Source of the DNA: Lachnospiraceae bacterium
Lineage (GTDB): Bacteria; Bacillota; Clostridia; Lachnospirales; Lachnospiraceae
DNA: 64,000 nt
Direction: 5' to 3'
Assembly: GCA_017618195.1 (NCBI GenBank)
Contig: JAFZUW010000003.1
Location: 23,661 to 87,660, forward strand
Part shown: piece after piece, positions 1 to 64,000 of the stretch
How positions within the stretch are numbered: the stretch's first letter is position 1
Layout: each line of letters begins with the position of its first letter
Translations under genes and position numbers: made by a program
The notes under the pieces: model-generated
Databases searched by the model: none
Told to the model about the DNA's origin: nothing
What the model saw: only the letters and a program-made list of their open reading frames with translations

Positions 1-737
1 ATCATGATCATTGCGCCCGCACTCAGATAATCGATCAGATAGTCACGGTCGGAAACTGAATCCATGCTGTTCCTGGTCGGGCCGTAGAAGTCGAGAAGAG
101 AAGCGGTATAGTCACGGTCAAGCGGATAAGTCGTTCCCGCAAGCGCTCCGGCTCCGAGAGGACAGTAATTCATGCGGTCATAAAGATCCTTCAGACGGCT
201 GAAATCTCTCCGGAACATTTCCATATAAGCACCGATATGATGCGCAAGCGTTACGGGTTGAGCCTTCTGTAGATGCGTAAAGCCGGGCATGTAGGTTTCG
301 GTATTGGCTTCCATGATTGTTTCGAGAGTCTGCATCAGATGAAGCAGCAGCTTCTGGGTTTCAATCACTTCGTCTCTTGTATAAAGACGCATGTCAAGAG
401 CAACCTGGTCGTTACGGCTGCGTCCGGTATGCAGTTTCTTTCCCGTGTCGCCGATCCGTTCAATCAGATTAGCCTCAACGAAGCTGTGAATGTCTTCCTG
501 GGAATTGTCGATCGGAAGATTGCCGCTTTCGATATCTGCTTCGATACTTTTCAAGCCGGAAATGATGGTGTCGCGCTCGGAATCGGTAAGAATTCCCTGC
601 TTTGCGAGCATGGTAACATGTGCAATACTGCCGCGGATATCCTGATGATAAAAACGGGAATCAAATGAAATAGATGCATTGAATTGATTCACCAGTTCGT
701 TGGTTTCTTTCGTAAAACGACCGCCCCAAAGTTTCAT
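1..737 (-). CDS. argH: Argininosuccinate lyase, N-terminal part (cut by window edge)
   Basis: Last step of arginine synthesis: cleaves argininosuccinate to arginine and fumarate in the cytoplasm. Read on the minus strand, the protein begins MKLWGGRFTKETNELVNQF, the classic start of ArgH, and continues with HSFVEANLIERIG and the GRSRNDQVALD substrate-binding segment typical of the fumarase/aspartase superfamily, then the TTYPLDRD region. About 245 residues are visible, roughly half of the usual 460; the C-terminal half with the catalytic signature loop lies outside the window. The ATG at 737 is preceded by a GAAAGGAAG ribosome site. It is transcribed away from the unusual 1143-14267 block and is far from argG and argJBD (23.1-28.7 kb), so the arginine genes are scattered. 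Confidence 0.95.
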   Translation of the reverse strand, partial: MKLWGGRFTKETNELVNQFNASISFDSRFYHQDIRGSIAHVTMLAKQGILTDSERDTIISGLKSIEADIESGNLPIDNSQEDIHSFVEANLIERIGDTGKKLHTGRSRNDQVALDMRLYTRDEVIETQKLLLHLMQTLETIMEANTETYMPGFTHLQKAQPVTLAHHIGAYMEMFRRDFSRLKDLYDRMNYCPLGAGALAGTTYPLDRDYTASLLDFYGPTRNSMDSVSDRDYLIDYLSAGAMIM

Positions 738-778
738 AAAACGGTACTTCCTTTCAGACTTATATTATTTCGTCGAAT

Positions 779-807
779 ATCATATCACATTTTCCCGTTT
801 TAGCAAA
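779..807 (-). promoter_or_regulatory. Probable sigma-A promoter of argH
   Basis: On the minus strand TTTGCT (802-807) is followed after 17 bp by TATGAT (779-784). The predicted transcript would have a leader of about 35 nt before the argH ATG at 737. No certain ARG box was recognised. Confidence 0.6.
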
Positions 808-912
808 GGACTTTTACAAATGATATAGATTATTTAACACGGAAAATGAAACCCATCTCAGCCGAAATATAAGAAATTTCCACAGCAATTTTTCAAATTT
901 CAAGAAAAGTTT

Positions 913-1049
913 ACGAAAATGAAATTGAAATATATTAATCATACCATTACCTTATTATATTTTGGAAAGCATGCGTAAAACCATTGAAAACACTGACTTT
1001 TTAGCAGTTTTTGATGTCTTCGGATTACACGAAAATGAAGTTGAAATAT
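913..1049. repeat. Spaced 21-bp direct repeat, candidate regulator site
   Basis: Two copies of a 21-bp sequence with core CGAAAATGAARTTGAAA lie at 913-933 and 1029-1049. They differ at one position and start 116 bp apart, close to eleven helical turns. They sit in the 405-bp AT-rich gap (738-1142) between argH and the accessory block, the second copy ending about 25 bp upstream of the forward -35 element. Apart from these copies and the two promoters I see nothing else in this gap, including no tRNA or small ORF. Confidence 0.6.
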
Positions 1050-1073
1050 TTGAAATTCATATATATAAAAGTG

Positions 1074-1102
1074 TTGCATTCAATAATTTAAAATGATAGA
1101 AT
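1074..1102 (+). promoter_or_regulatory. Probable promoter of the 1143-14267 operon
   Basis: TTGCAT (1074-1079), 17 bp, TAGAAT (1097-1102), followed by the strong ribosome site AAGGAGGTG at 1121-1129. It is the only clear promoter seen ahead of the nine-gene block. Confidence 0.6.
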
Positions 1103-1142
1103 ATTAACATCTTTACAGGCAAGGAGGTGCATTAATCGGATT

Positions 1143-2780
1143 ATGAATGTGGAACTGACGAAAATCGCCGGTATGAGTTCCGATCTTGCAAAAAGGATGC
1201 AAAAAGCCGGTATCAATGACGCGGTTTCGCTGGCTGAGGCAACCTGTACCGTTGCAGGAAGGGATTCTCTTTCCAAAGCGCTCGGAGAATCTAAATTGCA
1301 GATATACAATTTGGCAAAACAAGCTGATTTGTTACGCTGCGAATCGATTAGTCCTGCGGAAGCGGAAACATTGGTACGTTCCGGCGTTCGTTGTATTGAA
1401 GATATTCATTCGGCTGATTCGGGTAAGCTGGCAAGATATATCTTCGAAAACGGCATCAGTACCGAAGTGGATGAAGATGTCACGCTCGGATGGGTAGAGG
1501 GTGCGTACGACATGAAAAGTCCATTTGAACCCGATCCGGGTGACTATTTCAATGAAAGCGTCGCATTGGCACAGCAGAACACTTTCGGATTAGGTCACAG
1601 CAATATGTTCGGAACGGATCTTTCGGATATCATTACCGATCTGGGTACCGGCATAGCACAGGCTCAGATGAATATGGATCTGGCTTCCGTCAATATGCAA
1701 AAGAAAATTCTGGAAGACCCTGAGATGGCAGCGTTAGGTTTTAACGCCACCTGGTACACGATTCCCGAGGTGTCATTTTCCCTCAAAATGGAATACAGCT
1801 ATTCGGAGAACGGTGAAAGAAAAATTTCGGTCGTACCAATGAATGCGACGTATAACAATGCATTCAGCGCAGAACGTTCCGAACTCAGCACGCTTTCACT
1901 TCGTTTTGTTCCGATTCCGGCGCCGCAAGGATTAACCGATCGAATAGCTGTTCCGGATTTTGTCGGCATGACAAAAGATGAGGCTGCCGAGGCTGCTTCG
2001 ACACTCGGTCTGCGAGTGGAATTTGTATTATCATCAGAGCCTTGCAAAGTTGACCAGTCGACTATGGTTACATTGCAGAATCTAAGTCCCGGGACAATCG
2101 TTATGGGTAACCAGATGATCCGCATGGTTTATGTGGAAGGCAAATCAAGAGAACTATTGAAGCGTCTTGTCGGATCCATTAACAATCGTCTGACTTATGT
2201 AAGAAATCGAATTGCTGAATTGGAAGTAAAGTTTCCGAATGACGAGAACCCGACCGGCGAATCCGATCCGGAATATGAGGAGCTTATCCGCTTGAAGTAC
2301 GGCAAATACGGCAAAGAATCTTCACTAGACGGAGAAACAGGTACATCGGACGGGGAACAGACAGGCGGAAAAATGTCGGAAACAATACCTGCGGATGTTA
2401 TTGACGACATCAAGACAGATTTGGAGCCGATTGATATTGATAAAGCAATCGGGAAAAAGACAAAAACTCTTAAGTCTAAAGTTACAGAAACTGCTGAAGC
2501 AGCCGTTTCATCGGCCTCTAAAACAAAAGCGGTAAAAACTACGGCGAAAAAGACTTCAACCGCTGTCAAAAAAGCAGATACAAAATCGGAAACCGCATCA
2601 GGGAAGACAAGTACAAAATCGAAAACCGCTACGAAGAAAGTAAGTACCAAGGACGAACCCGCTACCCGTAAAAAGAGTGCCGAAAACCAATCAGACGCAA
2701 AGAAAAGAAAAGGCACTAAGACAAGCAGTAAGAAAGAAAGCAACACAAAATCAGTAAATTCCAAGAACAAAAAGAAGTGA
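1143..2780 (+). CDS. HhH (DUF4332-like) / shared-domain / PASTA protein with lysine-rich tail
   Basis: 545 residues, function not known. Domains in order: residues 1-115 resemble the helix-hairpin-helix DUF4332 fold (an L-x-K-I-A-G-M start, a GRDSLSKALG segment, and a second half ending VRSGVRCIEDIHS); about 150-262 is a copy of the domain that recurs in the next three genes (DLGTGIAQAQMNMD, then a GFNATWYTIPEVSF stretch, closing with LRFVPIPAP); about 268-334 is a PASTA-like domain beginning VPDFVGMTKDEAAEAA; 335-430 is an acidic linker; 430-545 is a Lys/Ala/Thr/Ser-rich basic tail like histone H1. No signal peptide or membrane segment is present, so the PASTA domain would be intracellular, which is unusual. 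The ATG lies 13 bp after AAGGAGGTG, a rather long spacing. First gene of the accessory operon. Confidence 0.75.
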   Translation: MNVELTKIAGMSSDLAKRMQKAGINDAVSLAEATCTVAGRDSLSKALGESKLQIYNLAKQADLLRCESISPAEAETLVRSGVRCIEDIHSADSGKLARYIFENGISTEVDEDVTLGWVEGAYDMKSPFEPDPGDYFNESVALAQQNTFGLGHSNMFGTDLSDIITDLGTGIAQAQMNMDLASVNMQKKILEDPEMAALGFNATWYTIPEVSFSLKMEYSYSENGERKISVVPMNATYNNAFSAERSELSTLSLRFVPIPAPQGLTDRIAVPDFVGMTKDEAAEAASTLGLRVEFVLSSEPCKVDQSTMVTLQNLSPGTIVMGNQMIRMVYVEGKSRELLKRLVGSINNRLTYVRNRIAELEVKFPNDENPTGESDPEYEELIRLKYGKYGKESSLDGETGTSDGEQTGGKMSETIPADVIDDIKTDLEPIDIDKAIGKKTKTLKSKVTETAEAAVSSASKTKAVKTTAKKTSTAVKKADTKSETASGKTSTKSKTATKKVSTKDEPATRKKSAENQSDAKKRKGTKTSSKKESNTKSVNSKNKKK

Positions 2781-2795
2781 AAGGGGTGATTAGCT

Positions 2796-3719
2796 ATCGC
2801 AGACAAGAAGAAAACAAACCGGAGCGATGGTTTAAATAACTCCGTAAAAGATGCAACAATCAAAGATATAACGAGTATTAAAGATCCCGGCATCCCGGTG
2901 GAATTCGAACCAATCGGTCAGTTCGAGCCTATTGTAGCTTCTACAAAAGAAAAAGATATTGCCGAACTGAAGCGTATAATTGCGGAACGGGATAAGGCGC
3001 TTGAGAATGCAGTAAAAGAGAATATAACGCTTCAAGCTGAAGGACGTGCGTTTATAAACAAACAGACCCAATTGGAAGCGGAACTGCAAACCACGAAGAC
3101 AGAGCTTCAGCGTTATATGGACGCATATCAGATTAACAGCCGTCAGGTCGGCGAATTACAGGATCAGCTCTATGCCGAGAAAGCGAAACTTGCCCATGAG
3201 AGAAAAGACAGTGAGTCCCGAATTAAAGATTTAATTGCTCAGCTCGGTGAATCCAGACAATTTGAAACATCCGCGGAACAGTTGAAGCAGATTATTGCAA
3301 GCCGTGACGCAGAGATAAAAGAATTGAAAAACCAGATTTCGATTTTAGAAGAACAATACGAAAAGAGTAAGGAACTTCAAAAAGCAGATGCAGATGCATT
3401 AAAGATTAAATGCATGGATTTGCAGGATGAAAACGGCGTTCTCAAAGGCAAATTGAATACGTTGAACTGTAAGTATTCCACATCCTATACGGCTGAAGAA
3501 TTGGCAGAATCCTTTAACAATACGATTAACAGCTTTAATTCGCAGATGAATTCCGCCGACAAGAGCGTAAATTACGTTATTAACAGTATGGATGTTGATC
3601 TGAAGGCACAGCTCGTCAGGGATGACAATCAAAGAGTAAGTTTTGTATCGGATGTCAACGGTAACGGAGACAGCGCCATGAGCACCGTTAAGATCACGAT
3701 CCGCGCGATCCCAAAATAA
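2796..3719 (+). CDS. Coiled-coil protein with C-terminal shared domain; non-ATG start
   Basis: Function unknown. The body is a long heptad-rich coiled coil (about residues 45-240, many E/K/Q/L). The last 70 residues (SFNSQMNSADKSVNYVINSM through VKITIRAIPK) look like a divergent copy of the domain in the neighbouring proteins. No ATG, GTG or TTG lies near a ribosome site: the first GTG, at 2898, has none, and coding-like sequence in the same frame extends upstream to ATC at 2796, which sits 9 nt after GGGG in an AAAGGGGTGAT site (2779-2790) and would give MADKKKTNRSDGLNN at the N-terminus, 307 residues in all. I therefore propose an ATC start; a conservative annotation would be 2898-3719. It is in the same frame as the upstream gene, separated by two TGA codons. 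Confidence 0.6.
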   Translation: MADKKKTNRSDGLNNSVKDATIKDITSIKDPGIPVEFEPIGQFEPIVASTKEKDIAELKRIIAERDKALENAVKENITLQAEGRAFINKQTQLEAELQTTKTELQRYMDAYQINSRQVGELQDQLYAEKAKLAHERKDSESRIKDLIAQLGESRQFETSAEQLKQIIASRDAEIKELKNQISILEEQYEKSKELQKADADALKIKCMDLQDENGVLKGKLNTLNCKYSTSYTAEELAESFNNTINSFNSQMNSADKSVNYVINSMDVDLKAQLVRDDNQRVSFVSDVNGNGDSAMSTVKITIRAIPK

Positions 3720-3743
3720 AACTTTTCTGAAAGGAGAAACAAA

Positions 3744-4313
3744 ATGAGTATTGGACAAGAACTACTGAACGTTCCGTTTCCCGAAATGGTCGTTCAACTC
3801 GCCGGTGCCATCGCCGAAGGTCAGTATAAGATGGACATGGTGAGCTGTAAAATTGCTAAGATGATGGGTGATGCCAAAAAATCGCCGGTTTATTTGCCCG
3901 ATGTGACAAATGATAACAAGACGATTACGACATCCCTGATCGGCGCAGGTTTCCAGCCGACATTTTATCAGTTTACAGACACAATCATCGAAGTAAAGAT
4001 CGATATTTCCATCTCTCATGAAACGGAATATGAGGTGGACGGAGGATGGAGCTGCGGCCTCTTCGGAGCGCATGTAAACGCAAAGTACAGCAATAAATAC
4101 TCTTATACGGCCAACGGCTCAAGCCTGTTAAGAACGAAGATCACTCCGGTTCCGCCGAGCACGTTCATGCAGAAACTTCTCGATATTAAGGCACAGATGC
4201 TTCAGCAGGAATTCCAGCTCAAGATCAAGAAAATCGAGCTTGAGATCGCTAAGGAACAGAAGAAGATCGATGAAGAAATAGCTAAGGAAGAGGATAAGGC
4301 GAAAGAAAGCTGA
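3744..4313 (+). CDS. Small shared-domain protein A (possibly DUF2589-like)
   Basis: 189 residues. The N-terminal amphipathic stretch VPFPEMVVQLAGAIAEGQYK is followed by SLIGAGFQPTFYQFTDTII, a variable Cys-containing loop (GGWSCGLFGAH), NKYSYTANGSSLLRTKITPV, and a C-terminal charged helix (about residues 140-189) rich in K/E/I that probably forms a coiled coil. It is clearly paralogous to the next gene and shares the domain with the 1143 protein. The layout (a helix with Ala/Gln, a beta-rich middle, a closing Pro-x-Pro) reminds me of DUF2589 proteins, but this is from memory and untested. No signal peptide. Good AAAGGAGAA ribosome site. Unknown role; a structural or scaffold subunit is an inference. 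Confidence 0.7.
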   Translation: MSIGQELLNVPFPEMVVQLAGAIAEGQYKMDMVSCKIAKMMGDAKKSPVYLPDVTNDNKTITTSLIGAGFQPTFYQFTDTIIEVKIDISISHETEYEVDGGWSCGLFGAHVNAKYSNKYSYTANGSSLLRTKITPVPPSTFMQKLLDIKAQMLQQEFQLKIKKIELEIAKEQKKIDEEIAKEEDKAKES

Positions 4314-4381
4314 TAACTCGACCGTAGTGAATTGATTTTATAAGACTGAATGAAACATAAAAAAGAAAGGTGGATTATGAA

Positions 4382-5113
4382 ATGGATTCGTCAATTATTC
4401 CGAATGTAGGCCATAAACTTGCAGATGTCCCTTTTGATTTAATGCTGATGAATGTCGGCACGGCAATCGCAAAAGCTCAATTTGAAATGGATCAGGAAAG
4501 TATCAGTATTTTGCAGGCGATGTGTACACAGACAGTAAGCCTTCCTGCTTTAAAAATCGAAAAAGGAAAGCTCAGCGATCATCCGATTGAAACATCCATG
4601 ATCGGTGCCGGCTTCCAGCCGACTTTTTATCAGTTTGCAGAAACCATTATCGAAATTAAGATGACGATCAATGTTGCCATGGAGCAGACTGAAGAAAAGG
4701 AAGTGGAAGGCACCGAAACGACAACTACAACCGATTCGACACAAATATCCGCAAGAGGACGTGTATTGGGATTCCTGCGCGGAAGCAGGCTGCGCACCTT
4801 AAAAAAGAAGACCGTAGTAACTACAACTCCTATTGATGCAACATATACCAACAAATACAACTACAATCAGGAAGGTTCCAGCCTGCTTAGAACCCGTATT
4901 GTTCCGGTTCCCCCGAACACGATTGTTCAGAAGCAGCTTGAGATGCGTGCTCAGGCTATGCAGCTCGATTATGAACTTCAGTTGAAGGAATATGAGCTGT
5001 ATATAGAGATGCAGAGAGAAAAGTTCCAGAACTCCTTAGAGAATAAACTGGAACAGACCGCTGAAGAGATTAACACCGAAATTCAGAACGAAACAACGAG
5101 TACCACCACTTAA
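4382..5113 (+). CDS. Small shared-domain protein B, paralogue of 3744-4313
   Basis: 243 residues from the ATG at 4382, which is spaced 9 nt from AGAAAGGTGG; a GTG at 4370 is inside the ribosome site and is rejected. It aligns with protein A throughout: VPFDLMLMNVGTAIAKAQFE, SMIGAGFQPTFYQFAETII, then NKYNYNQEGSSLLRTRIVPV, and a C-terminal coiled helix. It differs by a Thr-rich insert (a TETTTTTDSTQ run and a basic GRVLGFLRGSRLRTLKKK segment, around residues 108-143) and a Thr/Glu-rich tail. Two tandem paralogues with identical architecture suggest subunits of one assembly. Function unknown. Confidence 0.7.
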   Translation: MDSSIIPNVGHKLADVPFDLMLMNVGTAIAKAQFEMDQESISILQAMCTQTVSLPALKIEKGKLSDHPIETSMIGAGFQPTFYQFAETIIEIKMTINVAMEQTEEKEVEGTETTTTTDSTQISARGRVLGFLRGSRLRTLKKKTVVTTTPIDATYTNKYNYNQEGSSLLRTRIVPVPPNTIVQKQLEMRAQAMQLDYELQLKEYELYIEMQREKFQNSLENKLEQTAEEINTEIQNETTSTTT

Positions 5114-5132
5114 GCTTCCTCGTGTGCAGAAT

Positions 5133-5166
5133 GCCCCTATTTTCGCCCCATTACGGAAATAGGGGC
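5133..5166 (+). terminator. Intra-operon hairpin, possible attenuator
   Basis: A stem of GCCCCTATTT (5133-5142, extending to 5145) with AAATAGGGGC (5157-5166) lies between shared-domain protein B and the disordered protein gene. There is no following T-run, so it is more likely an RNA-processing or attenuation element than a full terminator. The 126-bp gap holds no other recognisable site except AAGGAG before 5240. Confidence 0.45.
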
Positions 5167-5239
5167 TACTGCATCAGATATATTCTAATATCGAATATCC
5201 TTACATATTTCCGCATCGGCAAGCGGGAAGGAGCAGTCT

Positions 5240-7042
5240 ATGATCCGTCATATGAAAAAAGCATGGAACAGATATCATGTTGTAAAAAATTCGCATAAGA
5301 TACGGACTGCTTTAAGGACAAGAAAAATATCCGGTTCGGAGAAACTAAATGATTTGTTAACGCCTCATTTTGTTAAGAATGAACTGAACGATGCGTCGCA
5401 GGAACCATTAAAGGACAACGTATCCCTGCTTGCATGCATCGATATTTTCTCCGAAGAATATGATGACGAAACCGTAGTACCGGAGCAGACACAGAAAGAT
5501 ATACCGCCTTCCGAAGACGAGGCGGTTGATAACACACAATCCGAAGATGAAATTCAAACCATTCAGGGCCTCGTTACGCAAGGAACGGTACTGCGGACGT
5601 TGGAAGAGGGTCTTGCCGACCTGATGGATATGGATTATGTTCCGGAACCTGATGAATTTCTGGAACAAAGAAAAGAATTCGAAGAAACGCTGTATGATGA
5701 GCCTTCAAAAGATGACGACCGGATGTCCATTGAACAGGAGGAAGATGATCATACAACTGACAATAGAAAGAACGGCCTTTTCTTTCCCGAAAAAGACCGG
5801 CAAAGTTTTCGGGAGAGTCCCGCATCACAAACGAAGCAGACTGAAAAGAAGCCGAAAACGGATCGTTTGTTTGGAAATGATTTCCCGAGAACAGACAATA
5901 AGATCGAGTTTAAAAGAACGGTTTCCTCAATAAAAGCCGGTCCCAAGAATGTAAAACGGCATGATCGGGATTTTCAAGTAAGAGGAAGGGAGAAACAGCC
6001 GCTTCTTAAAGATGATCGGCTTTCTAAATTACGGGGTGAGTTCAAACGAAAAGAGTCCGATAACGAACGGCACAGGCTGAGTCTTTCGAAGGTTGATCCG
6101 AAAGATGACCGCATAATTGAAAAACTTCAGTTGGAAGAACAATCAGAAGATCTTTCCGTTAAACTTCCGAAGGAGTTATCGAATGAATCGTTATTATTGG
6201 CGGATAATCCTGAAAGAATAAGCAATGATAAAAAGATTCGATTTGACAACGATGTTCTGATCAAAAGAATCGCAGCGGGCAAAAAATGCTCAAGTCAAGA
6301 GGAACGAAGTCGGTTTTCGACGCCGTCCGGGATGAATGAATACGAAAGAAAGCCCAAAAAGGACAACCGTTTTTCCTTTGATTCGTTTCGTCTTCTGAAC
6401 GCGGATTTCAATAAGATGCGAAACGAAACTTTCAAGACGACGGATTTCAAAAAAGAATTCGATGCCGAACTAACCTTTAACAGAATCGATATCAATTCGC
6501 CTTTGAAAGAACGGTATTTTTATGATGAACGGGACAAACAGAATCAACGCCCGGAAGACAGATACGATTACCGTTTCGACGACAGGGAGAACGACAATCG
6601 TTTCGAACCCGAGGGGCCGAAATTCAACCGGACTTATGATTTCGTAGAAAACAAGCATAATACTAAAACACGTTTTGAGGAGTCTGCTTCAAACCCGGAT
6701 ACGGAAAGCTATGAAACGAACCGCTTTTGTTTAAGCGAATCACGGAATAATTATTCGGAACCGTTTGAAGATCAAAGGAAAGAAGACACATTTTCCCGTA
6801 TGATAAACAGTGATCAGAAGCCTTTTCAACGGACTGATACATTGAACGTGAATATAGCGGAAAGAATGTCCTGTGAGCCGGATTATGAAAGTCATAATAC
6901 ATTTGCCTTTTGGGAATCGGATCGATATGAAATAAAGAAAAACAATAACATGGTATTTCGAAAGGCCGGAAAAGATTTGGAAAGGGATTCCGGGACATTG
7001 AGTATGGATAACAGGGAGAGGAACAACCGATGGGAATTGTAA
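5240..7042 (+). CDS. 600-residue charged, mostly disordered protein
   Basis: No family recognised. A short basic N-terminus (MIRHMKKAWNRYHVV) leads into an acidic segment (about residues 70-110 and 120-175, with an ELADLMDMDYVPEPDEFLEQ-type motif) and then more than 400 residues of low-complexity sequence dominated by D, R, N, K, E, F and S. Short motifs with Phe between charged residues recur (NRFEPEG, FNRTYDF, NRFCLSE, RFSFDSFR). Almost no predicted folded core, no signal peptide, no membrane segment. The start ATG has GGGAAGGAGC ahead of it. It overlaps the next gene by 13 nt. By composition it could be a multivalent linker or scaffold, but that is inference. Confidence 0.65.
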   Translation: MIRHMKKAWNRYHVVKNSHKIRTALRTRKISGSEKLNDLLTPHFVKNELNDASQEPLKDNVSLLACIDIFSEEYDDETVVPEQTQKDIPPSEDEAVDNTQSEDEIQTIQGLVTQGTVLRTLEEGLADLMDMDYVPEPDEFLEQRKEFEETLYDEPSKDDDRMSIEQEEDDHTTDNRKNGLFFPEKDRQSFRESPASQTKQTEKKPKTDRLFGNDFPRTDNKIEFKRTVSSIKAGPKNVKRHDRDFQVRGREKQPLLKDDRLSKLRGEFKRKESDNERHRLSLSKVDPKDDRIIEKLQLEEQSEDLSVKLPKELSNESLLLADNPERISNDKKIRFDNDVLIKRIAAGKKCSSQEERSRFSTPSGMNEYERKPKKDNRFSFDSFRLLNADFNKMRNETFKTTDFKKEFDAELTFNRIDINSPLKERYFYDERDKQNQRPEDRYDYRFDDRENDNRFEPEGPKFNRTYDFVENKHNTKTRFEESASNPDTESYETNRFCLSESRNNYSEPFEDQRKEDTFSRMINSDQKPFQRTDTLNVNIAERMSCEPDYESHNTFAFWESDRYEIKKNNNMVFRKAGKDLERDSGTLSMDNRERNNRWEL

Positions 7043-7671
7043 AAAAGAATTCGGACATTGAGAGTTTTGCCAACAGGATCATGGAAAACCTGAATATGGT
7101 ATATGCTATGGCAGGAGACCAAAAGAAACCTTTTTCGGAAGCGGATGACCGTTTTGAGGAGATGTTTCAGCTTCTCAAATATTATCAATGCAATGATGCC
7201 GCTGCGGAACAGGCACATAATTTTGCAAGCCTAGCCTATGTCAGGGGCGAGTATATCCGCGCGATGGAATTGACAGCCGACGCAGTCGAAACCGTAACGG
7301 ACGAGACAAAACGCGAAGAATATGAGCAAACGCTTCATGATATGGCTTACAGGCTTCTTGCGATCGGGTTGACCGGAACAAATGACAAGGCGCTTCTTGA
7401 CCATATCGAATTAATTCTGGGGCCTGAAGATTATCAAAATGCATTGCATCAGGCTGCGGGAAATTTGCAAAAAGAAACAAAGAATCACGAGAACGCAACG
7501 GCGTTTATCAGGCGGCTTGCTTTGGAAGTTTTGCGGCAGGCTATCCGTATAGAACCGGTGCAGCCGCAGAAAGCACTGTCCCTTCTTCGGGAAGCATTAC
7601 CCTGGCTGAATGAAAAACGGGCCGAACCGGTGCGTCTTGAAATACAAAGATTGGAGCGTATTACGACATGA
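7030..7671 (+). CDS. TPR-like all-helical protein 1
   Basis: 213 residues, predicted almost entirely alpha-helical with TPR-like helix pairs (AAAEQAHNFASLAYVRGEYI and PQKALSLLREALPWLNE). No exact family assigned. The ATG overlaps the upstream gene's end by 13 nt with GGGAGAGG before it; its own end overlaps the next gene by 4 nt (ATGA), indicating translational coupling. Likely an adaptor or chaperone-type helical repeat for other products of the operon, by inference only. Confidence 0.65.
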   Translation: MGIVKKNSDIESFANRIMENLNMVYAMAGDQKKPFSEADDRFEEMFQLLKYYQCNDAAAEQAHNFASLAYVRGEYIRAMELTADAVETVTDETKREEYEQTLHDMAYRLLAIGLTGTNDKALLDHIELILGPEDYQNALHQAAGNLQKETKNHENATAFIRRLALEVLRQAIRIEPVQPQKALSLLREALPWLNEKRAEPVRLEIQRLERITT

Positions 7672-8279
7672 ATGAAACCGAATTGAAACAGATTGCCGAC
7701 AACCTGAAACAGATGGATTATGCAGCTGCAGAAGCAATGAAAGAAGGAAACATACCGAAAGCAATCGCAGGCTATGAATTAATGTATGATGCCGAGCTAG
7801 CAGTGGGACTTGAGAGAAATGCCGGACGTACTTTGCTTAATCTTTCGAATCTGTATCTCGAAATGAACCGTAAGGAGAAGGCACTTGAACGAGCGGAAAA
7901 GGCCATTGAAAGCTTTAAACGATGCGGAGCCAAGGACGATGTTATATCCGGCCGTCTTATTGTCGCGAGATGTCTTGCCTTACTTGAGAAAAAGAACGAA
8001 AGCATCGCTGAAGTGGAAGAAGCGATCCGTTCCTGCAGAACCGACAATCAAAGAGGAGATGCGTATCTTATGCTTGCGGAATGCCAAAGAATCGCAGGAG
8101 ACCGTTGGAAGGCAAGAGACGCCGTTGACCGCTCTGTTCGCTATTTCGAGTATCTTCATGACGATATTGGGCTTGTTCGTGCTCTAAACGAGCGTATCTT
8201 TTTGATGGAGCAATCCGGGCAGGCCGGTGCTGCTGCAATGGACCGTTCCAGATTGGCCGTTATAACATCCAGTCTTTAA
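7668..8279 (+). CDS. TPR-repeat protein 2
   Basis: 203 residues with three to four recognisable tetratricopeptide repeats: GNIPKAIAGYELMYDAELA, LLNLSNLYLEMNRKEKALER, a SGRLIVARCLALLEKKNESI unit and LAECQRIAGDRWKARDAVDR. Soluble, no signal peptide. Coupled to the preceding TPR-like gene through an ATGA overlap and followed after 30 bp by the giant protein gene. TPR proteins usually mediate protein-protein contacts; which partner it binds is unknown, though the adjacent 1578-residue protein is the obvious candidate. Confidence 0.75.
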   Translation: MNETELKQIADNLKQMDYAAAEAMKEGNIPKAIAGYELMYDAELAVGLERNAGRTLLNLSNLYLEMNRKEKALERAEKAIESFKRCGAKDDVISGRLIVARCLALLEKKNESIAEVEEAIRSCRTDNQRGDAYLMLAECQRIAGDRWKARDAVDRSVRYFEYLHDDIGLVRALNERIFLMEQSGQAGAAAMDRSRLAVITSSL

Positions 8280-8309
8280 TTCCTTTTTGCGAAAGGAGGC
8301 CGTCGAACA

Positions 8310-11300
8310 ATGTTGTCGAGATGTTATCCCCCGATTTCCCTGCTTCAGGCATTGGAAGATTATTTCGGATGTGAAGTAACGAAAGCATCTTTTTATGAGA
8401 CGGATTGTGACGATACGGCGGCCCCGCTTTCGTATGCAAAAGGAGATTATATTGTTATTCGAAAAGGGTTATTGTCACCTCTTGGTAAAGAGGGAATTTA
8501 TGTTATTGCGCATGAAGTATGCCATCTTCGCAGGCAGGCGGAGCATTCCTTTACGGATGTTCACGAGGCCGAAGTTGAGGCTGATTTTCATGCGCTTTTG
8601 TTTACGCTTAAATATCTTTCCGGTAAGCCGTTTCATTCGATGAGACAACCGTTGCCGCTTGCCGATCGTTCAAGCGTTAAGACCGCTGCATGGGGACTCG
8701 GAGGCTTATTTTCCTTAAAACAGCTGATCACGGATGGATATGCGAAGCAAAAAGGCTATGCTTATTTCTACAGAGGACCTCATGAGTGGCTGACGCAGGT
8801 TGCAGCTGCACTTGATAAAAAAGATATCCTGAACTATGTCACGAAAGCTTCTCCGAATGCAACGGAATATAATCTTATTCTGGGCTCGGAAATGAATGAC
8901 ATGTATTTTCTGCCTGAAATCATCAATGAGAAATGGGGTAAAAAACTCGAAGAGATTAATCTTCGCCTTATTGCGGAAGAATCCGACTATACCTATCTGG
9001 ATGAATACGGGATTGATACGGGCAATCTGAGCACCACGGAAGCAAAAGATTTAATTGCCTTTTATGACAATAACGAAATTGCGGGAATGATAATGAAGGA
9101 TGTCCGGATTCCAAATATAAACATCCTTTGGTTTTTACTGAAAAATACTTTCGATACGATCCGTATATTGGATTTGATAGCGGAAAAGCGTAAGAAACTG
9201 GATGAGGCTTTAGAGCCCATCCTGGCCCCGCTCGATGAAACAATTACGGAGTTTAAGCAGGACATGCTGTATACCTTCCTCAATGTATTGCCGAAATATT
9301 ATCCGGGAGTGGAAGACGGATGCCTTTCCGCTATTCTCAGATTCAGTTTTACCAGCCTTTTGATAGACAAATTCGGTGATACTGCTTCAGAGAAGATTTA
9401 CAATTTGGTAAACAGTATTTTATTTGAAGAAGCCCTATTTGATGAAAACAAAAAGGAGGAATTGCGTAAGGCAAATAATACAGAGGCATTAGAAAAAGTT
9501 GAAGAAGCGGAACGTCAGCTTGAAGAAAAAATGAAGACAATAAAACGAAGATCTGATTTAAACGATAATGAAACCACGTTTATTAAAGCATTCTTTCTGC
9601 TTCAGATCTGGTGGGAAGATGAAAGTATAGCTTTTCGAAATGGTGAGGCCGTTTTCGCACGTCTTTTGCGCGGAGATGATTTTACCCGTTATTTCGATGA
9701 TCAGTTTTTAAATATCTCGGAATACATTAAAAACCTTGCATTTTCAAAGATAAAAGAAAAAGTACTGACATTTTCCTTTAAGTGGGTAACCTGTCAATTT
9801 AAAGATCACAAAATATCCTGCACGGAAACGTTAGTCGGGGAAAAGGAGATATACTCGGTTAATCTGGAAGAATACAAAGAGACGGAGGATTTCATAGATA
9901 ATAAGGTTAAGGAATATGTATTTGACCCTGTATTTGATAAATTAAACGAATACGGAATCGATTTAATGCATGATTATGTCATGCCGATTATTGATAACAT
10001 TTTTAACGGATTCAGACAGTTTGAACCGTATTACGATACGATTTTGTTCCTTTTACAATCACATACCGGTCAGATGCAGTTCTTACATTCCATGGATTGT
10101 TCAAACGGCTGTTCCGAATGGAACCGCAGGAAAATGATCCGCTGGTGCAGGTTCTGCTATGACTGCAATAAAGAATATAAGAGTTCTGATATTCTTGATA
10201 AAAACATACTGGAATACTTACTGCAGTTTGTTCCGTCCAAAGAAGAAGTCCTGAAATACGGAGATGCCGGGAGTGCTTCTTTTGAAAAGGATTTCAGTGA
10301 AAATAAAGAATATCAGATCGCTTTGGCTAAGACTTGCGTAAACTATTATGACTTATACGCAAAGCATTATGAAACGCATGAAGAGGAATTGCTGCTGGCG
10401 GCAATGCTTCTTCCTTTGTGTGTCATTTTTCTCCAGATGAATAACTGTAAATTGGCAGCCAAGCAGGCAGCCAAGTATCTTTTCGGATTTGATGAAGAAA
10501 AATCTGCCGACCTTAAACAGGCAAAATGCTTTGACATATGTCTGGTAATTGCGTTGCGGGAAAGTGTCATGGAAGATGACGGGATTACTTATAAAACGAA
10601 ACCGGTAGGACTCTATCGTTCTCCGATATCAGACATGACCATGCGCGAATTCTTTAACGGCAAGCGGGATTATATTCAGGCGAAAGATACGATTCTCGGT
10701 ATGACCATGCATATGATTGAAGACAGTTTTACGCCCTCCCATACGGTAAGGGCATGGAATTGTGAGCCAGGAGTAAATGCGGCGCCGATCATCACATTTG
10801 CCGACTATACGAAGCAGGAAGCTCCACGCCATGCATGCGCGGATTATTTTGTCGATTCCGTTTCCAGTATGGCTGTCATTTATTGTGATCCCGATATGTT
10901 TGATATCGAATACGAACCTTTTTCAAAAGAAAAGCCTGAAAAAACCGTTGAGGATTTGAAAAACGAGCTTCCTTTTCAGGCGGCACAGACAACGGTCGGT
11001 GCGGTATGCGCATTCCGTTATGCCAAGAAAGTATTTGATCATGTTACAAAAGGATCAAAAGATATCTTTCATCAATTTGATGAAAAACTGATCAAATCGA
11101 TTTATCCTTTGATCGGAGAAAATTATCCTTATGTCGGTAACGCCAAGAACAGTTTAAGAGTCAAAGATACCGATGTAATTCTTTCGGAAATGAACACGCC
11201 TCTTTCCGGACGCTGTTACGAAAAAGGAAGCCTGAAAGAAGAGAAAATGTTTGAGAAATACGCCGAGTCGATTATTAACAGCACGATCGGCGACAGCCTG

Positions 11301-13046
11301 ATCGCAGGCTACGATAAGCGCTTGGACGAATTAAATGAAGCGGTTGAAGAGTATCGGAAGTATCTGTTTAAACATTTTGCCCCGAACCGGTATCCGTCGT
11401 TAGAAGATCTGAAGTACTATGAAAAAGAAGAATCCAAGAAAGCCAAGAAAGACAAGGCATTTTCCGATCGTGTAGATACGGCTGTTGCCGATGTAAAAAA
11501 ACAAAGGCTTTTGGAAATGTCGGTTGATAAAAACGGCGAGTGCTCCGAAGACCATGTATTCCGGGTTCTTGACATGTATCTCAATAATGACCTGAAGTTT
11601 TTGGAAAAAGTATTAAAAGCTCCGTTTCTCTGCAAGAGCATCATGGAATTCTATAAGGATCAGGCTGATAAGAGGATATCTAATGTCGCCGAAGAAATTG
11701 CGGAAACGGTTGAAAAGACGCACGAACGATATATTGCGCATCTTCATGAAATCATACTGAATGCGGTCGGTATCTGCGAGCAGAAACAGGATCTTCCGAT
11801 TCTGGAAAAAGCCGAGAAAGTTATTTTGGAAGCTTATCGTTTAAAAGAAGAGGCCGAGAAGCATTGGGAAGATGCCGAAGATATCCTTGAGAATAAGTTT
11901 CTTGAGTTCATTAATGCCGTCAAAACAAAGGCGGAAAAGATGCGGAATTTTATCCGTGTATTGATTGAAGGTTTTGACCGTGAAACAATCAAAGAACTGA
12001 TAATTCAGATCATTAAGTCGGATAACCCGGAGGAATTCCAGGATAACTGCGTTAAGCTTCTGGAAGAACTTCGCAAGATGCTTGAGAATAATGAAAGCGG
12101 AAAGGTTATCCTTCAACAGATCGATGAATTGTATAAGAAGTATCCGATGCTGAATATTTCGGTAAGCAAAGAAGAAATAAAGAAGTCGATGGATACGATG
12201 ATCGAAGATCTGACGGATCTTTTTACGGAACTTCAAAACATAGAGGATATAGATTCCCTGAAGGAAAAGGTTGTTCTGCCCGAGGAAATGACGGAGTATA
12301 TCGAACGGGTAAAGAACGATCCGTCAAGCTTGTATAATAAAGTCGTTAAAACAGCGGATGAAATCATTGCTGAGATATTCAATTATCTTGGCAAAATCGA
12401 GGATCCGAATTCGAGAACCCAACAACTGATCCGTACGCTGTTAGAAGACTTTAAAGAAGAATCCGTTCATGATTTGTTATATGAATATCTGGACACTTCG
12501 ACAATTGATAATTTTCAGATTAACGCATTAAATCTGAAGGAAGAATTCACAAAGATTCTGAGGGATCAGGTCGGTGGAGAAACAATCCTCGATCAGGTAA
12601 ATCAGATGGACAAAAACTTCCCTTGGTTAATCAGTTCAAACGGCCGGGAAAGAGTTCCGGAGGAAGCGGAGTATTTTACGGATGCAGCTACGGATGTTAT
12701 CAGTCAGATGCAGAACATGAAGGACCTTGAGTTTAAAAAGAACTTCAAACTGAAGGATGAAATCAAAACACTGCTGAAGATGATGAAGGAACGCGATCCC
12801 TCCAGGTTCAAATCAGACGACAGTCTGCGTACTCCGGTTGATTCTGCAGTGTCTGCTAAGGAAACCGTTCTTCCGTTGGACAATGACAGCATCAGTCTGT
12901 TTGAGAACTACATGAATCTGACTCTTGATAAAATGAAAAACGGTGAATTTAACAGCGCCTGGGCTTCGGATGAATTCGGTCCGGATAACGATCTGAACAG
13001 TATTATCGAAATCGGACGGAGTTTTGCGCAGGCATTAAAAGGATAA
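8310..13046 (+). CDS. Giant (1578-residue) putative metal-dependent protein with HExxH and PLC/nuclease-like sites
   Basis: Largest gene of the window. Near the N-terminus, IAHEVCH (His68, Glu69, His72) followed by EVEAD around residues 88-92 matches the zincin HExxH plus downstream Glu layout of small ImmA/IrrE-type metallopeptidases. In the middle, MTMHMIEDSFTPSHTVR (His801, Asp805, His811) and later PRHACAD (His841, Asp845) resemble the H-x3-D-x5-H zinc motif of phospholipase C / S1-P1-nuclease-like enzymes. The region from about residue 1100 is mostly coiled-coil helix and contains an internal duplication: about 1226-1345 and 1385-1500 repeat the pattern LLEELRKML...ILQQIDELYKKYP. There is also a Cys-rich patch (CSNGCSEWNRRKMIRWCRFC, about residue 605). 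No signal peptide. Good GAAAGGAGG ribosome site. Enzyme activity is predicted from motifs only; a toxin or effector role is inference. Confidence 0.7.
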   Translation: MLSRCYPPISLLQALEDYFGCEVTKASFYETDCDDTAAPLSYAKGDYIVIRKGLLSPLGKEGIYVIAHEVCHLRRQAEHSFTDVHEAEVEADFHALLFTLKYLSGKPFHSMRQPLPLADRSSVKTAAWGLGGLFSLKQLITDGYAKQKGYAYFYRGPHEWLTQVAAALDKKDILNYVTKASPNATEYNLILGSEMNDMYFLPEIINEKWGKKLEEINLRLIAEESDYTYLDEYGIDTGNLSTTEAKDLIAFYDNNEIAGMIMKDVRIPNINILWFLLKNTFDTIRILDLIAEKRKKLDEALEPILAPLDETITEFKQDMLYTFLNVLPKYYPGVEDGCLSAILRFSFTSLLIDKFGDTASEKIYNLVNSILFEEALFDENKKEELRKANNTEALEKVEEAERQLEEKMKTIKRRSDLNDNETTFIKAFFLLQIWWEDESIAFRNGEAVFARLLRGDDFTRYFDDQFLNISEYIKNLAFSKIKEKVLTFSFKWVTCQFKDHKISCTETLVGEKEIYSVNLEEYKETEDFIDNKVKEYVFDPVFDKLNEYGIDLMHDYVMPIIDNIFNGFRQFEPYYDTILFLLQSHTGQMQFLHSMDCSNGCSEWNRRKMIRWCRFCYDCNKEYKSSDILDKNILEYLLQFVPSKEEVLKYGDAGSASFEKDFSENKEYQIALAKTCVNYYDLYAKHYETHEEELLLAAMLLPLCVIFLQMNNCKLAAKQAAKYLFGFDEEKSADLKQAKCFDICLVIALRESVMEDDGITYKTKPVGLYRSPISDMTMREFFNGKRDYIQAKDTILGMTMHMIEDSFTPSHTVRAWNCEPGVNAAPIITFADYTKQEAPRHACADYFVDSVSSMAVIYCDPDMFDIEYEPFSKEKPEKTVEDLKNELPFQAAQTTVGAVCAFRYAKKVFDHVTKGSKDIFHQFDEKLIKSIYPLIGENYPYVGNAKNSLRVKDTDVILSEMNTPLSGRCYEKGSLKEEKMFEKYAESIINSTIGDSLIAGYDKRLDELNEAVEEYRKYLFKHFAPNRYPSLEDLKYYEKEESKKAKKDKAFSDRVDTAVADVKKQRLLEMSVDKNGECSEDHVFRVLDMYLNNDLKFLEKVLKAPFLCKSIMEFYKDQADKRISNVAEEIAETVEKTHERYIAHLHEIILNAVGICEQKQDLPILEKAEKVILEAYRLKEEAEKHWEDAEDILENKFLEFINAVKTKAEKMRNFIRVLIEGFDRETIKELIIQIIKSDNPEEFQDNCVKLLEELRKMLENNESGKVILQQIDELYKKYPMLNISVSKEEIKKSMDTMIEDLTDLFTELQNIEDIDSLKEKVVLPEEMTEYIERVKNDPSSLYNKVVKTADEIIAEIFNYLGKIEDPNSRTQQLIRTLLEDFKEESVHDLLYEYLDTSTIDNFQINALNLKEEFTKILRDQVGGETILDQVNQMDKNFPWLISSNGRERVPEEAEYFTDAATDVISQMQNMKDLEFKKNFKLKDEIKTLLKMMKERDPSRFKSDDSLRTPVDSAVSAKETVLPLDNDSISLFENYMNLTLDKMKNGEFNSAWASDEFGPDNDLNSIIEIGRSFAQALKG

Positions 13047-13076
13047 CGTATAGGTTAAAACAACGGAGGCATTTCC

Positions 13077-14267
13077 ATGGTCATAAATCATATTGACAAT
13101 GAAGGCAGAATTACGGACTTATCGTTTATGAGTGAGAAAACGGTTATGAAGTCCGATAAAGTGAAGCTTGCCAAAGTGAAAGAAAAGATTACGGAGCTTC
13201 AAAACGGGTTTATGTCCCAAATGGAGCAGAAACAGGCTTCCAATGCCGGTTCCGGTGCCGCGACTTACGGGATGCAGGCTGAAATACAGATGTATATCGG
13301 TCTTGCCAAGTATATGACGGAGTTGTTCTTTACAAGAGATAATTACTGTTATACGAATTATCTGACCCAGAAGGAGAAGAAAAAAGGCGAATATTACATT
13401 ACCAAATTCAACGGGATTATGATTCATTCGCCCGCATCCTGTAATACCGGATTTAAGACAAGAGACATATTCAACCGTTATTCGAAAAAGGATTCCAAAA
13501 TCGGTACGCATTTTGTCGTGGACGGCGACAGCGGTTATATCTATGCTTTACTTCCGCTTGACTGCAAGGCCAATCATTGCGGACAGCCGATGCAGTCATC
13601 AAGTAAGGCTGTTTCCGGAACAAAAAGCCTCAACAGCCAGCTGATTGCAATTGATTTCGGAGAACCGAGCGGAGTGCTTTGCATTTCCGGCGAACAAGGC
13701 GCCAATTTTGAATCTAAGGAATACCGAAACAAGTACTTTAAGAAAATGGGCAGCAAATATTACGGAATTGCCGAACGCATCAGCAGCGGCGCTTATGAAA
13801 AACTCCCGAAAGAAGAACGAAGCGAATGGCATTTGGCCAAGAAATCATCCGGAACAAAGGAATACTTCAGAAGCTCCGATGATTTTGTAAAAAAAACAAG
13901 GGAAAATGTTGCAAGAGCCTATCATGCAACTGCGGAACTTGCCGCGGCATTATGTTATGTCTATGGCTTTGAACCGCTCCATAAAGGGAAGAAACTGGGC
14001 TTCAATAAAGAGAAGAAGGTTTATTACGAAACCGATACCGATGTTTATGATGTGATCATCGGCCATATTGAAGGCTACGAAAACTTCTATAAAGCGTCAC
14101 TTCACGGTGATCCCGAAAACATGTGGGAGATGGAAGGTAACGGCTATACCATGGACACTTTCCGTCAGGAAGTTAACAAGGAATTAAAGAAACTCATCAA
14201 TAAGGAAGTCAAATTGCATCCGATGCTTGCCTGTCTGTCTAAAAGATGGAAGGGAGCATGGGTTTAA
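13077..14267 (+). CDS. N-acetylmuramoyl-L-alanine amidase-type protein without signal peptide
   Basis: 396 residues. Residues about 105-360 fit the zinc amidase (Amidase_2/PGRP-like) family: the first ligand His117 in GIMIHSPA, THFVVDGDSGYIYALLPL (His145) and KANHCG (His167) as in other amidases, SQLIAIDFGEP in place of the usual S-I-x-I-E strand, then GHIEGYENF with its His and LHGDPENMW with the last ligand, as in clostridial amidases (H-x-E-G-Y ... H-x-D-x-E-x-x-W). These enzymes cut the bond between MurNAc and the stem peptide. The first 100 residues are helical and unlike a cell-wall-binding domain; no signal peptide or export signal is visible, so release would need lysis or a dedicated route. 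Preceded by ACGGAGG. Last gene of the accessory operon. Confidence 0.75.
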   Translation: MVINHIDNEGRITDLSFMSEKTVMKSDKVKLAKVKEKITELQNGFMSQMEQKQASNAGSGAATYGMQAEIQMYIGLAKYMTELFFTRDNYCYTNYLTQKEKKKGEYYITKFNGIMIHSPASCNTGFKTRDIFNRYSKKDSKIGTHFVVDGDSGYIYALLPLDCKANHCGQPMQSSSKAVSGTKSLNSQLIAIDFGEPSGVLCISGEQGANFESKEYRNKYFKKMGSKYYGIAERISSGAYEKLPKEERSEWHLAKKSSGTKEYFRSSDDFVKKTRENVARAYHATAELAAALCYVYGFEPLHKGKKLGFNKEKKVYYETDTDVYDVIIGHIEGYENFYKASLHGDPENMWEMEGNGYTMDTFRQEVNKELKKLINKEVKLHPMLACLSKRWKGAWV

Positions 14268-14281
14268 GACACAATAAACTC

Positions 14282-14310
14282 TTGCAGAATCATCCCCCTG
14301 CGGGTATAAT
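14282..14310 (+). promoter_or_regulatory. Promoter of iorAB
   Basis: TTGCAG (14282-14287), 17 bp, consensus TATAAT (14305-14310), about 65 bp before iorA. It marks an independent transcription unit after the accessory block. A small ACGGC/GCCGT hairpin lies in the leader. Confidence 0.75.
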
Positions 14311-14376
14311 ACTTGATGTATTCGCAGAACGGCGGAACAGCCGTCTGCCTTAAGTATTCAGGAGGAATGAACATAC

Positions 14377-16116
14377 ATGGCAAATCAAAAGATCATGCTC
14401 GGAAACGAGGCGATTGCACGCGGCGCATGGGAAGCCGGCGTGAAGGTTTCGTCCGCATACCCGGGAACCCCGAGCACGGAAATCAGTGAGAATGTAGTAA
14501 AATACGATGAAATCTATGCAGAATGGTCACCGAATGAGAAGGTGGCTATGGAAGTTGCCATCGGCGCATCCATGGCAGGCGTCAGATCGCTTGTTTCGAT
14601 GAAGCATGTCGGTGTCAACGTTGCATCCGATCCCCTCTATACCGTTTCTTATATCGGAGTTAACGGCGGTCTTGTTATGATCGCAGCCGATGACCCCGGT
14701 CTTTACTCGAGCCAGAACGAACAGGACAGCCGTGCGGTTGCAAGAGCTGCCAAGGTTCCGGTTATCGAGCCTTCTGACAGCAATGAAGCGAAGGAATTCG
14801 TGAAATTTGCCTACGATCTTTCCGAACGATACGATACTCCCGTAATGGTACGCACAACGACGAGACTTGCTCATTCCCAGGGGCTTGTTGATCTTTGCGA
14901 CCGCGCGGAGATTGCTGATAAGCCTTATGAGAAGAATATCCGTAAGAACGTTATGATGCCCGGCATGGCTAAGGCAAGACATCTGCATGTTGAGGACCGC
15001 GAGATCCGCATGGCGGACGATGCCGAGACGTTCCCGATCAACCGTGTTGAAATGAACGATACGAAGATCGGCGTGATCACTTCCGGTATTCCTTATCAGT
15101 ACGTAAAGGAAGTTCTTCCGAATGCTTCCGTATTGAAGCTCGGTCTTGTTAATCCGCTTCCGAAGAAAATGATCAAAGACTTTGCCGCTAAGGTAGAGAA
15201 GTTATATATCGTTGAGGAGCTTGATCCGATCATTGAAGAGCAGGTTAAGGCGATGGGTATTGCCTGCACCGGTAAGGAAATCTTTACCGTACAGGGCGAA
15301 TACAGCGCCAACATGCTTCGTAAGGCGATCCTCGGCATCGACCTCGGCCTTGAGGCAGCCGCGCAGGTTCCGAACCGTCCTCCAATCCTTTGTCCCGGAT
15401 GCCCGCACCGTTCGACCTTCTATGTTTTAAAGAAGCTCGGGCTGCATGCGGCAGGAGACATCGGATGCTACACGCTCGGCGCTGTTGCACCGCTCGGCGT
15501 TGTGGATACGACGGTCTGCATGGGTTCGTCCATCAGCACGCTCCACGGTATGGAAAAGGCCAAAGGTTCCGATTATGTTAAAAACTGGGTTGCCGTTATC
15601 GGTGATTCCACCTTCATGCATACCGGTGTAAACTCCCTTATGAACATGGTTTACAACCAGGCAACCGGAACCGTTCTGATCCTTGACAACTCCACAACCG
15701 GTATGACAGGCCATCAGGATCACGCCGGTACCGGTAAGACCCTTAAGGGCGATATCGTAAACGCAATCGACGTGGTTAAGCTTTGTCAGGCAATCGGCGT
15801 TCCGAATGTTCAGGTCGTTAACACATTTGACGTTCCCGCACTTGAGAAGGCGATTAAGGAAGAAACCGCGAAGAACGAGCTCAGTGTTATCGTCGTAAAG
15901 GCGCCCTGCGCACTGCTCAATAAGAAGAAGGTTACCGTTCAGTACGTTTCGAATCCCGACCGATGCAAGAAGTGCGGCATGTGCATGAAACCCGGCTGTC
16001 CCGCGATCACGAAGAACGCGGACGGTACGGTAAGCATCAACGACACGATGTGCAACGGCTGCAGCCTCTGCGCGCAGCTTTGCAAATTCGGCGCGATCGA
16101 GAAAGTTGAGGTATAG
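14377..16116 (+). CDS. iorA: Indolepyruvate ferredoxin oxidoreductase, alpha subunit
   Basis: Oxidises aryl pyruvates (from aromatic amino-acid transamination) to aryl acyl-CoA with CoA, thiamine diphosphate and ferredoxin; oxygen-sensitive cytoplasmic enzyme of anaerobes. The 579-residue length fits the family. N-terminal pyrimidine-binding part has AYPGTPSTEI; the pyrophosphate-binding part has CPGCPHRSTFY and the GDSTFMHTG ... DNSTTGMTGHQ thiamine motif; the C-terminus carries two 4Fe-4S ferredoxin motifs (CKKCGMCMKPGCP and CNGCSLCAQLCKFG). AGGAGG precedes the ATG. Forms an operon with iorB 4 bp downstream. Codon use is richer in AAG and GC-ending codons than in the accessory block upstream, consistent with higher expression. 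Confidence 0.95.
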   Translation: MANQKIMLGNEAIARGAWEAGVKVSSAYPGTPSTEISENVVKYDEIYAEWSPNEKVAMEVAIGASMAGVRSLVSMKHVGVNVASDPLYTVSYIGVNGGLVMIAADDPGLYSSQNEQDSRAVARAAKVPVIEPSDSNEAKEFVKFAYDLSERYDTPVMVRTTTRLAHSQGLVDLCDRAEIADKPYEKNIRKNVMMPGMAKARHLHVEDREIRMADDAETFPINRVEMNDTKIGVITSGIPYQYVKEVLPNASVLKLGLVNPLPKKMIKDFAAKVEKLYIVEELDPIIEEQVKAMGIACTGKEIFTVQGEYSANMLRKAILGIDLGLEAAAQVPNRPPILCPGCPHRSTFYVLKKLGLHAAGDIGCYTLGAVAPLGVVDTTVCMGSSISTLHGMEKAKGSDYVKNWVAVIGDSTFMHTGVNSLMNMVYNQATGTVLILDNSTTGMTGHQDHAGTGKTLKGDIVNAIDVVKLCQAIGVPNVQVVNTFDVPALEKAIKEETAKNELSVIVVKAPCALLNKKKVTVQYVSNPDRCKKCGMCMKPGCPAITKNADGTVSINDTMCNGCSLCAQLCKFGAIEKVEV

Positions 16117-16120
16117 CCTT

Positions 16121-16690
16121 ATGGAAACGAAGAATATTATGATCGTCGGTGTAGGCGGACAGGGAACCCTCCTTACAAGCCGTATTCTCGGCGGAATCAC
16201 CCGCGCCGCGGGATATGATGTAAAGCTTTCCGAAGTACACGGAATGGCGCAGAGAGGCGGAAGCGTTGTAACATTTGTCCGCTACGGTGAGAAGGTTTTC
16301 GAGCCGATCGTGGAAGAGGGACAGGCTGATGTTCTTATCGCGTTCGAGCGTCTTGAGGCGCTTCGTTACGCGCACTTTATGAAGAAAGACGGCGTAATCA
16401 TCGTAAATGACCAGCGCATCGATCCGATGCCTGTCGTTATCGGTGATGCGGAGTATCCGGAAGGCATTCTTGAGGACCTTTCGAAGAAGTACAAGGTGCT
16501 GAAGATTGACGCTTTGTCCGAAGCAAGAAAGCTCGGCAACACGAAGGCTTTCAATACGATCGTTCTCGGACTGGCGGCAAAGCACATGGATTTTTCGAAG
16601 GAAGACTGGCTGAATGTTATTGAGAATACCGTTCCGCCGAAGACCGTTGAGCTGAATAAACAGGCATTTCTTGTTGGTTACAATATGTAG
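16121..16690 (+). CDS. iorB: Indolepyruvate ferredoxin oxidoreductase, beta subunit
   Basis: 189 residues from the ATG at 16121, four bases after the iorA stop; a TTG at 16106 lies within iorA and is rejected. METKNIMIVGVGGQGTLLTS is the typical start of the gamma-type domain of 2-oxoacid oxidoreductases, followed by SEVHGMAQRGGSV, the conserved CoA-binding-region segment. It pairs with IorA to form the functional heteromer. Downstream aromatic-acid metabolism genes are not adjacent here. Confidence 0.93.
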   Translation: METKNIMIVGVGGQGTLLTSRILGGITRAAGYDVKLSEVHGMAQRGGSVVTFVRYGEKVFEPIVEEGQADVLIAFERLEALRYAHFMKKDGVIIVNDQRIDPMPVVIGDAEYPEGILEDLSKKYKVLKIDALSEARKLGNTKAFNTIVLGLAAKHMDFSKEDWLNVIENTVPPKTVELNKQAFLVGYNM

Positions 16691-16722
16691 TTGATCGACT
16701 GCTGCGCAGGGGGCGTTTCACT

Positions 16723-17427
16723 ATGGACCGGAATTCGGAATTTGCTCACACTTTCGGTAATCTGGCAGGAATCATTAAATTCAGTATAGCAGCCCAGGGG
16801 ATAGGCGGCCTGTTTCTGATATGGTTTTTCATTCTGCCGAACATCGGAGAGTCGTTTTCGGATGACCTGGGGAAGGTTTTATACTTCTTCCTTTCCGTTA
16901 TCGCCGTTATTGGCGCTGTCGGTGCATTTCTGGTTCTTTTGTTTATCTTTTGCGTGCGCCTCGGAAGGCTTAAAAGATTTCGAAGTAGTTTCGGTATGCT
17001 TTCGGTTTTCGGCTGTATTGCATGACTGCTGCCTGTTCCGATGATTTTTTATCTGGCCAATACGAATAATTCTTATATCCTTTATATTGTGCCGGTATGT
17101 GTCGGAATGGCGATTTTATCGATCAAGCCGGTTTATTACGAATTGATGTGCGAAGAGGTTCGTGAAAGAGTTTCTTCGAAAGATGCTTTGAAATGGCGTT
17201 TTCTGCTGATCATTCATATTGTTTTTGTTCTGTTATGTGCGGCGTCATATGCGTTTTTTGTAATGCGGGATCCGGCTTTGTTCGGTAACAGTATGGAAAA
17301 GTTTCATCAGCAGAGTGCGGAGTGGTCGACACTCACGATTGCTGCAGTCATTGCTGCGGCAGCGATGTATTATGTACGTCTCGTTGTTGAGTACATAGTT
17401 ACCGCTGATACGGCTGATATTCTTTAA
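16723..17427 (+). pseudogene. Multi-pass membrane protein gene interrupted by an in-frame TGA
   Basis: The first open part (16723-17025, 100 codons, two membrane helices) and the second (17041-17427, three further helices) are in the same reading frame, separated only by TGA at 17023-17025 in the context GCIA-stop-LLPVPMIFYLAN. Reading through gives a coherent 234-residue hydrophobic protein with about five membrane helices and charged loops. One base change (for example TGG to TGA) explains the break. The second part has no ribosome site before its ATG at 17041, so it is unlikely to be made separately. Family not recognised. GGGGG-containing ribosome site before 16723. A sequencing error is possible. 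Confidence 0.7.
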
Positions 17428-17459
17428 ACAAACTATGGAAAGGATCATTTTCCGTCTAT

Positions 17460-18164
17460 ATGTATAAAATCGAAACACACAGTCACACGAGTGAAGGAAG
17501 CGCCTGCGGCTATTCGAACGGTTATGAATGCGCACGCGCGAGAAAAGAGGAAGGTTACGATACCGTTATCATAACGGACCACTTCTTCCGCGGAAATACG
17601 AGACCGAAGCGCGATATTCCTTGGGAACAGTATGTGGAAGAGTTCTGCAGCGGTTATGAGCACGCGAAGGAGGAAGGCGATAAGATCGGCCTTAACGTGC
17701 TTTTCGGCTGGGAGGAGAACTTTCACGGCGCGGAATTCCTGATCTACGGACTGGATAAGTCCTGGCTCTTGAAGCATCCTGACATGATCACATGGACTCC
17801 CGTGCAGCAGTATGAGATTGTTCATGCGGACGGCGGTTTCTGCGTACAGGCGCATCCGTTCCGCCAGAGAGGGTACCTGGACGGCATCCGGCTTTTCCCG
17901 GATTACTGTGACGCGGTGGAGACCATTAATTCCTCCAATCCGAAGATTCAAAACGACCGTGCGGACTGGTATGCGGACCAGTTCCGTTTAAAGAAGACCG
18001 CAGGCTCCGACGTTCACGGAATTCACCCGGTCGGCGGCGGAATGCTTTGCGAGAAGAAGATCATTACGATCCGCGATTATATCGACCTGATTCAGAATCA
18101 GGAACCTTATCAGCTGATTGACAGACATATCGAAGACATCCGCAGGGAAATGGAACAGAATTGA
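17460..18164 (+). CDS. PHP-domain phosphoesterase
   Basis: 234 residues. PHP metal-site motifs are all present: THSHTSEGS at the N-terminus, IITDHF (about residue 39), FGWEENF (about 83), VQAHPFR (about 122) and the closing GSDVHG (about 185). PHP proteins are trinuclear-metal phosphoesterases; substrates range from histidinol phosphate to nucleotides, and this member is not close enough to HisK or polymerase PHP domains for assignment. AAAGGATC precedes the ATG. Its stop overlaps the start of the next gene by four bases, suggesting coupled translation. Confidence 0.85.
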   Translation: MYKIETHSHTSEGSACGYSNGYECARARKEEGYDTVIITDHFFRGNTRPKRDIPWEQYVEEFCSGYEHAKEEGDKIGLNVLFGWEENFHGAEFLIYGLDKSWLLKHPDMITWTPVQQYEIVHADGGFCVQAHPFRQRGYLDGIRLFPDYCDAVETINSSNPKIQNDRADWYADQFRLKKTAGSDVHGIHPVGGGMLCEKKIITIRDYIDLIQNQEPYQLIDRHIEDIRREMEQN

Positions 18165-19630
18165 AGAGCTTAATTGAAAAACTGGAATACGGCGTTAGCC
18201 CCCGTGAGACGCTGGCGGCGGTTGCCGACCTTCTCGGCGGCATGCTTCCGATTGAAATCGAGGAATACCATATTCCTTTGATGAATTATGTGCCGGCATA
18301 TTTTGAAAATGCCGACGCTAAGGTCCGGAAGAATGCGGCGAGAGTTCTTGCATTTGTCGAGGATCCGCTCGTTCCGTCCATCCTGATCCGTGCTTTTCAG
18401 AAGGAAAATGTGCTCTATGTACGTCCCACCTACCTGAAATCGCTTCGGAACTTTGAACTGGAGAAACCGATTCTTGACATTCTTCAGCAGAGAAGAAACG
18501 AGATTACGGGCGGAGATATTTCTCCGGAAGACCGCAAGCATTTGAATGAAGAACTGCAGATGCTTGAAGAGTGCCTCGGGGACGACCGCGAAGGCAGCCA
18601 CACATTTACCGGCTGGGGACTTGAGAACGAAGTGCTTTTCGTGACGGATAAGGCATTTGTCTCGATCACCGATTCGTTAATCGATGAGACGAAGAAGAAA
18701 ACGCTTCCGACCGGTATTTATATGCGGACCAAACAGCTGGACCGGTATGTTAAGATTCGTACTTACCGTGAGATTTTGTTCTTCCTGCCGAATCTGAAGG
18801 CTTTGACCGACGATCCTTACGCGGCTGCCATGCAGCTGATGGATTCCGGTTTTATCGATTATCTGAAGAAGCGGCATGAAGGCGACGGACCGTTCCGTTA
18901 CCGAATGGAGATAAAGGGTATCGACGATAAGAAGAAGTCGGTTCTGATAAAACGTTTATCCGGCGAAATCCTGAGACTTTCCGATCATATGCTCGTGCTC
19001 AGTAAAGACCGTTATGAGATGGAACTCAGACTTGTCCGTAAGGATGATAATACGTTTCGGTTCCATTTTAAGCTGATGACGCTCGGTGATGACCGCTTTG
19101 CTTATCGTAAGGAAGCAGTCGCTGCGAGCATTAAGCCGATAAATGCGGCAGGTTTTCTGAAGATCAACGAATCGTATCTGAAGAAGGATGCGCAGGTGCT
19201 TGATCCGTTCTGCGGTGTCGGAACGATGCTTTTCGAACGGAACCTGCTCAGCCCGGTGAAGACTGCATTCGGTGTCGATACGTTCGGAGAAGCAATCGAC
19301 AAGGCAAGAAGAAACGGTAATGAGTCGGAATATCCGATTTACTTTATCCATCGTGATTTCTTCGATTTCCGCCATGATTCGCTCTTCGATGAAATCGTAA
19401 CGGATATGCCTTTCGCCGCCAAAGAAGAGGATGCCGGCAAGATTGACAACATCTATTACCGGTTCTTCGGCAAAGCAAAGGACCATTTGAAGGAAGGCAG
19501 TTATATCTTGATGCTTGTCCGTAATCCGGAGCTTGTATATAAGTACTGCACGGCAGGTTACCGGATCGAATCCAGGCTTGAAATCAGTGAGAAGACCGGT
19601 TTGAACGGATTTGTCATCAAAAGATTATAA
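18161..19630 (+). CDS. HEAT-repeat / RNA N-methyltransferase-like fusion protein
   Basis: 489 residues with a TTG start in a TTGA overlap with the PHP gene. The N-terminal ~130 residues are helical, HEAT-like repeats (FENADAKVRKNAARVLAFVE, then DPLVPSILIRAF). The C-terminal part is a class I SAM-dependent methyltransferase of the RlmL/Trm11 kind: DPFCGVGT (348-355) is the SAM site and TDMPF (Asp415) stands where N6-adenine or N2-guanine methyltransferases have the (D/N)PP(Y/F) motif. The second Pro of that motif is replaced, so the position reads D-M-P-F. A THUMP domain was not recognised. Probably methylates tRNA or rRNA, by family inference. Confidence 0.75.
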   Translation: MKSLIEKLEYGVSPRETLAAVADLLGGMLPIEIEEYHIPLMNYVPAYFENADAKVRKNAARVLAFVEDPLVPSILIRAFQKENVLYVRPTYLKSLRNFELEKPILDILQQRRNEITGGDISPEDRKHLNEELQMLEECLGDDREGSHTFTGWGLENEVLFVTDKAFVSITDSLIDETKKKTLPTGIYMRTKQLDRYVKIRTYREILFFLPNLKALTDDPYAAAMQLMDSGFIDYLKKRHEGDGPFRYRMEIKGIDDKKKSVLIKRLSGEILRLSDHMLVLSKDRYEMELRLVRKDDNTFRFHFKLMTLGDDRFAYRKEAVAASIKPINAAGFLKINESYLKKDAQVLDPFCGVGTMLFERNLLSPVKTAFGVDTFGEAIDKARRNGNESEYPIYFIHRDFFDFRHDSLFDEIVTDMPFAAKEEDAGKIDNIYYRFFGKAKDHLKEGSYILMLVRNPELVYKYCTAGYRIESRLEISEKTGLNGFVIKRL

Positions 19631-19639
19631 GATAACTTG

Positions 19640-19665
19640 AAACGCGTGCTCTGTGGCACGCGTTT
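19640..19665 (+). terminator. GC-rich hairpin between methyltransferase and nfo
   Basis: Perfect 10-bp stem AAACGCGTGC (19640-19649) / GCACGCGTTT (19656-19665) with a 6-nt loop and only a short T-tract. It could be a weak terminator or an RNA-stability element; nfo has no obvious promoter of its own after it. Confidence 0.5.
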
Positions 19666-19680
19666 TCAGAAAGAGGGATT

Positions 19681-20559
19681 ATGTTATTAGGTTCTCATGT
19701 CGGAATGAGCGGCAAGGAAATGATGCTCGGTTCCGTAAAAGAAGCGCTTTCGTACGGTGCCGATACATTTATGCTTTATACCGGAGCGCCGCAGAATACG
19801 AAGCGGAAAGAAGTGTCAGAACTGAACATTCCTGCAGCGCAGGCTTTGATGGAAGAGCACGGAATGAGGAAATTCATTGTTCATGCTCCGTACATCATCA
19901 ATCTCGCAAATACCGTAAATGCGGAAACATATGATCTTGCTGTGATGTTTTTACAAAAAGAGATCGAACGTACGGCAGCAATGGGCTCCGATACATTGGT
20001 GCTTCATCCCGGTGCGCATGTCGGCGCAGGAGAGGATGCCGGTATTGCTTCGATCGTGAAAGGTTTAAATGAAGTACTTACGCCTGAGTGTAAGGTTCAT
20101 ATCGCGCTTGAGACGATGGCCGGCAAAGGCAGCGAGATCGGAAACCGTTTTGAGCACCTTGCTCGCATTTATGACGGCGTCAAATGGAACGACAAGCTCC
20201 GCATCTGCATGGACACGTGCCATTTGAACGACGCGGGCTTTGATGTGAAGAATGACTTTGAAGGAATTTTAAAACAGTTTGAGAGGTATTTTCCGTTAAA
20301 TCAGATTGCGTGCATCCATTTGAACGATTCGAAGAACGATCAGGGAGCGGCAAAGGACCGTCACGAGAACATCGGATTCGGAACGATCGGATTTGACGCA
20401 TTATGCGGAGTAACGCGAATCAAAGAATTCGCCGATACGCCGATCATTTTGGAAACACCTTACCGTGAGATCGGCGGCAGTGCTGACAAGCTTGCTCCTT
20501 ATAAGCTTGAGATTGCGATGCTTCGCAGCGGAATGTTTGATCCGAAACTGTTTGATTGA
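19681..20559 (+). CDS. nfo: Endonuclease IV (AP endonuclease)
   Basis: 292 residues. Cleaves DNA 5' to abasic sites in base-excision repair using three zinc ions. Family marks: GSHVGMSGK at the start, [13 protein letters not shown] (metal ligand His), [56 protein letters not shown] and the closing ILETPYR. Length and motif order match Nfo exactly. Ribosome site AAAGAGGG before the ATG at 19681. Confidence 0.95.
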
Positions 20560-20617
20560 TGTTTTAAGACTTGAAGAATTGGATTTTTATGCTGTAACGG
20601 GAAAAAGGGGGATTACC

Positions 20618-22948
20618 ATGAGAAGATTCAGACGATTCGTTTCTTGGCTTATTATCGGCCTTATCATGATTTCGGCTATCGGATGTAAAAGGAGAGTTAA
20701 TAAGAGAGTTCAGGAGAATAGTACTCCCGCGGAATCCGTTTCAGAGGGTGTCACTCCTTCGCCTATCGACAATCCGACTGCGACTCCGATCGTTTCTCCG
20801 ACCGTTACTCCGACCGAAGAAGTAACTCCTTCACCTACTCCGATGCCGTTGGATCCGAATACGATTATAAAGGAAGAGGAAGGTTTTAAGCTTGAATATA
20901 CGCCTGCCAAACAGGATGAATCGAGTTTTTCTTATGATTCCCGTCTTGTTTCCAAATTGAAGGCGACTTATAGAAAACCGGACGGAAGTGTGATTTCGTT
21001 TGATTCCGGCAAATACAAAACCGATAATAAGGACAGATGGGACAGTCTCGGTTTTTTGGACGATTTCGAACACTCTTATCTGCGCCGTATTAATATGACC
21101 GAGGTTTTACTTGATTCCTATTCTTTCGGGGAGTACGGCTGTTTGGATGTGTTCCTTCATAAAGGAACAGGCTTCATCGGCGATAACCGTTATGGAACCA
21201 ACAGCATAACAGTCGACTACTGGTTTATTGATAAAAACATGCAGAAGATTTACGGCGTGTTATATCAGAAAAACAAATACAATGATGATTTATGGTGTTT
21301 TGAGCCTTTCTATTCAAACGGTACGGAAGGTGAGGGAAACACCGGTGTTAAATATGATGAAAAGCTGACCGAGCATGTTTTTTCTTCCTGTACTGCGTAC
21401 GCCTCAACAAGTATTGCCTGGTTTGAAGACGGCAGATCGGAAAAGAATTATGGCGGTATACGCGGTTTTTACCGGGATTTTGCAGAAGACGGCGCCGGCA
21501 CTTATCTGATGACGATCGATTGTAAGGACGTTATAAAAGGTTCTTATCTGAAAATCTATAATGACAGTCCGGCAGACGGCAAATCAGATACTTACGACCC
21601 CGGTTTCCAGCCGTCGTATTCCCGTGTATATCGTGAAGAAGGCGCCGAATGGAATATTCTGAATCATAAGCTGTCGGATCTTACGGAATCTTTCATTGCC
21701 TGTGACAGAAACCTCGAACCTTTGATTGACGGTTTTCGTGATTGCCTGAAGGAAAATGTGTACTGTGATAAGACGGATATCGGAAACTGCGTAAGTCTTT
21801 TCATGGAAATGTCCGCTGATACGGTTCGGAATGTCTATCCGATTGATATATATATGGAATGCTCCGGCGTTAGACTGCTTGCGGATTCCTGCGTTGCCAA
21901 TCCGGTTACCTATCTGAACGGAACAGAACAAAAAGTCGGCATAGCATATTATAAATCGTATGATTTGAAGGACAGCGTTTTGACCGTCCGGCAGTATAAC
22001 GGGAAGAATGAATTAACGGATGAGTTCAGTTCCAATGTCTTTTTGGCTGAAAATAAAGGGAAGTTTACGAAGAATGCAAAGTCTTTCCTGACCGAGTTGA
22101 AGAACAGCTATAATAAGAACCTCGGTAAAGACGGAAGCCGTCTTGCCGTAAAGAACAACCTGCTGTATCAATCCGATTGCGGCGGAACGGCCAAACTTTA
22201 TGTCTATGAAAATGCCGCTTACGGTAATGTGCCTCCCGAAACCGGGAACGGTTCGGTTTACGGATACGAAGTGTCTTATTATCTCGTTCTTCCGAATGAG
22301 AATATCAGGTACGGTGTTTTGTATCGTTATGACGAATCATCAGGCACACTTTCGGACGGTCAGCATGATGTCTGCAAATTCAATCATTGTTTTTCGGGAT
22401 TAGATAACGACGGAATCCTTCAGATCGCCGACATAATGCATAACGATTATTATGTTCCGAAACCGGTAAAGAATATTGATGAAGCCTTTTACTATGCCGA
22501 AATCGGTCGGGAATTCCGGCGCGGCGGAGTGGTAGATGAGTTTTATCCTTGGGACGATTATTACAATAACTATGAATCCTATTTTCTTCCTGACGGAACA
22601 CGAATTATCGATATGTATGATACCTGGCGGATATCAACCGATTATTATATCCGAAACGGCGGATTTATAACGAAGCCTGACGGGAAAGTCATCTTCGAAG
22701 AAAAGCATAAATCAAATATATCTTTCCAATGGATTGTTGAGGGATCCGTTGTTACAAAAGAAGAACTGGCAGCGAACAGCGAAAATCACACGATAAAAGA
22801 GATTTCTCTCACAAGTCCATGCAAACTTTCTTTTTCAGCATATAATGGCGGACATTATTTCGAAATATATCTGAAGCTTGAAAAAGACGGCCAAACTGCT
22901 TCCTATATGATTTATGAATACCGCTTTATTGATGATTACGATACATAA
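20618..22948 (+). CDS. Large surface lipoprotein of unknown function
   Basis: 776 residues from the ATG at 20618, which follows AAAAAGGGGG; an open frame continues upstream but lacks any start signal. N-terminus MRRFRRF is followed by a hydrophobic run and the lipobox ISAIGC, so Cys23 would be lipidated. Residues 35-85 form a Thr/Pro/Val-rich linker with TPSPTP-type repeats, common in clostridial cell-surface proteins. The rest is rich in Tyr, Asp and Gly and has two similar beta-rich halves (VYGYEVSYYLVLPNENIRYG in the second resembles ITVDYWFIDKNMQKIYGV in the first). No catalytic motif or known domain recognised. Confidence 0.75.
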   Translation: MRRFRRFVSWLIIGLIMISAIGCKRRVNKRVQENSTPAESVSEGVTPSPIDNPTATPIVSPTVTPTEEVTPSPTPMPLDPNTIIKEEEGFKLEYTPAKQDESSFSYDSRLVSKLKATYRKPDGSVISFDSGKYKTDNKDRWDSLGFLDDFEHSYLRRINMTEVLLDSYSFGEYGCLDVFLHKGTGFIGDNRYGTNSITVDYWFIDKNMQKIYGVLYQKNKYNDDLWCFEPFYSNGTEGEGNTGVKYDEKLTEHVFSSCTAYASTSIAWFEDGRSEKNYGGIRGFYRDFAEDGAGTYLMTIDCKDVIKGSYLKIYNDSPADGKSDTYDPGFQPSYSRVYREEGAEWNILNHKLSDLTESFIACDRNLEPLIDGFRDCLKENVYCDKTDIGNCVSLFMEMSADTVRNVYPIDIYMECSGVRLLADSCVANPVTYLNGTEQKVGIAYYKSYDLKDSVLTVRQYNGKNELTDEFSSNVFLAENKGKFTKNAKSFLTELKNSYNKNLGKDGSRLAVKNNLLYQSDCGGTAKLYVYENAAYGNVPPETGNGSVYGYEVSYYLVLPNENIRYGVLYRYDESSGTLSDGQHDVCKFNHCFSGLDNDGILQIADIMHNDYYVPKPVKNIDEAFYYAEIGREFRRGGVVDEFYPWDDYYNNYESYFLPDGTRIIDMYDTWRISTDYYIRNGGFITKPDGKVIFEEKHKSNISFQWIVEGSVVTKEELAANSENHTIKEISLTSPCKLSFSAYNGGHYFEIYLKLEKDGQTASYMIYEYRFIDDYDT

Positions 22949-23064
22949 CGTGTATTAAGGCGGAAAGAATTGTGAATTAAATCCTGTATTACTGCCGGAG
23001 GATTTCAGCAAACGATTCGTTACACTAAAATAAACATGAGCAGGCTTTATTCTTTGTTAATGCT

Positions 23065-23098
23065 AAAAGCCCTGACGGATCATTCCGTCAGGGCTTTT
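23065..23098. terminator. Bidirectional terminator between lipoprotein gene and argG
   Basis: AAAAGCCCTGACGGA (23065-23079) pairs perfectly with TCCGTCAGGGCTTTT (23084-23098), loop TCAT. Flanking A and T tracts make it work on both strands, serving the converging lipoprotein gene and argG. Confidence 0.85.
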
Positions 23099-23126
23099 CA
23101 ATATCTTTGTTAAGCAGAAGAGCAAA

Positions 23127-24347
23127 TTACTTGTTCTTCTCGATTTCCGCCTGCTTCATGGCGCGAACCTTAAGGGAAAGACCGAAGAGGTTGATGAAAC
23201 CTTCTGCATCCTTATGGTTGTAAAGATCGCCGGTCGTGAAGGAAGCGATGCTCTCGTTGTAAAGGCTGTAAGGAGAAGTGGTTCCCTGCTTGATGATGTT
23301 GCCCTTGTAGAGCTTCATCTTAACTTCACCGGTAACGAACTCCTGGGACTTCTCAATGAAAGCCTGAAGGGATTCGCGGAGAGGAGTGAACCATTTTCCT
23401 TCGTAAACAAGGTCTGCGAAACGGTTACTGATGATCTTCTTGAAAGCCATCATATCGCGGTCGGCGATAAGTTCTTCGAGCTGCTGGTGAGCTTCCATAA
23501 GGATCGTTCCGCCGGGGGTCTCATAAACGCCGCGGGACTTCATTCCTACAACACGGTTCTCAACGATATCGATAATGCCTACACCGTTGCGTCCGCCCAT
23601 CTTATTGAGGTCACGGATGATGTCGGCAACTTTCTTCTTAACGCCGTTGATGGCAACCGGAACACCCTTTTCAAAGGAAAGAGAAACGTACTCGCCTTCG
23701 TCGGGAGCCTTCTCGGGAGATACGCCGAGAACGAGAAGATGATCATAGTTCGGTGCGTTAGCGGGATCCTCAAGCTCAAGACCCTCATGGCTGATGTGCC
23801 AAAGGTTACGGTCACGGGAGTAGGAGTTGTCAGCGCTGAACGGAAGCTCAATGCCGTGCTGTTTGCAGTACTCAATCTCTTCCTCACGGGAGCTCATGGT
23901 CCAGTAAGGGCTTCTCCATGCAGCGATGATCTTAAGATCGGGAGCGAGAGCCTTGATACCGAGCTCAAAACGAACCTGATCGTTTCCTTTACCGGTAGCA
24001 CCGTGGCAGATAGCGGTAGCGCCTTCCTTACGTGCGATCTCAACGAGCTTCTTGGCAATCAGAGGACGAGCCATCGAAGTTCCGAGCAGGTACTTGTTCT
24101 CGTATACGGTATTGGCCTGTACACAGGGAACGATATAATCCTCTGCAAACTCATCGTTTACATCGAGAATGTAAAGCTTCTCGGCACCGCAGTACTTAGC
24201 ACGCTCTTCAAGTCCGTCAAGTTCGCTTTCCTGACCGCAGTCGATGCAGCAGCAGATTACTTCATAATCGTAGTTCTCCTTAAGCCACGGAATAATAGCC
24301 GTGGTGTCAAGTCCGCCGGAGTAGGCAAGAATGACTTTCTCTTTCAT
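23127..24347 (-). CDS. argG: Argininosuccinate synthase
   Basis: 406 residues, usual length. Joins citrulline and aspartate with ATP to form argininosuccinate. MKEKVILAYSGGLDTTAII contains the PP-loop SGGLDT; CHGATGKGNDQVRFE and SYSRDRNLWHISHEG are conserved ArgG segments. Ribosome site AGGAGG immediately before the ATG at 24347. It is alone on the minus strand between two terminator/promoter regions, opposite in direction to argJBD; its partner argH is 22 kb away. Confidence 0.97.
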   Translation of the reverse strand: MKEKVILAYSGGLDTTAIIPWLKENYDYEVICCCIDCGQESELDGLEERAKYCGAEKLYILDVNDEFAEDYIVPCVQANTVYENKYLLGTSMARPLIAKKLVEIARKEGATAICHGATGKGNDQVRFELGIKALAPDLKIIAAWRSPYWTMSSREEEIEYCKQHGIELPFSADNSYSRDRNLWHISHEGLELEDPANAPNYDHLLVLGVSPEKAPDEGEYVSLSFEKGVPVAINGVKKKVADIIRDLNKMGGRNGVGIIDIVENRVVGMKSRGVYETPGGTILMEAHQQLEELIADRDMMAFKKIISNRFADLVYEGKWFTPLRESLQAFIEKSQEFVTGEVKMKLYKGNIIKQGTTSPYSLYNESIASFTTGDLYNHKDAEGFINLFGLSLKVRAMKQAEIEKNK

Positions 24348-24424
24348 AAAAACCTCCTGTCTGGTTGGAAACCATCTGTGATATATGAAAACCGAATATG
24401 TCGTCCGGTTTCTTTCAATTCATA

Positions 24425-24453
24425 AATATACAACAACTTGTATGAGAATGCAA
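24425..24453 (-). promoter_or_regulatory. Promoter of argG
   Basis: On the minus strand TTGCAT (24448-24453), 17 bp, TATATT (24425-24430). AT-rich sequence with partial symmetry covers the -10 region and could bind an ArgR/AhrC repressor, but no convincing ARG box was identified. Confidence 0.65.
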
Positions 24454-24501
24454 GCGGAAAATGAAAGATTTCCGTTCCGCACAAAGAAGGGCTTCGAAGC
24501 C

Positions 24502-24530
24502 TTGCATTTTCCGTTATAAACACCTATAAT
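24502..24530 (+). promoter_or_regulatory. Promoter of maf
   Basis: TTGCAT (24502-24507), 17 bp, TATAAT (24525-24530), about 32 bp before the maf ATG, with AAGGAG in the leader. Confidence 0.75.
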
Positions 24531-24562
24531 TGCTTAAGAAATAAGAGCTTAAGGAGTACCGT

Positions 24563-25147
24563 ATGAAGCAGTCGGAAACAATCTATCTGGCAAGCAAATC
24601 TCCGCGAAGAAGCGATATCCTTACACTGATGGGTTTGAAATTTGAAGTGGCGGATTCCCTCGCAGACGAGAAGACCGGCAGGATGAAGCCGGCCGAGCTC
24701 GTTGAGCTTCTGTCTTTAAGGAAAGCGGAGCAGGCGCTGGTGCCGAAGAGGCGTTGCGTCGTGATCGGTTCCGATACGGTTGTTGCCTTTCGCGGCAAGG
24801 TACTCGGAAAGCCAAAGGATAAAGCGGACGCAAAGCGTATGTTGCGGCTTCTTTCCGGGAAGAAGAGCGCCGTATATACGGGTGTTACCGTTCAGATCCG
24901 CGGGAAGGATGCAAGGACGGTTACGTTTCATACCAAAACCGAGGTTTTATTTGACGAATTGACGGATGCCGAAATCGATGAATACATTGCAACCGGAGAT
25001 CCGATGGATAAAGCCGGTGCATACGGTATACAGGGCGTGTTCGGGAGGCATATTTCGGGTATTCGGGGAGACTATTATAATGTAATGGGACTCCCGATGA
25101 ACGATTTATACAAAACATTAATTAAGGAAAAGGTCATTTTTATCTAA
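24563..25147 (+). CDS. maf: Maf-family nucleoside triphosphate pyrophosphatase
   Basis: 194 residues. Hydrolyses non-canonical or UTP/dTTP-type nucleotides to monophosphates; linked in Firmicutes to septum control. ASKSPRR at the N-terminus is the Maf signature, VIGSDTVVAF contains the catalytic Asp, and AYGIQG together with the ending NVMGLPM are conserved. Own promoter and AAGGAG ribosome site. Sits between argG and argJ but is unrelated to arginine synthesis. Confidence 0.93.
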   Translation: MKQSETIYLASKSPRRSDILTLMGLKFEVADSLADEKTGRMKPAELVELLSLRKAEQALVPKRRCVVIGSDTVVAFRGKVLGKPKDKADAKRMLRLLSGKKSAVYTGVTVQIRGKDARTVTFHTKTEVLFDELTDAEIDEYIATGDPMDKAGAYGIQGVFGRHISGIRGDYYNVMGLPMNDLYKTLIKEKVIFI

Positions 25148-25155
25148 AATGAGAC

Positions 25156-25183
25156 TTGCAATCTTGCATAAAGCGTGTATAAT
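25156..25183 (+). promoter_or_regulatory. Promoter of argJBD
   Basis: TTGCAA (25156-25161), 16 bp, TATAAT (25178-25183); a second possible -35, TTGCAT at 25164, is too close. Starts the argJ-argB-argD unit. Confidence 0.6.
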
Positions 25184-25234
25184 TATGAATAAATATCAGC
25201 TTTGATGCATAAAACATGCAGAAAGGACAATGTT

Positions 25235-26458
25235 ATGAGAAAATTCAGCGGAAACGTAACTACCCCTCAGGGATTTCAGGCAAGCGGAGTTATGGCAGGT
25301 ATCCGTAAGAAGAACAAGAAGGATATCTCGCTTGTATATAGTGAAGCGCCTTGTGTTGCGGGTGCAACCTTCACAACGAACCGCGTTAAGGCAGCGCCGG
25401 TTAATTGGGACATTGCATTATTAAAGAACGGACTTGCAAAGCATGCGGTTATTCTGAACAGCGGAATCGCAAATGCGTGCATGGGCGAGCAGGGCGTAAA
25501 GGACAACTACGAATTTGCCGCTAAGACCGCCGAGCTTCTTTATATTAAACCCGAGCAGGTATTTACCGCATCGACCGGCGTTATCGGTCAGCCGATGCCG
25601 ATGGATAAGATTAAAATCGGAATTGAAGAAGCCGTTTCGATGCTTAACGGTTCCGAGCAGGCCGGTAAGGATGCGGCGGAAGCAATCATGACGACCGATA
25701 CCGTATCGAAGACGATCGCCTGCGAGATGTTCATCGGCGAAACGAGAGTTCTTCTCGGCGGAATGAGCAAGGGCTCCGGCATGATTCATCCGAACATGGC
25801 TACGATGCTCAGTGTTGTAACAACCGACGTTAACATTGACGAGGCGCTTCTTCAGGAAGCTGTTTCGGATGCGGTTACCGATACGTTCAATATGATCTCC
25901 GTAGACCGCGACACTTCGACCAATGATACTTTCATCGTTCTTGCGAACGGTCTTGCGGGCAATAAGAAGATAACGAAGAAGGATGCCGCATACGAAGAGT
26001 TTGCAAAGGCTTTGTTCCTTGTTTGTAAGGATCTTGCAAAGAAGATGGCTCATGACGGCGAAGGTGCTACGAAGCTTCTTACCTGTAAGGTATTCCATGC
26101 TAAGACGAGAGAAGGCGCGAGAGTGCTTGCGCGTTCCGTGATTTCTTCAAACCTTGTAAAGGCTGCTTTCTTCGGCAGTGATGCGAACTGGGGAAGAGTT
26201 TTATGCGCACTCGGTTATGCCGGAGTCGATTTTGACCCTGAGAAAGTGGATATTTCGATCCAGCATGAGGACGATTTCCTCGATATCGTGAAGAACGGCA
26301 TGGCAATTGATTATTCCGAAGAGATCGCGACACATATGCTTTCGCAGGACCGCGTGAAATTTATCGTCGATCTGCATGACGGTTATGAGAGAGCGACGGC
26401 ATGGGGCTGCGACCTTACTTATGATTATGTAAAGATCAACGGGGATTATCGTTCTTAA
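25235..26458 (+). CDS. argJ: Bifunctional ornithine acetyltransferase / N-acetylglutamate synthase
   Basis: 407 residues from the ATG at 25235 (GAAAGGA site); the frame is open further upstream but with no start signal. ArgJ transfers the acetyl group from N-acetylornithine to glutamate, recycling it. The self-cleavage site [14 protein letters not shown] is present, with the nucleophile Thr at about residue 190, so the precursor is expected to split into alpha and beta chains. DSNDTF-like ([13 protein letters not shown]) and the [14 protein letters not shown] segment are conserved. Heads argJ-argB-argD; argC is not in the window. Confidence 0.96.
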
Positions 26459-26565
26459 TTCAGAGTAAAGAATTCAAACGGACTGTTGTTCCGAGCGGAA
26501 AAGGAACTGCTTTTTGTAAATTCGGGATGGATCCCGCAAAGATAAAGGATGGATGGTTGAATATT

Positions 26566-27453
26566 ATGAGTGAATCAAAATCGGTAGATATTGCAATGAA
26601 TAAGGCTCAGACGCTGATTGAGGCGCTTCCTTATATTCGCAAGTTTTATAACAAGATCGTTGTCGTAAAATACGGCGGCAGCGCGATGCTTGACGAAGAA
26701 CTGAAGATGAACGTGATTCAGGACGTTGCTCTTTTAAAGCTGGTCGGCATGCATCCCGTAATCGTACACGGCGGCGGAAAGGAAATCTCCAAATGGGTTT
26801 CCATGATGGGCAAGGAACCGGAATTCGTCAACGGACTTCGTGTTACCGACCTTGAGACGATGGGCGTAGCCGAGATGGTTCTCAATAAGGTTAACAAGAG
26901 CCTTGTTCAGTTTCTGGAGAAGAACGGAGTAAAGGCTGTAGGTCTTACCGGTAAGGACGGCGGAATGCTGCATGTTGAGAAAAAGCTTGCGGACGGCCGT
27001 GACATCGGTTATGTCGGAAACATTACGCATGTTGACACGAAGATTATCGATACGCTGATCGAGAACGGCTATGTTCCGGTTATCGCACCGATCGGTATGG
27101 ATGAGAACTACCAGGCATATAACATTAATGCGGACGATGCCGCATGCGCGATCGCGGAATCTCTCGGCGCAGAGAAGCTTGCTTTCCTTACCGATATCGA
27201 AGGCGTATACAAGGATCCGAAGGATCCGGCTACGCTGATGTCCGTACTTACTCTCGATGATGCGGAACAGCTTATCTCGGACGGTTATATCGGCGGCGGA
27301 ATGCTTCCGAAGCTCCGCAGCTGCATCGACGCCGTTAAGAGCGGTGTAAGCAGGGTGCATATTCTGGACGGACGGAAAGCGCATTGCCTGCTTCTTGAGT
27401 TCTTTACCCAGAAAGGTGTTGGTACGGCTATCATCAACCGGATGGAGGATTAA
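26566..27453 (+). CDS. argB: Acetylglutamate kinase
   Basis: 295 residues from the ATG at 26566 (AAAGGATGG upstream). Phosphorylates N-acetylglutamate. VVKYGGSAM and [11 protein letters not shown] are the nucleotide/substrate glycine loops, [10 protein letters not shown] and NINADDAA complete the amino-acid-kinase fold, and [10 protein letters not shown] is the C-terminal signature. The N-terminal helix ([19 protein letters not shown]) is of the kind seen in arginine-inhibited hexameric kinases, suggesting feedback control. Confidence 0.96.
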
Positions 27454-27455
27454 TC

Positions 27456-28664
27456 ATGGATAAGAAGGAATTGACCGGACTCGGCGAATCCGTACTTCTT
27501 CATACCTATAACCGGTTCGATATGGTTCTGGATCATGGCGACGGTATGTATCTTTACGATATTGACGGTACGAAGTATCTCGATTTCGCGGCGGGCATTG
27601 CCGTATGTGCGTTCGGTTACAACAATAAGACATATAACGATGCCTTAAAGGCTCAAATCGATAAGCTGGTTCATACTTCGAACCTTTATTACAATGAGCC
27701 CTCGATTAAGGCTGCCGAACTGTTCTGCAAAGCTTCCGGCATGGACCGCGTTTTCTTCACGAACAGCGGTACCGAAGCTATCGAAGGTGCCATTAAGCTT
27801 GCCAGAAAATACTACTACGAAAAGCACGGCAGTGCGGACAGCGTTATTATCGCAATGGATCATTCGTTCCACGGCCGGAGCATGGGTGCGGTTTCCGTTA
27901 CCGGTAAGAAAGCTTACCGCGAGCCGTTTGAACCTCTGATCGGAGGTGTCGTATTTGCCGAGTTCAATGACTATGAGGACGTTCTTTGCAAGGTGAGCGA
28001 TAAGACCGCTGCGATTATTATGGAGACGGTTCAGGGCGAGGGCGGAATCTATCCTGCGGATAAGGTATTCCTGCAGAAGATTGCGGCTCTTTGTAAGGAA
28101 AAGGACATCGTTCTGATTCTTGATGAGATCCAGTGCGGCATGGGCCGGACCGGCACGATGTTTGCGTATCAGCAGTACGGCATTAAGCCCGATATCGTAA
28201 CGAGTGCGAAGGCTCTCGGATGCGGTGTTCCGGTCGGCTGTTTTGCTGCTGTTGAGAAGGTTGCTTCCGCGATGGTTCCCGGCGATCACGGTTCCACCTA
28301 CGGCGGAAACCCGTTCGTATGCAAGGCTGTGGAAACCGTATTCGGTATGTTTGAGGAAACGAAGATTCTCGATCATGTAAACGAGATTGCAAAAGTACTC
28401 TGGGATGAGCTCGAAGCAATCAAATCGGAATATCCGGTTGTAACCGGTCACAGAGGACTCGGGCTTATGCAGGGACTTGAATTCAGCATCCCGGCAGGAC
28501 CGATTGTAAAAGAAGTTATCAAAAACAAGTGCATTCTGATCAGCGCGGGTACGAACATTATCCGTTTCGTTCCGCCGCTCATCGTGGAAGAGTGCCACAT
28601 TAAGGATATGGCCGCCTGCCTGAGAAAAGCTCTCGACACCGTAACGGCCGGATCAGAGAAATAA
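27456..28664 (+). CDS. argD: Acetylornithine aminotransferase
   Basis: 402 residues, starting 3 bases after argB with GGATGGAGG site. PLP enzyme converting N-acetylglutamate semialdehyde to N-acetylornithine. Class III aminotransferase marks: FFTNSGTEAIEGAIKLARKY, DHSFHGRSMGAVSVTG, LILDEIQCGMGRTG, and the PLP lysine in TSAKALGCGVPVG. Followed directly by a strong terminator closing the operon. Confidence 0.96.
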   Translation: MDKKELTGLGESVLLHTYNRFDMVLDHGDGMYLYDIDGTKYLDFAAGIAVCAFGYNNKTYNDALKAQIDKLVHTSNLYYNEPSIKAAELFCKASGMDRVFFTNSGTEAIEGAIKLARKYYYEKHGSADSVIIAMDHSFHGRSMGAVSVTGKKAYREPFEPLIGGVVFAEFNDYEDVLCKVSDKTAAIIMETVQGEGGIYPADKVFLQKIAALCKEKDIVLILDEIQCGMGRTGTMFAYQQYGIKPDIVTSAKALGCGVPVGCFAAVEKVASAMVPGDHGSTYGGNPFVCKAVETVFGMFEETKILDHVNEIAKVLWDELEAIKSEYPVVTGHRGLGLMQGLEFSIPAGPIVKEVIKNKCILISAGTNIIRFVPPLIVEECHIKDMAACLRKALDTVTAGSEK

Positions 28665-28671
28665 AATAACG

Positions 28672-28708
28672 GAATGACCGCTCCGAACGGAACGGTCATT
28701 CTTTTTTT
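28672..28708 (+). terminator. Terminator of argJBD
   Basis: GAATGACCG (28672-28680) pairs with CGGTCATTC (28693-28701), with an inner TCCG/CGGA pair, followed by seven T (28702-28708). Confidence 0.88.
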
Positions 28709-28721
28709 ATACAGAAATCAC

Positions 28722-28750
28722 TTGTCTGACGACGCCATTTCGGTTACAAT
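28722..28750 (+). promoter_or_regulatory. Promoter of comEA-comEC
   Basis: TTGTCT (28722-28727), 17 bp, TACAAT (28745-28750), about 40 bp upstream of the comEA start. Confidence 0.65.
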
Positions 28751-28790
28751 AAATGTGTGTGCGGACGGTATTTCCGGAAAGGAAATATCA

Positions 28791-29429
28791 GTGAAGAAGA
28801 AAGTCATTTATGCCGTTTTGGCGGTTCTGATCGCAGCGTGCGGTCTCACATTTGCCGTAAAACAATACGGAAGCGGGGAAACATACGGTTATGTCGAAGA
28901 AAAAGGACAAGGAAGCGAAGCCGGCGAAGAAGAAATCGCTGATTCGAAGAATATTCGGACTTCTGTGGAAGGCGGGCAGCCTGGCGCTGACGGCTGTGAA
29001 GATCAAAAACTTGGTGTCTTCGTTTGCGGGCAAGTCAAAGAAGAAGGAATCCGATATCTGATCCGAGGTGCACGTGTTGATGACGCAATACGGCTTGCCG
29101 GGGGTTTTACCGATGAGGCCGACAGGACCTATTGGAATCTTGCCGCGTACGTTTATGACGGGCAGAGGATCTATGTTCCGAAGGTTGGTGAGATTGTTCC
29201 TTATCCCGAAGAAAGCAATGCTTATGACGCGCTCGGAAGGCTGGATCTCAATGCGGCAACCGTTTCGATGCTTACCGAACTTCCGAACATCGGCGAGAAA
29301 CGCGCATCGGATATTGTGAAGTACCGAGAGAAGATCGGCCGATTCACTTCGGTTGATCAACTCGAAGAAATCCGGGGCATCAAGGGTTCGGTTTATCAAT
29401 CGATCAAAGACCTGGTGTGCGTTCGATGA
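28791..29429 (+). CDS. comEA: ComEA-like DNA-binding competence protein
   Basis: 212 residues with a GTG start at 28791 preceded by GGAAAGGAAAT. One N-terminal membrane helix (VIYAVLAVLIAACGLTFAV), an acidic linker, a SLBB domain (GVFVCGQVKEEGIRYLIRGA to IYVPKVGE) and a C-terminal helix-hairpin-helix pair (RLDLNAATVSMLTELPNIGE, then IGRFTSVDQLEEIRGI). ComEA binds incoming double-stranded DNA at the cell surface during transformation and hands it to ComEC. Its TGA overlaps the comEC ATG. Intact here although comEC is broken. Confidence 0.92.
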   Translation: MKKKVIYAVLAVLIAACGLTFAVKQYGSGETYGYVEEKGQGSEAGEEEIADSKNIRTSVEGGQPGADGCEDQKLGVFVCGQVKEEGIRYLIRGARVDDAIRLAGGFTDEADRTYWNLAAYVYDGQRIYVPKVGEIVPYPEESNAYDALGRLDLNAATVSMLTELPNIGEKRASDIVKYREKIGRFTSVDQLEEIRGIKGSVYQSIKDLVCVR

Positions 29430-31653
29430 AACGGCCTTTTCTGTGGGCCGCAGCCGGCATGTCGGCCGGTATCTGTCTCTTTTTATATGATGGGAATATC
29501 TTTCTTATCATCCCTGTTCTGGTCATTCTTAGTCTTATTCTGTTTCGTACTCGAAAATCATTACCTGTTTATCTCTTGATCGGTTTATTTCTCGGGCTTT
29601 TTACGTGTGTATGTTACAGGCTCAGCGGAGAGTCTCTTTTGGTTGCTGACGGTACGGATATTGCTTTATCCGGAATCGTAAAAGAAACAAACGAATACGG
29701 CTTTGTGATGCGTGTTGAGCGGTTTGACACCGGTGCCGGTGCTTATTCCGTGAATCCGTTTTATTCTTTATTTGTAACCGTTTCGACCGATAAGATTCCG
29801 CCTGAGTATTCTGAGATTATACTTGAAGGAACGGTTGAGTTATACTCGGGGCCAGACAATCCGGGGCAATTTGACGCATCTGTATATTATCCGTCCATCG
29901 GAAGTCTCTATAACATACGCGCCACCGATGTTACAATGATCAAAGCGCCCGGATTACTGCGAAGATCCGTTCTTGATCTGAGAAATTCGGTTAAGGAACG
30001 CTTAACTTTGCTTTTTCCCGGCGATTCATCGGGCCTTCCCTCGGCACTTCTTCTCGGTGATAAGCGGCAAATGGGAGACGAACGCCGCGGCTTATACGAA
30101 CGCTTCGGACTCGCGCACATATTGACGATCAGCGGGCTTCATATCGGGCTTTTAGGCAACCTTTTACTTGCTTTCTTTATCTGCTTTCTGAATCGTAAGG
30201 CTTCAGACCGTATGGTTCTTGTTGTTCTTCTTTTCTACGGTCTGTTGTGCGGGTTTCGGATATCCTGTATCCGGGCGGTCTTCACATTTCTGATTTCCTC
30301 TTTCTCGAAAAACATCAAACGAAGCTTTGACCGCATCAGCGCCAATGCGTTTCTTCTGATGGTTATCTTATTCTAAAACCGTATGCTTTAACCGACCTTT
30401 CGCTTCAATTATCATTCGGCGCGGGATTTCTTCTCGCATTTGCCGAAATGAGAAATGATACGGAGCGGAAGAGACCCGCGAAACCGTTACGGATTCTTCG
30501 AACCTCGACAGTTTTGCAATTAGGGCTTCTGCCGATTCAGATACAGTCGTTTTACACCTTTGCACCTTTCGGAATCCTGTTTAATTTGGTCCTTTTATGC
30601 GTCATCGAATTCATATTCTTATGCTGTTTCTGCGCCGTGTTATTCTCGTTTCTGTTTCTCCCCGCAGGTTATTTTTTTGCGGGACCGGTATATTATATGG
30701 TCAATGCTTTCGAGACGATTCTGAAAACATTCGGAAGGATCCGGCTGACTTCCGTTCCTCTCGGACATCAAAGCTTTGCGAGGATTGTCCTTTTCTGGGC
30801 AATATTTTCTTTAATCCTGTGGCTTGACCGCCGTACGGTACGGAAAATGTGGCTTTTACTGCTTCCTTTGTGGCTTTTGTTCCTGCCGAACCATAACGGC
30901 TTCATCAGAACCGCCAATCTGAGCGTCGGGCAGGGCGACTGCTCCGTTATTATGTGCGGTCGCAATGTGATTGTCATTGATTGCGGAAGTCTGAGTAAAT
31001 CAGAAGTCGGAGAGAAGATTGTCAAGCCGTTTTTACAGTATTACGGATATAACGAGGCGGATTATCTGTTTCTTTCCCATACCGATGAGGATCACATTAA
31101 CGGAATACGGAACTGTCCGGACGTATTCGGCAATCTGAAAGGGGTGTTTGTTGATCGTAACTATATGGATGCGTCTGTGCTGCTAAAACCTGCAGTCAGT
31201 ACTGATATCACTTATACTGATCCGGGTGATTCGGTCCGGATAGGAAAGGTCACAATACGTTTTTTGAAGTCGGAAAGTTTGGGAAATAATGACTCTAATG
31301 ACCTTTGCCAGATGCTTGATGTAACGGCGGAAGAGTTTCATCTTCTCTATTTCGGAGATGTTTCGGCAGAAGTGCTTCATAATCTGAAGGATGTTCCGAA
31401 GAATCCTTATCTCGTTAAGGTTCCGCATCACGGCAGCGTTTATTCCCTGGATGAAGGCTTTTATAAAGCACTGAAAGCGGGTGTTTCGGTAATTTCGGTC
31501 GGCCGGAACAATTACGGACATCCCTCCGCGGAAGTCGTATCCGCGTTAAACCGATACTGTAAGAAAAACTATATCACGAAAGATCAAGGTGCCGTTATTA
31601 CGGTGATTAAAGGCGGAAAAGCGAGTACGTTTTCCTTTCGTGAATCGAAGTAA
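29426..31653 (+). pseudogene. comEC: comEC, DNA-uptake channel, interrupted by a frameshift
   Basis: The first open part (29426-30376) begins MKRPFLWAAAGM and holds the N-terminal DUF4131 region and the start of the competence channel domain (LTISGLHIGLLGN). It ends at TAA 30374-30376 right after NAFLLMVILF. The next frame continues without break: LKPYALTDLSLQLSFGAG is the expected ComEC continuation, then more membrane helices and the metallo-beta-lactamase domain (LSVGQGDCSV, LFLSHTDEDHINGI, KVPHHGSVY, NYGHPS) to 31653. Adding one base after 30373 joins the halves into a protein of about 740 residues, normal for ComEC. The ATG at 30448 is internal. Real mutation or assembly error cannot be told apart here. 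Confidence 0.85.
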
Positions 31654-31668
31654 GAATGCCTTGTTTTA

Positions 31669-31697
31669 TTGACAAAAACAGTTCCTTTTACTATACT
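31669..31697 (+). promoter_or_regulatory. Promoter of pssA-holA
   Basis: Consensus TTGACA (31669-31674), 17 bp, TATACT (31692-31697). The transcript would carry a leader of about 105 nt. Confidence 0.8.
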
Positions 31698-31717
31698 GTA
31701 ATAGATGAGGGATGAGG

Positions 31718-31779
31718 CATAGCATTGCTATGTTCAATTGTCCGGCATGTGCCGGATATGTCCGGCCGCGCAAACCGGA
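31718..31779 (+). promoter_or_regulatory. Three tandem small hairpins in the pssA leader
   Basis: CATAGC-ATT-GCTATG (31718-31732), TCCGGC-ATGT-GCCGGA (31741-31756) and TCCGG-9 nt-CCGGA (31761-31779) follow one another in the untranslated leader. The last two share the CCGG core. Could be a structured leader with a regulatory role; no known riboswitch class was recognised. Confidence 0.5.
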
Positions 31780-31809
31780 CGAGGAATTCGGATTATAGGA
31801 GATTTGGTT

Positions 31810-32445
31810 ATGGAGAAGAAGCGTTTTGTAGGCTTTTACAATCCATCTGTCGTATTGACATATCTTGGACTTGCAAGTGCATTTATCGCAATGTATTACA
31901 GCTCGGAAGGAAATTATAAGGCCGGTATTTTCTTTGTCCTGCTTTCCGGCTGCTGCGACATGCTCGACGGTACTATCGCGAGAATGTTCCAGCGTTCCGA
32001 TCATGCGAAGAAGTTCGGCATTCAGATCGACAGCCTTTGCGACATCTGCTGCTTCGGTTTTTCGCCTGCATTTTTCGGCATCATGTTGTTTGAAAACGCC
32101 GAGAACCGCTGGATCGGTTTCTTATGCGGTTTCTGTCTTGTTTTGTGCGGTTTGATCCGTCTTGCTTATTTCAACGTAATGGAAGAGGAGCGTCAGGCAA
32201 CAACGAGCGAGAGAAGGAAGTCCTTCCAGGGCATGCCGATTTCCGGATCGGCCATAATGGTGCCGGTTGCTTTCATTATCGGTACATTTGTCCCCGATTA
32301 CCGTCCGCTTGTTTATTGCGGTTTCGAACTTCTTGCGGCATTCCTGTTCATCTTTAACCTGCCGTGGCCGAAGCCTCACGGAAAGCAGCTCATTGTCATG
32401 GCTGCAATCGGGTTGGCTCTTTTTATCGGTGTTATGCTCGTATAA
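31810..32445 (+). CDS. pssA: CDP-diacylglycerol-serine O-phosphatidyltransferase
   Basis: 211 residues from the ATG at 31810 with TAGGAG before it; the open frame upstream is leader. Makes phosphatidylserine in the membrane from CDP-diacylglycerol and serine. The CDP-alcohol phosphotransferase motif D-G-x2-A-R-x8-G-x3-D-x3-D is seen in DMLDGTIARMF through GIQIDSLCD. Five to six membrane helices. No decarboxylase (psd) follows in the window. Confidence 0.92.
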   Translation: MEKKRFVGFYNPSVVLTYLGLASAFIAMYYSSEGNYKAGIFFVLLSGCCDMLDGTIARMFQRSDHAKKFGIQIDSLCDICCFGFSPAFFGIMLFENAENRWIGFLCGFCLVLCGLIRLAYFNVMEEERQATTSERRKSFQGMPISGSAIMVPVAFIIGTFVPDYRPLVYCGFELLAAFLFIFNLPWPKPHGKQLIVMAAIGLALFIGVMLV

Positions 32446-32492
32446 ACGCCGCATATATTTATAATCCGGTCCCGGCCGGAGGGAGGGTACAT

Positions 32493-33476
32493 TTGAAGAC
32501 TATCCGCGAACATATCAAAAACGGTTCATTTGCCCCCTGTTATCTCCTGTACGGCAAGGAAAAATATCTGATTCAGCTTACGGAAGGTAAGCTTGTCGAC
32601 GCCCTTACGGAAGAGGGCGACTCCATGAACTTCAATCAATACCGGAATTCGGGGATCGATGTTACGGAAGTAAGGTCGGTAGCTGATACTGTGCCTTTTT
32701 TTGCTGAAAAAAGGCTGATTCTCGTGAAAGACAGCGGCTGGTTTAAAGGAAAATGCGAACTGGCTTCCTATATTCCCGAGATGCCGGAAACAACCGTCAT
32801 TCTTTTCGTTGAATCGGATGTTGATAAGTCTTCCGAGCTTTACGCAGCGGTAAAGGAACACGGCTACGTTTGCGAGATCAATGGTATGTCCGAAGAGGAC
32901 CTCCGTCTTTTTATCGGTTCCTTCTTCAAAAAGCAGGGGCTGGGCATTACCGCAAGCGACGCGGATTTCTTGACGGAACGTGTCGGAACCGATATGAACC
33001 GTCTTACGACCGAGATGGAGAAACTGTCCGCATATTGCGAAGGTACCGGAGTCGTCAGAAGAGAGGATATCCTTCGGATTGCTTCTCCGATTCCCGAAGG
33101 ACAGATCTTTGCGATGATGGATGCCATCGTTAACGATGACCGTTCGAAGGCAATCGCGCTTTATACCGAGCTGCTTGCCGCTCAGGAAAAGCCGCTCCGG
33201 ATCTTATATATGCTCACCAACAATTTCTATTCGTTCTATAAGGTTCTGTGTCTTGCGGACATCGGTATTTCCGCCGATGAGATCGCTTCCAGGCTCGGGA
33301 TGCGTCCTTTTGCCGTAAAGAAATTCATGCGTCGCAAGAAGAGCTGGTCGTTCTCCAAAGTACTGCAGGCAGTCGAGGACGGAAATGACATGGAAAGAAG
33401 AGTCAAATCCGGCGATCTCGAAGAGCATATGGCAGTAGAATCGTTCCTGTTCCGGTATACGACCGAAGTGGGATAG
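32493..33476 (+). CDS. holA: DNA polymerase III, delta subunit
   Basis: 327 residues from a TTG at 32493, chosen because GGAGGGAGGG lies 5-13 nt before it and the protein then starts MKTIREHIKNG as HolA proteins do. Delta opens the sliding clamp within the clamp loader. CYLLYGKEKYLI is the usual N-terminal AAA-like start, and the C-terminal helical collar part has RILYMLTNNFYSFYKV. Follows pssA after 47 bp, probably in the same transcript. Confidence 0.9.
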   Translation: MKTIREHIKNGSFAPCYLLYGKEKYLIQLTEGKLVDALTEEGDSMNFNQYRNSGIDVTEVRSVADTVPFFAEKRLILVKDSGWFKGKCELASYIPEMPETTVILFVESDVDKSSELYAAVKEHGYVCEINGMSEEDLRLFIGSFFKKQGLGITASDADFLTERVGTDMNRLTTEMEKLSAYCEGTGVVRREDILRIASPIPEGQIFAMMDAIVNDDRSKAIALYTELLAAQEKPLRILYMLTNNFYSFYKVLCLADIGISADEIASRLGMRPFAVKKFMRRKKSWSFSKVLQAVEDGNDMERRVKSGDLEEHMAVESFLFRYTTEVG

Positions 33477-33548
33477 AGGGTCTTTTTTTCATGCCATTCT
33501 TTCGGCAATTAACCCGTTCCCGCATTCTATTTTTGTAGAATTTATGTG

Positions 33549-33577
33549 TTGACAATTCCGTGCTTTTCATATAAGAT
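33549..33577 (+). promoter_or_regulatory. Promoter of rny
   Basis: Consensus TTGACA (33549-33554), 17 bp, TAAGAT (33572-33577), about 45 bp before the rny start. Confidence 0.6.
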
Positions 33578-33627
33578 ATATGTGTTGAATTTTGCAATTT
33601 GAAAATTTAATATATCGGAGGTGCTCT

Positions 33628-35214
33628 ATGGGCGAGATTGCTCTTGAAATCGCAATCCTTGTCGCTGTAGTTGTTGCCTTGGTGGTTGGACTTATCGTGT
33701 TCCTCATCACGAAGAATGCGACGAGAAAAAGCTGTGAAAAACATTATGAAGAAACCGTCGGAACTGCAGAGCAGCAGGCGAAGGATATTCTTGATAAGGC
33801 ACAGAAGGAAGCAGTGAAAACTGCGGAATCCACGAAGAAAGAAGCTCTTCTTCAGGCGAAGGAAGAGAATCTTAAGGCGAAGAACGAACTCGACAGAGAG
33901 ATCAAGGAACGCAGAGCTGAAGTACAGTCTTATGAAAGACGTGTAACTCAGAAAGAAGAGAATCTGGACCGGAAGATTGAAGTTCTTGAGAAGAAAGAAG
34001 CACGGATGAATCAAAAGGAATCGGAACTGGATGCCAAAATCACAGAGGCAGAAACGATCCGTGACCGTCAGATTCAGGAGCTCGAAAGAATCTCGGGACT
34101 TACCTCTGATAAAGCTAAAGAATATCTGCTTGAAACTGTTAAAAATGATGTGAAGCATGATACCGCTGTCATGATCAAAGAGATGGAAGCCGAAGCCAAG
34201 CTTACTGCCGATAAGAAGGCAAAAGAGCTGATTGTAGGCGCCATTCAAAAGTGCGCGGCGGATCACGTGTCGGAAGCGGCCATTTCGGTTGTACAGCTTC
34301 CGAATGATGAAATGAAAGGTCGTATCATCGGTCGGGAAGGTCGGAACATCCGTACCATTGAGACCCTTACCGGGATTGAATTGATCATAGATGATACGCC
34401 GGAGGCGGTTATCCTTTCCGGATTTGACCCGATTCGTCGTGAAATCGCGCGAATCGCCCTCGAGAAGCTCATTGTGGACGGACGTATTCATCCTGCCCGC
34501 ATTGAGGAAATGGTGGATAAGGCACAAAGAGAAGTGGAGAACATCATTCGGGAGGAAGGCGAAGCCGCAGTTTTGAAGACCGGCGTTCACGGCTTACATC
34601 CCGAGATCGTTCGTTTGCTCGGCCGTATGAAGTATCGTACCAGCTACGGTCAGAATGCATTGAAGCATTCGATTGAAGTTTCCATTCTTTCCGGACTTCT
34701 TGCCGGTGAAATGGGCGCAGACGTTCGTCTTGCAAAGCGTGCGGGACTTCTTCACGATATCGGTAAGGCCGTTGACCACGAGATGGAAGGAACCCACGTA
34801 CAGATCGGCGTGGATATTTGTAAGAAGTACAAAGAATCCCCGATCATCATCAATGCAGTTGCCGCACATCATGGTGACGAAGAGTTCAAGTCTCTGATTG
34901 CCTGCATCGTTCAGGCTGCCGATACGATCAGTGCAGCACGTCCGGGTGCAAGAAGAGAGACGCTTGATACATACACCAACAGATTAAAACAGTTAGAAGA
35001 TATTGCAAACAGCTTTAAAGGAGTCGATAAATCTTTCGCAATTCAGGCAGGCCGTGAGGTCCGCGTCATGGTTGTTCCCGAGCAGGTCAGCGATGACGAT
35101 ATGGTTCTTATGGCAAGAGATCTTTCCAAGAAGATCGAAGCGGAGCTTGAATATCCCGGTCAGATCAAGGTTAACATCATCCGGGAGTCCAGAGTTACGG
35201 ATTACGCAAAATAA
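33628..35214 (+). CDS. rny: Ribonuclease Y
   Basis: 528 residues from the ATG at 33628 (CGGAGGTG site). Membrane-anchored endoribonuclease that starts mRNA decay in Firmicutes. N-terminal membrane helix ([18 protein letters not shown]), a coiled coil to about residue 210, a KH domain ([15 protein letters not shown]), and an HD domain with [13 protein letters not shown] and AAHHGDEE. Length and order match Rny. Closed by a terminator at 35228. Confidence 0.96.
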
Positions 35215-35227
35215 GAGAAGAAACAAA

Positions 35228-35255
35228 AACGGGTCGAAAGTTCGGCCCGTTTTTT
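35228..35255 (+). terminator. Terminator after rny
   Basis: AACGGGTCGAA pairs with TTCGGCCCGTT (one G-U pair) over 35228-35251 and runs into six T. Confidence 0.88.
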
Positions 35256-35329
35256 CTTTGCATTTTCCGGCAAATGAGACTCCGGCCGGCAGCTCGGCGG
35301 AGTGTTATTCGGAGGTTCCGCCGTATGCT

Positions 35330-35377
35330 ATGCAACATGCCATAAGCGGAGACGGATACGGACGAAAAATGTTGCAT
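35330..35377. repeat. 9-bp inverted repeat upstream of the aminotransferase promoter
   Basis: ATGCAACAT (35330-35338) and ATGTTGCAT (35369-35377) are exact inverted copies 30 bp apart, the second ending 9 bp before the -35 box at 35386. Possible regulator site. Another stem (ACTCCG/CGGAGT, 35279-35303) lies just upstream. No gene is seen in the 256-bp gap. Confidence 0.4.
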
Positions 35378-35385
35378 TTTACCGC

Positions 35386-35414
35386 TTGTATTTTATGTGT
35401 TGTTAATATATAAT
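35386..35414 (+). promoter_or_regulatory. Promoter of the aspartate aminotransferase gene
   Basis: TTGTAT (35386-35391), 17 bp, TATAAT (35409-35414), about 57 bp before the start codon. Confidence 0.7.
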
Positions 35415-35470
35415 AATGAATTGATTGTAGACATGTATACAATCCCGAGAAATATGCAGGAGAATGAGTT

Positions 35471-36670
35471 ATGTCTTTAGAATTGTCGAAAAAAGGACTT
35501 TCCGTAAAACCTTCTTCAACACTTGCCATTACCGCTAAGGCGAAAGAACTGAGAGCGTCGGGCGTGGACGTTGTCGGATTCGGTGCGGGCGAGCCGGACT
35601 TTGCAACCCCGGATAATATCTGCCGCGCAGCTATCGAAGCAATTGAATCCGGATTCACGAAATACACCGCTGCACCCGGAACTCCCGAGCTTCGTAAAGC
35701 CGTAAGCGATAAGTTTAAGAGGGTCAACAACCTTCCTTACGAACCCGAGCAGGTTGTTATCAGCAACGGAGGAAAGCATGCTCTTACCAATATCTTCGAG
35801 GCAATTATCAACCCCGGTGATGAAGTGATCATTCCTGCGCCTTTCTGGCTCAGCTATCCCGAGATTGTCAAGCTTGCGGGCGGCGTTCCGGTATTCGTAA
35901 ACTGCTCCGTAGAGGACGAGTATAAGATTACTCCCGAGAAACTTGCCGCAGCTTGTAACGATAAAACGAAAGCACTGGTTCTCAATTCCCCGAGCAACCC
36001 GACCGGTATGGTATATACGAAGGCGGAGCTTGAGGCTTTGGCAAAGGTAATCGTTGAGAAAGACATTTACGTGATCTCCGATGAGATTTATGAGTATCTC
36101 TTTTACGATAACACCGAGATTGTCAGCATCGGTTCGCTCGGAGAGAATATCTTCAATCATACGATCACCTGTAACGGTATGGCGAAGAGCTATGCAATGA
36201 CCGGTTGGAGAATCGGTTACACCGGAGCTCCTCTTGCGGTTGCAAAGGTTATGTCGAGTATCCAGAGCCATCAGACGAGTAATCCGAACTCCATTGCGCA
36301 GAAAGCTTCTTTGGAAGCTCTGAACGGTCCTCAGGATTCCGTTCCCGCCATGCGCGAGCAGTTCGACCGCAGACGTAATTACATGTGCGACCGTCTGAAC
36401 GCAATGCCGCATATCAGCACGATCCGCCCGAAGGGTGCTTTCTATACGTTTGTTGACATTTCCGAAGCACTCAACATGTCTTATAAAGGCAAGAAGGTTG
36501 AGACCTGTGCGGAATTCGCAAGAATTCTGATTGACGACTTTAATACAGCGGTTATTCCGTGTGCGGATTTCGGTGCACCGGATCATATCCGTCTTTCTTA
36601 TGCGATCGGTCTTGAGCAGATCAAGAAGGGACTTGACCGCATTGAGTCTTTCCTGAAGGTTTTGGAATAA
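35471..36670 (+). CDS. aspC: Class I/II pyridoxal-phosphate aminotransferase, aspartate type
   Basis: 399 residues. Transfers the amino group between aspartate (or aromatic amino acids) and 2-oxoglutarate. Subgroup I-gamma features: FGAGEPDFATPDNI, YTAAPGTPELRKAV, LNSPSNPTGMVY, ISDEIYEYLFY and the PLP lysine in NGMAKSYAMTGWRIGY. Substrate choice between aspartate and aromatic amino acids cannot be fixed from sequence alone. GCAGGAG ribosome site. Confidence 0.9.
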   Translation: MSLELSKKGLSVKPSSTLAITAKAKELRASGVDVVGFGAGEPDFATPDNICRAAIEAIESGFTKYTAAPGTPELRKAVSDKFKRVNNLPYEPEQVVISNGGKHALTNIFEAIINPGDEVIIPAPFWLSYPEIVKLAGGVPVFVNCSVEDEYKITPEKLAAACNDKTKALVLNSPSNPTGMVYTKAELEALAKVIVEKDIYVISDEIYEYLFYDNTEIVSIGSLGENIFNHTITCNGMAKSYAMTGWRIGYTGAPLAVAKVMSSIQSHQTSNPNSIAQKASLEALNGPQDSVPAMREQFDRRRNYMCDRLNAMPHISTIRPKGAFYTFVDISEALNMSYKGKKVETCAEFARILIDDFNTAVIPCADFGAPDHIRLSYAIGLEQIKKGLDRIESFLKVLE

Positions 36671-36765
36671 CGCGGTAACGTTAATTACCTCATTTGAGGA
36701 ACATGCGCCGACGCAGTTTGTTTCAACAGATATATTTCACATGTAAAAAGAGAAGGGGGTACATT

Positions 36766-37572
36766 ATGAGAACTATCGGATTTTTCGGAGCCGGCAATAT
36801 GGGCCTTCCGTTCATCAAGGCAGCTGTAAAGCTTCTCGGTGCGGAGGAAACCGGTTTTTTTGAAAAGAGCAATGAGCGTGCGGAATATGTAAGCAGCCTT
36901 ACGGCATCCAAACGCTATGAGAGTGAAGCGGATCTTGTTAAGGACTGCCGCTATGTTTTGTTTGCGGTAAAGCCTCAGGTTGCACCGGTCGTATTTGACG
37001 CAATTCAGCCTTATATTACGGATGACAACCGTTTTATCACGATCATGGCAGGTATTTCGACCGACACGATCCGTGAAGCGCTTCATACCAATGTGCCGAT
37101 CATCCGCCTGATGCCCAATACACCCGCGATGGTTTCCGAAGGTATGACCTGCCGCAGTCTTTCCGGTTGCGATGAAGATTCCGCCGAAGCCAAATTCGTC
37201 GAAACCCTCGTATGTTCCTTCGGCCGTATGGTTACGCTTCCCGAGAAACTGATGAGTGCAGCCGTTTGCGCGAACGGAAGCTCGCCCGCATATGTATATA
37301 TGTTTATTGAGGCGCTTGCCGATTCCGTAGTAAAATACGGAATCCAGCGTGATACCGCCTATGTGCTTGCCGCTCAGACCGTACTCGGTGCTGCCAAGAT
37401 GGTACTTGAGACCGGCGAACATCCCGGAAAGCTTAAGGATAACGTATGCAGCCCCGGAGGCACCACGATCGCAGCCGTATCGGCACTTGAAGAAGCCGGA
37501 TTCCGCAATGCGGTTATGAAGGCAACCGATGCCTGCTATAAGAAGAGCCAGGAGCTCGGCGGCAACAAATAA
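36766..37572 (+). CDS. proC: Pyrroline-5-carboxylate reductase
   Basis: 268 residues from the ATG at 36766, with AGAAGGGGG before it. Last step of proline synthesis, NAD(P)H-dependent. N-terminal Rossmann loop IGFFGAGNMG, VLFAVKPQVAP, IRLMPNTPAMVSEGMT and the C-terminal signature LKDNVCSPGGTTIAAV. Followed by a strong terminator. proA/proB are not in the window. Confidence 0.95.
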   Translation: MRTIGFFGAGNMGLPFIKAAVKLLGAEETGFFEKSNERAEYVSSLTASKRYESEADLVKDCRYVLFAVKPQVAPVVFDAIQPYITDDNRFITIMAGISTDTIREALHTNVPIIRLMPNTPAMVSEGMTCRSLSGCDEDSAEAKFVETLVCSFGRMVTLPEKLMSAAVCANGSSPAYVYMFIEALADSVVKYGIQRDTAYVLAAQTVLGAAKMVLETGEHPGKLKDNVCSPGGTTIAAVSALEEAGFRNAVMKATDACYKKSQELGGNK

Positions 37573-37606
37573 CTTGCATAACCATTTATATTCGATTATA
37601 CTTTTT

Positions 37607-37640
37607 ACAGGCCTTCCCAATGAGGGAAGGTCTGTTTTTT
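37607..37640 (+). terminator. Terminator after proC
   Basis: ACAGGCCTTCCC (37607-37618) pairs with GGGAAGGTCTGT (37624-37635), loop AATGA, then a run of T. Confidence 0.9.
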
Positions 37641-37683
37641 CTTTTCGGATCATTTGGGATTTACGCTTTATGGAGGTTCCGTT

Positions 37684-39009
37684 ATGAATATGTATGACAT
37701 CATTACAAAGAAAAAGCACGGACAGGAGCTTACGGACGAAGAGATCGCATTTTTCGTCGACGGCTTTACAAACGGAAGCATTCCGGATTACCAGATTTCC
37801 GCTTTATTGATGGCAATCTGCCTGAAGGGGATGAATATCCGCGAAACTTCTGTGCTTACGTTCTGTATGCGAGACAGCGGAGAAACAATGGATCTTTCCT
37901 CGATTCCCGGGTTGAAAGCCGATAAACACAGTACCGGCGGCGTAGGAGACAAGGTTTCCCTGATCGTCGGCCCTCTGGTTGCTTCTCTCGGCGTTCCGGT
38001 TGCGAAGATGTCCGGACGCGGACTCGGTCATACCGGAGGAACCATTGATAAACTCGAAAGCATTCCCGGATTCCGTACCGACATTTCCACCGAACGTTTC
38101 CTCGAAAATGTGAAACGTATGGGGCTTGCAATCGTCGGCCAGACCGCTGATCTCGCGCCTGCTGACAAGAAACTGTATGCCTTGAGGGACGTTACGGCAA
38201 CCGTTGACAACATTTCCCTGATCGCATCAAGCATAATGAGTAAGAAGCTTGCGTCGGGTTCGGACGTGATTGTTCTGGACGTTACGGTCGGAAGCGGTGC
38301 GTTTATGAAGACGCTCGAGGACGCAAAGAAGCTTGCCGAAGTTATGGTTCAGATCGGTGCCGGAGCCGGTAAGAAGGTTTATGCGGTTATTTCGGACATG
38401 AACCAGGTGCTCGGTCACAGCGTCGGCAATTCGCTTGAAGTAATCGAAGCCGTGGAAACGCTTAACGGCAAAGCGGAAGCTGACCTTTCGGAAGCATGTC
38501 TCGTAATCGCGGGCCTGATGCTTGTCGGATGCGGCAAAGCGGTCGACCTTAACGCCGCGAAGAAACTCCTTTCGGGAAAGATCAAGGACGGAGGCGCATT
38601 TGCCAAATTCAGGGAATTCGTTGAAGCCCAGGGCGGAGATGTAAGCTATATCGATGATACAAGCCGTTTTGAGAAGGCACGCTTCACGAGAACCGTTAAA
38701 GCGGAAGAGGACTGCACGATCAAGACAATCGATGCGGAACGGATCGGTAGAGTATCCGTAATACTCGGAGCGGGACGCGAGACGAAAGAAGCTCCGATTG
38801 ATATGAGCGCCGGCATTCATAATTACTGTAAGGTCGGCGATTCCTTCCGAAAAGGTGATGTTCTTGCCGTATTATACACGAATAAGGAATCGGTTCTTGA
38901 TGATGCGGAACGTCTGTATCGTCAGGCTTATACCGTTTCCGACATGCCGGTATCCAAGCTGACCACAATATATGGTTTCGTGGATACGGACGGATTCCAC
39001 ACGATATAG
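37684..39009 (+). CDS. pdp: Pyrimidine-nucleoside phosphorylase
   Basis: 441 residues from the ATG at 37684 (TGGAGG 8 nt upstream). Phosphorolysis of uridine, deoxyuridine and thymidine in salvage. The family signature is KADKHSTGGVGDKVSL with SGRGLGHTGGTIDKLESIPGF after it, and the C-terminal PYNP domain starts near GRVSVILGAGRETKE. Could be called thymidine phosphorylase (deoA); length and low-GC Gram-positive context favour pdp. Confidence 0.92.
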   Translation: MNMYDIITKKKHGQELTDEEIAFFVDGFTNGSIPDYQISALLMAICLKGMNIRETSVLTFCMRDSGETMDLSSIPGLKADKHSTGGVGDKVSLIVGPLVASLGVPVAKMSGRGLGHTGGTIDKLESIPGFRTDISTERFLENVKRMGLAIVGQTADLAPADKKLYALRDVTATVDNISLIASSIMSKKLASGSDVIVLDVTVGSGAFMKTLEDAKKLAEVMVQIGAGAGKKVYAVISDMNQVLGHSVGNSLEVIEAVETLNGKAEADLSEACLVIAGLMLVGCGKAVDLNAAKKLLSGKIKDGGAFAKFREFVEAQGGDVSYIDDTSRFEKARFTRTVKAEEDCTIKTIDAERIGRVSVILGAGRETKEAPIDMSAGIHNYCKVGDSFRKGDVLAVLYTNKESVLDDAERLYRQAYTVSDMPVSKLTTIYGFVDTDGFHTI

Positions 39010-39074
39010 TACCGTATATTGCATCTAAAACCACAAGAATTAGTGCACGAACAACTGAATAACCATAGATTTTG

Positions 39075-39103
39075 TTGACAACCGCTGTCTTTTCAGCTAT
39101 AAT
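39075..39103 (+). promoter_or_regulatory. Strong consensus promoter of the metallophosphoesterase-scpAB unit
   Basis: TTGACA (39075-39080), 17 bp, TATAAT (39098-39103): both boxes and the spacing are perfect. AGAGGAGGT follows at 39112-39120. Confidence 0.88.
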
Positions 39104-39129
39104 GTATCTGTTAGAGGAGGTACTGTATC

Positions 39130-39912
39130 TTGCGATCCTTCGTAACGGAACATTATGAAGCGGATCTTTCGGATCACCCTTATTCCGATGAGATTCCCGA
39201 AAAGATAGCGGTTGTTTCCGATCTGCACAATGTATTGTACGGAAAGCGGAACGAGAAACTGCTGCAGGCGATCAAGGATGAGAAGCCGGACGTAATCGTA
39301 ATCCCGGGTGATCTTGTTACCGATAAGAGCCCGAAGAACAAAGCCGCTTATACGTTTCTTGTGGATCTCGCCGAGATCGGTATTCCGGTTTATTATTCGC
39401 TCGGCAATCACGAAGAGAAGTTCCGTAAACACGATAACGAACGGTACCGCAAGTATGTATCCTCAATCAGAAAACTCGGAATTCACTATCTGGATAACGC
39501 CTTCGAAGCTTATTCGAAACATGTGAGTTTCGGCGGACTGACGATCCCGTATGATTGTTACCGCAAAGGTACGAAGACGCACCGGCTGACCGTTCAGGAC
39601 GTGCATAACTGTATTCCGAATATCCCGGACGGACTGAAACTGGTCCTTTGCCATAATCCGGTATGGTTCCCGGTATATGAACAATGTGAATACGATATCG
39701 TATTTGCCGGCCACCTGCACGGCGGTATCGTGAGACTGCCGCTTCTCGGCGGAGTAATCTCGCCGCAATGGAGATTCTTCCCGAAATATGACGCAGGGAA
39801 GTTTGAGATCGGAAAGAGTACGATGTTCGTCTCAAGAGGACTCGGAGCCCATACGATCAAGTTCCGGTTCAACAATAAGCCCGAGCTGATGATCGTTCAT
39901 TTGAAACATTGA
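39130..39912 (+). CDS. Calcineurin-type metallophosphoesterase
   Basis: 260 residues, TTG start at 39130, 9 nt after AGGAGGT. The binuclear-metal motifs are complete: VVSDLHN, VIPGDLVTD, YSLGNHEEK, LVLCHNPVWF and FAGHLHGGIVRLP. It resembles the YkuE/YaeI group of lipid-linked or UDP-sugar hydrolases but lacks the N-terminal membrane helix or Tat signal of YkuE. Upstream of scpA by 16 bp, likely co-transcribed. Substrate unknown. Confidence 0.85.
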   Translation: MRSFVTEHYEADLSDHPYSDEIPEKIAVVSDLHNVLYGKRNEKLLQAIKDEKPDVIVIPGDLVTDKSPKNKAAYTFLVDLAEIGIPVYYSLGNHEEKFRKHDNERYRKYVSSIRKLGIHYLDNAFEAYSKHVSFGGLTIPYDCYRKGTKTHRLTVQDVHNCIPNIPDGLKLVLCHNPVWFPVYEQCEYDIVFAGHLHGGIVRLPLLGGVISPQWRFFPKYDAGKFEIGKSTMFVSRGLGAHTIKFRFNNKPELMIVHLKH

Positions 39913-39928
39913 AGATAAGGAGGTAAGC

Positions 39929-40702
39929 ATGGATCTTTCGTTTAAACTGGAAGCCTTTGAAGGCCCGCTTGATCTGCTTCTGCAGCTGATTGAAAAGAAC
40001 AAGGTCAACATTTATGACATTCCGATTGCCATGATTACCGACCAGTATATGGAAGTTTTGAATGAGCTCAAGCAGTATCCGATGGACAACATGTCCGAAT
40101 TTCTTGTTATGGCGGCTACGCTGCTTCGCATCAAGTCACAGATGCTTCTGCCGGCGCCTGTTACCGAGAATGAAGAGGAAGTCGATCCCCGTACCGAACT
40201 TGTCGAAAGACTTCTTGAATACAAGATGTACAAATACGCCGCGACCGAACTTAAGGACCGCCGCATTGACGCTTCCAAGCATCTTTACAAGAAGGAAACG
40301 CTTCCGAAGGAAGTTGCCGATTACCGCGAGGATATTTCCGCTGAGGAAGTTGTCGGCGATATGACTCTCAACAAGCTGCATGACATTTTCCGTGATATTA
40401 TGAAGCGTCAGACCGACAAGATCGATCCGATCCGCAGCCGTTTCGGAAAGATTGAGAAGGAAGAGGTCAACTTCAAGGAAAAGGTGATGGCAATCCAGGA
40501 ATACGGCTTGTCGCATCGCAAGTTCAGTTTCCGCAGACTGCTCGGCAAGGCGGTTGACAAGATTGAGCTGATCGTAACGTTCCTCGGAATCCTCGAACTG
40601 ATCCATATGGGACGTGTTTGTATTCGTCAGGCTGGACTGTTTGACGATATCGAAGTGGAATATCTGGCTACGGACGTTGTTCCGATTGAAGCCTTTTCAT
40701 AG
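39929..40702 (+). CDS. scpA: Segregation and condensation protein A
   Basis: 257 residues. Kleisin that bridges SMC heads together with ScpB. FEGPLDLLLQLIEKNKVNIYDIPIA-type opening (seen here through residues 9-33), an acidic middle (ENEEEVDPRTELVERLLEYK) and the C-terminal winged helix. AAGGAGGT ribosome site. smc itself is not in the window. Confidence 0.95.
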   Translation: MDLSFKLEAFEGPLDLLLQLIEKNKVNIYDIPIAMITDQYMEVLNELKQYPMDNMSEFLVMAATLLRIKSQMLLPAPVTENEEEVDPRTELVERLLEYKMYKYAATELKDRRIDASKHLYKKETLPKEVADYREDISAEEVVGDMTLNKLHDIFRDIMKRQTDKIDPIRSRFGKIEKEEVNFKEKVMAIQEYGLSHRKFSFRRLLGKAVDKIELIVTFLGILELIHMGRVCIRQAGLFDDIEVEYLATDVVPIEAFS

Positions 40703-40711
40703 GAGTTTATT

Positions 40712-41269
40712 GTGGAGAAAGAAGAGAAGAAGGCCGCGCTTGAGGCAATTCTTTTTACGATGGGCAATGCCGTTGAGGCGGACCGCATGGCCGCAGCGCT
40801 GGAGATTCCCGCGGAAGAACTGCACGAGCTCATGGCGGAGCTTATCGAATCTTATAACGACGACCGTCACGGTATCATGATCAGCCGCCTCGGGGACAAA
40901 TACCAGATGTGTACGAAGGTTTCCCACTATGAGACGCTGATCAAATTGTGTCACGTACCGGAGAAGCATGTATTGACCGATACGCTTTTGGAGACGCTTT
41001 CGATTATCGCATATAAGCAGCCGGTTACGAGGATGGAAGTGGAAAGCATCCGCGGCGTCCGCTGTGATTATGCAATCAACACGTTGATCGATTACCATCT
41101 TGTTTGTGAGCTGGGTCGTTTAGATGCTCCGGGACGTCCGATCTTATTCGGAACGACCGATGATTTTCTTCGCAGTTTCGGCGTAAGTTCCCTTGAAGAG
41201 CTTCCGATCATCAGTACCGAGAAGGTCGAAGAATTCCGTGAAGAGGCCGAAGCCGTTATCGGAGTATAA
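40712..41269 (+). CDS. scpB: Segregation and condensation protein B
   Basis: 185 residues with GTG start after TAGGAG. Two winged-helix domains; LEAILFTMGNAVEADRMAAAL, the GDKYQMCTK strand, TLSIIAYKQPVTRMEVESIRG and LGRLDAPGRPILFGTTDDFL are characteristic. Forms the SMC-ScpAB loading complex with the preceding gene. Confidence 0.95.
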   Translation: MEKEEKKAALEAILFTMGNAVEADRMAAALEIPAEELHELMAELIESYNDDRHGIMISRLGDKYQMCTKVSHYETLIKLCHVPEKHVLTDTLLETLSIIAYKQPVTRMEVESIRGVRCDYAINTLIDYHLVCELGRLDAPGRPILFGTTDDFLRSFGVSSLEELPIISTEKVEEFREEAEAVIGV

Positions 41270-41292
41270 AATATCAGAATTGATTTATCTTG

Positions 41293-41316
41293 GCCGCCGT
41301 TTTACGGCGGCTTTTT
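41293..41316 (+). terminator. Terminator after scpB
   Basis: GCCGCCGT (41293-41300) / ACGGCGGC (41304-41311) with loop TTT, then TTTTT. Confidence 0.88.
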
Positions 41317-41390
41317 CTGTTCCGTGATTTTCATTTGAATCCATGGCGGTTTCGGTTCCGTGTTTTTTATGTGATTCTTATTTCGATCGG

Positions 41391-41419
41391 TTGCCTTTTC
41401 GTTTTCCGTGTGCTATAAT
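41391..41419 (+). promoter_or_regulatory. Promoter of the SNF2 helicase gene
   Basis: TTGCCT (41391-41396), 17 bp, TATAAT (41414-41419). Confidence 0.72.
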
Positions 41420-41452
41420 TATCTGTACGGTAAATGGAAAGGAATGCATTTT

Positions 41453-44400
41453 ATGAATCTTTCAAAGCGCTATATTCGTGATCTTTCTTTGGATGAAACT
41501 TCCTACACGGACGGATTTTTGTATTATAAAAACGGCCGTGTTATCAGCGCGGAATCAAATAAAGAGAAGACCGTCTACCGCTTTGCCGTAAAAGGAAACT
41601 ATATTTATACGGTTAACGTATCTTTGGATGAGACAAACTGCCGTTTCAGCTGCAACTGCTCCGCGAACATCAATCATTCCGGGGCCTGTAAGCATGTGAT
41701 CGCATCGCTTCTTTTCCTTTATCATCTGCAGCATAAGCCGCAGATGGGTGCGGAATCGGATCCGCAGGACCTTCGTTCCGCCCAGATTCTCAATTATTAT
41801 ACCGAACTCGAAGATTCGTTTGTAAAGAACGAAATATGCCACGTTATTCCGTATTTTACTTATAAAGGCATGCTTAGAAACGAGAAGGACCACGTGATCC
41901 TTCGGATTTCAATGGGAGACGAGCGCCCGTATAAAGTGCAGAACGTTAAGAAACTGTTGGAGAACATCCGGGACAACCAGACATTTGTCCTCGGAAAGGA
42001 TTTCAAATACCGCGGAACCCTGACCGAAATGGATGCGACCTCGAACCGTCTGATCATGTATCTGATCGACATTCTTTCGATGGAGGAACAGTACGGCATC
42101 ACGGGCGAAGCTTCGGTATTCCAGAAGAACGATATACGCCTCAATAAGCGGCTTTTCATGAATGTGCTGCATATTCTCAAGAACGAGGCATTTTCCTTAT
42201 CCCTTTCCGAAAACAGAACGCTTGAAAACATTCGTTACGTCGAGGATAACCCGGTGATTTCTTTTGATATCGATGCGATGGATGACTGCGTCGTGATTTC
42301 CTACGGTGAGAACGGGCGTGTATTCCCGCTTACGGCCGACGGTGACCTGCTGTATTACAATTCCGCAATCTACCGGCCGGACAATACGTTTACGAGAAAT
42401 TATCTTCCGATATACAATTCGCTTTCGAAGGACAATCCGCAGCTTGTATTCCGTGATGATTACGCGAAGCGTTTCTTAAACGATGTGCTTCCGAGACTCA
42501 ACGATACGATGAATATCGAGATTCCGGAGCATCTGCGCGATTTCTATCTGACTTATCCGCTGAAGGCATCCATGTATCTCGATTATGTACATGGCAACAT
42601 CAGCGCCGAACTCCGTTTTTCCTACGGAGAGTATACGTTTAACAGCTTTTCCGATCCGGATATTCACGGCTACATTCTTGTCCGTGACAAAGAGAAGGAA
42701 AATGCGATCAAAGAAGAGCTTGAAATCTTCGGATTCGAGAAGCACAGCGGTTATTATCTGCTTTGTGACGATGACGCGCTGTTTAGGTTCTTAAGCGGAG
42801 ACCGCGGTAAGCTTCCGGAACTGTGCGAGCTGTTTTATTCGGATTCGTTCAAGTCACTTCATATCCGTAACGGAAAGAAAGTTTCGTACGGTCTTCACAT
42901 GAATTCGGGCGAAGATTTCCTTTCTCTCGACATCAACATGGAAGATATTCCGAAGCAGGAGCTTCGTGACCTTCTGATCTCGGTTCAGATGAAGAAACCT
43001 TATTACCGCTTAAAGGACGGAGACTTTTTGCTGCTTGATTCTCCGGAGCTTGCGGATTCGCTTGAAATGATCCGGAATCTGAACGGAAACGTCCGGACCA
43101 TGAAGGATTCGACTCTTGTTGTGGAGCGGAACCTTGCAGGATATCTGAAGAATCTGTTTTCGTCCGGCCGCTATAACGCCAAAGTGGACGACGCGGTCAG
43201 TGAATTTGCCGATTCGATCCAGAATCCGAAGGAATATCCGATACCTGATATCATCCGAGCTGACGTGCGGCCTTACCAGAAGGTCGGCTATTACTGGATG
43301 AAGAACCTGGAAGCATACGGTATGGGCGGTATTCTTGCCGATGACATGGGTCTTGGTAAAACGCTTCAGTCCGTTATGTATCTGGCTTCGCTTCCCGAAG
43401 ATTCGATATCCATCGTTATATGTCCTTCTTCGCTGATGTTCAACTGGAAGGATGAGATAGAGAACTTTGCGCCGGAGCTTACCTGTACGGTTATCTGCGG
43501 AATTCCGGAGGAGAGAAGCAGTCTTGTTTCGCATGCGACCAAGGGCATTCTGATCACATCTTATCCGCTTTTAAGAAGGGATATGGCGCTTTATAAGAAT
43601 ATGGAATTTGCCGCAGTCATCATTGATGAGGCGCAGAATATCAAAAACTCGACATCGCTCAATGCAATGAATGTTAAGAAGCTCCGTGCGAAGACGCATT
43701 TTGCTCTGACCGGTACGCCGATCGAGAATTCGCTTTCGGAGATCTGGTCGATTTTCGATTTCCTGATGCCCGGATATCTGTTCCATCATCCGAAATTTAT
43801 TACGGAATATGAAAAGCCGATATTAAACGAAGATGAGAACAAGCTCCATCAGCTGAATCTGAGAATCCGTCCGTTCATCCTTCGCCGTATGAAGAAGGAC
43901 GTTCTCGATGAATTGCCGGATAAGACCGAAGAAAAGATTCTGATTGAGCTTACCGAAAAGCAGAAGAAGCTCTACATGGCTTATCTTGAGCATTATAAGG
44001 GCGAACTGAACCTTGATGATGACGAATTCATCCAGCATAATCAGATTCAGATTCTGAGCGTTCTGATGCGTCTGAGACAGATCTGCTGTCATCCGGCGAC
44101 ATTCCTTGATAACTATGACGGCGACAGTGCGAAGATGGACCTTCTGATCGAGCTTTTACAGAATGCGCTCAATTCCGGTCACCGGGTTCTCGTGTTCTCG
44201 CAGTTCACATCAATGCTTGAACTGATCCGCAAAGAACTCGATACGCTTGAGATTCCTTACTTTTCACTCGAAGGAAAGACCAAGATCGATATGCGTAACC
44301 AGGCGGTTAAGCGGTTTAACGAAGGCGAGCGTTCGGTATTCCTGATTTCTTTGAAGGCAGGCGGAACCGGACTGAACCTGATCGGTGCGGATACCGTTAT

Positions 44401-44635
44401 CCATATGGATCCGTGGTGGAATCCCGCAGTGGAAGAGCAGGCAACCGACCGTGCTTACCGTATCGGGCAGCATAAGAACGTACATGTAATCAAGATTCTT
44501 TCGAAGGACACGATCGAAGAGAAGATTTACCGCCTGCAGAAGAAGAAACAGAGCCTTGCGGATTCGGTCATCGACATGAAGTCCGATCTGTTAAAGCAGC
44601 TGACCAAGGAAGAACTGATGGAAGTATTTGCATAA
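41453..44635 (+). CDS. SWIM zinc-finger SNF2-family helicase
   Basis: 1060 residues from the ATG at 41453 (GGAAAGGAATG upstream). N-terminal SWIM zinc finger FSCNCSANINHSGACKHV (Cys/Cys/Cys/His, about residues 63-80), a long central SNF2-associated region, then the two RecA-like lobes: ILADDMGLGKTLQ (about 627-639), IIDEAQNIKN (about 722-731), LTGTPIENSLSE, VFSQFTSMLE, LKAGGTGLNLIGAD and WWNPAVEEQATDRAYRIGQ. Double-stranded-DNA translocase of unknown specific role; this SWIM-SNF2 architecture is common as a chromosomal gene in Firmicutes. No restriction or defence genes are adjacent. Confidence 0.92.
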   Translation: MNLSKRYIRDLSLDETSYTDGFLYYKNGRVISAESNKEKTVYRFAVKGNYIYTVNVSLDETNCRFSCNCSANINHSGACKHVIASLLFLYHLQHKPQMGAESDPQDLRSAQILNYYTELEDSFVKNEICHVIPYFTYKGMLRNEKDHVILRISMGDERPYKVQNVKKLLENIRDNQTFVLGKDFKYRGTLTEMDATSNRLIMYLIDILSMEEQYGITGEASVFQKNDIRLNKRLFMNVLHILKNEAFSLSLSENRTLENIRYVEDNPVISFDIDAMDDCVVISYGENGRVFPLTADGDLLYYNSAIYRPDNTFTRNYLPIYNSLSKDNPQLVFRDDYAKRFLNDVLPRLNDTMNIEIPEHLRDFYLTYPLKASMYLDYVHGNISAELRFSYGEYTFNSFSDPDIHGYILVRDKEKENAIKEELEIFGFEKHSGYYLLCDDDALFRFLSGDRGKLPELCELFYSDSFKSLHIRNGKKVSYGLHMNSGEDFLSLDINMEDIPKQELRDLLISVQMKKPYYRLKDGDFLLLDSPELADSLEMIRNLNGNVRTMKDSTLVVERNLAGYLKNLFSSGRYNAKVDDAVSEFADSIQNPKEYPIPDIIRADVRPYQKVGYYWMKNLEAYGMGGILADDMGLGKTLQSVMYLASLPEDSISIVICPSSLMFNWKDEIENFAPELTCTVICGIPEERSSLVSHATKGILITSYPLLRRDMALYKNMEFAAVIIDEAQNIKNSTSLNAMNVKKLRAKTHFALTGTPIENSLSEIWSIFDFLMPGYLFHHPKFITEYEKPILNEDENKLHQLNLRIRPFILRRMKKDVLDELPDKTEEKILIELTEKQKKLYMAYLEHYKGELNLDDDEFIQHNQIQILSVLMRLRQICCHPATFLDNYDGDSAKMDLLIELLQNALNSGHRVLVFSQFTSMLELIRKELDTLEIPYFSLEGKTKIDMRNQAVKRFNEGERSVFLISLKAGGTGLNLIGADTVIHMDPWWNPAVEEQATDRAYRIGQHKNVHVIKILSKDTIEEKIYRLQKKKQSLADSVIDMKSDLLKQLTKEELMEVFA

Positions 44636-44706
44636 GGATAATGAGGAGTGATTGATTTCCCGGCAGGTCAGCTATTGGGGTAAAATCGGGGATATGAGTA
44701 AATGAA

Positions 44707-44733
44707 AAGGGGTCCGGTTCAACCGGACCCCTT
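44707..44733. terminator. Palindromic terminator between helicase and zinc-ribbon genes
   Basis: AAGGGGTCCGG (44707-44717) / CCGGACCCCTT (44723-44733), loop TTCAA. Serves converging transcripts; T-tracts are short on both sides. Confidence 0.75.
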
Positions 44734-44754
44734 AATGTTTGAATTGATTGGAGA

Positions 44755-47511
44755 TTAATCCTCCATATATTTTGCATAATATCTGCGGACGATGTAATCG
44801 AGGAACGACTCGTTCAATTCGCCGAACGTATTGGTAAGAACGTTCTTCATTCCGGCGATCTTATTCTCAACGTTATCCTCCATCGTAGCATCGGACTTCT
44901 CAAACTGCTTTACATATCCGGAAGTCATATTGAGAAGAAGCCAGCTGTTGAAGAGCTGTGCAAGCTGCTTGCCGCTCATCGATACGATAAAACCGGTCGA
45001 ACGTACCATGGAAGGATCCATGGAGTTCTTGATGCCGTTCGGAATCTTGTCGATGAATACGTTACGGATTTCTTCGGCATTGGTGGCACGCATATGCGTC
45101 ATGTTCATCAGCGAAGAATCGGAAGTGTCTTTCTTGCCCTTCTTGTACTTCGCGTAACTGGATACGGTATGCGGCTTATAGAACTCGAAATCCTTTTCAT
45201 TATCGGTGTTGGGCTTGTAATCCGGTATAAAGCCTGCGTAGCTGTCCAGATCGTCGGTATCTTCAAATACGATACGTTTCTTGCCCTTCTTATCGAGATT
45301 GTACTCGAGGTTGGCCTTACGGGTCTGCTCGGATTTCTGCTGGGAAGCAGCGAGAGACATCTCTCTCTTACGTTCCGCAACACGCTCCGTGAACTGACGG
45401 TAAGCAGCCTCTTCGGGAGTTTCTTCAACTTCCTCGGGCTCGTCGTAAGAGTAGTCCGGAACAAATCCGGCATAATCATAGATATCGGAATAGTTGTCGT
45501 TCTTCTTCGGACGGAACTTACGTGCCGGCTTTGCAAGATTCTCGGAAGCAGCTTCGGGATTGGCTACCGAACTTGCTCCGATATCGGACTGGCCGACTTC
45601 CACATCGGTATCGAATACTTCCTCGATGATATTGGAATCCGCGCTTACGTTGATTGCGGTATCCTGAATGTCCTTCGGACGGCCGGAGCCGGCAGAGAGG
45701 TCATATTCTTCGTAGTTGTCGTATTTGTCATGATCGGGAAGAACTTCCGAAATCTCCATCGAACCGTCATCCGGAATTTCGTCCATGTTATGAACTTCAT
45801 TTAAGAACGAATCGAGAATGTCGTCATTGCGGCCCTCGATAGGCTCATCATATGCAGCCTCGGGATAGGACTCGTCGCTGTCCTTACGGAAGTTCGAAAG
45901 GAAGGTGTCAAATGCGTCGTCCTTGTCCTCATCATATTCCGGAGCAGCCTCTTCCTTTTCCAGGGAAATAACCTGGGAAGCCTCGATAATATTATCGGAA
46001 TCGAGTTCCTCGTCCTTGATCGGTTCTACTTCAACGAAAATCGGATCGGAGGAAGCAGCAGGCTCTTCATAGGAATAAGAATCGGTTTCCTCAGGCTCGA
46101 AGTCGGGCTCGGAAGAGTAAGTGTACTGATAATCGTCCGTAACCTCTTCGGCTTCGGGCTCCTCATAAGTTTCAAATGAAGGAGCTTCTGCAGCAGCAGG
46201 CTCTTCGTAATCGTCAATCACGGGTTCCGTAACCGGAGGAGCGAAGAGTTCTTCGTTGGAAACAACAGGAGCATTGGAAGAATCCTCAACGGCAATCTTC
46301 TCGGAAGGATTAAAGCTCGGATTCTGGTTACGTCCGCCGAAGAAAGGATCGGAAGGCATACCGAGAATCGGATCCTCACCCGGAGCGACCGAGAACTTCT
46401 CATCATACGAGGAGCTTGGAGCATCCGTACGTTTCGGAGCGGGCTGAGCCGGATTCAGGAACAGGTTCAGCAGATCCGAATGCTTCGAATCCTCATTGGG
46501 TTTTTTATTAATAACGGGTCCGATCGTCTGCTGTCTCGGGTCGCGCTTTCCGACAGGTTTCGACTCAAAGAGCGAGATCGTGGAAGCGTGCTTGCTCTCC
46601 GCGGCGGGCTCTTCGGGTTTCGCGGGCATCGGCTTTCTGACAGGCGGAACGGGCTTCGGCTCGGGAGCCTTAGGCGTCTCAACGGCTTTCGGAGCCGGAG
46701 CGGGCTTAACGGGCTCTTTGGGAGCGGCTTTTACTTCCTCCTGAGACCTTGTCTTCGGTGCGGATTTAAACTCTTCCTTCAGAGCGCTGAACGGATCGGC
46801 CTTAGGCTCTTCCTTCTTAACAGGCTCGGTCTTCGGAGCGGAAGCGTAGCGGTCCTTCAAAGGAGCACGCTTCGGAGGCGCATCAAACAAAGCAGCAGCC
46901 GGATTAACGGTAGCCGTCTCGGTTTTCGAAGAAACGGGTCTCGGCTGAGGCTTCTTAACGGAAGTGTCTGGCTCGGTAACTTCTTCTTTGGCAGGTGCTT
47001 CCTCTTTAGCGGGAGCAGCCTTCTTACGGATCGGAGGGATATAGAAGTTAACAGGCTTCTCCTGAGCGGGGCTCTTCGAAAGGAAATCCTCGAAATCGTC
47101 ATCGAGATCTTCCGGTACGGGCTCCTTAACTTCTTCTTTAACCTCTTCCTCAACCTTCGGTTCGTCTTTCAGAACGTTCTTACGAACGGGCTCCTTGGCC
47201 GGAAGGGCATTGTCGCCTTTCTTCTTACGGTTCTCCTGAACGAGGAATTCCGCAAACAGCTTCGGACCTTTCTTCTGATGCTTTTTGCTTACGAAAATCT
47301 TATAAGTATCCTCACGCTGCGAATACTCATATGCGCAGGGAACTCCCTGTTCCTCAGCGTATTTAACAAACCCCTGTGCGGCTTCTTCTTTTGCAAGCGA
47401 GAACATCGGTACCTTCGCTTCCCCGGCGTCCTCCTGCAGCGCAACGTTGCATTCCGGACAGAAGGTTACCGAGAGGCCGTATTCCTTCTTGCAGATCGGA
47501 CAATAAGCCAT
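44755..47511 (-). CDS. Zinc-ribbon protein with long acidic Pro/Glu-rich linker and conserved C-terminal domain
   Basis: 918 residues from the ATG at 47511, chosen because GAGGAGGATG lies just before it. N-terminal zinc ribbon MAYCPICKKEYGLSVTFCPEC (two C-x2-C pairs), a short folded part (about residues 28-100, VPMFSLAKEEAAQGFVKYAE), then some 650 residues rich in E, P, A, K, D and S with repeated SFETYEEPEAEE-like acidic runs, and a C-terminal helical domain of about 120 residues (from MTHMRATNAEEIRNVFIDKI to DYIVRRYYAKYMED). No membrane helix. No family recognised; the ribbon and the following gene's ribbon are similar, suggesting the two are related in function. Confidence 0.75.
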   Translation of the reverse strand: MAYCPICKKEYGLSVTFCPECNVALQEDAGEAKVPMFSLAKEEAAQGFVKYAEEQGVPCAYEYSQREDTYKIFVSKKHQKKGPKLFAEFLVQENRKKKGDNALPAKEPVRKNVLKDEPKVEEEVKEEVKEPVPEDLDDDFEDFLSKSPAQEKPVNFYIPPIRKKAAPAKEEAPAKEEVTEPDTSVKKPQPRPVSSKTETATVNPAAALFDAPPKRAPLKDRYASAPKTEPVKKEEPKADPFSALKEEFKSAPKTRSQEEVKAAPKEPVKPAPAPKAVETPKAPEPKPVPPVRKPMPAKPEEPAAESKHASTISLFESKPVGKRDPRQQTIGPVINKKPNEDSKHSDLLNLFLNPAQPAPKRTDAPSSSYDEKFSVAPGEDPILGMPSDPFFGGRNQNPSFNPSEKIAVEDSSNAPVVSNEELFAPPVTEPVIDDYEEPAAAEAPSFETYEEPEAEEVTDDYQYTYSSEPDFEPEETDSYSYEEPAASSDPIFVEVEPIKDEELDSDNIIEASQVISLEKEEAAPEYDEDKDDAFDTFLSNFRKDSDESYPEAAYDEPIEGRNDDILDSFLNEVHNMDEIPDDGSMEISEVLPDHDKYDNYEEYDLSAGSGRPKDIQDTAINVSADSNIIEEVFDTDVEVGQSDIGASSVANPEAASENLAKPARKFRPKKNDNYSDIYDYAGFVPDYSYDEPEEVEETPEEAAYRQFTERVAERKREMSLAASQQKSEQTRKANLEYNLDKKGKKRIVFEDTDDLDSYAGFIPDYKPNTDNEKDFEFYKPHTVSSYAKYKKGKKDTSDSSLMNMTHMRATNAEEIRNVFIDKIPNGIKNSMDPSMVRSTGFIVSMSGKQLAQLFNSWLLLNMTSGYVKQFEKSDATMEDNVENKIAGMKNVLTNTFGELNESFLDYIVRRYYAKYMED

Positions 47512-47578
47512 AACATCATCCTCCTCATATTTCGGTTTCAAATAACAGGTATTCCGAACTGATTTTCCATAATAAAAT

Positions 47579-47607
47579 ATTATAACCAATTTTTGCACAT
47601 TTTTCAA
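47579..47607 (-). promoter_or_regulatory. Promoter of the 44755-47511 gene
   Basis: On the minus strand TTGAAA (47602-47607), 17 bp, TATAAT (47579-47584). Confidence 0.72.
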
Positions 47608-47670
47608 GGAAAATGCAACTGCAATTGAAGATTGCCGGCAAATCGGTTATTCGTTTCGGAAAATGTGGAT

Positions 47671-48375
47671 TTATTCCGTTTCCTTCTCGTCAATCTGCTT
47701 AAAAAACAGGTCAACGGTATGCTCTAAAAGAGCGGCCTTGACATCCGGAAACTGTGCTGCAGTAAGGTCTCTGACTTTGTCGAAGCGGAGCAGTTCGGCC
47801 TCAACCTCGGATTCCGCACCTGCGGATGCCTCCGCAAGGATTTCCTCGGTAATGTGTTCCTTCTGCCAGTCGTCAATATCCTTAAGAAGTTGTTCTTCCT
47901 GCTTCGCAATCTCCAAAAGGGCACCGTTGTTTCGCATTGCAAAGATTCCGTAAACGATCATCGCGAGAAACATCGCCGAGATGATGCTGAACGTAAACCA
48001 TCCCTGAAACATTCCGAATTTGATCACGTCCGCTTTACATAATATCGAAAATACAAGTCCGGCAATACCCAATACCAAAAACATAATGGCGGACGAGCGG
48101 TTGTCCTGAGCCTTAAACGAAGCGGAAGTGTAAGTAAGGTCTTCCTCACCGCGGGAGATTTGCTTACGAAGTTCTTCAAGCTGATCCACGGCATCCTCTT
48201 CACTGTCGGCATCAACATATTCGCTGAGCTCGGAAACGGCTTCCTCAAGTTCTTTCATGGCTTCTTCTTTTAACATTTCTTCCTCGGAAGGCAATTCCTC
48301 CACGAGTTCGGTTCCGCAATCGGCACATACCGTGATTCCGGGATAATATTCGGTTCTACATTTCGGGCAAAACAT
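47671..48375 (-). CDS. Zinc-ribbon membrane protein
   Basis: 234 residues. Starts MFCPKCRTEYYPGITVCADC (two C-x2-C pairs), acidic helical segment to about residue 90, two membrane helices (SAIMFLVLGIAGLVFSILC and FTFSIISAMFLAMIVYGIF), then a charged helical tail. The ATG at 48375 follows ACGGAGG. Same strand and same N-terminal ribbon type as 44755-47511, so the two may be a pair. Function unknown. Confidence 0.75.
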   Translation of the reverse strand: MFCPKCRTEYYPGITVCADCGTELVEELPSEEEMLKEEAMKELEEAVSELSEYVDADSEEDAVDQLEELRKQISRGEEDLTYTSASFKAQDNRSSAIMFLVLGIAGLVFSILCKADVIKFGMFQGWFTFSIISAMFLAMIVYGIFAMRNNGALLEIAKQEEQLLKDIDDWQKEHITEEILAEASAGAESEVEAELLRFDKVRDLTAAQFPDVKAALLEHTVDLFFKQIDEKETE

Positions 48376-48407
48376 GGCTTTCCTCCGTATTTTGTACTAT
48401 ACCGTCT

Positions 48408-48436
48408 ATTATAATCGCGAAGGGACATTCTTTCAA
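48408..48436 (-). promoter_or_regulatory. Promoter of the 47671-48375 gene
   Basis: On the minus strand TTGAAA (48431-48436), 17 bp, TATAAT (48408-48413). Confidence 0.75.
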
Positions 48437-48508
48437 TTGATTTGTTGATTTTTCCTTTGGAATAATACGGAAAATATGATATGCTTAATTCAGTATGAGA
48501 AAGGAATT

Positions 48509-50434
48509 ATGAAGCCGATGAGAAAACTGTTTCTTTCCGATGAAATTCTGCTTTCCGTAGAGAAACCGGCACGTTATACGGGCGGAGAAGTCAACATGGC
48601 CGTAAAGGATCCCGCAGCGTGCGATATCCGGTTCTGCATGTGCTTTCCGGACGTATACGAAGTCGGAATGTCGCATCTCGGGATCCAGATTCTTTATGAT
48701 ATGTTTAACCGAAGATCCGACACTTACTGTGAGCGTGTTTATTCTCCGTGGGTGGATCTTGATAAGATCATGAGAGAGAAGCATATTCCGCTTTTCTCAC
48801 TTGAGACGCAGACACCGATCAAAGAGTTTGATTTTCTCGGGATTACGCTCCAATACGAGATGTGCTACACAAATATCCTGCAGGTGCTTGATCTGAGCGG
48901 GATACCGCTTCGCAGTAAAGATCGCGGAGAAGACGATCCGATTGTTGTCGGCGGCGGCCCGTGTTCGTATAATCCGGAGCCGATAGCGGATTTTTTCGAT
49001 TTCTTCTTCATCGGAGAAGGAGAGAACGGTTATGACGAGGTTCTGGATCTGTATAAGGAAAACCGTGCAAACGGCGGAACGAGAAAGGATTTCCTTCGTA
49101 AGCTTTCACATATTCCGGGCATGTATGTGCCTTCCCTTTATGAAGTTTCTTATAACGATGACGGAACAATTGCTAAATTCGGCCCGATATATGACGACGT
49201 ACCCGAAAAAGTGGAAAAGCGTGTCGCCACGGATTTGAATGACACCTATTATCCCGAAAAGCCGGTCGTTCCGTTCCTGCAGGTCATTCAGGACCGTGTT
49301 ACTCTGGAGATTCAGCGCGGCTGCATCCGCGGCTGCCGTTTTTGTCAGGCAGGCATGATTTACCGTCCGATTCGGGCCAGGGACGTAAACTGGCTGAAAA
49401 AGACTGCCGATAAAATGCTGAAATCTACCGGACACGAGGAGATTACGCTCAGCTCATTAAGTTCCAGCGATTATGCTGATCTGCAGGAGCTCGTATGTCA
49501 TCTGATTGACACTTATCAGGGCGAATGCATCAATGTTGCGCTTCCTTCACTTCGTATTGACGCTTTTTCGCTTGACGTCATGAGCAAAGTACAGGACGTC
49601 AATAAGTCAAGCATCACATTTGCTCCGGAAGCAGGAACACAGCGTATGAGAAATGTGATCAATAAAGGTCTTACGACCGAGGATATACTCGGCGGTGCCG
49701 CAACAGCTTTCGAGGGAGGCTGGAATAAAGTAAAGCTTTATTTCATGCTCGGGCTTCCGACCGAGACCGAAGAAGACACGAAGGGCATTGCGGAGCTTGC
49801 CGAACAGATTACGGAGGAATACTATAAAATTCCGAAGGATAAGAGACACGGAAAGGTTTCGGTAACAGTCAGCACATCTTATTTCATTCCGAAGCCGTTT
49901 ACGCCTTTTCAGTGGGTCGGCATGGCGCCTAAAGAAGAGTTTTTGAACCATCAGAGACTTTTGAAGGCAACGATTCAGCAGCAGCTTAATCATAAGAGTA
50001 TTTCCTACCAGTGGCACGACAGCGATACGAGCGTAATGGAGGGAATCTTTGCAAGAGGCGACCGTAAACTTTGCGATGTCATTGAAGAAGCCTATAAGCG
50101 CGGCTGCATTTACGATGCATGGACCGAGCATTTCCGCTACGATGTATGGCAGGAAATCATGCAGAAGCACGGCATTACAATAGAGTTTTATAACCTCCGT
50201 GAGCGTAAAAAGGACGAGATTCTGCCGTGGGATTTCATCGATATCGGCGTTACCAAGAAGTTCCTTTATCGCGAATATGAACGCGCACAGAGAGAAGAAA
50301 TCACTCCGAACTGCAGAAGACGCTGCTCGGGCTGCGGCGCCGCCAAATTCGGCTGCGGCGTATGCACGGAGCCGAGAGACGAATTCGGAACAAGCCTCTT
50401 ATACGACGGCAAGGATACGGGGGTGAACGGATGA
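48509..50434 (+). CDS. B12-binding-type radical SAM protein (TIGR03960 family)
   Basis: 641 residues from the ATG at 48509 (AAAGGA close upstream; ATG 48518 is an alternative). N-terminal cobalamin-binding-like region (FCMCFPDVYEVGMSHLGIQI, VVGGGPCSYNPEPIADFFD), radical SAM cluster C-x3-C-x2-C in GCIRGCRFCQAG (Cys272, 276, 279), and a Cys-rich C-terminus (CRRRCSGCGAAKFGCGVC). In Clostridia this gene almost always precedes the DUF2344 gene and rng, as here. Its reaction is not known to me; RNA or ribosome-related modification is suggested by context only. Its stop overlaps the next ATG. Confidence 0.9.
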   Translation: MKPMRKLFLSDEILLSVEKPARYTGGEVNMAVKDPAACDIRFCMCFPDVYEVGMSHLGIQILYDMFNRRSDTYCERVYSPWVDLDKIMREKHIPLFSLETQTPIKEFDFLGITLQYEMCYTNILQVLDLSGIPLRSKDRGEDDPIVVGGGPCSYNPEPIADFFDFFFIGEGENGYDEVLDLYKENRANGGTRKDFLRKLSHIPGMYVPSLYEVSYNDDGTIAKFGPIYDDVPEKVEKRVATDLNDTYYPEKPVVPFLQVIQDRVTLEIQRGCIRGCRFCQAGMIYRPIRARDVNWLKKTADKMLKSTGHEEITLSSLSSSDYADLQELVCHLIDTYQGECINVALPSLRIDAFSLDVMSKVQDVNKSSITFAPEAGTQRMRNVINKGLTTEDILGGAATAFEGGWNKVKLYFMLGLPTETEEDTKGIAELAEQITEEYYKIPKDKRHGKVSVTVSTSYFIPKPFTPFQWVGMAPKEEFLNHQRLLKATIQQQLNHKSISYQWHDSDTSVMEGIFARGDRKLCDVIEEAYKRGCIYDAWTEHFRYDVWQEIMQKHGITIEFYNLRERKKDEILPWDFIDIGVTKKFLYREYERAQREEITPNCRRRCSGCGAAKFGCGVCTEPRDEFGTSLLYDGKDTGVNG

Positions 50435-51207
50435 GAGTAAGAGTACGTTTTTCAAAAACCGGAAGTTCCCGTTTTTTAGGGCATCTTGATATAATGCGGT
50501 ATTTTCAGAAGGCTTTCCGAAGAGCAGAACTGCCGCTCGCATTTTCCGTAGGCTACCATCCGCATACTTTGCTTTCTTTTGCACAGCCGCTGTCGCTTTC
50601 CTATACAAGCTGCGGCGAGTATTTCGACATGGAACTGAAAGAACCGGTTGATGCCGGCGAGATATACAAACGTCTTAACTCTGTTATGTGCGAAGATATT
50701 TCGGTGAACCGCGTGACGATTCTGCCAGATTACAAGCCGAATGCAAAGAAGATTACCGGTATGGCGTTGATCACCGGAGCTGCTTATACGGTTTCTTTAG
50801 CGGAAATGTCCGGTGTAAAGGAAGCCTTGCAAAATTTCTATGCGCAAAAGTCTTACGTGATCGAGAAAAAGACCAAAACCGGAACAAGAGACTGCGATCT
50901 TCGCGCGGGAGTGCACGCGCTGGCGCTTTATCAGGACGGGAAGATTACCGAAATCGGCAATAACGGAATGTTCTCTTATACGGGGCAGGACATGCTTTCC
51001 GCCATGTACGGAGCCAACCTGATCGCAGATGATGCGGTTATCGTTTTTCTGGATGCAGGAAGCGAACAGAACATTCCGGCCGAATTGTTTTTACAGGGCG
51101 TGTTTACATTTGCCGGGCTTGATGTACCGAAGCATACCGTTCACCGTATGGATCTGTTCGGAGATCTTAATGAGAAGAAGGTACCTTTATGGATGATCGA
51201 ATCATAA
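50431..51207 (+). CDS. DUF2344 / TIGR03936 family protein
   Basis: 258 residues, ATG in an ATGA overlap with the radical SAM gene. MRVRVRFSKTGSSRFLGHLDIMR is the family's typical beginning, followed by RAELPLAFSVGYHPHTLLSF. In some bacteria it is fused to the radical SAM partner, implying joint action. The end overlaps the start of rng by 19 nt. Confidence 0.9.
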   Translation: MRVRVRFSKTGSSRFLGHLDIMRYFQKAFRRAELPLAFSVGYHPHTLLSFAQPLSLSYTSCGEYFDMELKEPVDAGEIYKRLNSVMCEDISVNRVTILPDYKPNAKKITGMALITGAAYTVSLAEMSGVKEALQNFYAQKSYVIEKKTKTGTRDCDLRAGVHALALYQDGKITEIGNNGMFSYTGQDMLSAMYGANLIADDAVIVFLDAGSEQNIPAELFLQGVFTFAGLDVPKHTVHRMDLFGDLNEKKVPLWMIES

Positions 51208-52379
51208 TCTGCAGAAAAGACGAATGCATCGTAACGGCAGTATTCCGCGGAAAGGACTGTTTCCGTCTTTCGGTATGCAGAGATGATGATGTTTTGCGGG
51301 TCGGAAGCATTTATGCTGGCCGGATTACAGCTGTTGTCGAGAATATGAGCGCCTGTTTTGCGGATATCGGAACAGGCAGCAACGTATATGTTCCTCTTAA
51401 GAAACTGGAACAGGCGTTTACCGAGCCGGGGCATAAAGACGGAAAAGTACATCAGGGCGACACCGTACTGCTGCAGATCGACCGTCTGCCCTCAAAACAG
51501 AAACCCGCTTCGGCAACCGGAGAGATTTCGCTTGTCGGTAATTCGGTTGTTTTGTTAAGCGGCAGAAAAGGAATCTCTTTTTCGAAAATGATTGATCTGC
51601 CGGGGTACCGTGATTCGGTCCGCGAGGCATTTGCCGGACGCATCGGCGACGGATACGGGATTATGTTAAGAACCAACGCTCCGCATTTTGAAACGGATAA
51701 GATTACGAATGAATTCGAACTCCTGAAAGCGGAATATGAAGAATTGCTCCGGCGTTTTCAATTTGCGGTTCCCGGAACCTGCCTGAAAGAAGGACTTCCC
51801 GAATACATGTCGATGTTCCGGGACGAGCATTTAAACGACCTTACGGAGATTGTTACGGACGATGAGAACGTTTACGGAAAGCTTACCGGGTTTTGCAGAG
51901 ACTTCCTTCCCGGATTAAACGGGAGGATCCGCAAATACGACTCGGATAAAGTAAGTCTTTACCACGTATATGACCTTACAAAACAGTTCCATGACGCCCT
52001 TTCGCGTACGGTTCCGTTAAAGACCGGAGGAAGCCTTGTTTTTGACCGTACCGAAGCCATGACCGTAGTTGATGTAAACAGCAGCAGGGCATCGGAAAGC
52101 AGAAAGAAGAACGCGCTTCACGAAATTAACGTGGAGGCCGCAAAAGAACTCGCGAGACAGATTACGCTCAGAAGCCTTTCCGGAATGATCCTTTGCGATT
52201 TTATCTCTACCGGACGCGAGAATTATAACGATTTGATCGAGCGGATGAAAGAGTTTACCACGGAAGACCGTTCCGTAAGCGTAATCGACGTCACTCCGCT
52301 CGGAATCATGGAGATTACCAGGGCAAAGGTGGAAGCACCGCTTTGGGAAGCCGTGAAGAAGAGCGGCTTCACCCCGTAA
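51189..52379 (+). CDS. rng: Ribonuclease E/G family protein
   Basis: 396 residues, of the short RNase G type. S1 domain at about residues 35-115 (GSIYAGRITAVVENMSACFA), RNase H-like part (FSKMIDLPGYRDSVREAF, MLRTNA), and the DNase I-like catalytic part with the Mg-binding VFDRTEAMTVVDVNS and LCDFIS. The C-terminal C-P-x-C zinc-link motif of E. coli RNase E is not seen; the protein ends soon after EITRAKVEAPLWE. Starts at ATG 51189 inside the previous gene. Confidence 0.9.
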   Translation: MDDRIIICRKDECIVTAVFRGKDCFRLSVCRDDDVLRVGSIYAGRITAVVENMSACFADIGTGSNVYVPLKKLEQAFTEPGHKDGKVHQGDTVLLQIDRLPSKQKPASATGEISLVGNSVVLLSGRKGISFSKMIDLPGYRDSVREAFAGRIGDGYGIMLRTNAPHFETDKITNEFELLKAEYEELLRRFQFAVPGTCLKEGLPEYMSMFRDEHLNDLTEIVTDDENVYGKLTGFCRDFLPGLNGRIRKYDSDKVSLYHVYDLTKQFHDALSRTVPLKTGGSLVFDRTEAMTVVDVNSSRASESRKKNALHEINVEAAKELARQITLRSLSGMILCDFISTGRENYNDLIERMKEFTTEDRSVSVIDVTPLGIMEITRAKVEAPLWEAVKKSGFTP

Positions 52380-52424
52380 AACGTAAAAAGATGATAAAAA
52401 AAGCGTTAAATATAGTAAATGGTA

Positions 52425-52453
52425 TTGACATTTTGATGTTTGCATTGTATATT
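52425..52453 (+). promoter_or_regulatory. Promoter of the paired membrane proteins
   Basis: TTGACA (52425-52430), 17 bp, TATATT (52448-52453), in an AT-rich gap after rng. AAGGAG follows before the GTG at 52488. Confidence 0.8.
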
Positions 52454-52487
52454 ATGAGAAATATTTACGGAAAGGAGCATATGTGCC

Positions 52488-53150
52488 GTGAAAATCTTTG
52501 ATGAAAGCGGACGCCTGATCGGAACGGTTGATGATAATGAATACATCCGGACCAGAGATTCCATTATGCCTATTGGGATCAAGGTAACCATTCCGAAGTT
52601 AAATATTCCTTCAAGCGGTTATTTGATTTATCTTCTTGCAAGTATTCTTTCCATCGTTGCAATAGGTATCACGCTTATCGAGAACTGGGCTTCCGGCATG
52701 GATTATTCATATGTGGAAGACAGTATCTTCGGTATGCTTTTTATGCATACCGATTTCGGCATTGTTCCTCTTTGCGCCGTTATCCAGCTGTTTGCGCTGT
52801 TCGTTATTCTGCGTGACCATCCGATGTTCAGGATCGCTGTTCCTTTATGGGTAATGCATCTGGTATTTGTCTTTCTGTATTTCAAAAATAATAATGAATT
52901 TCTGTTCATATTCGGTTTTCTGATCGGTACTGCGGCAGTTGTATTTGCCTTATGGGCTTTTACCGAATGCGCCGGACAGAAGAGTTATTGGTTTATTCTT
53001 ATTGCGCTGTTTCGCACCGGTATATTCCTTCTTCCGCAGGAATCTCTTCTTCCGATTGTCATTTTCGGCATGTTCTTTTTATATTATGCAGCCGAATCCA
53101 TCTATGTATGGAGAATGTTCGTTCATACAGGAGAGGGGGCCAAGAAGTGA
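52488..53150 (+). CDS. Membrane protein with short soluble N-terminal motif (paralogue 1)
   Basis: 220 residues, GTG start at 52488 (AAGGAGCAT). N-terminal MKIFDESGRLIGTVDD, a short soluble segment, then about six membrane helices. The next gene starts MKVYDEHKKLLGYL, so the two share the same cap. Family not recognised. Ends in a GTGA overlap with the next gene. Confidence 0.75.
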   Translation: MKIFDESGRLIGTVDDNEYIRTRDSIMPIGIKVTIPKLNIPSSGYLIYLLASILSIVAIGITLIENWASGMDYSYVEDSIFGMLFMHTDFGIVPLCAVIQLFALFVILRDHPMFRIAVPLWVMHLVFVFLYFKNNNEFLFIFGFLIGTAAVVFALWAFTECAGQKSYWFILIALFRTGIFLLPQESLLPIVIFGMFFLYYAAESIYVWRMFVHTGEGAKK

Positions 53151-53914
53151 AAGTATATGATGAACATAAAAAACTGTTGGGATATCTAAGATTTGAAGAC
53201 GATGACCTGAAATTGGTCGCGGGTTCACCGAACCTGGATGTTCAGATGGAAGACGTTCCGTTACGTACGGATACATCTTATCTGTTCTGGAGCAGGGAAC
53301 TCGCAGACTGGTTCTGTGCTTCTTCGGCAATCATCCTTTTCGGTTGGCTGATATTTACCTTGTGCGGTTCCGATATGCCGAAGGAACTGCAGTTTATCGG
53401 GATTCGTCCCATTGTATTCTTCTGCCCGGTTGCAGTATTTCTTCGTGTGATCATCACATTTTACGGCGGATTCAAAAAGAACTCCGACCTTGTAATTGCT
53501 TTTCTGATGAGTATCATTCAGATAATCCTGATCACAATGTATTATCTAATGCTGAAAAGCTTTGTGTTTACAATACTGGTTCTGATCGTTGAATTGCTTC
53601 AGTTCTTCTTGGTATGTATTGTAATGCGCTCGGACATTAAGAGTCTTAACGAACGGAAACCGAAGCGGAAGATGACCGTTTTCTCGACCGTACCTCCGAA
53701 ATTTGAGAGGATTGTCATTACAACACTTGTTATATTCTTTGTTTGTGTATTGGTATTTTCCTTTATCGCAATCGCCAATAATAAGCAGATTAATACCAAT
53801 ACATCCGGTCCGGCTTCGGTTGTATGGATCGGATATATAGTAACCGTCATTCTTGAATTGATTGTTTATTATCTGTTCGGAAGAGAATTTCGTGCTTTGG
53901 CGGACAATGACTGA
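53147..53914 (+). CDS. Membrane protein (paralogue 2)
   Basis: 255 residues from the GTG at 53147, overlapping the previous stop, with GGAGAGGGGG ahead; an upstream in-frame extension lacks a ribosome site and runs through the previous gene. N-terminal motif MKVYDEHKKLLGYLRFEDDD resembles paralogue 1, followed by six or so membrane helices and a basic loop (LNERKPKRKM). Unknown function. The pair interrupts the usual rng-rplU adjacency. Confidence 0.75.
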   Translation: MKVYDEHKKLLGYLRFEDDDLKLVAGSPNLDVQMEDVPLRTDTSYLFWSRELADWFCASSAIILFGWLIFTLCGSDMPKELQFIGIRPIVFFCPVAVFLRVIITFYGGFKKNSDLVIAFLMSIIQIILITMYYLMLKSFVFTILVLIVELLQFFLVCIVMRSDIKSLNERKPKRKMTVFSTVPPKFERIVITTLVIFFVCVLVFSFIAIANNKQINTNTSGPASVVWIGYIVTVILELIVYYLFGREFRALADND

Positions 53915-53984
53915 CATCGGAATAAAGCAGGAGAGCTTTGAAAGCAGTTTCGGGAAGGAAAATGCTTCTATAGTGAAATAATTC

Positions 53985-54013
53985 TTGACTTTTATCGAAA
54001 ATCGTGTTATTTT
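53985..54013 (+). promoter_or_regulatory. Promoter of rplU-prp-rpmA
   Basis: TTGACT (53985-53990), 17 bp, TATTTT (54008-54013). The -10 is weak but the position fits a leader of about 75 nt. Confidence 0.55.
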
Positions 54014-54019
54014 GTTACA

Positions 54020-54085
54020 GTATGCCGCACAATGGGGTTTGAAGTGCACGTAAGTGCCACCGTAGTTGGCGAGTAATGATAATAG
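54020..54085 (+). ncRNA. Probable ribosomal protein L21 leader RNA
   Basis: The stretch between the promoter and the rplU ribosome site is GC-richer than its surroundings and contains a GCAC-GTAA-GTGC hairpin and a further GCC/GGC pairing. Firmicutes carry an autoregulatory L21 leader at this place. I assign it by position and partial structure only. Confidence 0.45.
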
Positions 54086-54096
54086 GAGGTGCCAAT

Positions 54097-54408
54097 ATGT
54101 ACGCGATTATTGCAACAGGCGGTAAGCAGTACAAGGTAGCTGAAGGCGATATCATTAAAGTAGAGAAACTCGGCGCAGCTGAGGGTGAGAGCTTCACATT
54201 TGATCAGGTTCTTGCCGTAAACAACGACAATGAGCTCGTGATCGGAACGCCCTGTGTTGCCGGTGCAACCGTAACCGCAACTGTTCTCGGTGAGGGTAAG
54301 GCGAAGAAGGTTATCGTTTACCGTTACAAGAGAAAGTCCGGATATCATAAGAAGAACGGACACAGACAGATCTTTACGCAGGTTAAGATCGACGCGATCA
54401 ACGCATAA
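54097..54408 (+). CDS. rplU: 50S ribosomal protein L21
   Basis: 103 residues from the ATG at 54097 (AGGAGGT upstream). MYAIIATGGKQYKVAEGDII is diagnostic, and KRKSGYHKKNGHRQIFTQVKI is the conserved C-terminus that binds 23S rRNA. First of rplU-prp-rpmA. Confidence 0.98.
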   Translation: MYAIIATGGKQYKVAEGDIIKVEKLGAAEGESFTFDQVLAVNNDNELVIGTPCVAGATVTATVLGEGKAKKVIVYRYKRKSGYHKKNGHRQIFTQVKIDAINA

Positions 54409-54410
54409 TT

Positions 54411-54740
54411 ATGATTAAAATTCTGATTCATAAGACCGACGAGGGAATCGTTGCATTTTCCTGCAAAGGACATGCCGGTTACGCGGACGAAGGTTACGAT
54501 ATCGTTTGTTCCGCCGTATCCATATTGACAATGAATGCTTCGAATTCCGTTGAAAAGCTGACCGAAACACCGTTTACGGTGAAAGAGTCAGACGGGAACC
54601 TTAAGTTCCGCTTGGACGGCAGCCCGACGAAAGAGACGGAATTGCTGCTTCAGTCCATGCTGCTCGGTCTGAAAGGTATTGAGGAAGAATATCCGAAATA
54701 TCTCAAAGTAACTGTTACAGATAGTTCTTTCACTTTTTAG
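54411..54740 (+). CDS. prp: Ribosomal-processing cysteine protease Prp
   Basis: 109 residues, 2 bp after rplU. Removes the N-terminal extension of L27 in Firmicutes. Catalytic His21 in CKGHAGYA and Cys33 in DIVCSAVSIL are present. Located between rplU and rpmA, as in all genomes with extended L27. Formerly annotated YsxB. Confidence 0.95.
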   Translation: MIKILIHKTDEGIVAFSCKGHAGYADEGYDIVCSAVSILTMNASNSVEKLTETPFTVKESDGNLKFRLDGSPTKETELLLQSMLLGLKGIEEEYPKYLKVTVTDSSFTF

Positions 54741-54752
54741 GAGGTAATAGAC

Positions 54753-55037
54753 ATGCTGAGAATTAACCTTCAGTTATTCGCTCATAAAAAGGGTGTTGGT
54801 TCCACGAAGAACGGCAGAGATTCCGAGTCCAAGAGACTCGGCGCCAAGAGAGCTGACGGCCAGTTTGTTAAAGCCGGCAACATTCTTTTCAGACAGCGCG
54901 GTACCAAGATTCATCCCGGCGTTAATGTAGGCCGCGGCGGTGACGATACACTTTTCGCATTGGTTGACGGAACCCTTCGTTTCGAGACCAAGGCAGGCGG
55001 TGTTAAGCAGGCCAGCGTTTATCCTGTAGCCGAGTAA
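54753..55037 (+). CDS. rpmA: 50S ribosomal protein L27 with cleavable N-terminal extension
   Basis: 94 residues. [18 protein letters not shown] carries the [10 protein letters not shown] Prp-cleavage motif, so the mature protein starts at about residue 10 (AHKKG). [19 protein letters not shown] is the conserved body. GGAGGT ribosome site. Followed by a terminator. Confidence 0.98.
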
Positions 55038-55050
55038 GTAGAATAACCGG

Positions 55051-55081
55051 AGCCCTGGTAGCGTACTACCGGGGCTTTTTT
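55051..55081 (+). terminator. Terminator after rpmA
   Basis: AGCCCTGGTAG (55051-55061) / CTACCGGGGCT (55066-55076) with loop CGTA and one G-U pair, then six T. Confidence 0.9.
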
Positions 55082-55109
55082 CATCTGTTCAAAAGATTAC
55101 GGAGTAATT

Positions 55110-56396
55110 ATGTTTGCTGATATTGCAACAATTTATATTCGATCCGGAAACGGCGGCGACGGTCATGTCGGATTTCACCGCGAGAAGTTTATTGCTGCGG
55201 GCGGTCCGAACGGCGGTGACGGCGGGCGCGGCGGCGATATTATTTTCGAAGTCGATGAAGGTCTGAATACGCTCAACGAATACCGGTATAAGCGTAAATA
55301 CAAAGCTCAAAACGGCGAACCTGGCGGAAATAACAACTGTGCCGGCAAGGACGGAGAGGACCTTATACTTAAAGTTCCCGAAGGAACCGTTATCAGAGAG
55401 GCGGAAAGCGGCAAGATCATTGCCGATCTGTCCCATGACAACAAGCGTTATGTAATCTTAAAGGGCGGCAGGGGCGGCAAAGGAAACCAGCACTATGCAA
55501 CACCTACGATGCAGGTTCCGAAATACGCACAGCCCGGTCAGGAGGGCAAAGAGTTAAATGTCATCCTGGAGCTCAAGGTAATAGCCGATGTCGGACTCGT
55601 CGGTTTCCCGAATGTCGGCAAATCGTCTTTTCTTTCAAGAGTATCGAACGCTAAGCCGAAGATCGCGAATTATCATTTTACGACGCTCAATCCGAATCTC
55701 GGAGTGGTAAACCTTCCGGATACCGACGGATTTGTCATTGCGGATATTCCCGGATTGATTGAAGGAGCTTCGGAAGGAATCGGCCTCGGTCATGAGTTTT
55801 TGAAGCATGTGGAACGGTGCAAAGTCATCATCCATATGGTTGACGGAGCTTCGACGGAAGGACGAGATCCGGTTGACGATATTCAGAAAATCAATGAAGA
55901 GTTGTCCCGCTACAGCGAAACGCTTGCAGCTAAACCGCAGATCATTGCCGTTAACAAGATGGATCTTTTCTCGGACGAAGAGCGCGAGATTGTACTGTCA
56001 TTGATCAGGGATGCCGTGCCCGAAGAGGTACCGGTATATCTGATTTCCGCGGCAACCGGTTTCGGCGTAAGGGAACTGCTTTATAAGGCATATCAGATGC
56101 TGAAATCGCTGAAGGAAGAACCGATTGTTTTCGAGCAGGAGTATTTTCCGGAAACAATGTCCGGTGCGGACGAACCTTTTACGGTCGAATACGATGTCGA
56201 TTCGTCAATGTATGTTGTGGAAGGTCCTCGTATCGAGCGTATGCTCGGTTACACAAATCTCGATTCCGAGAAAGGATTCGAATTTTTCCAGAATTTCCTT
56301 AAGAGCAATGGTATTCTGAAGCAGCTTGAGGATCTCGGCATCCGGGACGGCGATACGGTTCGCATGTACGGACTGCAATTTGATTATTACAAATAA
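55110..56396 (+). CDS. obgE: GTPase Obg / CgtA
   Basis: 428 residues. Ribosome-associated GTPase of 50S assembly. Gly-rich Obg fold (SGNGGDGHVGFHREKF, GGPNGGDGGRGGD), G-domain with GFPNVGKSS (Walker A, about 167-175), DIPGLIEGA (switch II), NKMDLF, and the C-terminal OCT domain of Gram-positives. ACGGAG precedes the ATG. Confidence 0.97.
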   Translation: MFADIATIYIRSGNGGDGHVGFHREKFIAAGGPNGGDGGRGGDIIFEVDEGLNTLNEYRYKRKYKAQNGEPGGNNNCAGKDGEDLILKVPEGTVIREAESGKIIADLSHDNKRYVILKGGRGGKGNQHYATPTMQVPKYAQPGQEGKELNVILELKVIADVGLVGFPNVGKSSFLSRVSNAKPKIANYHFTTLNPNLGVVNLPDTDGFVIADIPGLIEGASEGIGLGHEFLKHVERCKVIIHMVDGASTEGRDPVDDIQKINEELSRYSETLAAKPQIIAVNKMDLFSDEEREIVLSLIRDAVPEEVPVYLISAATGFGVRELLYKAYQMLKSLKEEPIVFEQEYFPETMSGADEPFTVEYDVDSSMYVVEGPRIERMLGYTNLDSEKGFEFFQNFLKSNGILKQLEDLGIRDGDTVRMYGLQFDYYK

Positions 56397-56408
56397 GGGG
56401 ACAAAGCT

Positions 56409-56699
56409 ATGACCAGTAAACAAAGAGCCTATCTTAAAAGTCTCGCAATGGCTGTGGATGCAACGTTTCAGATCGGCAAAGGAAGACTGACTCCGGAGAT
56501 TACCAATGCGGTTGATGAAGCATTGGAAGCAAGAGAATTGGTTAAACTTTCGGTCCTTAACAACTGTATGGACGAGCCCGATAATATGGCACGCGTTCTT
56601 GCAGAGCGCACTCATTCCGAAGTAGTGCAGGTTATCGGTAAAAAGATCATTCTGTATCGGGAATCCAAAACCAAGAAGAAAATCGAACTGCCTAAATAA
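56409..56699 (+). CDS. yhbY: YhbY-family RNA-binding protein (CRS1-YhbY domain)
   Basis: 96 residues. MTSKQRAYLKSLAMAVDATF, IGKGRLTPEI and the later RVLAERTHSEVVQVIGKKIILYR match the single-domain YhbY, a pre-50S-binding protein. 12 bp after obgE. Confidence 0.94.
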   Translation: MTSKQRAYLKSLAMAVDATFQIGKGRLTPEITNAVDEALEARELVKLSVLNNCMDEPDNMARVLAERTHSEVVQVIGKKIILYRESKTKKKIELPK

Positions 56700-56728
56700 A
56701 TAGATCGGACAATTAAAGGAGTTTTATT

Positions 56729-57085
56729 ATGGCGGAATTGAATTCAAAAGAAATTACGAAAATCGTATGTGCGGCGCTTGAGGAGAAGAAAGCGGGAGAT
56801 GTGCGTATCATCGAAATCGGTGACATTTCTCCGATTGCCGATTATTTTATCATCTGCGACGGTCAGAACACCCCTCAGGTTGAGGCAATGGTGGACAACG
56901 TTAAAGATAAACTTTTCGCGGAAGGAATCGAGCCGAAGCGCATCGAAGGCATGAAGAACGCCGGCTGGATTCTGATGGATTACGGCGATGTAGTCGTTCA
57001 CGTATTCTCGAAGCAGGACAGATTGTTCTACGATCTGGAGCGCGTATGGAGAGACGGAAAGACAGTATCGGCGGAAGAACTGTAA
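56729..57085 (+). CDS. rsfS: Ribosomal silencing factor RsfS
   Basis: 118 residues. Binds L14 and blocks subunit joining under starvation. ISPIADYFIICDGQN, EGMKNAGWILMDYGDVVVHVF and the closing LERVWRDGK are diagnostic. AAAGGAG ribosome site. The usual nadD and yqeK neighbours are absent. Confidence 0.95.
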   Translation: MAELNSKEITKIVCAALEEKKAGDVRIIEIGDISPIADYFIICDGQNTPQVEAMVDNVKDKLFAEGIEPKRIEGMKNAGWILMDYGDVVVHVFSKQDRLFYDLERVWRDGKTVSAEEL

Positions 57086-57117
57086 GAAAGCCGGAGTGCA
57101 TAAATAACGAATCGAAA

Positions 57118-57170
57118 AAGCCCTTATGAAAAAAGGAGATATCATCCGATTTCATAAGGGCTTGTTTTTT
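57118..57170. terminator. Bidirectional terminator between rsfS and lexA
   Basis: AAGCCCTTATGAA (57118-57130) pairs with TTCATAAGGGCTT (57151-57163), 20-nt loop, followed by six T; AAAAAG on the other side gives a T-tract on the minus strand for lexA. Confidence 0.82.
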
Positions 57171-57243
57171 TCATTTATACCGTTTAAGAGCCCGGATTAC
57201 CGGTTTCATAAGGCCGTTTCGTCGATAATTCCGAAAGAAACTG

Positions 57244-57855
57244 TCAGAAGAGTCGGAACAAACCGATTACCTTACCGAGAATCTCACACTGATCGACAAT
57301 GATCGGATCCATGTAATCGTTCTCAGGCTGCAGACGGTAGTGTCCTTTCTCTTTATAGAATGTCTTAACGGTAGCGGAGTCATCAATCAAAGCAACGACA
57401 ATCTCGCCGTTTCTTGCAGTGGACTGCTTCTCAACAAGAATCTGGTCGCCGTCATAGATTCCGACGTTAACCATGCTGTCGCCTTTTACACGAAGCATAA
57501 ACGTCTCGGCATTGGGCATGAACTCGGAGGGAATCGGGAAATAATTCTCAATCGATTCCACGGCCAGGATCGGCTGACCGGCAGTAATCGTTCCGATCAT
57601 CGGAACGTTAACGACTTCACGCTTAACAAGATTGAACTCATCATCGATGATCTCTATTGCTCTGGGTTTCGCAGGGTCTCTGCGGATATAACCGTTAGCC
57701 TCCAGAGATTCAAGATGCGCGTGCACGGAAGAAGTGGAGCGAAGTTTCACCGCATCGCAGATATCACGCAAAGCCGGCGGATAACCTTTGGCAAGGATCT
57801 GTTCCTTGATATATTCCAATATCTCTTTCTGTTTTGCTGTAATCTTTCCGGGCAT
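57244..57855 (-). CDS. lexA: LexA repressor
   Basis: 203 residues. SOS master repressor. Winged-helix N-terminus (ITAKQKEILEYIKEQILAKG, SSVHAHLESLEANGYIRR), self-cleavage site Ala92-Gly93 in GTITAGQP, catalytic Ser127 (KGDSMVNVGI) and Lys164 (ATVKTFYK). The ATG at 57855 is preceded by CGGAGGTGCC read on the minus strand. Divergent from a yneA-like gene across an intergenic region with four SOS boxes, so both are under LexA control. Confidence 0.97.
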   Translation of the reverse strand: MPGKITAKQKEILEYIKEQILAKGYPPALRDICDAVKLRSTSSVHAHLESLEANGYIRRDPAKPRAIEIIDDEFNLVKREVVNVPMIGTITAGQPILAVESIENYFPIPSEFMPNAETFMLRVKGDSMVNVGIYDGDQILVEKQSTARNGEIVVALIDDSATVKTFYKEKGHYRLQPENDYMDPIIVDQCEILGKVIGLFRLF

Positions 57856-57885
57856 ATGGCACCTCCGAAATCCGTATTTTTCTAT

Positions 57886-57914
57886 ATTATACCATCGTCT
57901 GTTCGGAAAATCAA
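57886..57914 (-). promoter_or_regulatory. Promoter of lexA
   Basis: On the minus strand TTGATT (57909-57914), 17 bp, TATAAT (57886-57891). The -35 overlaps the first LexA box, consistent with autoregulation. Confidence 0.75.
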
Positions 57915-57926
57915 AACATTTGTTCG
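57913..57926. promoter_or_regulatory. LexA (SOS) box 1, weak
   Basis: AAAACATTTGTTCG: 11 of 14 positions agree with the Bacillus-type CGAACRNRYGTTYG. Covers the lexA -35. Confidence 0.55.
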
Positions 57927-57944
57927 AAAAAAGTACCAAAAAAT

Positions 57945-57958
57945 CGAACATATTTTTG
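57945..57958. promoter_or_regulatory. LexA (SOS) box 2
   Basis: CGAACATATTTTTG: 13 of 14 positions match CGAACRNRYGTTYG. Confidence 0.65.
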
Positions 57959-57982
57959 GTAATTATGATAAGACTTATCCAA

Positions 57983-58011
57983 TTGACAATCGAATAAATG
58001 TTCGGTATAAT
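57983..58011 (+). promoter_or_regulatory. Promoter of the yneA-like gene
   Basis: TTGACA (57983-57988), 17 bp, TATAAT (58006-58011). The spacer is almost entirely occupied by SOS box 3, so LexA binding would block it. Confidence 0.88.
57991..58004. promoter_or_regulatory. LexA (SOS) box 3
   Basis: CGAATAAATGTTCG: 13 of 14 positions, inside the -35/-10 spacer of the yneA-like promoter. Confidence 0.8.
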
Positions 58012-58021
58012 CGAATCATAA

Positions 58022-58035
58022 CGAACGGTTGTTCG
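58022..58035. promoter_or_regulatory. LexA (SOS) box 4
   Basis: CGAACGGTTGTTCG, with a perfect CGAAC/GTTCG palindrome, just downstream of the expected transcription start. Confidence 0.8.
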
Positions 58036-58051
58036 AATCGGAGGTTTCAAC

Positions 58052-58369
58052 ATGGAGATTTTGAAAGGATTTATTAAGAAGCATATTCGTCTTTCCATTG
58101 CCGCACTTGCGCTTCTTGTCGTGCTTGTTCTTATCTTCGGAAGAGGACGCAACAAGGCTCTCGGCAACACCTATTTTGATAAACAGTGTGTAAGCATTGA
58201 AATAGAAGAAGGCGACACCCTTTGGAGTATCGCCAAGTCTTATTATGTTCCGGAATGCGGAAGTATGAACGATTATATTGCCGAAATTAAGAAAACCAAC
58301 CGTCTCTGCACGGATGATATCCATGCGGGCTGTTATCTTATTGTTCCTTATTACATTCCCGCTCACTGA
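58052..58369 (+). CDS. yneA: YneA-like LysM cell-division suppressor
   Basis: 105 residues: short N-terminus, one membrane helix (LSIAALALLVVLVLIFG), then a LysM domain (SIEIEEGDTLWSIAKSYY to YLIVPYY). Bacillus subtilis YneA, encoded divergently next to lexA, has the same architecture and stops septation during SOS. Assignment rests on context, size and SOS boxes rather than on residue identity. CGGAGGT ribosome site. Its last 32 bp overlap the convergent PP-loop gene. Confidence 0.85.
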   Translation: MEILKGFIKKHIRLSIAALALLVVLVLIFGRGRNKALGNTYFDKQCVSIEIEEGDTLWSIAKSYYVPECGSMNDYIAEIKKTNRLCTDDIHAGCYLIVPYYIPAH

Positions 58370-59093
58370 CTTTTGCGGGTTTTCTCCAGCTTGAAAGCGG
58401 CTGCTCCGACGTGACGGCATGAAAGAGTCTTTCCCTGATCCCGGGAGCATCCTGATTAATCTGATTCAGCAGTTTCGTTGCATATTCCCTGGTTGTATTT
58501 CCGTCTGCCTCACACGGGTTTTTAAATACCGGAAGGTTGTATTTGTTCTTAAAGCCTACGATATCACATTCATTGACATAGATCAGCGGTCTGATGAGGA
58601 TAAGCCCCATACGGTCCCATTCCGTAACGGGAGCGAAGGTATGAAACCTTCCTTCGTAAATCAACGACATCAGCATCGTCTCTATGACATCATCTTTATG
58701 ATGTGCGTAAGCAATCTTATTGCAGCCGAGTTCTTTGGCCTTCTCATTCAAAGCGCCTTTCCGCATTTTCGAACACAGCGAACAAGGATTGGTTTCTTTT
58801 CTGTCATCGAATATGATCTTTGCAATTTCCGTCTCGACAACCGTAAACGGTACGTCCAGTTCTTCGCATAGGCTTCTTATCGGTTCGTAATCAATATCGA
58901 ATCCAAGATTTACCGCTATCGCATGTAATTCAAACTTTTTCGGATAGAATCTTTTTAAACCCGAAAGTGCATATAAAAGCGTTAAGCTGTCTTTGCCTCC
59001 GGATATCCCGATTGCGATCCGGTCATTGTCTTCGATCATCTGATAATCATCGACCGCTTTTCTTGTATAACTGAGTAACTGCTGCAGTTTCAA
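58338..59093 (-). CDS. TtcA-like PP-loop tRNA thiolation protein
   Basis: 251 residues, TTG start at 59093 (AGAGGGAAT 8 nt before). ATP-PPase loop ISGGKDSLTLL (about 30-40), paired Cys NPCSLCSKMRKG (about 102-113), AYAHHKDDVIETML, and a late Cys in FKNPCEADGN. This matches the TtcA/TtuA group, which thiolates tRNA using an Fe-S cluster on three cysteines. Whether it makes 2-thiocytidine or another product is not decided by sequence. It converges with the yneA-like gene and overlaps it by 32 bp. Confidence 0.85.
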   Translation of the reverse strand: MKLQQLLSYTRKAVDDYQMIEDNDRIAIGISGGKDSLTLLYALSGLKRFYPKKFELHAIAVNLGFDIDYEPIRSLCEELDVPFTVVETEIAKIIFDDRKETNPCSLCSKMRKGALNEKAKELGCNKIAYAHHKDDVIETMLMSLIYEGRFHTFAPVTEWDRMGLILIRPLIYVNECDIVGFKNKYNLPVFKNPCEADGNTTREYATKLLNQINQDAPGIRERLFHAVTSEQPLSSWRKPAKVSERECNKEQ

Positions 59094-59249
59094 CGTTATT
59101 CCCTCTTATTTTATTGTTCTTCAACAGTATATTCCATGACGTCGATATTTGCAATCCGAACGTAACGTTTTCAAACAGATTTTTTCATAGTATTTCCATG
59201 CATCTTATGGTATAATTATGCCATTAGATACAAGCGGAGGTAGAAACAC

Positions 59250-60176
59250 TTGGAAGCGCGGATGCAAAGAGTTTGTGATGAGATTAAGAAAAATATCAAA
59301 GGTAAAGACGACGTAATCAATAAGGTATTATGTGCAATGCTGGCCGGAGGTCATGTACTTTTGGAAGATATTCCCGGTGTAGGAAAGACCACGCTTGCCG
59401 TTTCGGTTTCGGAAGCAATGTCTTTAACCTATAAACGTGTACAGTTTACGCCCGATGTAATGCCGAGCGACATTACCGGTTTCTCCATGTTTAATCCGCA
59501 AAACAGAGAGTTTGAGTATCACGCGGGAGCAGCAATGTGCAACCTGCTTCTTGCCGACGAAATCAACCGTACTTCTCCGAAGACACAGTCCGCTTTGCTC
59601 GAAGTGATGGAAGAGGGCAAAGTAACGGTTGACGGCAATACGTATTACATTCCGAAACCCTTCTTTGTAATTGCCACGCAGAATCCGTTTGGAAGCGCAG
59701 GTACGCAGCGCCTTCCGGAATCCCAGCTTGACCGTTTCATGATCCGTCTTTCGGTCGGATATCCGAGCCACGTATCCGCAATCGATATTCTGAAATCCGA
59801 CAATCCTTTTAACAAGATTACTGCCGTATTGGATAACGAGCAGTTTATCGCAATGCAGGAGACCGTTGCCGATCTGCATGTGGATGACGGTGTATTTGAC
59901 TTCATCGTAAACATTGCCGAAGCAACCCGTGACAACGAGTACATCGGTCTCGGTGTAAGCCCTCGCGGAACGAAAGCTTTGCTGCGAATGTCCAAAGCTT
60001 ACGCATATATGAACGGTAAGGATTATGTCGGCATGGATGACGTTGTTGCCAATATTCCGTGCGTTCTGTCGCACCGTATCGTCTTAAACTCCAAGGCCAA
60101 GGCAAAGGATATCGATGTTGAATCCGTGCTTCGTTCCATCTGGAATGAGGTGCGCGTTGCAAAGATTACTCAATAA
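59250..60176 (+). CDS. MoxR-family AAA ATPase
   Basis: 308 residues, TTG start at 59250 after AGCGGAGGT. Walker A EDIPGVGKTTLA (about 38-49), Walker B NLLLADEINRTSPKTQSALLEVMEE, sensor FVIATQNPFGSAGT and the LPESQLDRFM arginine-finger region. With the following DUF58 and transglutaminase genes it makes the common MoxR-DUF58-TGase module, believed to help fold or assemble surface or metal-containing proteins. TATAAT at 59211-59216 may be its -10. Confidence 0.93.
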   Translation: MEARMQRVCDEIKKNIKGKDDVINKVLCAMLAGGHVLLEDIPGVGKTTLAVSVSEAMSLTYKRVQFTPDVMPSDITGFSMFNPQNREFEYHAGAAMCNLLLADEINRTSPKTQSALLEVMEEGKVTVDGNTYYIPKPFFVIATQNPFGSAGTQRLPESQLDRFMIRLSVGYPSHVSAIDILKSDNPFNKITAVLDNEQFIAMQETVADLHVDDGVFDFIVNIAEATRDNEYIGLGVSPRGTKALLRMSKAYAYMNGKDYVGMDDVVANIPCVLSHRIVLNSKAKAKDIDVESVLRSIWNEVRVAKITQ

Positions 60177-60263
60177 AGCAGTTTCCTGCTTCCGAGAATA
60201 CGAGAAACAGAAATTCCCTGTTGCATCGAATATGCTATAGAGAATTCACCGGGAGTTGTTGAT

Positions 60264-61340
60264 ATGGCTGATCGTATCATAGCTTATGTGAAATATATAA
60301 TTATCCTGTTTGCCCTTACGGTTTTATATCTTTTCAACAATCATGCGATTACGCTTGCATTGCTGATTGTTGCCGTATTGGTACCGATCGTCTCCGGCAT
60401 AGGATTTTTCCAAAGCAGGGAGAGTCTTTCGGCAGGGCTTTCTTTTCATACCTATTTCATCAACCGCGGCAGTACGGCCAAGCTTACCTTCCGCGTTACG
60501 AATGCATCCTTTTATCCGCATACCAATGTAAAACTGCGGTTTCGGATTCATCATCTGTCCGATGAGACTTCTTACGAACAGGAGATAACATTCCTGGCGC
60601 TTCCGAAGAAAGAACAAGAGCATACATTAACCCTGACGCTGCATAATTGCGGCGTATTCCGTGCTGAATTGATCGGTATAAGGACATCAGGTCTGTTTCG
60701 TCTTGCCGGTACATATAAAACTCTCGATTCATCTGCCGAAATTGTCGTTATGCCGGTCCCGGTCGATCTGAGCGATTCCGTTTCGGACGTAAACCGTCAG
60801 GTTAACGAGGAAGAAGACCTCGTAAGCGAACTCGGTAAAGGTGACAACCGTACGGAGATTTATGACATCCGCGAATACAAGCCCGGCGACGAACTGACAA
60901 CAATCCACTGGAAGCTCAGCGCGAAGGCGGAAGATCTGATGGTAAAGGAATTCTCCGAGGTTTTCGGCGAACAGTTTTCGGTATTCTTGGAAATCGGTTA
61001 TGAGGATTATTCGCAGATGAACGGGTTTTACGACCTGTTATATACAGTAATAACGTTCTTTCTTCAGCAAAAGCTTCGTTTTTCCGTTTCTTATCCCGAC
61101 ACAAAAGGTGATTACGTCAAGATCCCCATTGAACACGAAGAGGATATTATCCAGCTCTTATTAAGGCTGTTTTTCGAAAACCGCACTGTAAAGCAGGAGA
61201 GCAGTGAAGAAGAAACCGTCCCCTTCTACACCCCGCATTCCGGATATATGGTAACATGTAAGCTGCATTCCAAATTTGAAGGAACCGAATTGGTTATGAA
61301 TCATAAGAACCTTGCACGTCTGTATCGCATAACAAGGTAA
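60264..61340 (+). CDS. DUF58 domain protein
   Basis: 358 residues. Two N-terminal membrane helices, a beta-rich middle region, and the DUF58 signature IREYKPGDELTTIHWKLSAK followed by LMVKEF. The C-terminal part is vWA-like. Partner of the MoxR ATPase upstream. GGGAG ribosome site. Confidence 0.92.
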   Translation: MADRIIAYVKYIIILFALTVLYLFNNHAITLALLIVAVLVPIVSGIGFFQSRESLSAGLSFHTYFINRGSTAKLTFRVTNASFYPHTNVKLRFRIHHLSDETSYEQEITFLALPKKEQEHTLTLTLHNCGVFRAELIGIRTSGLFRLAGTYKTLDSSAEIVVMPVPVDLSDSVSDVNRQVNEEEDLVSELGKGDNRTEIYDIREYKPGDELTTIHWKLSAKAEDLMVKEFSEVFGEQFSVFLEIGYEDYSQMNGFYDLLYTVITFFLQQKLRFSVSYPDTKGDYVKIPIEHEEDIIQLLLRLFFENRTVKQESSEEETVPFYTPHSGYMVTCKLHSKFEGTELVMNHKNLARLYRITR

Positions 61341-61350
61341 AGGAGCCCAA

Positions 61351-63837
61351 GTGATCAGTTTTAAGAAAAGACAACTGATGCTTCGCGAGGATTATGCTTC
61401 GAAGTCCGGTATAGAGATTACCGAAATGGGAGAGCGCCTTCAGTCTCCGAAAGAAAGGCTGTATAACTGCCTCTTAAAGGGATTAATGACGTTCATAACG
61501 GTATATTGCCTTAATATGCTCTTTATTACCAGTTTCGAGCTTTCCTGCAGCAAAGCTCTGATCACGTTCGGCGCTGTCATTTTGTCCTTCGGCGTATCCC
61601 TGTTTTATTACAACAAGCTATGCTTTAACCTCGGATTTATCGGACTGTTTCTCGTATTCCTGCCGATATCCTTCGGTCTTGTTATGTATGCGAACAGCGG
61701 TATGAACGCAATCGTAAACATATTGTTTGAAGCGGTTGATAAGAAGCTGAACCTCGAAGGCGTTCGTCATTATCAGGAAATTTATTCCAACCGTTTTATG
61801 ACGATCACGTGCTGTCTGTTTCTGCTGTTATTCTTGGAGGTATGCTTCTTAAATGCCTTTATTTCCGAGCATTTAAGCGGATTTCTGGTTGCCTTGTTTG
61901 TTTATCCGGTAATCCAGATTTGCATGTATTTGTGCGACATCGTTCAATACAAATATATATTCCCCATTGTATTTGTCATCATCATGTGTATGATCATGCG
62001 GCACAGCGAACGGTTCCGGCCGATTCTTTCTAAGAAATACCCGGGCTGTATCATAAAAAAGAATCTGATCGGTTATAATCCGGCCAACAAGCAGGAGAGC
62101 AGTCTGTTATATAAGATCACCGGTATGATCCTGCCGGCTTTTCTGATAATTTTCTTATTGGCTGTCGCGGCGCTTCGGCTGTTTCCGTATACAGCAAGAA
62201 ACAATAACAGTTCCTGGAAAAATTCAACCGATGAAATCGTTTCGGAAGTCGCCATGCACGGTCTTTCTTCGCTGTTTATGAAAGACGAGTATTCCCCGGG
62301 TGGCATTCTGCACGGACGACTCGGAGAGGTAAAAGAAGTATATCAGGATTTCGAAACCGATCTTAAAGTCAGTTATGTTCCTTTTTCCAGTGAGGTTTTA
62401 TACTTAAGAAGTTTTACCGGTACAACCTATTTCAAGAATTCCTGGACATACCACAGCTCCGGCGCTTATGCTTCTGAAATGCCGTATTTTGAGGCGGAAT
62501 ACTGGGAACAGAGATACCTTCAGAACGCAGATCCGTCCGCATTTGCCGTAATGCAGATCAGAAGGGTTGACCCAATCATAATTGATGAGACCTTCCAGCC
62601 GTATTGCGCTGCGGACATGTACCAATACTATTTGTTAAAAAAGACCGAAGAGGACAATCCGAAACTTTTCGAGCATTCTCCTTTGCTGCAAACATGGTCA
62701 AGGCTTTCGGAAAGTGATTCCTTACGCAGTTATTCGAGTTATCTGTATTATCCTGTTCTGTCCGAGGAAGCAGCGGTTAACGCAGGGCAATATGATCAGG
62801 AACGCAATGATTACAGGGATTACGTGTATTCAAAATATTATCTGCAGATTCCGGAAGAACTGAGGCCGGTTCTCGAGCAGATCTGCGAAGAAGAAGGTTT
62901 TCACGGAACAACAATGGAAATCGTCGAGCAGATTCAGGCGTATTTTAACGATAATTTCGTTTACACGCTGGCTCCCGGAAGGACTCCGAAAGGAAGGGAT
63001 TTCGTTCAGTATTTTCTTAAGAAGAAGAAAGGCTACTGTACGCATTTTGCGACGACCGGAGCCTTGCTGTTAAGATGTATGGGCATCCCGACCTGTTATG
63101 TGGAAGGATATGCAATCGACGTTGTAACCGCGGCCGATGCATCGGAAATTTTAGAGAATGAAGATCCGGACAAATGGTACGACGGAGACAACTTTCTGAA
63201 TTCCGCATCCGGAGATCAGGTACCTGTTCTGGAAGTCGAAGTCAGTGATGCACATGCACACGCATGGGTAATGGTTTATCTGGACGGATACGGCTGGTAT
63301 CCGGTGGAATTGACCACCGCAGCAGCTGAAACTTCCGGTGAAGATGAAGATTTCTGGTCAAACTTCGGACGGCTTTTTACCGGTAACAATAACGGCACGA
63401 GTCCGATTGAGCTGCTTACCAAACAGGCGCAGAGAATCGGTTCCGGCTTTCTGAAGATGATCATCGCTGCAGCGATTCTGTTCGGATGCATTATTATATT
63501 CCGGATCGGATACCGCAAGTTTAATCTGTATCTGCTTCCTTCAAACAGACGGCTTTCCAACCAGTATATATTGCTGAATAAGCTGCTGAACCGGTATTAT
63601 CTGAAAGAACCGGTTAACGTATATCATCTGGTTTCGGTTGAAATCGGCAAGAAACTCGGTTTGGAGGAACAGGATCTGACAACATACGCATCGTTAACCG
63701 AACGCGCAAGCTACGGCAAGGATGAGTTAAGCCGAGCGGAATTAAAGACCGCAACCGGGCTTTTCCGAAAGTATATCCGTAAACTGAGAAGCCGTGTTAA
63801 GATGTTACAAAAGATCGGTTTGATGATGAAGGTATAA
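61351..63837 (+). CDS. Membrane transglutaminase-like protein
   Basis: 828 residues, GTG start after AAAGGAG, 10 bp from the DUF58 gene. About seven membrane helices in residues 50-290, a large extracellular part with a transglutaminase-like core: Cys563 in KKGYCTHFATTGALLLRCMG, then HAHAWVMVYLDGYGWYPVE (His and Asp), a last membrane helix (about 700) and a DUF4129-like C-terminal helical tail. The Cys-His-Asp triad is complete, suggesting an active cysteine protease/transglutaminase fold. Ends the MoxR operon. Confidence 0.92.
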   Translation: MISFKKRQLMLREDYASKSGIEITEMGERLQSPKERLYNCLLKGLMTFITVYCLNMLFITSFELSCSKALITFGAVILSFGVSLFYYNKLCFNLGFIGLFLVFLPISFGLVMYANSGMNAIVNILFEAVDKKLNLEGVRHYQEIYSNRFMTITCCLFLLLFLEVCFLNAFISEHLSGFLVALFVYPVIQICMYLCDIVQYKYIFPIVFVIIMCMIMRHSERFRPILSKKYPGCIIKKNLIGYNPANKQESSLLYKITGMILPAFLIIFLLAVAALRLFPYTARNNNSSWKNSTDEIVSEVAMHGLSSLFMKDEYSPGGILHGRLGEVKEVYQDFETDLKVSYVPFSSEVLYLRSFTGTTYFKNSWTYHSSGAYASEMPYFEAEYWEQRYLQNADPSAFAVMQIRRVDPIIIDETFQPYCAADMYQYYLLKKTEEDNPKLFEHSPLLQTWSRLSESDSLRSYSSYLYYPVLSEEAAVNAGQYDQERNDYRDYVYSKYYLQIPEELRPVLEQICEEEGFHGTTMEIVEQIQAYFNDNFVYTLAPGRTPKGRDFVQYFLKKKKGYCTHFATTGALLLRCMGIPTCYVEGYAIDVVTAADASEILENEDPDKWYDGDNFLNSASGDQVPVLEVEVSDAHAHAWVMVYLDGYGWYPVELTTAAAETSGEDEDFWSNFGRLFTGNNNGTSPIELLTKQAQRIGSGFLKMIIAAAILFGCIIIFRIGYRKFNLYLLPSNRRLSNQYILLNKLLNRYYLKEPVNVYHLVSVEIGKKLGLEEQDLTTYASLTERASYGKDELSRAELKTATGLFRKYIRKLRSRVKMLQKIGLMMKV

Positions 63838-63888
63838 AAGAAAAGGGGCGTTTAAAACGCAATGTCATTAAGTTAAGATGACAGCATC

Positions 63889-63927
63889 AAGAGTTCTGTA
63901 TCAGAGATGGTACGGGACTCTTTTTTT
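63889..63927 (+). terminator. Terminator after the transglutaminase gene
   Basis: AAGAGTTCTGTA (63889-63900) / TACGGGACTCTT (63911-63922) with G-U pairs, 10-nt loop, then a T-run to 63927. A smaller hairpin (TGTCAT/ATGACA) is just upstream. Nothing certain follows in the last 73 bp. Confidence 0.75.
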
Positions 63928-64000
63928 CAGTTTTTTTGCTTAAAGCACTTGACAAATGGCACAAGATGTGCGGCCGCTTTCGCTACTGAATCGATTTATG

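What the first reader, a model, noticed from the sequence alone, without database searches (positions are those of the whole stretch)
1143..14267. Nine-gene operon with no recognisable system: candidate undescribed molecular assembly
The sequence shows nine co-directional, mostly coupled genes with one promoter: HhH/PASTA protein, coiled-coil protein, two paralogous small proteins, a disordered protein, two TPR-like proteins, a giant two-site metalloprotein and an amidase. None carries a signal peptide. No sheath, tube, spike, AAA+, T4SS, T6SS, T7SS, holin or integrase gene is present. Inference: a cytoplasmic assembly whose payload is the giant protein or the amidase. Defence, competition or developmental lysis are all open.
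Basis: partly seen in the sequence, partly recalled or inferred. Interest (0 to 1): 0.85.

Follow-up and report, generated by a model that had tools for sequence, protein, structure and literature searches.

The report
Mobile nine-gene cassette of unknown assembly
Nine neighbouring genes form one movable unit whose central parts, built on a protein domain that matched no family we searched, recur in many bacteria and some archaea, often beside enzymes that attack membranes or cell walls; what the unit does has not been tested.

Summary
In detail: nine co-directional genes (A-I) run from 1143 to 14267, and the relative L008 has the same nine in the same order. They are one unit inserted between argH and iorA. 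Nine genus-mates have that junction without the cassette, and one of them, G002, carries the cassette elsewhere.

A, C and D, and probably B, share one domain without a convincing match in Pfam, NCBIfam, PADLOC or PDB sequences. It was found in 40 public loci from 11 phylum-level groups, archaea included, usually with PASTA and coiled-coil partners and often a disordered protein E and TPR proteins. In 14 of 41 loci the block adjoins a lytic, peptidase or peptidoglycan-binding gene (amidase, phospholipase C/PLAT, DUF6765, caspase/CHAT); many others show none. None of 212 chassis ORFs has a strongly hydrophobic segment.

Best reading: a soluble cytoplasmic assembly with swappable envelope-attacking enzymes, used for controlled lysis of its own cell. 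Delivery to neighbours, or a structural role, remain open. No sheath, tube, AAA+ or holin lies in the cassette, no phage or viral sequence relative was found, and no paper listing we searched shows the block. Function is untested; the structure model gives only weak hints of ring or pore formation.

The parts
1143..2780 (+). A: DUF4332/helix-hairpin-helix + core domain (about residues 150-262) + PASTA + Lys-rich tail
   Evidence: Pfam; A-type profile A3 vs C/D profile A2 hhalign probability 100, E 1.4e-43
2898..3719 (+). B: coiled coil + C-terminal region that looks like a reduced core hairpin
   Evidence: hhalign of B C-terminus vs core E 3.6e-4, probability 37: suggestive only
3744..4313 (+). 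C: core-domain protein, the most conserved of the eight genes compared (85% identity to L008)
   Evidence: AF2 model pLDDT 77.6, helix + two strands of about 25 residues + helix
4370..5113 (+). D: core-domain paralogue of C
   Evidence: (41% identity to C)
5240..7042 (+). E: highly charged, probably disordered protein with an acidic N-terminal motif
   Evidence: no Pfam family over cut-off; 40% charged residues; motif read by eye across loci; disorder not predicted with a program
7030..7671 (+). F: TPR-like protein
   Evidence: profile match to G, probability 99.9
7668..8279 (+). G: TPR protein
   Evidence: TPR_12 2.2e-8
8310..13046 (+). H: 1578 aa; N-terminal HEVCH zinc-peptidase-like site and a zinc-phospholipase-C-like region (residues about 580-850)
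   Evidence: motifs; region conserved with L023, L024, L033, L042; eCIS_core only E 0.11; AF2 model unusable, pLDDT 41.7
13077..14267 (+). I: N-acetylmuramoyl-L-alanine amidase without signal peptide
   Evidence: Amidase_2 1.2e-7, 32.5 bits vs cut-off 26; PHROG endolysin 3.6e-5
818..14322 (.). Inserted segment, approximate ends, between argH (3-737, - strand) and iorA (14377 on)
   Evidence: flanks contiguous in L067 and L068
914..933 (+). First copy of a 20-bp repeat upstream of A (CGAAAATGAARTTGAAATAT)
   Evidence: 2 matches in the window; no shuffle of 100 had 2 or more
1030..1049 (+). Second copy of the same repeat

Best explanation
A horizontally moving cassette encodes a soluble, cytoplasm-built complex. 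Its chassis is made of proteins that share one helix/long beta-hairpin/helix domain (A, C, D, probably B), with a coiled coil and PASTA; E is a disordered tether and F/G are TPR adaptors. Shown: synteny, insertion at different sites, the shared domain, the recurrent PASTA and coiled-coil partners, and the exchange of neighbouring enzymes. Inferred: that the chassis oligomerises, possibly as a ring or barrel, that it holds the enzymes inactive, and that it releases them on a trigger so that the cell lyses from within (H attacks the membrane, then I reaches and cuts the wall). The trigger could be infection or a developmental signal; neither was seen.
For: Insertion and empty sites; same nine genes elsewhere in G002; shared domain; co-occurrence of partners in loci found by the core. 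Enzymes beside the chassis: Amidase_2 (L029, L035), DUF6765 (L036), Zn_dep_PLPC + PLAT (L037), six PLAT stretches (L042), caspase and CHAT (L026), PG_binding_1 (L040, L058). Of 16 Amidase_2 hits in 16 genomes that I chose, 4 lie in chassis loci by their coordinates; by my own arithmetic, loci of about 20 kb in about 56 Mb would predict about 0.1, but two of the four are orthologous cassettes. In archaeal L043 a PLC-like protein directly follows D and ends in an E-like motif (score 69 against L044's E; none of 500 shuffles reaches it, largest 67). 0 of 212 ORFs in the chassis clusters have a 19-residue hydropathy above 1.8, against 69 of 313 other ORFs. No immunity-like gene among the nine, and no murein enzyme in the six archaeal loci (both judged by eye).
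Against: Many loci have the chassis and no recognised enzyme beside it: L027, L039, L041, L044, L053, four of the five Aquificota loci (all but L054), L094 and plasmid locus L095 (by eye). The two-step logic fails where only an amidase (L029, L035) or only phospholipase-like genes (L033, L037) were seen. Lectin LamG domains fused to chassis proteins in L056 suit recognition outside the cell. No holin or sensor was identified; PADLOC gave no convincing hit; the rest of the window reads as housekeeping genes, not a defence island (by eye). The L043 shuffle margin is small; the same test against L027, L023, L024, L037 and L042 was equalled or beaten by 4, 25, 3, 245 and 321 of 500 shuffles, against the window's E by none. 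The L043 contig ends with this gene, so a separate E cannot be excluded.
Confidence: 0.35

Rival explanations
1. A cytoplasm-assembled particle or complex, freed by lysis of a few cells, that carries envelope-attacking enzymes to other cells (competition). PASTA, PG-binding and LamG parts would bind the target surface; the hairpin proteins would make a ring or pore.
For: PASTA is a recurrent partner (34 of 41 loci; up to four copies); LamG fused to chassis proteins in L056; PG_binding_1 neighbours; weak matches of the C model to ring and pore formers.
Against: No export signal, sheath, tube, spike or AAA+ in the nine genes; no immunity gene seen (by eye); no sequence relative in phages or viral contigs; the best Foldseek PDB hit has E 0.041.
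Confidence: 0.25
2. A structural or storage scaffold (filament, ring or compartment) with a housekeeping role; the enzymes are only occasional neighbours.
For: Chassis without recognised enzyme in many loci; C is far more conserved than H or I (85% vs 45% and 52%).
Against: Patchy and rare (3 of 391 class genomes; 2 of 398 phylum genomes), inserted at different sites, and only fragments left in G030, unlike housekeeping; lytic enzymes recur in several lineages; PLC-E-like fusion in L043.
Confidence: 0.2
3. A caspase/CHAT-type biological-conflict (immune) system, in the sense of Kaur et al. 2020, with a new core.
For: Caspase (1.2e-31), CHAT (1e-24), Amidohydro_2 and a C25-like gene (below cut-off) form one co-directional run ending at A in L026; one of 24 core members matches Trypco2 at E 0.11; an ORF that reads like a MoxR AAA+ lies 148 bp after the phospholipase gene of L037 (by eye).
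Against: Caspases were seen in one of 41 loci (not every gene was tested); no MoxR, vWA or STAND family among the nine window genes; Trypco2 not found in 12 chassis genomes.
Confidence: 0.12
4. A remnant of a prophage lysis or tail module.
For: Amidase with an endolysin PHROG match (3.6e-5); one unnamed viral protein in BFVD resembles the C model (E 2.3e-5, TM 0.46-0.48, rmsd 7.0).
Against: No PHROG structural (head or tail) hit below E 0.1 among the nine; four core queries have no match in 50,697 phage records; two viral-contig scans found none.
Confidence: 0.04

Closest known systems
Phage holin-endolysin lysis cassettes
   Same: Possible membrane attack plus murein amidase, leaderless proteins, one gene run
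   Different: No holin or clear TM protein; H is phospholipase-like; large conserved chassis; no phage sequence relative found
MoxR-vWA / VMAP ternary and caspase conflict systems (Kaur et al. 2020, PMC7159879; 12 passages read)
   Same: Modular constant parts with exchangeable effectors; caspase and CHAT in one locus (L026); PASTA occurs in some of theirs
   Different: No MoxR, vWA, VMAP or STAND component among the nine genes; the core domain matches none of their named domains in our searches beyond E 0.11
Extracellular contractile injection systems
   Same: Cytoplasmic, leaderless assembly with toxin-like cargo (recalled); H has a sub-threshold eCIS_core hit (E 0.11)
   Different: No sheath, tube, baseplate or AAA+ among the nine genes
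Zinc-dependent phospholipase C (PF00882) / DUF6765 (PF20551)
   Same: H's H-x3-D-x5-H and H-x3-D patterns resemble that family's zinc site (recalled); Pfam-supported members sit beside the chassis in L036 and L037
   Different: H itself has no Pfam hit to them
Ring and pore formers with long beta-hairpins (FliF RBM3, beta-barrel pore toxins, P22 portal)
   Same: Helix plus long hairpin in the C model

Membership tests
Extracellular contractile injection / T6SS | Sheath, tube, baseplate and AAA+ genes | tested here: not met
   No such family among the nine proteins at a meaningful E in Pfam, NCBIfam or PHROGs
Extracellular contractile injection / T6SS | eCIS_core (PF13699) domain on cargo | tested here: inconclusive
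   H residues 42-79, 13.2 bits vs cut-off 22, E 0.11
MoxR-vWA / VMAP conflict systems | MoxR AAA+ and vWA genes in the cassette | tested here: not met
   None among the nine; a MoxR-like ORF was noticed by eye only near L037's payload
MoxR-vWA / VMAP conflict systems | Trypco2 domain (accessory to trypsin-bearing forms) | tested here: inconclusive
   1 of 24 core members E 0.11; 0 of 12 chassis genomes
DUF2589 (PF11655) | Homology to DUF2589 | tested here: inconclusive
   hhalign probability 0.2 and 1.1 against three DUF2589 proteins; a three-row profile is weak
Phage lysis cassette | Holin (small TM protein) | tested here: not met
   No TM-like segment in A-G or I; no holin family hit
Phage lysis cassette | Murein hydrolase | tested here: met
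   I, Amidase_2 over its cut-off; activity untested
Amidase_2 (gene I) | Score over gathering cut-off | tested here: met
   32.5 vs 26 bits
Amidase_2 (gene I) | Amidase activity | not testable with these tools
   needs an enzyme assay
Zn-dependent phospholipase C (gene H) | Match to PF00882 | tested here: not met
   no hit up to E 1; only zinc-site-like motifs
Zn-dependent phospholipase C (gene H) | Fold | tested here: inconclusive
   AF2 pLDDT 41.7, no fold search run on it
Known anti-phage defence (PADLOC 2.0.0) | Match to a PADLOC model | tested here: not met
   nine proteins: weak hits only, best 4.4e-4 on the coiled coil of B; 66 core members: three single hits, best E 0.0041

The most novel reading that the evidence does not exclude
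A previously undescribed class of prokaryotic molecular machine, shared by bacteria and archaea: paralogous long-hairpin proteins assemble in the cytoplasm into a ring- or pore-like body, with PASTA and a coiled coil, onto which envelope-destroying enzymes are loaded through a disordered tether and TPR adaptors, and which breaches an envelope on command.
Probability: 0.3. Interest if true: 0.92.

Novelty: categorically new. Interest (0 to 1): 0.72.

Why it matters
A domain family with no convincing match in Pfam, NCBIfam, PADLOC or PDB sequences builds a recurring, mobile gene block in two domains of life, often next to lytic enzymes. If the chassis stores or fires them, it is a new way for prokaryotes to break an envelope, and a nine-gene laboratory reconstruction would test it directly. 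Even the plain part, a widespread block whose genes are annotated hypothetical in the one annotated record we opened, is useful for annotation.

Tried and rejected

Limits of the counts. The 40 public loci were found by core-domain patterns, so core presence is by construction, and strict patterns miss distant members. Pfam was run on 31 neighbour or architecture proteins chosen by eye, not on every gene of every locus, so 'no enzyme seen' can mean not tested, or that the contig ends (L025, L028, L030, L032). The 66 C/D-type members were scanned against NCBIfam and PADLOC but not Pfam; Pfam saw the window's C and D and 24 A-type and other core members. PHROGs saw only the nine window proteins.
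Full report
What is there. One search confirms nine + strand genes from 1143 to 14267. Pfam recognises A (DUF4332 and PASTA), G (TPR) and I (Amidase_2); C and D have no hit up to E 1, E none over its cut-off, and B only weak hits, mostly to coiled coils. NCBIfam and PADLOC give no hit over a meaningful threshold, and PHROGs only an endolysin match for I (3.6e-5). Hydropathy gives no signal peptide or TM segment in A-G or I, and one borderline stretch in H (1.89).

One mobile unit. The window lies in G000, a 2.75 Mb genome. With 300 residues of iorA as bait, 22 of 22 genus genomes have a match, 20 of them at 77-100% identity. Of those 20 loci (3.9 kb or less each) 19 are from other genomes; none of the 19 has a blastn hit to the cassette, and nine carry argH beside iorA (L067-L071, L077, L078, L081, L082). 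In L067 and L068, 92% identical to the window across iorA, about 50 bp stand where the window has about 13.5 kb. G002 has the same nine genes in order on another contig while its own argH-iorA junction is empty (L082). In G030, another genus of the family, only fragments of D/C and F were found in the stretch fetched. The cassette has lower GC (41-44%) than most of the rest of the window (42-51%). None of the nine genes matches an integrase family.

Distribution. A scan of a collection of 84,980 species genomes with strict peptide patterns gave 40 loci, in 11 phylum-level groups by their titles, including Methanobacteriota and Thermoplasmatota, plus an ungrouped SAR324 locus. The domain is rare: 3 of 61 relatives (one of them the G030 remnant), 3 of 391 class genomes, 2 of 398 phylum genomes, the window's own genome included each time. 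On the C tree, starred branches force at least three changes for Bacillota, and Fibrobacter groups with two Lachnospiraceae (98/90); this suggests transfer, though the tool warns that it is no proof. Plasmid records: one, Sphaerotilus, genes annotated hypothetical. Phage records: none with four queries. Viral contigs: none in two scans.

A conserved chassis. Over 41 loci (window plus 40), iterated profiles found the core in 41 (by construction), two or more core genes in 40 (all but L060), PASTA in 34, the B C-terminus in 34, the A N-terminal HHH in 20 and F/G-type TPR in 19 (contig ends lower the counts). Pfam confirms one to four PASTA copies in proteins from L027, L045, L049-L052, L054, L055 and L058. 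In L056 LamG domains are fused to chassis-type proteins. E is charged and looks disordered, with an acidic N-terminal motif recognisable by eye in most of the loci printed. No ORF of 212 in the chassis clusters has a 19-residue hydropathy above 1.8; 69 of 313 other ORFs of 150 residues or more do.

Exchangeable neighbours. In 14 of 41 loci a co-directional hydrolase, peptidase or peptidoglycan-binding gene adjoins the chassis, or stands in an unbroken run with it: window, L023 and L024 (H and I), L026 (caspase 1.2e-31, CHAT 1e-24, C25-like below cut-off, in a run that ends at A), L029 and L035 (Amidase_2), L036 (DUF6765 5.6e-53), L037 (a gene 30% identical to L036's DUF6765 gene; Zn_dep_PLPC 2.9e-11 with PLAT), L042 (a gene 29% identical to L036's; an H-like gene with six PLAT stretches), L038 (Metallophos, just over cut-off), L040 (PG_binding_1; Metallophos below cut-off), L058 (two PG_binding_1 genes, one over and one below cut-off), L033 (separate HExxH and PLC-like genes related to H) and L043 (PLC-like by 30% identity to L037; no Pfam hit). 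The gaps are under about 60 bp, except L040 (294 bp by its ORF, about 115 bp by homology of G). Weaker cases, not counted: L054 (hydrolase-like, below cut-off), L055 (Peptidase_M15_4 with PG_binding_1, 370 bp away), L060 (NAGPA, just over cut-off). The remaining loci show none, were not tested gene by gene, or end too early. Two more loci outside the 41 (L094, L095) show a chassis without an enzyme. Amidase_2: 16 hits in 16 genomes, four in chassis loci (window, L024, L029, L035), while L023's I orthologue was not reported there; the window and L024 cassettes are orthologous, so these are three independent cases. The H phospholipase-like region occurred in 1 of 391 class genomes, the window's own.

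Physical link between payload and chassis. In L033 relatives of the two halves of H are separate genes. In L043 a PLC-like protein stands directly after D, in E's position, and its end resembles E of the related archaeon L044: local score 69, largest of 500 shuffles 67. The window's E also beats its shuffles (54 against 51); five other E proteins were equalled or beaten by 3 to 321 of 500. The contig ends there. This is suggestive.

How it may work. H has HEVCH and, further on, H-x3-D-x5-H and H-x3-D patterns that recall zinc phospholipase C (recalled, not tested). I is a leaderless amidase. A membrane-attacking enzyme followed by a wall-attacking one would lyse the cell from inside. I give self-lysis 0.35, delivery to neighbours 0.25, a structural role 0.2, a caspase-type immune system 0.12 and phage remnant 0.04. 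The order of events and the trigger are inference.

Novelty. Searches of 5.39 million open papers returned no listing that describes the block; subscription papers and preprints are not covered. The nearest conceptual relatives are the conflict systems of Kaur et al. 2020 (passages read), in which we did not see this core. I rate it categorically new, with function open.

Noticed in passing
window 914-933 and 1030-1049: Two copies of CGAAAATGAARTTGAAATAT upstream of A, not expected by chance (no shuffle of 100 had two); a shortened form was not found on the + strand of L023 and L024.
   Followed up: partly
L010 (G030) 10180-10620: Fragments of D/C and F in another genus of the family: a decayed copy of the cassette.
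   Followed up: partly
L008 1820-3124 and 3709-5377: Beside G002's cassette lie an ORF that reads like a tyrosine recombinase and a sigma-factor-like pair (by eye).
   Followed up: no
L026 2159-7320: Caspase, CHAT, amidohydrolase and C25-like genes form one run with the chassis in Youngiibacter fragilis.
   Followed up: yes
L037 18270-19244: An ORF that reads like a MoxR AAA+ ATPase follows the phospholipase gene by 148 bp (by eye); a similar MoxR-like ORF lies far from the cassette at window 59250-60176.
   Followed up: no
L056 13627-19423: LamG lectin domains fused to chassis-type proteins in a Polyangia MAG.
   Followed up: partly
L063 and L065 (SAR324 genome): Three DUF2589 genes, with a 268-aa protein among them whose ends look a little like the core domain (by eye); hhalign of the DUF2589 proteins did not support kinship.
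   Followed up: partly
BFVD A0A516MP19: One unnamed viral protein resembles the C model (Foldseek E 2.3e-5), though no phage sequence match was found.
   Followed up: partly
L045-L048, 473-aa gene after the chassis (L045 15275-16696): Neptuniibacter loci carry a conserved downstream protein (72-77% identical) without a Pfam hit over cut-off, with a Gly/Ala-rich hydrophobic stretch (hydropathy 1.71).
   Followed up: no
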